From positions 1 to 31,065 of the IMG/VR virus record IMGVR_UViG_3300049855_000291: DNA of 31,065 bases, one strand, 5' to 3'. Below the pieces are notes generated by a model. It saw only the letters and a program-made list of their open reading frames with translations. It did no database searches and had not been told where the DNA came from. A program made the position numbers and the translations under genes. The stretch is from a virus. Positions 1-31,065 of this stretch are shown here, one piece after another. Numbering within the stretch: the first letter of the stretch is position 1; each line of letters starts with the position of its first letter.

Positions 1-283
1 TATCAGATAATCCCACCCCGATAAAATCTGTCATCACGGCAGTATTTTCGGCAATAATCGCGTTGCCGAAAATTTCCCATACTCCGGGTTGTAGCAGTAG
101 GCTTGTAGCGCTCCCCCACGCTCCTGAGGCTCCGACACCCGCGACTGTGAGTGCAGCGGTATTGGCTGACGAGAGCTCACCAACCTGACCAACACCTGCG
201 CTTGACCCGTCAGTGATCGGTGTCAATTGAGTCAGGGTCGGTGGGATCCCGCCTCCTTCAACGGGGACGACGATATAGGTCAT
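1..283 (-). CDS. Partial beta-rich virion-like protein (C-terminus cut by window edge)
   Basis: An open frame starts at ATG 283 (MTYIVVPVEGGGIPPTLTQL) and runs off the left edge with no stop, so 94 residues are visible. It is rich in Gly, Ala, Thr and Val with few charges. The visible C-terminal part, with alternating hydrophobics around GVWEIFGNAIIAENTAVM, reads like a beta-structured exposed virion protein. It lies one base downstream of another small beta-rich gene at the end of the structural run, so it is probably co-transcribed as a late gene. I do not recognise a named family; a tail-fibre or head-decoration accessory is an inference from composition and place. The true length is unknown. 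Confidence 0.7.
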   Translation of the reverse strand, partial: MTYIVVPVEGGGIPPTLTQLTPITDGSSAGVGQVGELSSANTAALTVAGVGASGAWGSATSLLLQPGVWEIFGNAIIAENTAVMTDFIGVGLSD

Positions 284-284
284 T

Positions 285-626
285 TTAGGCTCCGGTGATC
301 ACGTTGTTTTTAGTGAATGCCAAAACCGTGATGTTGCCGGTCCCTGACGTGTAGTCCCAGAAAACTCGGAAGTAGCGGACGCCCGTAGGGTTTAGATCCC
401 AAATATGTCCAGTGGACGCGGTCACGGCCTGGGACGCGCTCGGGTAGTTAAAGAAGGACACCCCGTCTACGGATCCCTGAAGGTAGAGGGTCCCCACAAG
501 GTTACCAGCGCCTCCGGAAAACGCGACATAGAAGGACGCAGTTGTCAGGTCTACGAGATCGAGCGGTTGGCTGGTGACATCGAGAGCCGCATCGGTTGTT
601 GAGACAATGGTAAAACTTCGTGCCAT
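285..626 (-). CDS. Small beta-rich putative virion protein
   Basis: This encodes 113 residues. The start at 626 is preceded by GAGGAG 9 bases upstream, and that site lies inside the last codons of the upstream ejection-protein gene, so the two are translationally packed. The sequence (MARSFTIVSTTDAALDVTSQ at the N-terminus) is short of charged residues and rich in Thr, Ser, Gly and aromatics, with alternating hydrophobics such as GTLYLQGSVDGVSFFNY and VRYFRVFWDY typical of a beta-sandwich. Similar small beta-sandwich proteins occur among phage structural genes, but no family can be named. Its position after the ejection proteins supports a minor virion or fibre-associated role, by inference only. 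Confidence 0.72.
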   Translation of the reverse strand: MARSFTIVSTTDAALDVTSQPLDLVDLTTASFYVAFSGGAGNLVGTLYLQGSVDGVSFFNYPSASQAVTASTGHIWDLNPTGVRYFRVFWDYTSGTGNITVLAFTKNNVITGA

Positions 627-629
627 AAA

Positions 630-2807
630 TTAGGGCTCCTCGCTGAGTGCTTTTCTGTATTCGGGGTCATTATTCCACAATAGGTGATGATATAACAGTA
701 CGCCTTTTGCTCCATAAGGTGCATATTTTTCAAAAATTTTCATGTACTTTTGAAATTGTGGTGAAGGGTTGTTCAATTTGTTTTCCAAGGCTTGCAAAGC
801 TTGTCTTGCTGGGATTGCTCGGTCGAGTGCGATAGATTTATCTATGATCCCTCGCGCTATTTTTCCACCCCGCTTGCTCATAGCCATTCCAGCCATGGTA
901 CCGGCTCCAGTCCCCACGATCGCTCCTGGAGCTCCACCTATTGCAGTGCCCAAAGTGCCACCAAAACCAGCTATAGCTGGCACGATATAACCAGTAGAGG
1001 GTCTCTCCTGATCGAATCTTTTGAGCACTCCCTGGTCTCTTATCTGTGTCTCATAGGGCAAGCTACCCTTAGGTCTTGGGACCATTTCGCCAAGTCTTGT
1101 CAATTGGTCTGCATATTCAGACCGAGAGGTTAATCCAGTCGGCGAATGCGATAAATTGTTGATTACTGTGTCCGCGCCAGTGTCCGTCAGACCTTTTATG
1201 TCTTTAGTTCTTAACTTGCTTTCGCTTAGATCATGCTCCGCCCAATTTAGGGCGTCAGATTCCTTCCTTAAATAACTTTCCTCGCCTTCCGATTTTATTT
1301 TATTAGCAAAATCCCTTAACTCAAGTTTTTTATCGACCAGTTCTCCGATCTCAGGACTCTCGGACGCAGTCGCATAATTTCGCAATTTACGCTCAACGTC
1401 CTCCCCTATAACTGGAGTCCCTTGATGCAATGCTTTTAGTGTACTAGCCCCCTTTTGCGGGGTTGAAAACATCTCAGCAACCTCCTCCGATGCCTTCGCA
1501 TAGGGAGCCATAATGTCCATGATTTGACGGTATTCTGATTTTGGCGACCCTGGTAAATTTTCCTCGCCTTGTTTTTTTAAAAAATCACTGACTCTCTCAG
1601 AGATATTTTTGGAGTGTTTACTTAATTGTGTGTCATATACCCCTGGGCTTAACTGGAAATTCCCTAATTCACTTCGCACTGATTGCATCCAATCTCTTAA
1701 CATTGGACCATTCATGAGTGGACCTTTTTCGTCCAAACGGATCAGTAAATCCTGTAAATTGGCCCTTCTTTGAGCCTCAGGAGCGGTATTGACTTTTATC
1801 GAGTCAATTTCATCCTGCACTAACTGTTTGACGTGACTAGTTCTGACTTTGATTTTAAGCTTGCCTAATGCCTCGTCAGCTGCGTTGCTTAAATAACCCT
1901 GCATAGCCTTATCTTCATCGACGAGTTTTTGAAATGCTTCTACTTCGTCAAGAGAAGGATTCATGCCTTCATTTATTTTGTCAGTTAATGTTTTTTTGGC
2001 TTGGGCTAGTGCGTCCTTCGTCTCTCTAACTCTAATCTCTGCTTTTTTAACTTGATTATGGACGACATCAGCATCATTCAAAATATCTTGTTTGATTGGA
2101 TCGAAGCCAGTAAATTCCCTTCCCTTTAATCGACCCTGGTTTTCAACATAATAGTTAAAATCGTCTGGTTTTACTTGGCCAAGAAATTGCGCTCCGGCTC
2201 TGACCGCAGCTTTAGGGGCTCTTCTGGCTCCCGATGCTGTAGATGATAGAGCCTTCTGTAGATAATGGCCTGTTTTACCGAAAGGAATCAGGTTAACTGG
2301 GTCTGCAGCGGTCCCTACCAGTGCACCTGTAATATCTGCTAGGCTAGACTTGCCTTCCTTAAATCGAGCATTGGGATTGCCAAAATTTTCTAGATCAGGG
2401 ACGGAGAGCGGTTTTTCCGACACCCCGTAATTTCCCATCAACTTACCCCACGTCGGTGCTGTGGTCGGGTCTTTTCCAAACTGTCCAGCTACAGCGCCAG
2501 CGATCTCTGGGACATTTTCAAACGCAAAGGCTTTAGGTGGGACCCAATTTTTACCTTGGTTTTGCTCCTCCACACTGAGCTCCTGCGCCTTTTTGACCCC
2601 TGCACGAAGGGGAGCGCCTACATAGGAGTCAGCAAACTCCGATATGGCTCCAATGGGAGCCACTAGGCTTCCCCAGGCTCTTTTTGGTGCTTCATTAGCA
2701 AAACTTTCTATAGGACCTTGCTCCTTGCGCATTATTTCTAGTTCTTCGCGCTTGCTCAAAGGTCCTTGCTGTTTTCGCAAAAGTTCTAGTTCTTCGCGTG
2801 GAGTCAT
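630..2807 (-). CDS. Large internal virion / DNA-ejection type protein
   Basis: This encodes 725 residues. It starts inside the upstream stop (ATGA overlap at 2804-2807) with a GGGAG site about 10 bases upstream. Residues 4-35 are two copies of a 16-residue repeat built on REELE(L/I)(L/M)RK(Q/E)QGP. Residues about 250-560 are mostly charged helix. Residues about 606-643 form a glycine-zipper segment (AIAGFGGTLGTAIGGAPGAI) able to enter a membrane, and the C-terminus has a second hydrophobic patch followed by WNNDPEYRKAL. Length, helical content and place after the portal and two other helical proteins match the ejection proteins of podoviruses, which are packed in the capsid and injected to form a trans-envelope channel. 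No lysozyme or protease motif was seen. The role is inferred from context and physical features. Confidence 0.75.
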   Translation of the reverse strand: MTPREELELLRKQQGPLSKREELEIMRKEQGPIESFANEAPKRAWGSLVAPIGAISEFADSYVGAPLRAGVKKAQELSVEEQNQGKNWVPPKAFAFENVPEIAGAVAGQFGKDPTTAPTWGKLMGNYGVSEKPLSVPDLENFGNPNARFKEGKSSLADITGALVGTAADPVNLIPFGKTGHYLQKALSSTASGARRAPKAAVRAGAQFLGQVKPDDFNYYVENQGRLKGREFTGFDPIKQDILNDADVVHNQVKKAEIRVRETKDALAQAKKTLTDKINEGMNPSLDEVEAFQKLVDEDKAMQGYLSNAADEALGKLKIKVRTSHVKQLVQDEIDSIKVNTAPEAQRRANLQDLLIRLDEKGPLMNGPMLRDWMQSVRSELGNFQLSPGVYDTQLSKHSKNISERVSDFLKKQGEENLPGSPKSEYRQIMDIMAPYAKASEEVAEMFSTPQKGASTLKALHQGTPVIGEDVERKLRNYATASESPEIGELVDKKLELRDFANKIKSEGEESYLRKESDALNWAEHDLSESKLRTKDIKGLTDTGADTVINNLSHSPTGLTSRSEYADQLTRLGEMVPRPKGSLPYETQIRDQGVLKRFDQERPSTGYIVPAIAGFGGTLGTAIGGAPGAIVGTGAGTMAGMAMSKRGGKIARGIIDKSIALDRAIPARQALQALENKLNNPSPQFQKYMKIFEKYAPYGAKGVLLYHHLLWNNDPEYRKALSEEP

Positions 2808-3808
2808 TTTGGTTTTGCTCCCTGTTTGGACTTACGCAAATTATATTCTTTTAATTCTTCTGGGGTGAGATCCGAGCCTCCCGCTGGCTGGGTACTACCT
2901 TGCGCTGGTCCAGGCCCCATGGGAAGCTTTACATCGCTATCTAAGTCCTCCATGGTCAGTAGCGGCCAACCCTTTTCCGCTCGCACCCTATTAGCTGCGT
3001 TAAGAACTAGTTCCTTAGTTTTTTCCATAGCCATTTTAAATGGCTCTGGGTCCATAGCTACAGTCGGCATAGAAGCAGCAATATTTTTTCGCTCGGAGTC
3101 CGATGCAGCTGATCCCGACAATTCTTTAACGCGCTCTTGTAGAGCTACCTTAGTATCAAAAAGCAATCTGCTAAATTCTGGCGATACGGTTTTACCAGCT
3201 GACGCCCATTTCTCATACAACCGGCCTTTTACAGGACCAGCGTAACCGTCTTTGTATGCCTTATCAAAATCGGCTTGCATGCGCTTAAATAGTCCAGCGT
3301 TTTGCTGTAGACCTATGGTTGCCGCTGTTGCTTGCCCATCGCCTTTAGACATCATGGGAGGCTTAGGAGCCGCTGTAGCTCTTACAGTAGGGACGGGACC
3401 TTGTATCCCACTCGATCGCACACTACCGTCAGGATCCTGGTATAGATATTCGTTTGCCGTGTTGCGCTGGGGAAGCAATTTGCCAATGGCTGTTTTAGGC
3501 TGGCTTTTAGTCAGGTAGTCCATGATCCGGGGATCCACCTGCCTTTGCTTTTCAATCTGCATAGCCGACTCTTTGAGAGGCTGTAGCATGCGCTGGCTTG
3601 CTTCGATATACGGAGATGCATCCGGAGTTTTCCCATGGACGGTCCCCAGCTGGGCCATTCCCCCAGCGAACCCACCCAAGGTCGCAGAGTCGATCGAGGC
3701 TTTTGAATACTCGTCGTAAGGATCATCTACACCCCGCTCGTTTTGCATTTGAGAGAGGAGTTTTCTTCGAACCATTTCGTCCATTTTGTATTTATTATTA
3801 TTCATCAT
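2804..3808 (-). CDS. Internal virion / ejection type protein
   Basis: The frame is open from 3949, but the likely start is ATG 3808 (MMNNNKYKMDEMVRRKL), preceded by an AAAGGCGG-type site and overlapping the upstream stop (3798) by 11 bases. This gives 334 residues. An N-terminal charged helix is followed by a Pro/Gly-poor linker. Residues about 190-290 form a helical domain holding the sequence ELSGSAASDSERKNIAASMP, a pattern I associate with the C-terminal helical domains of phage internal or ejection proteins. The C-terminus is polar (Gly/Pro then Lys-rich). It overlaps the 725-residue ejection protein by ATGA, so the two are coupled. An internal capsid or injected protein is the best inference; no enzymatic motif is visible. 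Confidence 0.72.
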   Translation of the reverse strand: MMNNNKYKMDEMVRRKLLSQMQNERGVDDPYDEYSKASIDSATLGGFAGGMAQLGTVHGKTPDASPYIEASQRMLQPLKESAMQIEKQRQVDPRIMDYLTKSQPKTAIGKLLPQRNTANEYLYQDPDGSVRSSGIQGPVPTVRATAAPKPPMMSKGDGQATAATIGLQQNAGLFKRMQADFDKAYKDGYAGPVKGRLYEKWASAGKTVSPEFSRLLFDTKVALQERVKELSGSAASDSERKNIAASMPTVAMDPEPFKMAMEKTKELVLNAANRVRAEKGWPLLTMEDLDSDVKLPMGPGPAQGSTQPAGGSDLTPEELKEYNLRKSKQGAKPK

Positions 3809-5123
3809 AAATCGACCGCCTTTTTTTGCGCTCCGAGGGTGACATCCACTGACCATTTTGGTCGTAGTATTGACGATCGTCCGCAGCGGTTTGCTGCGCT
3901 CCCCACTGATTCCTTGCTTGCTGGCCAGCATACATACTGCTAGCGGCATTGGTTACGCCTTGAACCTGGGTTGCCCTATCAACATCAGCTTGCCTTGCCG
4001 CGTCCCGCTCCATTCCAAGAGCTCCGCTCATAGCTCCTGCCCATTTGTACTGATCATCAAATTGCTGGCTAGCTATCCTATTTCGGTCTGCTCTCTGCTT
4101 TGCGGCCCAATTCGCTTTTCTCTCGGCTATATCATTTTGGAAGCCGCGCTCCCCTCTCAACATCGCGTAGCGTTCGCGCTCGATATCATCGGCTCGATTA
4201 CGCTCCCCTCTCGCCCACTCAGCACCGTATTTTGTCAGGCTGTCACTTCGATCAAGATTTGCTTCCTGAGCGCGATTACGATTTCCCACGTTACGGTTGG
4301 CTATATCTTGCTCATTTGCCAGGTTGGTCCGCTGCGCCTCATTCATCGACAGAGCGCGTCGGTTTTCATAATCCTGACGAGTTGAAGCCATTCTTCTATT
4401 AAAATCATTTATAATGGACGCATTTTTATCAGCGAGAGTCATTTCCTGATTATAAATCTGCCCACCAAGATTTGCTCCGGAGGCTAAGGCTTCAAGCCTC
4501 CTCCTCTGTGCATCGCTTGCCGCTTGCATTTGCGCTAAAGCTTGCTGATTACCAGCGGCCTGTCCAGCTTGCATCTCCCCAGCGAATTGCATCCCAGCGC
4601 CCAGCTGTCCCCGCCTTGCAAAACTCTGCTCCAAAGCTTGCTGTCTACCTCTTGTGTCCATACCTGCTTGCTGGCGAGCATTAAAAGCAGCTTGCGCAGA
4701 AATAGCATCATCTCCGGTCTCTCCCATGGCCATGTAGCGTTCAAGGGCCTTTTTCTGGGCGCTACGCCCTTCCAAGGCTTGCTGACTCTGCTTTACCAGT
4801 TCTGGGCTTTGCTCGGCAATGTAAGGCGCTAGCTCGGGGGTATACTTCCCGACAAGTTTTAAGTCCTCGGGAGTCAGCCTCGACGTGTCAAATTTTGGAG
4901 CCTGGGCTGGGTCCGAAAACCTGGGCTGGGCAAGGACTTGCTCATGATATTCCGGAGGAGCGTCGATAGAGACATCATAATCGGGCGGTTTTATTTTTTC
5001 AAAAAGCGCCCTGATTTCTTTCAGCCGTTTTCTGTCTGCTCCTCGCGCTCTTTCAGCGTTGTAAGCGTTGACCAAGGCCCCTGTGGTTAGTATCGCCGCT
5101 CCCACAACTAATGGTGCTACCAT
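3798..5123 (-). CDS. Ejection-type protein with N-terminal membrane segment and long helical repeats
   Basis: This encodes 441 residues, one base after the upstream stop, with AAGGA about 12 bases before ATG 5123. Residues 1-20 (MVAPLVVGAAILTTGALVNA) form a hydrophobic segment followed by basic residues, so the N-terminus may be membrane-inserting. Residues about 110-400 are almost entirely Ala, Gln, Asn, Arg and Glu, forming a long predicted helix or coiled coil with many NR and RN pairs. The C-terminus is strongly basic (SERKKRRSIYDE). This small hydrophobic head with a long helical body is typical of proteins stored in podovirus capsids and expelled with the DNA. It lies third in the portal/ejection run. 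Function is inferred from composition and neighbours. Confidence 0.75.
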   Translation of the reverse strand: MVAPLVVGAAILTTGALVNAYNAERARGADRKRLKEIRALFEKIKPPDYDVSIDAPPEYHEQVLAQPRFSDPAQAPKFDTSRLTPEDLKLVGKYTPELAPYIAEQSPELVKQSQQALEGRSAQKKALERYMAMGETGDDAISAQAAFNARQQAGMDTRGRQQALEQSFARRGQLGAGMQFAGEMQAGQAAGNQQALAQMQAASDAQRRRLEALASGANLGGQIYNQEMTLADKNASIINDFNRRMASTRQDYENRRALSMNEAQRTNLANEQDIANRNVGNRNRAQEANLDRSDSLTKYGAEWARGERNRADDIERERYAMLRGERGFQNDIAERKANWAAKQRADRNRIASQQFDDQYKWAGAMSGALGMERDAARQADVDRATQVQGVTNAASSMYAGQQARNQWGAQQTAADDRQYYDQNGQWMSPSERKKRRSIYDE

Positions 5124-5124
5124 A

Positions 5125-6906
5125 TTAGTAAGCCGTCCTTCCGTATTTGCCGAATGCTCCAGCTAAAGGATCATCCGGATCGTCTATTGGAGTTATTCCA
5201 CTAGGGGGGTATTGATCAGGGTAAAATGGCACGACATCGGGATTGGTCTCGATTTTAATCTGACCAGGTTGTCCTGGGCTTGGAATGTTTGCGGGAGTCC
5301 CTGGCATTCCTGGCATACCCCTAATTGCTTTACGCAGTGCTTCACGGTAACCAGCATCATCCCAAGTATAGCGTTGAGATCCTGCCTTACTACCGGCTCG
5401 ATATCTTGTCGGGTCCATGAGTTCTTCAGCGATTTGATTCATCTCCAAAGCTTCCGCTTCCGTAAGGAAGTCCTCCGCGTTGCCTGAGCTAGGACCTAGG
5501 TCTTTGTAAAATTGGTTGATATCGACCATGTTGGGGTCTACTTGGAAGTTGCCAAATTCACGGCCCACCTGACCAGCTGCGGCATTTGCATAAACCCTTG
5601 GATCCGGTAGAGGAGCGTTGAATTTACCCATAGCCTCCACTATGCGGTCGACGATCTCCTTTTTTCTACCCTGCGCTTTGGTGTCCGCAGCTTCGTTTAT
5701 TCCCGATGCTTTTCCAAAGAGCGCTTTAATGTAGTCCTCTGTTTTAAAGCTTGCTGGACCAGCCGGTTTAGAACCCGCGACTTTTGCCGCTCCACCTTGA
5801 CCTAAAAGTCCCATGATCGCGTTGAATCGGGTCGCTTCCTTCTCGTCGAAGAAATTATCGGCAGTTATCCCCGCCGTACTCGATACGTTTAAAAAGCTAG
5901 CAGGATCGATCCCGAATGCGGCCATGGCTTCAGGAGTAAGGTATTTCGCCAGGTCTGGCCTCTCGATTTTTACCTCATTAATCCGCTTAGAGATCTCCGG
6001 ATTTTTGAGCGATTCATCGATAAATGCCGCCCTTCTAGCAGGGTCCTCGCTCATGGCTTTTACGTCGCCCTGAAAACCCTCTAGCTCCTTAGTTTGAGCA
6101 CCCTCGATAATCGCTTTTTGATCAGCAAGATATTTCTTGATCGCGGTTTGAGCAGTGGTCAGATTTTCTTTACCCGCCTTTGCTACTGTCGCCTCGACCC
6201 CAGTGTCCTGGTTGGCATAACTTGCCGCTTTTTTTGTCAGGTCTTGTTGGCGACCCTCTAAATTCCTGAGGGTCTCGTAAAATTGGGGGTCGGCCCGAAG
6301 GACGCCAGTGTCAAAAACAGCCTGACCAGCTGAGTAGCTCGGACCATACTGGCTTCGCAGGTAACCGGATATTCCTGGGGTCGATTTAAAATTCTCGATG
6401 TCCTCGATATTGTAGTCAGTCTGAGGAGCCCATGCTTTAACAGGCTTGGGAGCCGCTTGACTGATCGTGGTCGCCACTTTGCTGCGCTTGTCAGCATCAC
6501 CCCCAATGGCCGCTTCGACATCGGCATCGGGGATATCATAAATCTGGTCGGCCTTGCCCGTCTCAACATACTTATTAGCCTCCTCTTGCAGCTTCGTGTC
6601 TGCAGCTGTCAGGTTGGCTGATGTCTGCGACATGGCCGGCATGACACCCTGGGCTTTAGGCTGTTTTTGTGCAGCTTCATAGGCTCTCTGGGCACCTGCG
6701 TTTTGTTGCTGGGGAGTTGCAAAGCTTTTGGGAGATCCCCCGGATCCGGAGCTAATATCACCCTCGATGCTCGACTTCACCTCGCCTTGCGTCCCTTGGG
6801 TCGATTGCACCTGGCTGTCGCCTTGCTGCGCATTGGGATCTCCCCCAAAGATATTGGCCTTTGGGTTGTTCATTTGATTCATGATTTTTTCAAAAGCGTA
6901 GGCCAT
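5125..6906 (-). CDS. Large putative internal virion protein, Gln/Ala-rich
   Basis: This encodes 593 residues. Its ATG overlaps the portal stop (TAATG at 6906), with GGAG seven bases upstream. The N-terminus (MAYAFEKIMNQMNNPKANIF) leads into a low-complexity Gln/Ser/Gly region to about residue 100. A helical, charged middle domain (about 130-470) follows, and then a Pro/Gly/Asp-rich tail of about 60 residues (GMPGMPGTPANIPSPGQPGQ). No catalytic motif was seen. It is the first gene after the portal and the first of four consecutive large helical proteins, the place where ejection or core proteins are usually encoded in podoviruses. It could alternatively be a portal-associated plug or core protein. 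I do not recognise the family. Confidence 0.72.
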   Translation of the reverse strand: MAYAFEKIMNQMNNPKANIFGGDPNAQQGDSQVQSTQGTQGEVKSSIEGDISSGSGGSPKSFATPQQQNAGAQRAYEAAQKQPKAQGVMPAMSQTSANLTAADTKLQEEANKYVETGKADQIYDIPDADVEAAIGGDADKRSKVATTISQAAPKPVKAWAPQTDYNIEDIENFKSTPGISGYLRSQYGPSYSAGQAVFDTGVLRADPQFYETLRNLEGRQQDLTKKAASYANQDTGVEATVAKAGKENLTTAQTAIKKYLADQKAIIEGAQTKELEGFQGDVKAMSEDPARRAAFIDESLKNPEISKRINEVKIERPDLAKYLTPEAMAAFGIDPASFLNVSSTAGITADNFFDEKEATRFNAIMGLLGQGGAAKVAGSKPAGPASFKTEDYIKALFGKASGINEAADTKAQGRKKEIVDRIVEAMGKFNAPLPDPRVYANAAAGQVGREFGNFQVDPNMVDINQFYKDLGPSSGNAEDFLTEAEALEMNQIAEELMDPTRYRAGSKAGSQRYTWDDAGYREALRKAIRGMPGMPGTPANIPSPGQPGQIKIETNPDVVPFYPDQYPPSGITPIDDPDDPLAGAFGKYGRTAY

Positions 6907-8864
6907 TATCTGACTCCTTCAAGTAGATCCCTAGCCGTGTCCGCAGTCGGAAGCGCTGGCATGTCCTCAATTTTGGAGCCGTCCATTTCACCACCTTCGG
7001 GAGGCATCGGGGGAGGAGGAGCTCCAAGTCCACCTTCTGGCATTTTCCCCGTTCTGATCATGGCTGTCAGGGTTGGGTCCTGGTCCATGGCCAGCCTGTA
7101 ATGCTCCTGAATATGCTCGAGGAAGATCTGGTTATACTGCCCATGTAGGCGAATTCGTGGATCATTTAGAGCGCCAGCATGTTTTTTCATATGTTTTGGG
7201 TGATCGTCAGTGATCAAACTCGGCACCTGATTGCCCTTAGACATCTCCTCATTTTCTGCCTCGATCAGGTCGTCCTCGGACAACTCGTCTTTTGTCAGCT
7301 GGGACAATGGCTGACCTTCTAAGATGCTGACATAATCTCCCCACAAATCCCTAGGCATTTGTAAGAGTTTTTCAGATATCTCAAGGCGACCTGCGATGGT
7401 CTGCATAAGCGGGTTTTGCATGCCGATTCGGATCCCAGCAATCGACTTGAGATCCGCTCCCGTGTAGGACTTTGCTGTAAGCTGGTTGTTAGTCCCCGAC
7501 ATCATCACCTTACGCTCAATACCACTGCCAAAAGTAACAAGACAGTTAAGAGCATGTTTAACTGATCGGGATATACAATCATTCATCGCTTCTTGAAGGG
7601 ACGTAGTAAACTCAATTGCATTTGCTGAGAGTGTCGCAATCGCAACACCTGACGAGGCTCCGGAAGGAGGAGCACCTCGTAATGCACCATTTAAGTTTAT
7701 CATTTTCATCATCTGATTTTCCATAAAATCAGCGAATTTATAGTTATCCGGCGATGATGACATCAGATTTAGGACTTCGGGTTTTCCACCACCAGGAATA
7801 TTTTGTGGAGTGTAAAAAGTAAACCGCATCCCCCCTATTTCCTGCACGTTAACATTGGCAGAGCGAGGGACCGCGATGTTTTGGACGGCAAATGCTGACA
7901 GGTTGGTCGCCTGGGCGGAGATCGAGTTATCAAACATCTCTTGGCATGCCATGAGGTTTGAATACTGGGGATATCCGAGAGTCGCTCCCATGACTTGCTC
8001 GGGGATCATAGGCTCTACGGGGATAGTGCCATATGCGTTATGACCATCGTAATAAATGCATTTTGGCCCCGAATACATGATCATGCGCCCTTTAGGGATT
8101 GCAGCGCATGGTCTGACGTAGAGCTCCCAACAGTAAATCATGTCGTCATTTTGAGTAACCCTCTCAAACCATGACCTGACACCTGAGACGGTAGCCATGG
8201 CAGGAATTGCGAGGATCTCGTCGGTCAACTCTGGGTGTTGCGCGATCAAATCCCACCGGCTTTTCACGGTCCGGACTTCCACCCATGGCACGTCGTCCCA
8301 CACGGGGATAGTGCTGTCGTAATAGACATCGAAGGGAGTATGGACTGTCATGTCCACTTGCCCTTCGTAAATCACAGCACCGTCCTCGTCTAGGATCGGC
8401 TCATTATCGCCCTTGTCAGTGCGTAGGCGGGTATACATAAAGGCTATACCCGCGACGATCGCGCATTCTGTCAGCTGTTTTTTCTTGTGATCGAGTCTCT
8501 GGGTCTCGACAATCTGAGCAGCAACCGCGTTGCCGAGTTTGATCGTGTCCATAATTTCGTTATTCATGACTTCCGCGAGGGCTTTAAGACTCAGGGGATT
8601 TTTAGTCACAAGTGTGACCATTTGCCTGGTCATAGTCCGGGCTTGAGGGGTATACATCCGGACGAGCTCGCCTTGGAGTCCTTCGAATATCAAAGACGTG
8701 TCCCAGGATCCGGGATGCAATATAGGGGAGTAGTAGGCCAGGATATTGCGGACCCATGCGGTCCTAAAGGGTGACGTGGAGTAGATCCCCCACTCGTTAT
8801 GAATCTTTGCGAGTTGGTCACAGATTTTATCGCCTTCGCCTAATAGCCAAAATTCATTTTTCAT
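6906..8864 (-). CDS. Portal protein (head-tail connector)
   Basis: This encodes 652 residues; the TAATG overlap with the nozzle gene stop and an AAAGGGTG site fix the start. The portal forms the dodecameric channel at one capsid vertex through which TerL pumps DNA. Support is the length, a basic helical N-terminal third (residues about 30-150 include NPLSLKALAEVMNNEIM), the wing-like stretch HTPFDVYYDSTIPVWDDVPWV near residue 200 that podoviral portals typically carry, a central segment QMMKMINLNGALRGAPPSGA where channel/clip helices would lie, and an acidic, Pro-rich C-terminal tail ending near the EDMPALPTADTARDLLEG stretch. Its place between nozzle and ejection genes agrees with a portal, although the order is unusual. 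This is a family-level call by sequence resemblance, not by a search. Confidence 0.82.
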   Translation of the reverse strand: MKNEFWLLGEGDKICDQLAKIHNEWGIYSTSPFRTAWVRNILAYYSPILHPGSWDTSLIFEGLQGELVRMYTPQARTMTRQMVTLVTKNPLSLKALAEVMNNEIMDTIKLGNAVAAQIVETQRLDHKKKQLTECAIVAGIAFMYTRLRTDKGDNEPILDEDGAVIYEGQVDMTVHTPFDVYYDSTIPVWDDVPWVEVRTVKSRWDLIAQHPELTDEILAIPAMATVSGVRSWFERVTQNDDMIYCWELYVRPCAAIPKGRMIMYSGPKCIYYDGHNAYGTIPVEPMIPEQVMGATLGYPQYSNLMACQEMFDNSISAQATNLSAFAVQNIAVPRSANVNVQEIGGMRFTFYTPQNIPGGGKPEVLNLMSSSPDNYKFADFMENQMMKMINLNGALRGAPPSGASSGVAIATLSANAIEFTTSLQEAMNDCISRSVKHALNCLVTFGSGIERKVMMSGTNNQLTAKSYTGADLKSIAGIRIGMQNPLMQTIAGRLEISEKLLQMPRDLWGDYVSILEGQPLSQLTKDELSEDDLIEAENEEMSKGNQVPSLITDDHPKHMKKHAGALNDPRIRLHGQYNQIFLEHIQEHYRLAMDQDPTLTAMIRTGKMPEGGLGAPPPPMPPEGGEMDGSKIEDMPALPTADTARDLLEGVR

Positions 8865-11800
8865 TATCTAGACACCCTTTCGGCGTATGCCCTAATGGCC
8901 CATGACTGTGCTTGAAGGTTAAGGCTCTCACCCGCCTCAACGTGCTCGATCACAGTCTGCATATAAGTGCTGCGTTGTTGTTGTAGTGGGATATAGATCC
9001 GGCATATGGGGGATGGTCCGGTCCCAATGGGCAGGTCAATCCCGTAAGACTGGCTAAAATAATCAAAGGCCCATGGGAAGTATCCCCAACCTGCATTCTG
9101 CCAAAGACCCTTCCATTCGATCTCGGTGCTTCCTAGAACCGTGTCCCCGATAAAGTAAAGAATCAGCCGCGACGCTTGGTCTGAGCGAAAATGCAGCTGG
9201 GTTTGTGCATATTGCTTCGATCTCCCTACGAGTCCCGCATGGAAGGGAGCGGTCCTGATCATGGACCGGATCCGACCATACAGAATGGGCTGGTTACCTG
9301 CCTCAAGAGTGGTCTGGTTTAGGAGAGCGCACAAATAAGTGTTGGGAGCCGTTAAAATGGGGGTTGTTGTAATTCGGTTAATCGTATTGTTGAGAACTAA
9401 AATGTCCCCTGGCTCGGGGGATGCTGTCGTGATCGAGATAATCACAGACTTGAGATCAGACCCCACTGACAGGACTGTCGTCGGGTAGTTTTGGTCCGCA
9501 AAATCAAGCCTGGTCTGCTTATTGCGCTCCTTCAGGATGTCGTTAAAGAGATCGACAAGGTAAAGGGTGTCAGAAGGTCCGACTGTCCCAGCTACAAACA
9601 GTTTGTCCCAGGTCGTCCACTCGTCGGTCTGCAAATTGTAGACATGGCATATCGATAGTGCCTGGTCATTCGGCCTAGTGCAGGTCAAAAGGTAAAGGCG
9701 CTCTGACTCGTAGGCGAGTCCATGAGCAAGGCTCTCGGCTCGGCCTAAGATAGGCCTAATATCCTCCTCAATTTTCCGACTGATGATATTGACTGCGGTC
9801 TCGCTGATCAGGACGACTCCGACGTTGCTCAACATCGCGACTTGGTTGTTGACCACGGCTACAGAGTCCGGAGCGACACACAAAACTGTCGAATCTAGGA
9901 TGGTCACGACAAAGTTATTAGGGTCGTCACCGGAAAGCCTAAAAACCCCGTCTCTTTTGATGATAATGAGGGAGTCTCTGAGTGCCGCAATCCGTTGGAT
10001 CGGCTCGTTTTCACTCCCCACGGGCAAAAATTGGATGGTCGGGACCGCTTCAGGCTCCGACACCTTTGAGACATAGAGGTTATGCCGGTCTGTGGTCGAA
10101 TTGCTGACCACGTCCCCGTAGGTCACGGCTAAAACAGGCTCAAATCCCGCTCCCGCTCCGCTACTCGACGACCTGACAGCGATCGAGCTAGGAAAATTTC
10201 TTGCGAAAATACCAAACTGACCTGGGACTTCCGTAAAGTCTGAAAGGTAACGCCCGTAACAGAGTCCACCGTTGCGTCTTGAGATCGCTTTGACGAGTCC
10301 CTGCGCGGTCTCTGCTAGCTGGACGGCTACGGACGAGCTCGTTTTGTTGAGTTTAAAGATGGGATTGGTCCCGTTGCTTACTCCCTCAAACCAAAGGGCT
10401 GTAGGAGTGCCAGAACCCGTCAGGGTGACGTTGAAATTTGCTCCCGCGACTCCAGACACTATCCCACTCTGATTCGCATAGGACCCGCCTGTGAAGTTTG
10501 AGACGTAGATCACGTCCCCGTTGGAAAAACCGTGTCCCGTGTAGGTGATTGTCAGGGTGCCGGCTCCCGCGATCACGTTGCTGTAAGCGAGGGTGTTGGC
10601 GACTCCCTCTCTCGCGACATAGGTCTCCTCGAAGGTCGCACCATCGATGATCCTGATAATGAATTGGTCACCGGCAGTGATCACGGTCGCGTCAACCACG
10701 CTTAAATCAAGGAAGGCCCTGGTTGTCACGTCTGCATAAAATGCATAGTTTTTGAATAAAGCTAGGTCATTTGCCTTTGGGGGGCGAGCGTTGGCTTGAA
10801 ATTCCCCTTCTTGGGTGTTTTCGTTTGTGTAGAGCTCGGCTCCCAGCAAAAGACTCGGCATCGTGTCTTGGTAGAATAGAATATTCGACGAGATCTCAGC
10901 TGCAGTCAGGGTCCTTTGGGTCGCCAGCCGATAGTCACCAAAAACCGCTCCCGCTATATCGTACAGTCCGCTTCGGTATATCTGCACAAACCAGCCTTGG
11001 GTCGTGGATGCACACTCCTCGGGGACTGATACTTCGAGGAGGGTCGCTTCGGCCCTGCCATACTTGATCGTCCCCGACGTGGGATCGCCCGACGTGACTG
11101 TGTAGGTAAATGCCGTGGGAGTCGTGACTGTGATCACAAAGGTCCCATTGGCGTTCGCATCGACCGCGTCACTCAGCACCAAGTATTGACCCGTCAGGAG
11201 TCCGTGATTGAGTGACGTGGTCACGGTCACGGTCCATGGACCGGCACCTGAGGACGTATAGCTTGCCGATATTTTTGGGTTGGTCAGGGTCGCGACATCG
11301 CCAGGAGCGCCAAGGATCAGGTTGTCATTTGCATCTTTTCGGCCAAAGACCACGCGATATCCCACGACCTTATCAGCTTCAAACCAGCTGGCAGGGACTC
11401 CGGGGATAAACTGCGCTGAGGAATCTTGTCCCGAGGGACTTCCTACGGACTGGACCAAACTGTTATAAGCAGTGAGTTTTAAGACTCCGTTGTCTGTCGT
11501 GACATAAATGTTTTCACTCGCGGCCATGACTCGGGGGATCCGCGTCCCAGTGATCGACCAGGACACCCCAGTCTCAGCTGTCAGGTTGGTCTCGGCTCCG
11601 GTCTCATTCGGTGACACCCCACTGTCGGTATAATAACTGGCCTTCGTGTCGTACAAACTGACAAGCCGGTCCTCGTATTTGACCAGGGCTTTGAGGGTCC
11701 CCGTAACAGGGACAAAGTAGTCATAAAAGCCGCGTCTTTTGGAGATAATAAAGTCACGACCCACTGTAACATTTTCAGCGACTTCGAGCGCACCATCGGG

Positions 11801-11869
11801 CACCTCAAAACTGTTACGTTGAGCATACCGTCCCCTAAATTGTCTAATCTCAGGATAGCTGTAGCTCAT
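8864..11869 (-). CDS. Tail nozzle / tail tubular protein B-like
   Basis: The frame is open from a TTG at 11884, but ATG 11869 is chosen because it overlaps the adaptor stop as ATGA and has AGGA upstream. This gives 1001 residues starting MSYSYPEIRQFRGRY. The N-terminus (EIRQFRGRYAQRNSFEVPDG, then TVGRDFIISKRRGFYDYF) matches the opening of podovirus nozzle proteins, where a beta-propeller begins with a short 'v..N.t.....isKR.G' strand. The rest is long, beta-rich and Thr/Ser/Gly-rich with repeated LYLV and YVSKV-like strands, as expected for a gp12-type nozzle. This protein would form the hexameric tip below the adaptor and control DNA exit. A P22 gp10-like stabilising protein is the other close possibility. 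Confidence 0.8.
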   Translation of the reverse strand: MSYSYPEIRQFRGRYAQRNSFEVPDGALEVAENVTVGRDFIISKRRGFYDYFVPVTGTLKALVKYEDRLVSLYDTKASYYTDSGVSPNETGAETNLTAETGVSWSITGTRIPRVMAASENIYVTTDNGVLKLTAYNSLVQSVGSPSGQDSSAQFIPGVPASWFEADKVVGYRVVFGRKDANDNLILGAPGDVATLTNPKISASYTSSGAGPWTVTVTTSLNHGLLTGQYLVLSDAVDANANGTFVITVTTPTAFTYTVTSGDPTSGTIKYGRAEATLLEVSVPEECASTTQGWFVQIYRSGLYDIAGAVFGDYRLATQRTLTAAEISSNILFYQDTMPSLLLGAELYTNENTQEGEFQANARPPKANDLALFKNYAFYADVTTRAFLDLSVVDATVITAGDQFIIRIIDGATFEETYVAREGVANTLAYSNVIAGAGTLTITYTGHGFSNGDVIYVSNFTGGSYANQSGIVSGVAGANFNVTLTGSGTPTALWFEGVSNGTNPIFKLNKTSSSVAVQLAETAQGLVKAISRRNGGLCYGRYLSDFTEVPGQFGIFARNFPSSIAVRSSSSGAGAGFEPVLAVTYGDVVSNSTTDRHNLYVSKVSEPEAVPTIQFLPVGSENEPIQRIAALRDSLIIIKRDGVFRLSGDDPNNFVVTILDSTVLCVAPDSVAVVNNQVAMLSNVGVVLISETAVNIISRKIEEDIRPILGRAESLAHGLAYESERLYLLTCTRPNDQALSICHVYNLQTDEWTTWDKLFVAGTVGPSDTLYLVDLFNDILKERNKQTRLDFADQNYPTTVLSVGSDLKSVIISITTASPEPGDILVLNNTINRITTTPILTAPNTYLCALLNQTTLEAGNQPILYGRIRSMIRTAPFHAGLVGRSKQYAQTQLHFRSDQASRLILYFIGDTVLGSTEIEWKGLWQNAGWGYFPWAFDYFSQSYGIDLPIGTGPSPICRIYIPLQQQRSTYMQTVIEHVEAGESLNLQAQSWAIRAYAERVSR

Positions 11870-12816
11870 GGGGGTCCTAACCAACGTCTTTGGCTAAATT
11901 TGTTTCCGCGCACAAGAGACCTGCGGTTGATCACGATTACAGGCTCACCATCGATCCTTGGGGACATCAGTGATTTGAAGTCCTTTTCCTCGGCAGGAAT
12001 ATCGACTTTCATTATTTGATTAGCAGCGTCATAATCTCCAATCGCTTGAAGGATGCGGTAGCAAATATGAGAGCGCAGTAGACCAATGCACTCGTTAGGA
12101 AGGCTATTGCAAACAGGGCTATAACCTTGCGGACATACATAATCACCTACGCTCAAGTTTGAGGGGACTTGTCCCGCAGTAAAACTAACGGTATTTCCTG
12201 CGACACTCAGCGCTGTTCGGTCAAACTCCAAAACCGAGGAGCCTGACTTCTTTTTCACAAAGTCTACGTCAGTGCCGTTCGTTAAAAACGAAGGAATGGA
12301 GGCTAGTGTGACTTGGTCAAATCCCGCAACATCATACACAACACCCGTGACTACGCCAGCATCACCCTCGACCATCAGCTTCGACGGGGGGAGCCTCCAA
12401 AAAACTCTTAACTCCATTCCGGTCGTGTTGTCAGGGACTTTAGGGACTAGGCAAATCTGGTCGCCTCGGAAGTAAAACCCGACGATGCTAGTTGAGATTA
12501 TAAAACTGTTTATGTCCTCTAATGCAATCAGCGGGAGACTACGGTTATTCTGCAGCGAATCAAAAAGCACTAGATCCCGTACTCCACGTGCAGCGGCCCG
12601 GTAGGGGATATCGTAGAGGGTTTGTCCACCCACGATAGGGATCGAATCCTGACGCACGAAAAAGTCGGTGTCAAAACTCTCGATCAGCGAGACGATCCGA
12701 CTCGATATAATCTCGTCAGCAATCTGCAGCATGTCGGCATCAGTCAAAAGCGGTTGGCTTGCTGGCACACTGACCGCTCGCTTCACGACTTTTAATAGAT
12801 CCGTACTAGATATCAT
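11866..12816 (-). CDS. Head-tail adaptor (gp11-like) protein
   Basis: This encodes 316 residues, joined at both ends by ATGA overlaps (12813-12816 upstream, 11866-11869 downstream), so the adaptor-nozzle pair is translationally coupled. The N-terminal half is helical (TDADMLQIADEIISSRIVSL) and then has strands including LYDIPYRAAARGVRDLVLFD. The C-terminal half has a helix with LPNECIGLLRSHICYRILQA and ends with strand VIVINRRSLVRG and a basic tail. That helix, strand, helix pattern and place directly before the nozzle are those of podovirus adaptor proteins, which dock as a ring of twelve on the portal. In this phage the portal itself is encoded later, after the nozzle. Confidence 0.75.
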   Translation of the reverse strand: MISSTDLLKVVKRAVSVPASQPLLTDADMLQIADEIISSRIVSLIESFDTDFFVRQDSIPIVGGQTLYDIPYRAAARGVRDLVLFDSLQNNRSLPLIALEDINSFIISTSIVGFYFRGDQICLVPKVPDNTTGMELRVFWRLPPSKLMVEGDAGVVTGVVYDVAGFDQVTLASIPSFLTNGTDVDFVKKKSGSSVLEFDRTALSVAGNTVSFTAGQVPSNLSVGDYVCPQGYSPVCNSLPNECIGLLRSHICYRILQAIGDYDAANQIMKVDIPAEEKDFKSLMSPRIDGEPVIVINRRSLVRGNKFSQRRWLGPP

Positions 12817-13157
12817 TTGTCACCGAATTTGTACGATGGTTTTTTAGTCTCTACTGCCATAACAATTCCCTTGGTCCTGCCAGCTTTAGCTGGGGATTTA
12901 CGGGTCTGCTTCATGAATTTAGACATGGTCTGCTTAAGGTCCTCACCTTCAGGCTCCATGGCATTTTCCTCCTCCTCCGTAATCCCGCCAGCATGCTCCT
13001 CTGCCTCCTCCTCAGGAGTCTCAGAGGCTTCGTGGAGGGCTTGGGTTGGGTCAACTGATTCGTCACCCTCGCCTTTTGCTTCCATTTCAAACATCGCCTG
13101 GATCAAGGCTTTGAGAGCCTCCATTTTCTTGTCTTTGACCATGCTTCCCATATGCAT
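12813..13157 (-). CDS. Small acidic protein of the head-tail operon, unknown
   Basis: This encodes 114 residues from ATG 13157; AGGA seven bases upstream favours it over the in-frame ATGs at 13151 and 13142. The N-terminus is an amphipathic helix (KMEALKALIQAMFEME). Residues about 30-70 are very acidic and Glu-rich (TPEEEAEEHAGGITEEEE), and the C-terminus turns basic (KQTRKSPAKAGRTKG). Such acidic-middle, basic-end small proteins often act as assembly aids, but no family is recognised. It is flanked by a conserved-looking 77-residue gene and the adaptor and overlaps the adaptor by ATGA, so it is probably made with the head-tail parts. The function remains unknown. Confidence 0.7.
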   Translation of the reverse strand: MHMGSMVKDKKMEALKALIQAMFEMEAKGEGDESVDPTQALHEASETPEEEAEEHAGGITEEEENAMEPEGEDLKQTMSKFMKQTRKSPAKAGRTKGIVMAVETKKPSYKFGDK

Positions 13158-13161
13158 TTTT

Positions 13162-13395
13162 TTATCCTACCGCTAAAGGTATGGTTGTCCCGCTCTTTAT
13201 TTCAGCGTCCTTTTTTACTGCTAAAACCCAATCTTGCCCTAAATATACTTCACAATCTAACCACTTCTTAATCTCTCTTACACACCCACCCTCTAAATAC
13301 AAAATCATTTTGTTTTGTTCAGGCTCATATCTATGACCTATAACTTTTTGCTTTTGCCATAAAAACCCTCTTTTCCACTTAAAAACATACGACAT
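13162..13395 (-). CDS. Small conserved-looking phage protein, unknown
   Basis: This encodes 77 residues starting at the ATG that overlaps the tail-fibre stop (TAATG at 13395); no strong ribosome site is visible, so coupling is likely. The sequence has KWKRGFLWQKQKVIGHRYEP, then an MILYLEGGCVREIKKW strand-turn-strand and a QDWVLAVKKDAEIKSG segment, giving a compact mostly-beta fold. Proteins with this K-W-K-R...G-H...L..G..R.I..W pattern are common next to phage structural genes, but I know of no assigned role. AT content is higher here than in the flanking genes. A small virion-associated or assembly factor is a guess from place only. Confidence 0.7.
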   Translation of the reverse strand: MSYVFKWKRGFLWQKQKVIGHRYEPEQNKMILYLEGGCVREIKKWLDCEVYLGQDWVLAVKKDAEIKSGTTIPLAVG

Positions 13396-15083
13396 TAATT
13401 AGCTCGCATTAAATACACTGCGTTTATATATGTAGGTAAAATACTAAAAGAAGTTAAAGAGCCGTTTGTATAATTGACTGTTACCGAGTGAGTATGAGAC
13501 GCCTCAGCTGCAGTATTACCTGAGATAGTTTGAGCCGCTGCAGTTCCCGAGAGACTGTGAGTGTGATCTCCTACACCGTCAGTGCTATTGCTACTCGGAT
13601 TGATACCAGGGTCACCCGTATTTGAGATAAAAAAACCACCGGCAGAGTTAGTCCTTGTTTGGATGGTATGGCTATGACCACCCGCGCCAAGCGCTGTTCC
13701 AGAGATAGAACTAGTGCTGTTACTCAAACCAGAGGCACCATGGCTGTGAGAACTACCGGCACCTGAAGTCCCCGAGGAGGTTAAAGAAGGAATATTTGCA
13801 GCTGCAAGTGTGACCGACGAAGCACCGCTTATGGTATTGCTTGAAGTCGAATTTCCACGGAGAAAAGCGTTGTTATTGATGTTGGGGACAACCTGGCCCG
13901 ACATGGCTCCACTTGCTAAAGTTTGCCCTTGGCATAAAACAAAACCATTGGTGTCTGGATTTGTCGTGGCCACTGTACTGTATGCGCCCGTCAAATGCGG
14001 GAATGTTGCGATCACTGAGCCTAAAGGCAAAAGTCCGACTGCGCTCCATGTCGGTGCCGCTACACCATTGGTGCGTAAAACCTGACCACTGGTCCCAGCT
14101 GCAAGTCGGACCGCAGCACCTCCAGTGTCCCCGTAGATAATATCGCCCTGAGTGGTCATTGGGTTGGTTAAAGGACTTGTCCAAGTCAAACCGGAAGCCT
14201 GTGCAGAATTCGCTGTCAAAACTGTCCCGTTCGCACCTACTGCGACGCGAACATCATCGGTGCCGTCGTTACTGACAAGGTCGCCTTTGGTCGTGAGCGG
14301 AGATAGCGCGTTAAAAGCCAATGTTGCTGTTATTTGCCCTGTGCCGCCTCGGTTGATCGGAAGGGTGTTGATTGTCCCACCATCAATAGGAAGTCCCGTT
14401 CCGCTAGTCAGGACTATGGCAGAGGGAGTCCCCAGGGCTGGGGTGACTAGCGTCGGGCTATTCGCAAACACCAAAGCGCCCGTCCCAGTCTCGTCGGTCA
14501 CTGCGCTGGCGAGGTTTGCACTGCTTGGAGTCCCAAGCCATGTTGCGACTCCAGCACCAAAAGACGATATCCCCGTCCCGCCTTTTGAGACTGGCAGGAT
14601 CCCCACAAAGTCTGCAGGAGTGACTTGTCCAGGAGCGATGAATGGGCCAAAGGTATCCCAGTTGGTCCCGGTAAATACTAAGACGACACCCGTATAATTG
14701 GACGATAAAACAAGGCTTGCAGCGCCTTTTATTGTCTCAGCACCGTTCGGTGTAATGGTTATGTTATTGGTCCCGGCATCGCCTTTTCCATCGACGATGA
14801 TAAAGACCTGCTTTGCGGCACCCGCGGGAAGGTTGATAGCCACGGCTCCGGCTACTGTCAGGTTGGACACCACCACGCAGTCTGTCGTAGCGCTGACTGT
14901 CACGGGACTTGTGACCGCGACTCTGGCCGCAAACTTCTGGAAGCTAGTCCCTTGGGCACTATCAGCGAGTGCTTGAAGGAAGCTAGATAGCTGGGTCCAG
15001 TTGAGCTCGTTATTGAGAGGAATATTGTAACTGGTTACGACGGGGTTAGTTCCACCACTCGGCCATTGTTTTGAAATTGGCAT
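13395..15083 (-). CDS. Tail fibre with collar-like domain and HxH C-terminal region
   Basis: This encodes 562 residues, with AGGAG nine bases upstream of ATG 15083. An N-terminal attachment part (residues 1-150) is followed by SKGGTG (166-171) and NRGGTG (244-249) fibre repeats. Two ~42-residue modules follow (about 262-304 and 308-350; TTKGDLVSND and TTQGDIIYGD). A tail-collar-like domain spans about 352-412 (LPLGSVIAT, then FVLCQGQTL and NNNAFLRG). The C-terminal part carries four HxH pairs (446/448, 470/472, 507/509, 530/532) and ends LPTYINAVYLMRAN. In T4 long fibres similar HxH pairs coordinate metal ions along a trimeric needle. The protein therefore probably recognises the host surface as a trimer. 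It lies directly after an intrinsic terminator that follows the capsid gene. Confidence 0.85.
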   Translation of the reverse strand: MPISKQWPSGGTNPVVTSYNIPLNNELNWTQLSSFLQALADSAQGTSFQKFAARVAVTSPVTVSATTDCVVVSNLTVAGAVAINLPAGAAKQVFIIVDGKGDAGTNNITITPNGAETIKGAASLVLSSNYTGVVLVFTGTNWDTFGPFIAPGQVTPADFVGILPVSKGGTGISSFGAGVATWLGTPSSANLASAVTDETGTGALVFANSPTLVTPALGTPSAIVLTSGTGLPIDGGTINTLPINRGGTGQITATLAFNALSPLTTKGDLVSNDGTDDVRVAVGANGTVLTANSAQASGLTWTSPLTNPMTTQGDIIYGDTGGAAVRLAAGTSGQVLRTNGVAAPTWSAVGLLPLGSVIATFPHLTGAYSTVATTNPDTNGFVLCQGQTLASGAMSGQVVPNINNNAFLRGNSTSSNTISGASSVTLAAANIPSLTSSGTSGAGSSHSHGASGLSNSTSSISGTALGAGGHSHTIQTRTNSAGGFFISNTGDPGINPSSNSTDGVGDHTHSLSGTAAAQTISGNTAAEASHTHSVTVNYTNGSLTSFSILPTYINAVYLMRAN

Positions 15084-15097
15084 TCAAATCTCCTGAA

Positions 15098-15146
15098 AAA
15101 AAGAGCCGAACCTCCCCTGTAGCGGAATCTACAAGGGAGGCTCGGC
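15098..15146 (-). terminator. Intrinsic terminator after the major capsid gene, minus strand
   Basis: An 18-bp stem (15105-15122 with 15129-15146, six-base loop) is followed on the minus strand by UC and seven U residues (15098-15104). Read as minus-strand RNA both off-pairs become G-U wobbles; read as plus-strand RNA they are A-C mismatches. The structure is therefore built for leftward transcription. It sits 35 bp beyond the capsid stop and directly before the AGGAG ribosome site of the tail fibre, so it should favour capsid mRNA over downstream genes. Confidence 0.85.
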
Positions 15147-15180
15147 ATAGGGCCTTAGGCTTTACCCCCCCACACGTCGA

Positions 15181-16512
15181 TTAGCTTGCAGCTTCGTCGT
15201 TAATGTTATAGAAGTAAATTTGTTTAGCTGGCTCATGGTTGAAAAGATATTGGTCGGAGTACGAACGTATACAGTACCCGGCTTGGTTCTGAAGGGCGAA
15301 AATTATGTCTTGATTCATGCCTGGGACCTGGAAGGAAACTTCTGCGGATCCGGAGCGTGACCAAGAACTCGATTGCAAAGCCATGGCACGGCCTTCCTTC
15401 ATCATCCTATGCGGCCTAAAAGTAGCTTTCCCCGCTTGGGTATAAAAGGTAACAGATTCAAAGCCTTGCGTCGCTTCGCCAGACTTGTAGGAGCTATCGT
15501 AAACTCGCAAACCAGCTTCAGTGGATGCAATGGTCGCCCAGCTGCGTGGGTTTAACCACACGTCGAGATCACCTTCCAAGTTACCCTTGTTAACTGCGTC
15601 AGCTACAGCTTCCTGGAAGCGAGGCAAGGTAATTTTTTGATTACCGCAGTCATACTGGTTTGCAGACCAGAGAGAGTAAGTCGTGTTGTCGATTCCAAAG
15701 AGTGAACCGTTCCTGGTCAGGATATACTCAGCACCGAAGTAATCCTTGCCAGCGCCTTGCTGTCCTTCGAAGCAAATCCGCGAGGAGCCTACGGAAGCCG
15801 CAGCAATAGGAGTGAAGTCTACTTTCAGGATGCCGTACTTCGAATCCACGGCTACCAATTTACCTGCAGCTTGGACAACGCCAGCGGCAGATACTTGGTT
15901 AATCTTGACACCTTCAAAACCGAGCCACAATCCTGCAGCAAAGTCGCCTGGAGCAAACAAGATATATTTACCAGCTGCGTTGATCCCGTTGGTAAAGGTT
16001 AGGGATCCAAAACGGGTGTTGGGAAGGGTCCCAGTGCCGTTGGTAAAGGCGACTCCACGGTAGACTTGGGAGGCATATGAGACAGCGCCAAGGAGGTTGG
16101 GGCTTCGTCCATAAAGACGCAAAGATTCTTGCAATCTGTTATGACTGCGAAGGTTGTTTCTCACGATGAATTTGGTTGCATCGAAGAACGCTTTATCGCC
16201 ACCACCAGCGGATCGCGACATTACACCCCAAGGAATTACACTCGGGAGGACAGAAATAAATGGTGCTACTTCGGTCTGTTTTACGGTCCCAGCGGAAGCA
16301 GGGTTGAGCTCAAATGCATCACTTGAGTCAGAAAGCGTAAAGCCAACTTCATTAGTTAATACAACGGCTTCCACGTATTTCTCGCCCACCTTCTGCTTCT
16401 CGGAGAAGGGGATAAACTTACCGAGTGGTTGGTCCTCTGGGAGGAGGTTGGTCAACTCACCATAAACTCTTTTGAAGGTCTGTAAGACATCGGCATTACT
16501 TGTCTGAGACAT
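15181..16512 (-). CDS. Major capsid protein
   Basis: This encodes 443 residues; AGGGG lies about nine bases before ATG 16512 (MSQTSNADVLQTFKRVYGEL). The N-terminal arm is helical and leads into a KYVEAVVLTNEVGFTL strand. The middle has the glycine-rich SRSAGGGDKAFFDATKFIV stretch and the long helix of capsid subunits, followed by AVADAVNKGNLEGDLDVWLN-type spine-helix and strand features and a C-terminal strand ending in YFYNIND. Size, single copy, place after scaffold and decoration genes and the strong terminator right behind it all indicate the highly expressed coat protein, with an HK97-type fold by family knowledge. Codon use is cleaner (fewer rare-looking codons) than in the ejection genes, as expected for an abundant protein. 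The exact family is not named. Confidence 0.85.
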   Translation of the reverse strand: MSQTSNADVLQTFKRVYGELTNLLPEDQPLGKFIPFSEKQKVGEKYVEAVVLTNEVGFTLSDSSDAFELNPASAGTVKQTEVAPFISVLPSVIPWGVMSRSAGGGDKAFFDATKFIVRNNLRSHNRLQESLRLYGRSPNLLGAVSYASQVYRGVAFTNGTGTLPNTRFGSLTFTNGINAAGKYILFAPGDFAAGLWLGFEGVKINQVSAAGVVQAAGKLVAVDSKYGILKVDFTPIAAASVGSSRICFEGQQGAGKDYFGAEYILTRNGSLFGIDNTTYSLWSANQYDCGNQKITLPRFQEAVADAVNKGNLEGDLDVWLNPRSWATIASTEAGLRVYDSSYKSGEATQGFESVTFYTQAGKATFRPHRMMKEGRAMALQSSSWSRSGSAEVSFQVPGMNQDIIFALQNQAGYCIRSYSDQYLFNHEPAKQIYFYNINDEAAS

Positions 16513-16537
16513 TTATATTACCCCTATAATTTGTTTT

Positions 16538-17023
16538 TTATTTAGATTTGAAAAGGAATCGGACCGAGATAATCCCGCTGGTCAACGCATCAAGTCCGGT
16601 CATGACAAGGCGCACTGCAAGGTTACCGTTGGCACCCTTCGCGCACTGGTTTGTCAGAGAGGAGCTAGTCAGCGTAGCTACCGAAGGCAAGGACTTCTCA
16701 ACCCGAGTGGTCAGGTCGTCTACGTAAGCTTCGACTCCGTAGAGCTCGTCAGCCTGTCCACCGAAGTTACAGAGGCAAGCAAAGGCGTCGGTCCCCATCG
16801 CGGTCGCGTCAAACTGTGCGAGCAAAAACTCGTTTGTGGTCCCAAGAAAATCATCGATCACAGCTTGGGAAGCAAGTGCGTCGAAGGTTGTCAGGGTAGG
16901 GGTCCCTTGGGGGAGTTGACTCACGGTTTTAGCCGCAGTGATTTGAAATAAAAATTGGACGACATGCGGGTTGTTGCGTCCAATTTTGTCCTGCCAAAAA
17001 AATAGTCCTGGACTTGTAGCCAT
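16538..17023 (-). CDS. Putative capsid decoration / minor head protein
   Basis: This encodes 161 residues starting MATSPGLFFWQDKIGRNNPH, with GGGAG 11 bases upstream of ATG 17023. The sequence is mostly neutral with beta-prone stretches (HVVQFLFQIT, SGIISVRFLFKSK) around a helical middle (QAVIDDFLGTTNEFLLAQFD), and has three cysteines. It lies between scaffold and major capsid genes, where many phages encode a head-decoration, cement or head-vertex protein. No diagnostic motif is visible, so the call rests on place and on a compact, virion-like composition. A capsid chaperone is an alternative. Confidence 0.65.
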   Translation of the reverse strand: MATSPGLFFWQDKIGRNNPHVVQFLFQITAAKTVSQLPQGTPTLTTFDALASQAVIDDFLGTTNEFLLAQFDATAMGTDAFACLCNFGGQADELYGVEAYVDDLTTRVEKSLPSVATLTSSSLTNQCAKGANGNLAVRLVMTGLDALTSGIISVRFLFKSK

Positions 17024-17030
17024 GTTTTAA

Positions 17031-17894
17031 CTATCTCCCAAATTTCTTTTCTAGTTTTTGAAAAAAGTCGTCTGTCGTAACACGCTTACCGCGCTGTGGT
17101 GCTGGCTTGTCCGTAGTAGATTGGCCTTGAGGACGGGCGAAGGGTGCTTGCGACCTGGCTTCATTCACGAACATTTTGCGGAGTGCCGCTATCTGTTCCT
17201 TGCTGAAAATCTTGAGGACTTCTTCGGGGGAGGCTACGTTGAGGTACTCCTGGACGTCCTCGGTCAAACTCGCTTTGGCTAGATCTAAGGCTTTCGAGGA
17301 TGGCAATGGCGCTTGGTTTTTCTCCAGATTCGCGTACATCGCTTCGGCTACTCGCCTAATTAGTCTTGGTGTTTTTTTACCTTTGTAGGATTCTAGCGCC
17401 TTGCCTATCTCCTCGTCAACTTCGCTATAGGCCCTTTCCAAAATCTGAGCCTCAGCTTGCTTGCGCTGGGCTGATGTCATTTCGTCGAGTTGCTTTTGCA
17501 GCTTTTCCCTCTCGGCTTCGGCTTTTCTTCGTCCGCGCTCGGATTCGGGGAGTTGCTCATACTCAATTTGCGTCAGGAGTTTTTTCTCGGCCCATTTAAG
17601 GACTTGCTCCTCAGGGACTCCCAGCTCGCCAGAGATCCACTCAAGGTCACCTTGGAGGGCGCGTTGTTTACGCGCCTCCTCGGTTTTCCTAATGGCAGCT
17701 GCCTCCTGCATGCGCTTGTTGGCAGCGCGTGCATGAGAGTAGCCACGCTTTAGTTCATCAAGGTCAACGTCGAGCTCCTCACCATCGACGGGCACCCGAT
17801 ATCTCTCAGGAGGCTTCGGTGCTGCGGGGGGAGGAGTGGGAATAGAACTAGCGTCAGGAATATCATTTCCCGACGACTGCATTGCATCGTCCAT
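17031..17894 (-). CDS. Capsid scaffolding protein
   Basis: This encodes 287 residues starting MDDAMQSSGNDIPDASSIPT, with GAGG seven bases before ATG 17894. A Pro-rich acidic N-terminus (to about 30) is followed by a PERYRVPVDGEELDVDLDEL segment. A long charged coiled-coil helix spans about 55-180 (Arg, Glu, Lys, Gln, Ala heptad-like), then another helical region, and the C-terminus is basic (RGKRVTTDDFFQKLEKKFGR). A basic C-terminal helix that binds capsid and a helical body are the features of podovirus scaffolds, which shape the procapsid and leave before DNA packaging. It sits immediately before the decoration and capsid genes. The start codon's ribosome site lies in a potential RNA stem. 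Confidence 0.8.
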   Translation of the reverse strand: MDDAMQSSGNDIPDASSIPTPPPAAPKPPERYRVPVDGEELDVDLDELKRGYSHARAANKRMQEAAAIRKTEEARKQRALQGDLEWISGELGVPEEQVLKWAEKKLLTQIEYEQLPESERGRRKAEAEREKLQKQLDEMTSAQRKQAEAQILERAYSEVDEEIGKALESYKGKKTPRLIRRVAEAMYANLEKNQAPLPSSKALDLAKASLTEDVQEYLNVASPEEVLKIFSKEQIAALRKMFVNEARSQAPFARPQGQSTTDKPAPQRGKRVTTDDFFQKLEKKFGR

Positions 17895-17899
17895 TATAT

Positions 17900-17942
17900 A
17901 GCCTCGCCTATCTTGGTTAGAGTTACCAAACAGGATAAGGCT
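17900..17942 (-). promoter_or_regulatory. Potential RNA fold in the scaffold leader covering its ribosome site
   Basis: Minus-strand RNA here can form three stacked helices: AGCCU with AGGCU, UAUC with GAUA, and UUGGU with ACCAA around a seven-base loop, separated by small bulges. The scaffold's GAGG site (just before its ATG at 17894) overlaps the outer AGGCU arm. This could hold back scaffold translation. There is no U-tract, so it is not a terminator. The fold was drawn by eye. Confidence 0.35.
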
Positions 17943-17952
17943 CTATTTTTAA

Positions 17953-18333
17953 TTAGTAAAGAATTATTATTTCAACTTCGACGGGAGTGGTTGGGACGGG
18001 GGAAAAGACTGCGACGACAAAGGGTTTGCCGTTGGCTGTGAATCCCCACTGTATAGGCTGGGCGAGCGCGAAGGATGTCTCAAGGACCCGCCTTGCCCTG
18101 ATCTCGGTCGGGCGTTTTGTCAGGTTGATGGCTACGCTCGCATTCTGGGATAGCTTGAGGGTCCGGATCTCGCAGTCCATGTTGTCGGCATAGGTCAGAC
18201 CATTGCGCAGTGCTCTTAATGTTATTTCAGCAAACTGCGCTTGGAAGTTTATAAAATCTTGGAGGGACTGGCCAGCCTCGGTCGCAAGGGCTTTGGTCGC
18301 ATCAAAGATTCTTTGAATAGTTATTTTTGCCAT
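17953..18333 (-). CDS. Small virion-like protein after the large terminase
   Basis: The frame is open from 18366, but ATG 18333 (MAKITIQRIFDATKAL) is preferred: GGGAG lies eight bases upstream and it overlaps the terminase stop at 18302 by only 32 bases. This gives 126 residues. A helical N-terminal half (FINFQAQFAEITLRALRNGL) is followed by beta strands (RRVLETSFALAQPIQWGFTA and VAVFSPVPTTPVEVEIIILY). A similar helix-then-beta layout occurs in small tail-fibre-attachment or head proteins of podoviruses. The function is not known; co-transcription with terminase and scaffold suggests a late structural role. Confidence 0.65.
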   Translation of the reverse strand: MAKITIQRIFDATKALATEAGQSLQDFINFQAQFAEITLRALRNGLTYADNMDCEIRTLKLSQNASVAINLTKRPTEIRARRVLETSFALAQPIQWGFTANGKPFVVAVFSPVPTTPVEVEIIILY

Positions 18334-19753
18334 TGGCGAAACTCCCAAAAGAACGGACTCCCCCAAATTTATTCGGAGGAGCTAGGGTCTCAATATCTAT
18401 GGAGTCATCATTCTGAGGTTTTAGCACAAAATGCCGTTCATCACCCACAAAATTTTGGAAGCGCTGGGGGTTATCCCTATTCTGGACGCGGTTGGCATAC
18501 ATGAGCGCAGCAAGGGCGTCGCAGTGACCGATCCCCTCAGGCTGGTCGAATCGTTCAAAATCTGTCCGATGTTTATTGAAAACCCCTCCTCGGATGGTGC
18601 GAATCAGGAAGGCGCAGCGGGGGTGAATCATAATCTGATCGAGCTCGAATAGGTTGGCCATGCTTTGGACCGACGCCAGCCAGTCAGACTTAGGCGGGGT
18701 CGTAAACTCCTCCTTGAGATCGAATAGGTCGATCAGGGTTTGACCCTGGACATCGGCATGCTTCGATTCAAAGTCCCAATCTCCCCATTTTTCCCGCATT
18801 CCCTTGACGATTGCGCTGGTCGGGGTGTTGCGCTCATACATCAACTCGTCCCATATCAGAAGCTTGTTGTTAACGTAGTCGTAGGTATGGACGAGCGCGA
18901 CGGTCAAGTCTCGGACACCTCCCCAGTCGGCAGTCAGCTGCAGGTAATTCGGGTTTGGCAGGGTGAATTGCTTGACGTGTCTGACAGGGTCGAATCCTGG
19001 GATCACGACTTTCGACATCACTCTGATAATCTGCGCCAGGTATTCCCGCTTCCATGCGTCCGTATGCATACCACCGCACCTGCGAGCGGCCTCCTCTATT
19101 TGCTCTGGCATGATCGACGGGCTGTCGTAGACGGTATACTGGAACAAAGTCCCGAGCATGTCGCATTCAGGTAGGACCCTGACATGCAGGGGATGGTCTG
19201 GCTCCTCGCTGGGACTAGACACGAATATCTCGATCCCGTTGGAGCGGAGGAGTTGGGGTCCCATGACCGAGTCGACCCCGTAGTTGAAGTCGTCACCATG
19301 CACGAATCCGCATTCTTCATAGATGATCAGGCTGGCATTGCCTCCCCGATTGCCGTCTACATACGCCCGTTCGAGCGCTCCTAGGCGCAAGGACGAGCCG
19401 TTGAATAGGTTGTAACGGTATTCGCTCTTGGACCGCTTAAGCAGTCCAGGGGGAGCGTCAGCCATGATGATTGCCAGGTTGTCGTTAACTAGGTCCTGGC
19501 ATTGCTTGAATGTCGGAGCGATCACTCGCGCTATCTTTTTCGGGTTTTTAAGCAGGTATTCGAGAGCGTAGGCGCATGCCCAGTAGGTCTTGCCTATCTG
19601 CCGACTAGACAGGATGCAAATCTTACGGGCTTGGGTTGACCGGACGGTCGCTGTGATTTTCTTTTGCAGTGCATCGAGTTTGTATTGTAACTCCCCACGG
19701 CACCATAGTGCGTTGACTACCGTCCCGTAGGTGATGTTTTCAAGGTCGATCAT
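18302..19753 (-). CDS. terL: Terminase large subunit (packaging ATPase-nuclease)
   Basis: This encodes 483 residues. TerL drives DNA into the procapsid through the portal and cuts the concatemer. The ATPase part has a Walker A at 49-56 (SSRQIGKT), a Walker B with catalytic Glu at 142-147 (LIIYEE) and a coupling SSPSE motif at about 182-186. The RNase H-like nuclease part has acidic motifs TADWGG (about 270), HADVQG (about 335) and GHCDALAALMYA (about 420), with the three metal-binding Asp residues in place. Length fits the family. The ribosome site is weak, and the start overlaps the upstream 74-residue gene by 14 bases, so translation is probably coupled. A small-terminase candidate lies about 4 kb upstream, separated by unrelated genes. 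Confidence 0.92.
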   Translation of the reverse strand: MIDLENITYGTVVNALWCRGELQYKLDALQKKITATVRSTQARKICILSSRQIGKTYWACAYALEYLLKNPKKIARVIAPTFKQCQDLVNDNLAIIMADAPPGLLKRSKSEYRYNLFNGSSLRLGALERAYVDGNRGGNASLIIYEECGFVHGDDFNYGVDSVMGPQLLRSNGIEIFVSSPSEEPDHPLHVRVLPECDMLGTLFQYTVYDSPSIMPEQIEEAARRCGGMHTDAWKREYLAQIIRVMSKVVIPGFDPVRHVKQFTLPNPNYLQLTADWGGVRDLTVALVHTYDYVNNKLLIWDELMYERNTPTSAIVKGMREKWGDWDFESKHADVQGQTLIDLFDLKEEFTTPPKSDWLASVQSMANLFELDQIMIHPRCAFLIRTIRGGVFNKHRTDFERFDQPEGIGHCDALAALMYANRVQNRDNPQRFQNFVGDERHFVLKPQNDDSIDIETLAPPNKFGGVRSFGSFANGKNNYSKNL

Positions 19754-19964
19754 TATGTGACACTTTGAGGGTGTTTTTTATATATTCATCAAATTCAGAA
19801 CCAGACAGCGTTAGCCTCATTTTTTCATAAGTTTTTTTGTTAACTAAGAAAAATGGTCCGACTTCTATATAATTGTCGTCAGGTATAAAATCTGCGTGAT
19901 CGTTTGTAAAAAAATCAACTCCAAAATTGTCGTAGGGAGCCTTAAATGGATCGTCTTGGATCAT
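19740..19964 (-). CDS. Small acidic protein before the terminase, unknown
   Basis: This encodes 74 residues starting MIQDDPFKAPYDNFGVDFFT. Its ATG overlaps the upstream stop as ATGA (19961-19964), and its 3' end overlaps the terminase start by 14 bases. It is acidic and aromatic in the first half (many Asp and Phe) and helical towards the end (NKKTYEKMRLTLSGSEFDEY). No motif is recognised. The tight overlaps on both sides make it a genuine part of the packaging operon. A packaging cofactor or structural role is possible but unsupported. Confidence 0.65.
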   Translation of the reverse strand: MIQDDPFKAPYDNFGVDFFTNDHADFIPDDNYIEVGPFFLVNKKTYEKMRLTLSGSEFDEYIKNTLKVSHNDRP

Positions 19965-20212
19965 TTCTTATTCTCCCGCAGTATTTCGCCTTCAATCAGG
20001 GTAAAGCTCGACACAAGAATCTGGACCGCGATCGCAATAGCTCCTGGGTCTATAAGCTTTTCTAGCTCAGTACGGTTGTTAATCTCATGGGCTAGCTCAC
20101 CGAATTTCGATGCTAGTTCAGCTAAAAACTTGTATTTTTGCTCTCGCTTTAAGATGCCTATGACGACATCTTGGTTTGCTGAGTAGACTTCTAAACTTTC
20201 ATCAACGGTCAT
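19961..20212 (-). CDS. Small helical protein in the packaging operon, unknown
   Basis: The frame is open to an ATG at 20236, but that start has no ribosome site and would overlap the upstream gene by 35 bases. ATG 20212 (MTVDESLEVYSANQDVVIGI) has AAGGA nine bases upstream and an 11-base overlap and is preferred; the protein is then 83 residues (91 if the upstream start is used). It is almost wholly helical: EQKYKFLAELASKFGELAHE, then an acidic ELEKLIDPGAIAIAVQILV segment and a Lys-rich end. The pattern resembles small helical packaging or DNA-binding subunits, but no helix-turn-helix is clear. It is translated directly before the terminase-adjacent gene. Confidence 0.62.
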   Translation of the reverse strand: MTVDESLEVYSANQDVVIGILKREQKYKFLAELASKFGELAHEINNRTELEKLIDPGAIAIAVQILVSSFTLIEGEILRENKK

Positions 20213-20447
20213 TTCCTCTAATCCTTGTTTCTTCATATATGCAAAGATTTATATGGGTAGCGTATACAGTTATATACCTTTTACAGTGAGGACAATCTAT
20301 CTGATAAAAATCCCCGTCTCTATGGTCCTGCACAAATCGCATCTCTTTTTCCTCGACAACCATTCCAGCCTGACACTCTGAATTTTTGCATAGCATGTAA
20401 TATTTTTTAGGTTTTGAAGGAATGATTGGAGGCTTGATTGTGATCAT
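20202..20447 (-). CDS. Zinc-ribbon-like small protein
   Basis: This encodes 81 residues starting MITIKPPIIPSKPKKYYMLC. Two cysteine pairs, C20/C25 (CKNSEC) and C52/C55 (CPHC), flank an acidic strand region and would form a zinc ribbon, with DHRDGDFYQIDCPHCKRYIT in the second half. The start at 20447 has GAGGG eight bases upstream. Zinc ribbons of this size bind nucleic acid or protein partners; the target cannot be told here. Its 3' end overlaps the next gene. It follows a run of very short stop-start-linked reading frames. Confidence 0.7.
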   Translation of the reverse strand: MITIKPPIIPSKPKKYYMLCKNSECQAGMVVEEKEMRFVQDHRDGDFYQIDCPHCKRYITVYATHINLCIYEETRIRGNDR

Positions 20448-20474
20448 TTCATTCGCCCTCGGTCATTGCTTATC

Positions 20475-20496
20475 CCATTCACGTTCCATTCACGTT
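20475..20496. repeat. 11-bp tandem direct repeat
   Basis: CCATTCACGTT is present twice head to tail with no gap (20475-20485 and 20486-20496). It lies in the gap between the duplicated membrane genes and the zinc-ribbon gene. It could be a protein-binding site or just a slippage duplication. Confidence 0.8.
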
Positions 20497-20529
20497 TTGT
20501 GAGTATGGCTCATTTTGTGAATATTTTAG

Positions 20530-20637
20530 TCATTTTTTCCTACCTGTTAAAACCTTCAATACATGATAAAACCACATCATAGCCAGTACAAGCCATGACA
20601 GGAGTAAGTAGACTTCTAAACTTTTTTGGTCTGTCAT
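20530..20637 (-). CDS. Tiny single-span membrane protein, tandem copy B
   Basis: This encodes 35 residues starting at the ATG that overlaps the stop of copy A (ATGA at 20634-20637). The sequence begins MTDQKSLEVYLLLSWLVL, continues AMMWFYHVLKVL and ends TGRKK. One hydrophobic helix (about residues 9-30) with an acidic start and a basic end predicts a single membrane span with the C-terminus in the cytoplasm by the positive-inside rule. Residues 13-35 closely match copy A, and the DNA is a near-exact duplicate. Small holin-like or lysis-regulator proteins have this layout, and a paired long and short version recalls holin/antiholin pairs; no lysis function is shown. The protein is below usual gene-calling length limits. 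Confidence 0.62.
   Translation of the reverse strand: MTDQKSLEVYLLLSWLVLAMMWFYHVLKVLTGRKK
20547..20603. repeat. Tandem duplication, copy 1 (57 bp)
   Basis: This copy matches 20648-20710 at every position except one base (a versus c in the ...aaacc(a/c)catc... stretch) and a six-base insertion in the second copy. Because the indel is two codons long, both copies keep their reading frame. It lies in the 3' part of the tiny membrane gene. Confidence 0.9.
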
Positions 20638-20747
20638 TTCTTACCACTTAAAACCTTCAATACATGATAAAACCCCATCATAGCCAGTACAATACACAGC
20701 CATGACAGGATTACAAGGGCCATAGACTCTAGCTCGATGTCACTCAT
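20634..20747 (-). CDS. Tiny single-span membrane protein, tandem copy A
   Basis: This encodes 37 residues starting MSDIELESMALVILSWLC, continuing IVLAMMGFYHVLKVL and ending SGKK. AGGCG lies eight bases before the ATG at 20747. An acidic N-terminal tail, one hydrophobic helix (about 9-30) and a basic C-terminus predict a single span. Copy B follows with an ATGA overlap and shares LSWL, VLAMM and FYHVLKVL; copy A has a two-residue insertion (Cys-Ile) in the span. Both frames being intact after duplication argues that the peptides are made and kept. Candidate roles are holin, pinholin or lysis regulator, or superinfection exclusion; none is proven. Confidence 0.65.
   Translation of the reverse strand: MSDIELESMALVILSWLCIVLAMMGFYHVLKVLSGKK
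20648..20710. repeat. Tandem duplication, copy 2 (63 bp)
   Basis: This is the partner of 20547-20603, about 101 bp away, with a six-base insertion (atacac) and one substitution. It lies within copy A of the tiny membrane gene. The near identity points to a recent duplication or to strong constraint. Confidence 0.9.
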
Positions 20748-20758
20748 AACTAGTTCGC

Positions 20759-20800
20759 CTAACATTTCGGTCTGGGTTTTGGCTTAGGCTTTTTTGGCAT
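20759..20800 (-). CDS. 13-residue basic Pro/Lys peptide with strong ribosome site
   Basis: The reading frame MPKKPKPKPRPKC starts at ATG 20800, six bases after an AGAGGAG site, and ends at TAG 20759. It fills the gap between the 762-residue protein and the membrane gene pair. The alternating Lys-Pro pattern is non-random and recalls Pro-Lys linkers. It could be a leader peptide whose consecutive Pro codons slow ribosomes, or a tiny functional peptide. It is too short to be certain of. Confidence 0.4.
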   Translation of the reverse strand: MPKKPKPKPRPKC

Positions 20801-20819
20801 TTAGCGCTCCTCTCTGTGA

Positions 20820-23108
20820 TTAAAAGTCTTTTGATTTTTCATATAACAATCTCTCAGCCTCTTCGCGAGTAAATACCACCTTACCGTTTTCATCCACGAT
20901 CGTCCCATCAAATTTGCTAAACAGCTTCGGGACCGCCTTCCCCTTCACGGCCTCCTTGACCTTGGGGAATAGCTTCGCTTGCTCGGCTTCGTGGGATGGA
21001 CGGCCTTTGTACATCTTGTCTTGGAGATCTTTTGATTGATCAAAGACTGTATCTGATCGGCCAAAAGGTTGGTCCTCAGATAGCGCATCCATCATACGTT
21101 TTACCGCTGGGTGCCTCTTGCTCATGATCGCTTGGTCTCGACCAAAATATTTATCAAGGTCGTTATATGCTTTCCACCCTGAAGAATATTCATCAAGTTG
21201 AGAGTCCAAAGCTTCATTAGCATGCATTTTTCTGAGCATGTCATAATCAGCTATTTTTGACTCTGGACCGGAAAGTCCCGTGATCGATCGCTGATCTTCT
21301 TTAAGTCCCAGCATCTTTTCAAACCCGTATTCATTCGTAATTCCCTTATTTCGCTCATACCGATATCTCACAAAATTTGCCAACGCCTGTTTTTGCTCTG
21401 GACTTGCATTTTGTAATTTCGGATCAGCCAAAATCTTTGTAATCGTTTGCTCAACCGGATCCATTTGCGCTTCAACATAGTTTCTCTTAGGCACGTCCTC
21501 CCTGATCACGTTTGGCCTACTATCCGGCAAAAACTCACTCTGCCCTACATCCCCAAACGCCTTCCCACGCTCGTCCATGCGGGAGGGTGCTACGTCCAGC
21601 TGGGAGCGGATTGCTGCGAATTTGTCAGGCTGGCGGGGGAGCGAAGCCTCGGGGTCGCCTTTGGGACCTTTAGGGGGATCGACTCGTTCCGGCCTAGGCT
21701 TATTACCCGTTATGTCGTCAATCCTGTCCTGTATCTTTACAAACTCAGGATCATCTCGGCTTAACCGATTTAATTTAAAATACAATTCATCTAGCTCACT
21801 ACCTTTAATATTTTTTGAACCCTTGGGAAATTTAATTCTTTGTCTGTCTTTGTCTATTACGTAGATTAGTTTGTCATATTGATCGTTCAGGTAGCGGTCC
21901 TCTGGGGAACCTGATCGAGGCTTTAATGGGTTTTTGGCCAAATTATCCTTGGCTTCGACATATTTTTCTATAGCTTCGTTTAAATCTAAATTATCCCTAT
22001 TTAGTTTTTTAAATTGATCGAGACTTTTTTCAAACTCTTGCCGACTGTCAAATTGATCATACCATCCACCTTTGGTAAGTGAGCTACCAATAGGAAGCTC
22101 GACGACTTTTAACGGGGTTTTAGGTTTTGGCGCAGGAGGCTCGACTATCTTAGGCTTGTTTTTCCTATCCTGTATCCTCTTTAACGCTTCATCAATGGCT
22201 TGTTGATTTTTTGCTGCGTCTAATTCTTCTTCATCTTTTAAAATTTTTCCCCATCTTTCTTTTTCTGCTTTTCTTAGCGCTTCTTCTTCTTCAAGTCGCT
22301 GTTGCTTTGTTTGCTTGCCTATGGGATTTTTCGTTTTCATCGCTTGCGCGAATTCTTTGAGTTTTGTCCACTCTTGGCCATGCTCCTCAGCTTTTTTCAA
22401 CAAAGCCTTAAATTGCTCTTCTTTTCCTGGTAGTGGTCGATACCCCTCATGGGCTGGGTGTCTCGGACCACCTACCTTTTTCCCGTTTTGGATTGGCTCG
22501 GAAGTTGGATCAATCAATTTTCGTGCAGCTTCGATGTACTCTTTTTCTTTTTGATTGTGATATTTCAAAGGATCTTTTTTTAGAAGATTGCTCTCTTGCT
22601 CCAATGTTTCCTTTGTTACATCGCGGTAAGACCCGCCTGTCGGCAATTCTACAGGCTCAGCCTTCCCCGCTTGCTCCGCAATAATCTTAGCCGCGTTCTC
22701 AGGGTCCTCGACATGCATCGCCTTGCTTATTTTCCTAAACTTCCCCTTTTTCATCAGCTTCGCGACCGCTGGTAGGGGGATCAGAGTTGCAGCTACGTCA
22801 AACTCAGTCTGGGGGACAATCATGCTATGCGCTGCGCTAGGCACTGCAGCAAGACCCGCTCCCAAGTCCTCAAACCCAGCCTTGGCTAGTGGATCCACAA
22901 CTCGCCTCTGCAGCATGTCGTCAAACTCCTCCTGGGCAAACTGGCCTGGGGGGAATGGGACGTTGTAGGGTTGGAGCTCGTCAGGTAAAGGCTGGGTGCT
23001 AGTCTGATCCTTATAATGCTCCGCGATCATCCTGCGCTTTTCCTCGGTATCCCTGTCAGGATTGTAGGGGGTCACTCCAAACGTCGAGCGGATGCGAGGA
23101 AAGTCCAT
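20820..23108 (-). CDS. Large charged protein of unknown function, polyvalent-type
   Basis: The frame is open from a GTG at 23117, but ATG 23108 has AGGTG six bases upstream and is preferred. This gives 762 residues, starting MDFPRIRSTFG. A DNA-packaging-like position (between the small- and large-terminase candidates) does not fit its composition. It is very rich in Lys, Glu, Asp and Pro. It has one hydrophobic patch near residues 100-125 (TEFDVAATLIPLPAVAKLMK), long charged helices with a Gln/Lys/Glu coiled coil at about 255-320, a PEPPAPKPKTP-like linker and Pro/Lys/Gly-rich segments near 470-500. No catalytic motif was seen. The hydrophobic patch loosely resembles one in the 725-residue ejection protein (AADPVNLIPFGK), so it may be an injected internal protein. 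This is inference. Confidence 0.72.
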   Translation of the reverse strand: MDFPRIRSTFGVTPYNPDRDTEEKRRMIAEHYKDQTSTQPLPDELQPYNVPFPPGQFAQEEFDDMLQRRVVDPLAKAGFEDLGAGLAAVPSAAHSMIVPQTEFDVAATLIPLPAVAKLMKKGKFRKISKAMHVEDPENAAKIIAEQAGKAEPVELPTGGSYRDVTKETLEQESNLLKKDPLKYHNQKEKEYIEAARKLIDPTSEPIQNGKKVGGPRHPAHEGYRPLPGKEEQFKALLKKAEEHGQEWTKLKEFAQAMKTKNPIGKQTKQQRLEEEEALRKAEKERWGKILKDEEELDAAKNQQAIDEALKRIQDRKNKPKIVEPPAPKPKTPLKVVELPIGSSLTKGGWYDQFDSRQEFEKSLDQFKKLNRDNLDLNEAIEKYVEAKDNLAKNPLKPRSGSPEDRYLNDQYDKLIYVIDKDRQRIKFPKGSKNIKGSELDELYFKLNRLSRDDPEFVKIQDRIDDITGNKPRPERVDPPKGPKGDPEASLPRQPDKFAAIRSQLDVAPSRMDERGKAFGDVGQSEFLPDSRPNVIREDVPKRNYVEAQMDPVEQTITKILADPKLQNASPEQKQALANFVRYRYERNKGITNEYGFEKMLGLKEDQRSITGLSGPESKIADYDMLRKMHANEALDSQLDEYSSGWKAYNDLDKYFGRDQAIMSKRHPAVKRMMDALSEDQPFGRSDTVFDQSKDLQDKMYKGRPSHEAEQAKLFPKVKEAVKGKAVPKLFSKFDGTIVDENGKVVFTREEAERLLYEKSKDF

Positions 23109-23117
23109 GTTGAACAC

Positions 23118-23130
23118 CTATTTTAAATAG
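23118..23130. promoter_or_regulatory. 13-bp palindrome upstream of the 762-residue gene
   Basis: CTATTT-T-AAATAG is a near-perfect palindrome 10 bp upstream of ATG 23108, in the AT-rich gene-free stretch 23118-23220. On the minus strand a TATACT box (a possible -10 hexamer) lies just upstream of it at about 23131-23136, but no convincing -35 hexamer is at the right spacing. It may be an operator. Nothing else was seen in that gap except a short bulged hairpin (TCGGGGTG with CACCCGA, about 23196-23215) without a U-tract. Confidence 0.3.
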
Positions 23131-23220
23131 AGTATAGAGTCGGATGTTGCCCTAACAGTCTAACCCATTTTAACTAGCCTTGAAATAGGACACTGTCGGG
23201 GTGACAAACACCCGAAAATA

Positions 23221-23460
23221 TTATTCACCATGGTCACTTGTTTGGGAATCGGGTGTTTTTTCGACCCACACTATAAATTTCACGCCAAATAATTCAGTAC
23301 AATTTAATAAAAAAGAACTCATGCCGAAAAGCTTGGTCTCGCCCAATTCTTGCTTTATTTTAACCATTTCAGCTTCAGTCACGTCTAACATTTCTGGAGC
23401 TTGGCCAAGGTAGGCTGCCATGTTGTTGATTCTGTGTATTTGTCTCTCGATTTCACTCAT
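23221..23460 (-). CDS. Small helical protein, unknown
   Basis: This encodes 79 residues starting MSEIERQIHRINNMAAYLGQ. The start overlaps the upstream stop as ATGA (23457-23460), with AAGG seven bases upstream. A long charged N-terminal helix runs to about residue 40 (EAEMVKIKQELGETKLFG); the second half has short hydrophobic strands (MSSFLLNCTELFGVKFIVWV) and a polar tail. No family is recognised. The coupling to the small-terminase-like gene suggests a shared function or simply operon packing. Confidence 0.62.
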   Translation of the reverse strand: MSEIERQIHRINNMAAYLGQAPEMLDVTEAEMVKIKQELGETKLFGMSSFLLNCTELFGVKFIVWVEKTPDSQTSDHGE

Positions 23461-24011
23461 AGCTCCACCTTCACAGCCTTCGCATCAATCGTGTCAGGCA
23501 ATCCCTCTATTAAAGCTATCAATTTCTCGGTCGGTATTTTCTGCAGCATTTCGTCCTCCTCGATTTTCTCATGAGCAATTTTCACCTTGCCAACCATGCG
23601 GTCGAGGATGAAATTTAGCTTGATTGGACAGCCTTCGCTAGCCGCTTTTACCAAGATTGCAGCAAGCGCAAGGTCGCCCATGGGAGTAGACGTGTCTTGG
23701 ACCATCAGCTGCAGCTGGGTCCGCGACATGCGCCAGAATTTACTCAAGCGCTTTTTGATGGTCATAGTGTTTTGACCACCGACTCCAAACCCAGCGACGA
23801 CCTTTTCCTGCTTCGTTATCGGCTGGCCGAGCTCCTTCGCTGCGGCCCGATTGTTGAATGCCTCGCCTTGGCTCACCCCACTAAAGAGTTTTTGAACCTC
23901 CTCAGCGCTGGGGGGGTCGTTAAAGATAGGTGCCGGATCGAATAGAGGCTCGCCCTTTTTCTCTTTTTTGGGGGGTCGGCCACGGCTTTTGTATTTTGTC
24001 ATAAAATGCAT
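23457..24011 (-). CDS. Small-terminase-like DNA-binding protein with AT-hook
   Basis: This encodes 184 residues. Residues 8-19 (KSRGRPPKKEKK) form an AT-hook with the RGRP core, implying minor-groove DNA binding. After a polar stretch, residues about 85-150 hold helices with MSRTQLQLMVQDTSTPMGDL and a terminal NFILDRMVGKVK; an '(I/L)LDR..GK' ending of this kind is usual in small-terminase-like and related phage DNA-recognition proteins. Small terminases bind the packaging site and load TerL. The large-terminase gene lies 4 kb downstream on the same strand, which fits but is not adjacent. The start at 24011 has no near ribosome site; GGGGAG sits 29 bases upstream beyond a hairpin. ATG 24002 is an alternative. 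The identity as TerS is an inference. Confidence 0.6.
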   Translation of the reverse strand: MHFMTKYKSRGRPPKKEKKGEPLFDPAPIFNDPPSAEEVQKLFSGVSQGEAFNNRAAAKELGQPITKQEKVVAGFGVGGQNTMTIKKRLSKFWRMSRTQLQLMVQDTSTPMGDLALAAILVKAASEGCPIKLNFILDRMVGKVKIAHEKIEEDEMLQKIPTEKLIALIEGLPDTIDAKAVKVEL

Positions 24012-24015
24012 TGCG

Positions 24016-24046
24016 CCACACTTATAGCGTGGTTGGCAATCTCCCC
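24016..24046 (-). promoter_or_regulatory. Hairpin between a distant ribosome site and the start of the AT-hook protein
   Basis: On the minus strand GGGGAG (24041-24046) is 29 bases from the ATG at 24011. Between them CCACGC and GUGUGG (24016-24032) can pair around a five-base loop, with one G-U wobble that would be an A-C mismatch on the plus strand. Folding would bring the site to about 12 bases from the start. Confidence 0.35.
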
Positions 24047-24066
24047 AAAATTGTTTTTATAGAATC

Positions 24067-24420
24067 TTAATTGTCGCTACGAGCGACTTCTAGCCACACA
24101 GAACCGTTCCATACCAGGGATAGGGTGTCATTAAGGGTCGGAGTCCAAGCGGCGCTTAAAGCGACGTTTCCGGCGTCTAGGAGCTGGCATGTCGTCGCAC
24201 CCGCTGAGACCACCGTCAGGAGGAGTTGCTGGCCCATCCTGTAGCCGTTCGGAAAAGTGAATGTCCGGTTTGTCGCGGTCGTATTGTCGGAAGTTATCCT
24301 AATCAAAGCAGTTTCAGGCTGTAGGATCAAAACCTGATCGTCAGCTGTGAGGCTAACGTCCTGATTTACCATCCCTAATGGCTGACCTACAACTAAGTAA
24401 CCGTCGCGGAAATTTGTCAC
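24067..24420 (-). CDS. Small beta-rich virion-like protein (GTG start)
   Basis: This encodes 117 residues from a GTG start at 24420; GAGG lies seven bases upstream, which decides the start. The sequence is neutral, Thr/Leu/Ala/Val-rich with alternating strands: ADDQVLILQPETALIRITS, TFTFPNGYRMGQQLLLTVVS, then DTLSLVWNGSVWLEVARSDN. The ending 'L.W.g..W.e..R' is typical of small phage head-fibre or tail-fibre domains, which bind the capsid surface or host sugars. It sits among small early-looking genes rather than with the structural set, which is odd. Fold inference only. Confidence 0.65.
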   Translation of the reverse strand: MTNFRDGYLVVGQPLGMVNQDVSLTADDQVLILQPETALIRITSDNTTATNRTFTFPNGYRMGQQLLLTVVSAGATTCQLLDAGNVALSAAWTPTLNDTLSLVWNGSVWLEVARSDN

Positions 24421-24454
24421 GATCTAACCTCACGTCTGTAAGTTATTGATAATA

Positions 24455-24700
24455 CTACTTCTTACCTTGTGTTCGATAAAAGTCAAGAACTTTAAGAGAG
24501 TCTTCGATAATATCGATCTTAGCAGAAAGTGCTTGATTTATGTCTGAAGCAGACTTCAGGTTTTCGATCGCCTGAGCTACCACCTTGTCGCACCGTTTTG
24601 TTAACCAGCTGTATTGCTTGACCGCGTAGTTGAGGACCCCCAGTAGCGTCAGACTCACCCCGAAGCTCAGTCCTGCCAATAATATCGCTAAATTATCCAT
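24455..24700 (-). CDS. Membrane protein with C-terminal coiled coil (holin/spanin candidate)
   Basis: The frame is open from 24793, but ATG 24700 overlaps the upstream stop as TAATG and has AAAGGA upstream, giving 81 residues: MDNLAILLAGLSFGVSLTLL and so on. One hydrophobic span (about residues 4-27) is followed by a charged, heptad-like helix of about 45 residues (Val/Ile/Leu spaced, with Lys/Asp/Glu) and a basic end. This is the shape of inner-membrane spanin (Rz-like) or of a small holin; it has no lipoprotein signal. No endolysin gene is next to it, so the lysis role is only a candidate. Confidence 0.65.
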   Translation of the reverse strand: MDNLAILLAGLSFGVSLTLLGVLNYAVKQYSWLTKRCDKVVAQAIENLKSASDINQALSAKIDIIEDSLKVLDFYRTQGKK

Positions 24701-24945
24701 TAATAGTGAATCCTTTTTGTCAGGTTGTACAGGTGCTTCGCCTGGTCGATACCAGTCAACTGTGCGAGTTGCGGGACGTGTATCTGGTCCCACTGATCCA
24801 AACGAACCCGCTTCACAGTCCTAAACTTCGCCAATGGTCCTTGCCCCTTGCGCTGTATTTGCACCATGCCGTTACCCTTCGCAGCGCGGTATTCGAATCC
24901 CCACAAGACCACTTCGGGGTCGAGGACTATCTCGTTTTTCTCCAT
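24700..24945 (-). CDS. Small basic protein, unknown
   Basis: This encodes 81 residues starting MEKNEIVLDPEVVLWGFEYR, with GGGAG seven bases before ATG 24945. The first half is beta-prone (LWGFEYRAAKGNGMVQIQRK), the second is helical with LDQWDQIHVPQLAQLTGIDQ. It has a net positive charge and a TAATG overlap with the membrane gene behind it. It is not recognised; a small nucleic-acid-binding fold is possible from charge alone. Confidence 0.62.
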   Translation of the reverse strand: MEKNEIVLDPEVVLWGFEYRAAKGNGMVQIQRKGQGPLAKFRTVKRVRLDQWDQIHVPQLAQLTGIDQAKHLYNLTKRIHY

Positions 24946-24955
24946 AACCCGGCTC

Positions 24956-24974
24956 CCTATGAATTATCCATAGG
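24956..24974. repeat. Short inverted repeat CCTATG-N7-CATAGG
   Basis: Six-base arms sit around seven bases, in the 61-bp gap between two small genes. A TCAGGTTATG decamer follows at 24980-24989 and recurs at 25589-25598, at the end of the iteron region. It could be an operator or promoter-proximal site; no clear promoter hexamers were found. Confidence 0.4.
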
Positions 24975-25006
24975 TTATATCAGGTTATGGTCAGTTCGGG
25001 CTACGA

Positions 25007-25231
25007 TTAATCAGGTAGGCCATCGATGAATTTGCGGACTCGGTCGTAAGTCTCGTCGTCCACGGGAAAAGAACCTGGACTATATTCCGTAATCCACGTG
25101 AAACCCACCATTTTCACTTCTTTAATTTGGCCATCATCCTCCTTGTACCGATCGATCCTGGCATTTACCGTGATGACGTTGTCAAGGTTGATTGCATGAG
25201 AGTTTTTTCCAGATACAATTTTGAGCCACAT
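25007..25231 (-). CDS. Small beta-rich protein, unknown
   Basis: This encodes 74 residues starting MWLKIVSGKNSHAINLDNVI, with a strong AAGGGGTGA site just before ATG 25231. Alternating hydrophobic strands (NVITVNARIDRYKEDD, KEVKMVGFTWITEY) are followed by a short acidic helix (DDETYDRVRKFID). It is not recognised. It is the first gene downstream of the iteron region, so it probably shares its leftward transcription. Confidence 0.62.
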   Translation of the reverse strand: MWLKIVSGKNSHAINLDNVITVNARIDRYKEDDGQIKEVKMVGFTWITEYSPGSFPVDDETYDRVRKFIDGLPD

Positions 25232-25303
25232 AATTCACCCCTTCGTTTTTAAGTGGCCGACTCCATACCGCCAAATGGCTTGAGTAAGCTAGAGGTTTTG
25301 GTT

Positions 25304-25576
25304 TGTTCCAGTTGTGTTCCACAGGAATAAACTACTTTCTGTTCATCTGGAACATTGTTTTTTCTCTGTACTTATATTTACTTATATTCTTTTGTTCCAG
25401 TTGTTCCAGTTGTTCCAGTTAAGAGAGAGAGTAAAGAGAACAAAGAGAGGGAGGAGACACAGTGTTCCACAGACCCTCTAGGGAGAACCGTTTTATCTGG
25501 AACAAGTGGTACACGACTGATTTTGTTAATCAATCGACTGGAACACAACTGGAACACAACTGGAACAACTGGAACA
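25304..25576. repeat. Iteron cluster with AT-rich repeats: candidate replication origin
   Basis: Within the gene-free stretch 25232-25622 the heptamer TGTTCCA occurs six times (starts 25304, 25315, 25393, 25402, 25411, 25463) and its complement TGGAACA six times (25348, 25498, 25539, 25550, 25561, 25570). Within runs, starts are 9 or 11 bp apart. The left run (25393-25417) and the right run (25539-25576) are inverted copies. A tandem ACTTATATT(T/C) decamer (25370-25389) in an AT-rich stretch borders the left run, and 25420-25462 is a purine-rich tract. Such iterons plus an AT-rich element are typical of protein-dependent origins; the helicase and primase genes lie directly upstream. The use as origin is an inference. 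Confidence 0.65.
25370..25389. repeat. AT-rich tandem decamer, possible unwinding element
   Basis: ACTTATATTT is followed by ACTTATATTC with no gap, three bases before the first triple iteron. AT-rich tandem repeats next to iterons are usual sites of first DNA opening. Inferred only. Confidence 0.5.
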
Positions 25577-25622
25577 TTCTCAGTCATTTCAGGTTATGTG
25601 AATAATATCGCTGTGTTAGTTT

Positions 25623-27224
25623 TTAATCCTTCACGAGAGTAGCGTAGGCATCTTCGCTGCGTTTTTGAAGAATAGCATAAGTAGGCTGGTCCGCTATAGG
25701 GCTGGCGAACCAAAAACACCTTAAAGAAAGACAGCCGATTCTCTTTTTGTCCAAAGATATTAAGCCAGCTTCAATAGCTTGCTTTTTAACAGACCGCCCA
25801 GTCCCCCCTCCACGATTACTCCTATAGCGTAGGCCATGAAAATCAAAATACCAATCGCTGACAATTTCAGTTGTAATTAAAATGTTAAACTTTTCTGGGG
25901 AAAGTATAAAATCATCACGACCATTTTCTATGGTCTGCTCAATATCTTTTTTATAAGCTTGAGGGACTTTATAACTTATTATCCTGGAATAGATAAAATC
26001 CCTAAATGCAACATGCTCCTCAGTCCTATCGACTAACCTCGCCTGATCAAGTTTGATCCCAGCACCGACGTCCTCACCCAGCTTATGCAGGATGGTCCGC
26101 TCCCACTCGGGAAATCTTGTAACGCATGGCCTGTCGAGATTGATCATAGGCATGGTCAGGTAATAGGCGCATTCGGCCACAACGGGCATACGCATTGTGT
26201 CGATGAAAGTAAGTACATTATGCTTGTACCAAGTGGTCCCTGGCCGAATGAAGTCCATTCTGCCCGTTACAGACCTACTCCCTAGATCTACTGTCAGGTG
26301 AGGGTTGTTGGCTGTCAGGATCCAAGTAGCGTGATTCTCGACCATCCTGTTACCCACACCATGGACATGACCCTGAAGGTATTTCGATGTCACGTAACGC
26401 TCGATGATGTCGCTGTTGAACATCTTTTTGACGTTATCTAGCCTGAAAATTCTTTTATTGGCATTGGCCATGAGATTGATAATAAACCGACTCGGCTCGT
26501 CGCAGACATTCAGGTCACACGGACTGAAAAAGAGTTCTTGGACCATCTCGACGAAGGTCGATTTGCCGATTTGTATCGTCTGGTCCGCGTCGGGGGGGCC
26601 AGCGATTACAAAGAGCGGACGCTTACCCTGTCCCTCGCTCCATGCCGCGGTTATGACGATCGCCTTCATGATCAGTCGGTCGTGTGCTGTCAGCGGGTTG
26701 AAGAAATCAATAAACGCATCGAGCGCTCCCGTGTAGGCAGGGACAATGGGGGGACTACAATGGATTTGCCCTGGTCCCTCTGGCCAGGTGGGGAGATCGG
26801 TCACAGTGCGGACGGGTGTAGCTCGGTTACGAATGCTAGTGAAGAATGGGTCCCACCTGACTTTTAAAGCCATGTCCCGATTCTTGAAATCGACAAAATA
26901 CCCACGGTCATTAATCGCAGATTCTAGCTGTTTACCGTCCTCTACAAAGCGCATCGACCGCCAGCCAGGGCGCTCGGTGTCCTCGACGATATCGCATAGT
27001 TTGTGATTGTAGCGGACCATACCAGGAAAGTTTTCCTGAAACTCCTCAGCGAGCTCGCCCATGGTCTTGGGCATAAAGACGGGACGCTTATTTGGCTCGT
27101 AGGGTAACTCCACGTAGTTACTAAAGACCTTAATGCCTGACGATTCTTTTGTGGTTTGCTCAATTTTTTCTTGCTTTTTTCGCCCAGAAGTGAGAATTTC
27201 GGGCGGTAAATTTATGTCGGACAA
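25623..27224 (-). CDS. Replicative ATPase / SF3-like helicase
   Basis: This encodes 533 residues, starting at a TTG (27224) with AAGGAG seven bases upstream; no ATG with a ribosome site is nearby. The ATPase core has an extended P-loop at about 209-223 (GPPDADQTIQIGKST), a Walker-B-like strand at about 258-264 (RIFRLDN), a sensor 1 ILTANN at 302-307 and an arginine-finger region SRSVTGRMDFIRP at about 316-328. The set matches the helicase parts of D5-type primase-helicases and SF3-like AAA+ proteins, which unwind DNA as hexamers. It follows a separate primase gene by 35 bp, so the usual fused protein is here split in two. Odd: about six extra residues between GPP and GK in the P-loop, and a Walker B ending in Asn. 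Confidence 0.8.
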   Translation of the reverse strand: MSDINLPPEILTSGRKKQEKIEQTTKESSGIKVFSNYVELPYEPNKRPVFMPKTMGELAEEFQENFPGMVRYNHKLCDIVEDTERPGWRSMRFVEDGKQLESAINDRGYFVDFKNRDMALKVRWDPFFTSIRNRATPVRTVTDLPTWPEGPGQIHCSPPIVPAYTGALDAFIDFFNPLTAHDRLIMKAIVITAAWSEGQGKRPLFVIAGPPDADQTIQIGKSTFVEMVQELFFSPCDLNVCDEPSRFIINLMANANKRIFRLDNVKKMFNSDIIERYVTSKYLQGHVHGVGNRMVENHATWILTANNPHLTVDLGSRSVTGRMDFIRPGTTWYKHNVLTFIDTMRMPVVAECAYYLTMPMINLDRPCVTRFPEWERTILHKLGEDVGAGIKLDQARLVDRTEEHVAFRDFIYSRIISYKVPQAYKKDIEQTIENGRDDFILSPEKFNILITTEIVSDWYFDFHGLRYRSNRGGGTGRSVKKQAIEAGLISLDKKRIGCLSLRCFWFASPIADQPTYAILQKRSEDAYATLVKD

Positions 27225-27259
27225 GGGTAGACTCCTTTTTCGATCAGCCAGTGAAGCTA

Positions 27260-28075
27260 CTAACTTCGCTGGCTTTGTTTTTTTCTAAACGCGGACTTAA
27301 CTGAGTCCTGTATCTCTTTATCATCAAAATCGTTCCGGTCAAAAGGGGAATCAGCCAGCATTTTCAATATTTCGTCTTTAGAGAGACCTTGTCTTATCAG
27401 ATATTGAGCGCTGACGTAAACCGAAGAATTCCTTGAGTCCCCGAAAACTTTACCATCCCTTAAAAATTCAACTACATGCCTCGGTAGGGGGGCTCCCGGC
27501 CTCTGGGCGTATGCAGCCATGCGGGATTTACAAATCTCAACCTGCCTGTCGTGCTTGGTCGCAGCGATCACTGGCAGGGCTTCCCCATCGGCCTCAATAT
27601 GGACGAGCTCGCGACATGGGTAGAACTGCCTCCCTAGGTCCACGCCAGCCTGGTCAGCATCAGGCAGGACATCATGCACGTAGTGGCGCATGGTCACCTG
27701 ATAGTCGAGGGGATCGTCGATCCTGCGCTCGAAGGGGATCAGGACCCTAAACCTGTCTCTGGGAGGCTCGGTGTTTTTCGGTAGCTGATGAGACTTGGTG
27801 GTCGCGATCATATACTTTAGACCTGCGAGATCTCGCATCGCTCGTTTGATCGTGTACTCGTCCTCCCCGTTTTCCATTTTATTATCGAAGTCGAGTCCGC
27901 AAATATCACTAAAAACGAAGTTGTCGCCTAGCCTGTAATTCCGCGCAAAGATAATGGGACTCCAAGTGTATTGACTGATTACGTCCCATAGATCTCTCGC
28001 GTGACGGTTTTGGAATGGGACGAATCCCCAAGGGATATTAGTGCATCCCTTTGTTGCTTTGTTGTAAGAGATCAT
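27260..28075 (-). CDS. Archaeo-eukaryotic-type primase with PriCT-like C-terminus
   Basis: This encodes 271 residues, with AAGG before ATG 28075. Motif I is a paired acid strand CGLDFDN (D62, D64), motif II is TKSH (93-96) ending in the expected His, with a DRFRVLIPF strand after it, and motif III lies at DQAGVDLG (D141, D146). These are the catalytic marks of the AEP (PrimPol-like) fold. Residues about 215-265 (SAQYLIRQGLSKDEILKMLA and on) look like a PriCT domain. The enzyme would make primers, or also polymerise, for the helicase encoded just downstream. No DNA polymerase is seen in the window, so this protein may carry more of the synthesis or rely on the host's. Motif reading by eye; the family assignment is well supported. 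Confidence 0.82.
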   Translation of the reverse strand: MISYNKATKGCTNIPWGFVPFQNRHARDLWDVISQYTWSPIIFARNYRLGDNFVFSDICGLDFDNKMENGEDEYTIKRAMRDLAGLKYMIATTKSHQLPKNTEPPRDRFRVLIPFERRIDDPLDYQVTMRHYVHDVLPDADQAGVDLGRQFYPCRELVHIEADGEALPVIAATKHDRQVEICKSRMAAYAQRPGAPLPRHVVEFLRDGKVFGDSRNSSVYVSAQYLIRQGLSKDEILKMLADSPFDRNDFDDKEIQDSVKSAFRKKQSQRS

Positions 28076-28111
28076 TTAAAACCTTTTTAACCACTTATTT
28101 AAAGGTTATTT
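28076..28111. promoter_or_regulatory. 36-bp divergent gap between primase and resolvase genes
   Basis: Both start codons face outward from this gap. AACCTTT (28080-28086) and AAAGGTT (28101-28107) are inverted copies and act as the ribosome sites of the two genes, one on each strand. There is room for no full pair of promoters, so one or both must lie inside the coding regions, or the gap holds a single overlapping control site. Confidence 0.45.
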
Positions 28112-28582
28112 ATGACACGAATAGCAGGAATAGATCCTGGCCGCGATGGTGCCATTGTTGTATTACAAGACGGGCTTATATACAAATACACTTTACTTAG
28201 GGCTTGTATACCGAAGCTATATCTGCTAGATCACGGGGTCCGGACGGTCTATGTAGAAAAGGCTCAACCAATGGGACGCGAATCATCAAAAGCAATGTTT
28301 AACTACGGGATGGCCTACGGCTACATGCTAGGGACATTGTCAGGATCAGGGTTGGACATCAACTTCATCCCTCCGCAAGCCTGGACGGGTGCGCTGCATA
28401 AAAAAGCGCCCATGACTTTTGCAAACCCAAAGGAAGCGAGTCTGTATGTTGCTCGCCAGCTATGGCCGGACCAGAATTTTTTAGCTACTGAGCGTAGTCG
28501 AGTGCCGCACGACGGGGTTGTTGATGCTGCGCTGATCGCGTATTACGGTGGTGGGTATTACAAAAAGGAGGAAAAAAAATGA
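28112..28582 (+). CDS. RuvC-like Holliday junction resolvase
   Basis: This encodes 156 residues, with AAAGG seven bases before ATG 28112. The RNase H-like active site is complete: D8 in GIDPGRDGA, E49 in VYVEKAQP, and D134/D138 in VPHDGVVDAALIAYY. Size and motif order fit the RuvC family, which cuts branched DNA. In a phage it would resolve replication or recombination intermediates before packaging. It is the first gene of the plus-strand block, divergent from the primase. It overlaps the next gene by ATGA. Confidence 0.88.
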   Translation: MTRIAGIDPGRDGAIVVLQDGLIYKYTLLRACIPKLYLLDHGVRTVYVEKAQPMGRESSKAMFNYGMAYGYMLGTLSGSGLDINFIPPQAWTGALHKKAPMTFANPKEASLYVARQLWPDQNFLATERSRVPHDGVVDAALIAYYGGGYYKKEEKK

Positions 28583-28830
28583 TAGAGCCGACGTGGATCA
28601 CGCCTGAAGCCGCAGAGCACCATAAGCATGTAATGCTTTTTCGCCAACTCAAAGATGAACTGGGATTCAACAAAGCTTTCGAGACCAGTGTAAACCTGAC
28701 ATTGTATGCCTTACAAGTAGTCCATGTAGACATGCGGGCCGAATTGCTTCGAGATGTAATCGCTCAATTTCAAGAGTTAGTATCTCATGTAGAAAAGGGG
28801 GAGCGCTTAAATGACCACAATGTCCAGTAA
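28579..28830 (+). CDS. Small helical protein after the resolvase, unknown
   Basis: This encodes 83 residues starting MIEPTWITPEAAEHHKHVML. GGAGG lies eight bases before ATG 28579, and the start overlaps the resolvase stop as ATGA. It is nearly all helix (FRQLKDELGFNKAFETSVNL, RAELLRDVIAQFQELVSHVE). No motif is recognised. The tight coupling suggests co-production with the resolvase; an accessory role is unproven. Confidence 0.68.
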   Translation: MIEPTWITPEAAEHHKHVMLFRQLKDELGFNKAFETSVNLTLYALQVVHVDMRAELLRDVIAQFQELVSHVEKGERLNDHNVQ

Positions 28831-29215
28831 AGACTTAGAGGACCTGAAAATCCTGCCCACCGGGACGTGTTTTGACGACGCGCTTTTTCTCTGGGCGATT
28901 TTCACAAAAAACACCCGTGCAATCCCGTCCTACTTAGTCCACGGTATATGCCTCCATGCAGACGGGAAGCCATACTCCCACGCTTGGATCGAGAGAGTTG
29001 ACCTGTGTATTTTTTCAGGGATCATGCACGGGGAGAAAATGGCCTTTGAAGTCCCCCAGCCTGACTTCTATGAGTATTTCCGCGTGACCGACGACGTGAA
29101 AAAGTATAGCACCGAGGACTTTTTGCAATTCGAGGACTTGCATGAGCGAAAAGCGGGACCTTGGGAAAAACGGTATATAGAGCTAACAGCGGATTATGGG
29201 AAAAAAGAGTCATGA
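28811..29215 (+). CDS. Cysteine-peptidase / transglutaminase-like fold protein
   Basis: This encodes 134 residues with GGGGGAG seven bases before ATG 28811; the first 20 bases overlap the upstream gene. A Cys at C20 sits in GTCFDDALFLW, and the His of YSHAWIE is H57, after LVHGICLHADGKP. This 'G.C..A ... LVHG ... HAW.E' arrangement is the Cys-His core of papain-like/transglutaminase-like folds found in some bacterial and phage proteins. It could be a peptidase, amidase or a non-catalytic relative. An acidic helix and DFLQFEDLHERK-like end follow. A role in lysis, host-protein modification or defence against host systems is open; I cannot choose. Confidence 0.62.
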   Translation: MTTMSSKDLEDLKILPTGTCFDDALFLWAIFTKNTRAIPSYLVHGICLHADGKPYSHAWIERVDLCIFSGIMHGEKMAFEVPQPDFYEYFRVTDDVKKYSTEDFLQFEDLHERKAGPWEKRYIELTADYGKKES

Positions 29216-29325
29216 CATTTGACCAGTGGGAATATGTCCTAGCAGGATTCGCCTACACAGTGCTTTGTTTTTCCTTGGGTTTTGTCGTGGGTGTCAAATC
29301 CTTAAGCAGGATGTTGGGGCTATAA
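29212..29325 (+). CDS. 37-residue single-span membrane protein
   Basis: This encodes 37 residues, MTFDQWEYVLAGFAYTVL..., ending SRMLGL. Its ATG overlaps the upstream stop as ATGA (29212-29215). Residues about 9-28 (VLAGFAYTVLCFSLGFVVGV) form one hydrophobic helix rich in Gly and Phe; the N-terminus is acidic and the C-terminus has Lys and Arg. Such Gly/Phe-rich single spans are seen in small holins and in coat-like peptides. It is below usual length limits. No endolysin is next to it. Confidence 0.62.
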   Translation: MTFDQWEYVLAGFAYTVLCFSLGFVVGVKSLSRMLGL

Positions 29326-29351
29326 GTACCTGTAAACACTTACCCCCATAG

Positions 29352-29379
29352 TTGGCATGGGGTTTGCTTAGTATAGGAT
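29352..29379 (+). promoter_or_regulatory. Sigma-54-like or sigma-70-like promoter
   Basis: TTGGCATGGGGTTTGCT (29352-29368) matches the sigma-54 consensus YTGGCACGRNNNTTGCW at 16 of 17 positions, with GG and GC spaced by exactly 10 bases; the only mismatch is C to T. The same region read as sigma-70 gives TTGGCA (29352-29357), 16 bases, then TAGGAT (29374-29379). It lies upstream of the 29415 gene in the 77-bp gap 29326-29402. A CCCCAT...ATGGGG hairpin (29344-29362) overlaps it. Confidence 0.45.
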
Positions 29380-29414
29380 ATCCCGCAATTAAGCGGGGGT
29401 GAATGAGGCTAGAC

Positions 29415-29642
29415 ATGACTCCCCAAGAACGTAAAAGTGTTATCGAAAAAATCGAGAATCTCCGTAATGAGATCGGCTACGAGATGTGCGTAATTGGCGA
29501 AGATCTCAATGACTTTGCTGACGACGATGCAGAGCGCAAGCGTTTACACACTTTGATGCTAGCCGCAAATCGTCAGGCTGAAGGCATGGACAAAATGCTG
29601 TCTCAACTCGCCAAAAAACTTGCAAAGAAGGCTACTGTATGA
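29415..29642 (+). CDS. Small helical protein, unknown
   Basis: ATG 29415 (MTPQERKSVIEKIENLRN) has GAGG six bases upstream and is preferred over ATG 29403, four codons earlier, whose site is poorly spaced. This gives 75 residues (79 from the earlier start). Nearly all helix: a charged N-terminal helix, an acidic loop (EDLNDFADDDAERKRL) and a C-terminal helix of Gln/Lys/Leu ending in KKLAKKATV. It is not recognised. Behind a promoter-like site it could be the first gene of a two-gene unit with the next one. Confidence 0.65.
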   Translation: MTPQERKSVIEKIENLRNEIGYEMCVIGEDLNDFADDDAERKRLHTLMLAANRQAEGMDKMLSQLAKKLAKKATV

Positions 29643-30007
29643 AAAAGAAAACCACAAAAAGAAAACATAACGACGATATCCGCAGAAAATTTAGCCTATC
29701 GATGTCTAAAAACGAAGCCAGAAATCTTTGGACGACTGCCTGTAAATCATATTTATGTTCCTATGCTGACCGATTTGTCACTACCGACGATAGCAGCATA
29801 AAAATATTTATAACAAGAGAATTTAATAAAGAATATTACATGTATGGGTGTGATTCTTTTTTGGACGCCAAAATTCTTAGCATATGGCTTGGTAAAGATG
29901 CTGCAGTTCTTTACGATGAATGGAATAGCAAATACTCAGTCCATACTTCAAAACCCTGGGAACCAAACTGGTTTTCAAGGTTAACGCACGAACCCCCCAC
30001 CCCATAG
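29639..30007 (+). CDS. Basic protein, unknown
   Basis: This encodes 122 residues starting MKKKTTKRKHNDDIRRKFSL, overlapping the upstream stop as ATGA with AAGG upstream. The N-terminus is strongly basic, suggesting nucleic-acid contact. The rest mixes helix and strands (ARNLWTTACKSYLCSYADRF, then KEYYMYGCDSFLDAKILSIW) with several Cys, Tyr and Trp residues, and the end is Pro-rich (THEPPTP). No family is recognised. It is AT-richer than the flanking genes. The stop lies one base from the stop of the opposing gene. Confidence 0.65.
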   Translation: MKKKTTKRKHNDDIRRKFSLSMSKNEARNLWTTACKSYLCSYADRFVTTDDSSIKIFITREFNKEYYMYGCDSFLDAKILSIWLGKDAAVLYDEWNSKYSVHTSKPWEPNWFSRLTHEPPTP

Positions 30008-30008
30008 G

Positions 30009-30323
30009 TCAGCTCAAAAACCCCGCCCTATCGAGTAGATCTATCAAGTCCTCGTTATCCACGTCGATCTCCGCATACGTCCCAGCATCGTCCGAATCCC
30101 CCCAATACAATGTCAGGGTGATCCGGTGAGCGGTCGCCAGCATGTTGTCGATCCTCCTCGCCAAAAAGATTTTTTTCGACGGCTCGAATTTCTCGATATC
30201 GAGCTCCATCCCGATTGTTTGGCGGGTGAATATATTAAACCCTAGGTCGATATCAAACACTGCCTGGTCGTAAGTCGCCATTGCAACAAATTTAGCGGGA
30301 TAACTCGATGTCCATGCTCGCAT
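30009..30323 (-). CDS. Degenerate nuclease-like (SNase-type OB fold) protein
   Basis: ATG 30323 (MRAWTSSYPAKFVA) has AGGAG eight bases upstream, overlapping the previous stop, and is preferred over a TTG at 30341. This gives 104 residues. The opening Y-P-A-K-F-V...Y-D...DIDLGFNIFTR follows the strand order of staphylococcal-nuclease-like phage proteins, where DGDT and a catalytic Arg should stand. Here the DGDT element is absent (YDQAVFDIDLG), so catalysis is unlikely. It could still bind DNA or RNA. This rests on a pattern match by eye. Confidence 0.5.
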   Translation of the reverse strand: MRAWTSSYPAKFVAMATYDQAVFDIDLGFNIFTRQTIGMELDIEKFEPSKKIFLARRIDNMLATAHRITLTLYWGDSDDAGTYAEIDVDNEDLIDLLDRAGFLS

Positions 30324-30334
30324 AATCGAAACTC

Positions 30335-30541
30335 CTAGCAAGTGACGGGTAAACCGCTGGGCGAAAAATGAGGAGCTAGGGACTTGGAGTTAGGAAGGAA
30401 AAGGTATTCAGTGCCGGATTTTGAGCAAAAATATTGGACACTCCCTACAAACGGGACGTAGTAAGTATTCGTTATGCTGACATACGCAAGCCACCCCGCG
30501 AAAAGCGCAATGGTTGTGACCACGACCAGGACGTAGTTCAT
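30335..30541 (-). CDS. Small membrane protein with exposed tail
   Basis: The frame is open from 30637, but ATG 30541 overlaps the upstream small gene as ATGA (30538-30541), so that start is chosen. This gives 68 residues: MNYVLVVVTTIALFAGWLAY... A hydrophobic helix (about residues 3-22) is followed by a Tyr/Ser/Pro-rich tail with Cys near the middle and at the very end. The tail could lie outside the membrane. It is translated with the membrane protein upstream of it. No match is recognised. Confidence 0.6.
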   Translation of the reverse strand: MNYVLVVVTTIALFAGWLAYVSITNTYYVPFVGSVQYFCSKSGTEYLFLPNSKSLAPHFSPSGLPVTC

Positions 30542-30681
30542 TTTTTTGCAAGGGTGTCGTTGGCGAGTTGTTTGGACTCGGCCCAACCGTGTAACATCAC
30601 CACGGGTTTGGTGATAATTTTTAGAACTATGCAGCATGCGCCTAAAATAAAAAGTCCGAAAAGCTTGATGTCAGCAATCAT
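30538..30681 (-). CDS. 47-residue membrane-anchored protein
   Basis: The ATG at 30681 has AAGGGA about seven bases upstream. The sequence starts MIADIKLFGLFILGACC and continues IVLKIITKPVVMLHG, then a charged tail ending LANDTLAKK. One hydrophobic helix (about residues 7-24, with two adjacent Cys) and a helical polar end. It overlaps the 68-residue membrane gene as ATGA. The pair may be a membrane complex, for example for lysis or for phage exclusion; nothing proves this. Confidence 0.6.
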   Translation of the reverse strand: MIADIKLFGLFILGACCIVLKIITKPVVMLHGWAESKQLANDTLAKK

Positions 30682-30695
30682 GAGTAATCCCTTTT

Positions 30696-30989
30696 TTAGT
30701 CGTTTATTGATCCCACAAGTTTAACATCAATCTCGACGGTCTGACCCTCAAAATTTCGGTAAAGAGCCTCGGAAAAGTCGTCTCTCAGGACCAACCTCAG
30801 CACTTTTGGACTGCGGTAAGTGTGAAAAACGATGATCCCGAAGCCTACGAGCTCGCCTTGGAGCCACTCGACGCGGTCGTAACGATCGAAAAGTCCCAGC
30901 CGAAAAAGTGCCGGTCCGAATCGCTTAAGCCTGACGACTTGCGGTTTTTGAAAAGGCAATTTTAGTTGGATAAGACTTTCGATCATCAT
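30696..30989 (-). CDS. Basic beta-rich protein, unknown
   Basis: This encodes 97 residues starting MMIESLIQLKLPFQKPQVVR; an in-frame ATG three bases later (30986) is an alternative, and no strong ribosome site precedes either. It starts five bases after the upstream stop. Strands with many Arg and aromatics (FGPALFRLGLFDRYDRVEWL, FGIIVFHTYRSPKVLRLVLR) suggest a small beta barrel. It ends with VEIDVKLVGSIND. The pattern is somewhat like the neighbouring 104-residue nuclease-like protein, but no motif is shared clearly. Confidence 0.62.
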   Translation of the reverse strand: MMIESLIQLKLPFQKPQVVRLKRFGPALFRLGLFDRYDRVEWLQGELVGFGIIVFHTYRSPKVLRLVLRDDFSEALYRNFEGQTVEIDVKLVGSIND

Positions 30990-30993
30990 ACGT

Positions 30994-31065
30994 TTAGTAG
31001 CCGAAGACTACAGACCACTGTTCGCCTACGGCAGTTCCCCCCATACGTTTTATTTTTGGATTCAT
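30994..31065 (-). CDS. Partial gene cut by the right edge
   Basis: The frame is open from the last base of the window to TAA at 30994. It begins with an ATG exactly at the edge (MNPKIKRMGGTAVGEQWS then VVFGY), so either this is a 23-residue peptide or, more likely, the C-terminal end of a longer protein whose start lies beyond the window. The next gene starts five bases later. Nothing can be said about function. Confidence 0.4.
   Translation of the reverse strand: MNPKIKRMGGTAVGEQWSVVFGY

Follow-up and report, generated by a model that had tools for sequence, protein, structure and literature searches.

In PICIs, the initiator gene is followed immediately on its 3' side by the replication origin, in which two sets of iterons surround an AT-rich region, an organisation described as shared by no other known bacterial replicon (PMC6092414). 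The Rep protein of the SaPIs reportedly recognises its downstream origin via the C-terminal domain, and the C-terminal domain of SCCmec Cch2 is likewise reported to bind downstream repeats (PMC7581432). In the RepA-ori system of the V. cholerae PLE, the specificity of the initiator varies together with the origin, and the two are exchanged in modular fashion, a process that an origin-directed nuclease may drive (PMC8263062). Here we describe an array of short repeats directly 3' of a helicase gene in an environmental phage, together with the arrays of its relatives.

The DNA analysed, referred to as the window, is an entire IMG/VR record of 31,065 bp. Because it encodes a terminase, a portal and an SU10-like adaptor of its own, it is regarded as a tailed phage rather than a satellite. 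The heptamer TGTTCCA/TGGAACA occurs exactly 12 times between positions 25304 and 25576, six times on each strand, and only two further sites are present in the whole window, against an expectation of 3.8. No other 7-mer of the window is as strongly clustered as TGGAACA, which reaches 12 copies within 300 bp; dinucleotide shuffles, 40 of the whole window and 1000 local ones, gave at most 4. Along the window, successive heptamers are spaced 11, 33, 45, 9, 9, 52, 35, 41, 11, 11 and 9 bp apart. The intergenic gap that holds them is exactly 25232–25622 (391 bp), with the end of a 74-aa ORF at 25231 on one side and the helicase stop at 25623 on the other, and the array starts 46 nt past this stop.

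The first-pass annotation had described twelve heptamers, six per orientation, spaced 9 or 11 bp inside the runs, which the exact-site count, the shuffles and the measured spacings bear out. It had also placed the array directly downstream of the helicase, as is confirmed by a gap that begins at the helicase stop, and had noted an AT-rich tandem decamer and a purine-rich tract, both of which were found. The description of the region as free of genes is correct for the gap as such, but two mechanically predicted ORFs, composed largely of repeats, cross it (25355–25642 on the plus strand and 25378–25587 on the minus strand). Similarly, the arrangement as two inverted runs agrees with six copies per strand, but the order is more complex and reads +++++ ---- + -- in the direction of the helicase. 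The features of the locus are listed in the table.

Table. Features of the helicase gene, its neighbours and the iteron array in the window.
Feature	Position	Strand	Basis or remark
Small AEP-like DNA primase, 271 aa, directly upstream of helicase	27260..28075	-	phrog_2135 5e-10, phrog_1883 2.9e-10
AAA+/SF3-D5-like helicase, 533 aa, proposed iteron-binding initiator (Rep)	25623..27224	-	Walker A QIGKST, RxDNV
Iteron set I, four TGTTCCA in helicase direction	25539..25576 (starts 25570, 25561, 25550, 25539)	-	Exact sites
Fifth iteron, direction as set I	25498..25504	-	Exact site, comparison with relatives
Single opposite iteron, missing in G001	25463..25469	+	Exact site, comparison
Purine/pyrimidine tract	25421..25457	.	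Holds AGAGAGTAA at 25426-25434 (TTACTCTCT on helicase strand)
Iteron set II, three copies, period 9	25393..25417	+	Exact sites, comparison
AT-rich stretch, 38 bp, probable unwinding element	25355..25392	.	Up to 78% AT
Single iteron, far side of AT-rich stretch	25348..25354	-	45 bp from set II in window and G001, 45-46 bp in G013
Two terminal iterons	25304..25321	+	Exact sites, comparison
74-aa ORF within exchanged block	25007..25231	-	No tblastn match in G001

The AT-rich stretch is flanked by set II on one side and by the single and terminal iterons on the other, and it contains the tandem decamer ACTTATATTT/ACTTATATTC at 25370–25389. DUF5906 matches the helicase below the cut-off in the three closest members, i.e. 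the window and two relatives, and the family assignment is weak. PDB sequence and profile searches with the helicase gave no match, the PF05272 (VapE) domain was not matched in the window or in G001, the closest relative described below, and no recognisable similarity to the EcCICFT073 Pri-Rep was seen. The primase contains LDFD and TKSH, which by eye correspond to AEP motifs, and has a PriCT-1-like end, with PriCT_1 below the cut-off. AlphaFold models of the two proteins from two-sequence alignments were too poor, with pLDDT values of 34 for the helicase and 47 for the primase. Searches of the phage collection found neither a DNA match nor a helicase relative, and no helicase relatives were found in genome contigs. 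An Rfam search of the sequence gave no match. In the Manatee Spring phage, which has a distant primase, no helicase is annotated directly after that primase, and this phage was left out of the comparison.

The most informative comparison is with G001 (IMGVR_UViG_3300020042_010726), a record of 37.7 kb that is probably complete because it has a 121-bp terminal repeat. G001 has about 88–100% DNA identity to the window, for the most part 90–100%, across nearly the full window length. Outside two patches described below, the one long segment of the window without any match in G001 is 25007–27163, which comprises helicase codons 21–533, the array and the 74-aa ORF. The boundary of the exchange is situated inside the helicase gene (27164–27224), after about 20 conserved codons (MSDINLPPEILTSGRKKQEK). 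At the swapped block G001 has a helicase that is only 39–40% identical to that of the window, and the difference is distributed unevenly, with 48% identity in the AAA+ part and 28% in the C-terminal part. The greater C-terminal divergence is as expected for a changed iteron specificity. The array of G001 is built from a different heptamer, TGTAACA, which is present 11 times in the order +++++---+-- in helicase direction. Several intervals are nevertheless common to both arrays: 8–9 bp within the triple, 45 bp spanning the AT-rich stretch, 33–34 bp and 10–11 bp.

Two further patches are strongly diverged between the window and G001, at 13395–14142 (one end of a tail-fibre-like gene) and at 20981–22663 (the middle of a 765-aa protein whose gene spans 20.8–23.1 kb). 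Strong divergence is common for surface genes. The window also lacks approximately 6.5 kb that G001 has (about 1873–8373 in G001), between the places that match the end and the start of the window. The window record is therefore probably incomplete and derived from a circularly permuted genome.

A second relative, G013, has a terminase that is 86% identical to that of the window, a primase that is 52% identical and a helicase that is 64% identical. Its array contains GTACCA 12 times, ten of them as TGTACCA, in the order ++++++---+-- and with intervals of 45–46 and 32–33 bp. The TTACTCTCT block before the iteron triple is identical in the window, G001 and G013, and the AT-rich stretch is partly conserved among the relatives. 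Three more helicase relatives (L162, L164 and L165) were identified by tblastn at 52%, 29% and 26%, respectively. Directly 3' of their helicase genes they carry arrays of GTACCATTA (nine copies), TGTTTCGGAT (six to eight copies) and GTGAGCCTCA (11 copies), and for each of these none of 1000 shuffles was as strong. Every one of the six family members found thus has an iteron array that directly follows its helicase gene, and all six arrays beat 1000 shuffles, with words that are mostly different.

The heptamers of the window and G013 differ by one base, and more distant pairs differ more. The helicases of G013 and L162 are 57% identical, and the two share an iteron word. Across the family, helicase similarity appears to track the similarity of the iteron words, as a trend rather than a strict rule. 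In the helicase tree the window groups with G013 (0.98), and in the primase tree it groups with G001 (1.0). This conflict indicates that the helicase travelled with its array, as one cassette and independently of the primase. Absence of the repeats from relatives had been named in the first-pass annotation as an argument against an origin; the word does change from relative to relative, but the layout is conserved.

An origin function of the putative iterons is strongly supported by this conserved layout, by the presence of an array directly after the helicase gene in each of the six members and by the joint exchange of the cassette, in line with the original proposal. From these comparisons we consider it highly probable that the gap 25232–25622 is a replication origin and that the helicase encoded at 25623–27224 is the initiator that reads its iterons. 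The first-pass annotation had suggested the primase or the helicase as the binding protein, and of the two the helicase is favoured. The primase is 91% identical between the window and G001 while every iteron has changed, which makes it an unlikely reader. Most other proteins shared by the two phages are also nearly unchanged (87–100% identical), although the whole set of iterons was altered together, and this makes the helicase the natural candidate. The same figures weigh on the possibility that the array is an origin read by another phage protein, such as the primase or a small DNA-binding protein, with the helicase merely recruited. Small unassigned proteins are present in both phages, and the link between helicase and iterons could be positional only; yet the 74-aa ORF, the sole other gene of the exchanged block, is absent from G001, and we regard a different reader as improbable.

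Repeated protein-binding words beside genes could also be operators, here regulating transcription of the helicase operon or of downstream genes, and there are two weak promoter-like matches at the edges of the gap. These matches are at chance level (2 versus 1.3), and the array contains no terminator. An origin fits better with 11–12 sites over 270 bp, a conserved AT-rich centre and a location 3' of the helicase in six members, so that a purely regulatory array is very unlikely. A further proposal is that the recognised feature is not the heptamers but a large hairpin into which the inverted repeats would fold, for which there is a precedent in the structure proposed for pRN1 (PMC4234260). 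Single-strand folding does exceed that of shuffles for each of the three closest relatives (z −4.8 to −6.0), but such folding is expected from any set of inverted iterons, and the pairing predicted for one relative is not that predicted for another. The tandem period of 8–9 and the fixed single sites fit the spacing of a bound protein, and we give the hairpin a very slim chance. Finally, repeats by themselves are no proof of function, and the array could be a partition site, a packaging site or a neutral repeat expansion. The location 3' of the helicase is common to all six members, and the fact that every copy changed along with the helicase, together with the conserved intervals, argues strongly against neutral expansion. 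We therefore consider that the array is almost certainly none of these three.

With the array read as an origin and the helicase as its initiator, the C-terminal region of the helicase would most likely bind the TGTTCCA iterons, and the protein may assemble on them as rings. It could then open the AT-rich stretch and unwind outward, after which the neighbouring small AEP-type primase would prime synthesis. No DNA polymerase was recognised among the genes scanned, and the polymerase of the host is therefore probably used. The cumulative GC-skew of the window and of G001 has its minimum near the helicase; this minimum is shallow, is confounded by the direction of the genes and shifts once the curve is detrended.

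More tentatively, and with somewhat less than even confidence, we suggest that helicase and array make up a cassette of 'origin identity' that ordinary tailed phages can exchange. The positional skeleton and the AT-rich stretch would be kept, while the word would be rewritten in all copies together with the DNA-binding part of the helicase, perhaps as an escape from rivals or nucleases that imitate the former word, for which PLE satellites offer a precedent. The three related phages with one layout and the words TGTTCCA, TGTAACA and TGTACCA, two of them otherwise nearly identical, amount to a natural experiment. The protein-DNA code of a putative self-loading helicase becomes directly testable through swaps of the C-terminal part and of the iterons.

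Arrays in the same position were also seen next to helicases of another family. Two unrelated contigs, G006 and G010, each have a mixed-orientation TGTTCCA array that directly follows a VapE helicase gene on its 3' side. Of 12 named VapE phages that were sampled, most have an array of some short word in the gap after the helicase, and these words include GTCAACA, GTAGACA, GTTGTTA, TCGGTAG and CGGTAAC; three of the 12 have no clear array, and a few arrays are weak. Origins in unannotated phage genomes may be found by a simple rule, namely a repeat array that directly follows a D5-like helicase gene.

Most contigs that hold TGTTCCAGTTGTTCCA contain single pairs or same-strand repeats only, and about ten have mixed-strand arrays. 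In the viral contigs L017/L040, L053, L064, L108 and L122, mixed-strand TGTTCCA arrays of 10–17 copies occur with spacings of, for example, 8, 9, 11 and 22. Neither a VapE domain nor a relative of the window helicase is present on these records, some of which carry terminase, SU10 portal or ArdC genes. Two integrase-bearing contigs, L022 and L084, have three plus three TGTTCCA iterons adjoining the integrase gene, and in L022 a DUF927 gene is located about 3.5 kb away. A seven-copy TGTTCCA array lies between endolysin and serine recombinase genes in L020 (G003), a record that also encodes a VapE helicase. A literature search found no paper naming TGTTCCA iterons.

Several described systems share parts of the organisation of the window. 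The PLE origin is built from three ~30-bp iterons and is served by a RepA_N initiator that is not a helicase-initiator, whereas the proposed initiator of the window is a helicase. SCCmec Cch2 resembles our proposal in that a D5-type helicase acts specifically on short direct repeats located just past its operon (PMC7581432). It has three iterons, of 5 nt each, and a primase pair of the polymerase type, compared with 12 heptamers and an AEP-like primase in the window. The phages with VapE/D5 helicases (for example Paenibacillus phage Pd_22F, Lactobacillus phage PLE2, APSE-1, and Streptococcus phages IPP36 and CHPC1282) likewise have short-word arrays within the few hundred bp that directly follow the helicase gene, with a helicase of another family (PF05272) and other words, and their arrays are known here as repeats alone. 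In phage P4, alpha is a fused primase-helicase initiator that reads short repeats in both orientations at two separate sites, ori and crr. The window differs from P4 in its separate primase and helicase genes and in its single TGTTCCA cluster, although the record may lack approximately 6.5 kb.

The closest correspondence is with the pri-rep-ori modules of SaPIs and PICIs, represented by SaPIbov1, SaPI5 and EcCICFT073 (PMC6092414). There, as in our reading of the window, primase and initiator helicase are adjacent or fused, and the origin lies directly 3' of rep, with iteron sets flanking an AT-rich stretch; EcCICFT073 has this layout with GGTAGA/TCTACC words. The window differs in being a full tailed phage, in its iteron words and in its separate blocks with a long helicase-proximal run. 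The best reading of the locus is a SaPI/PICI-like rep-ori module, which would extend the PICI-like origin to a full environmental phage.
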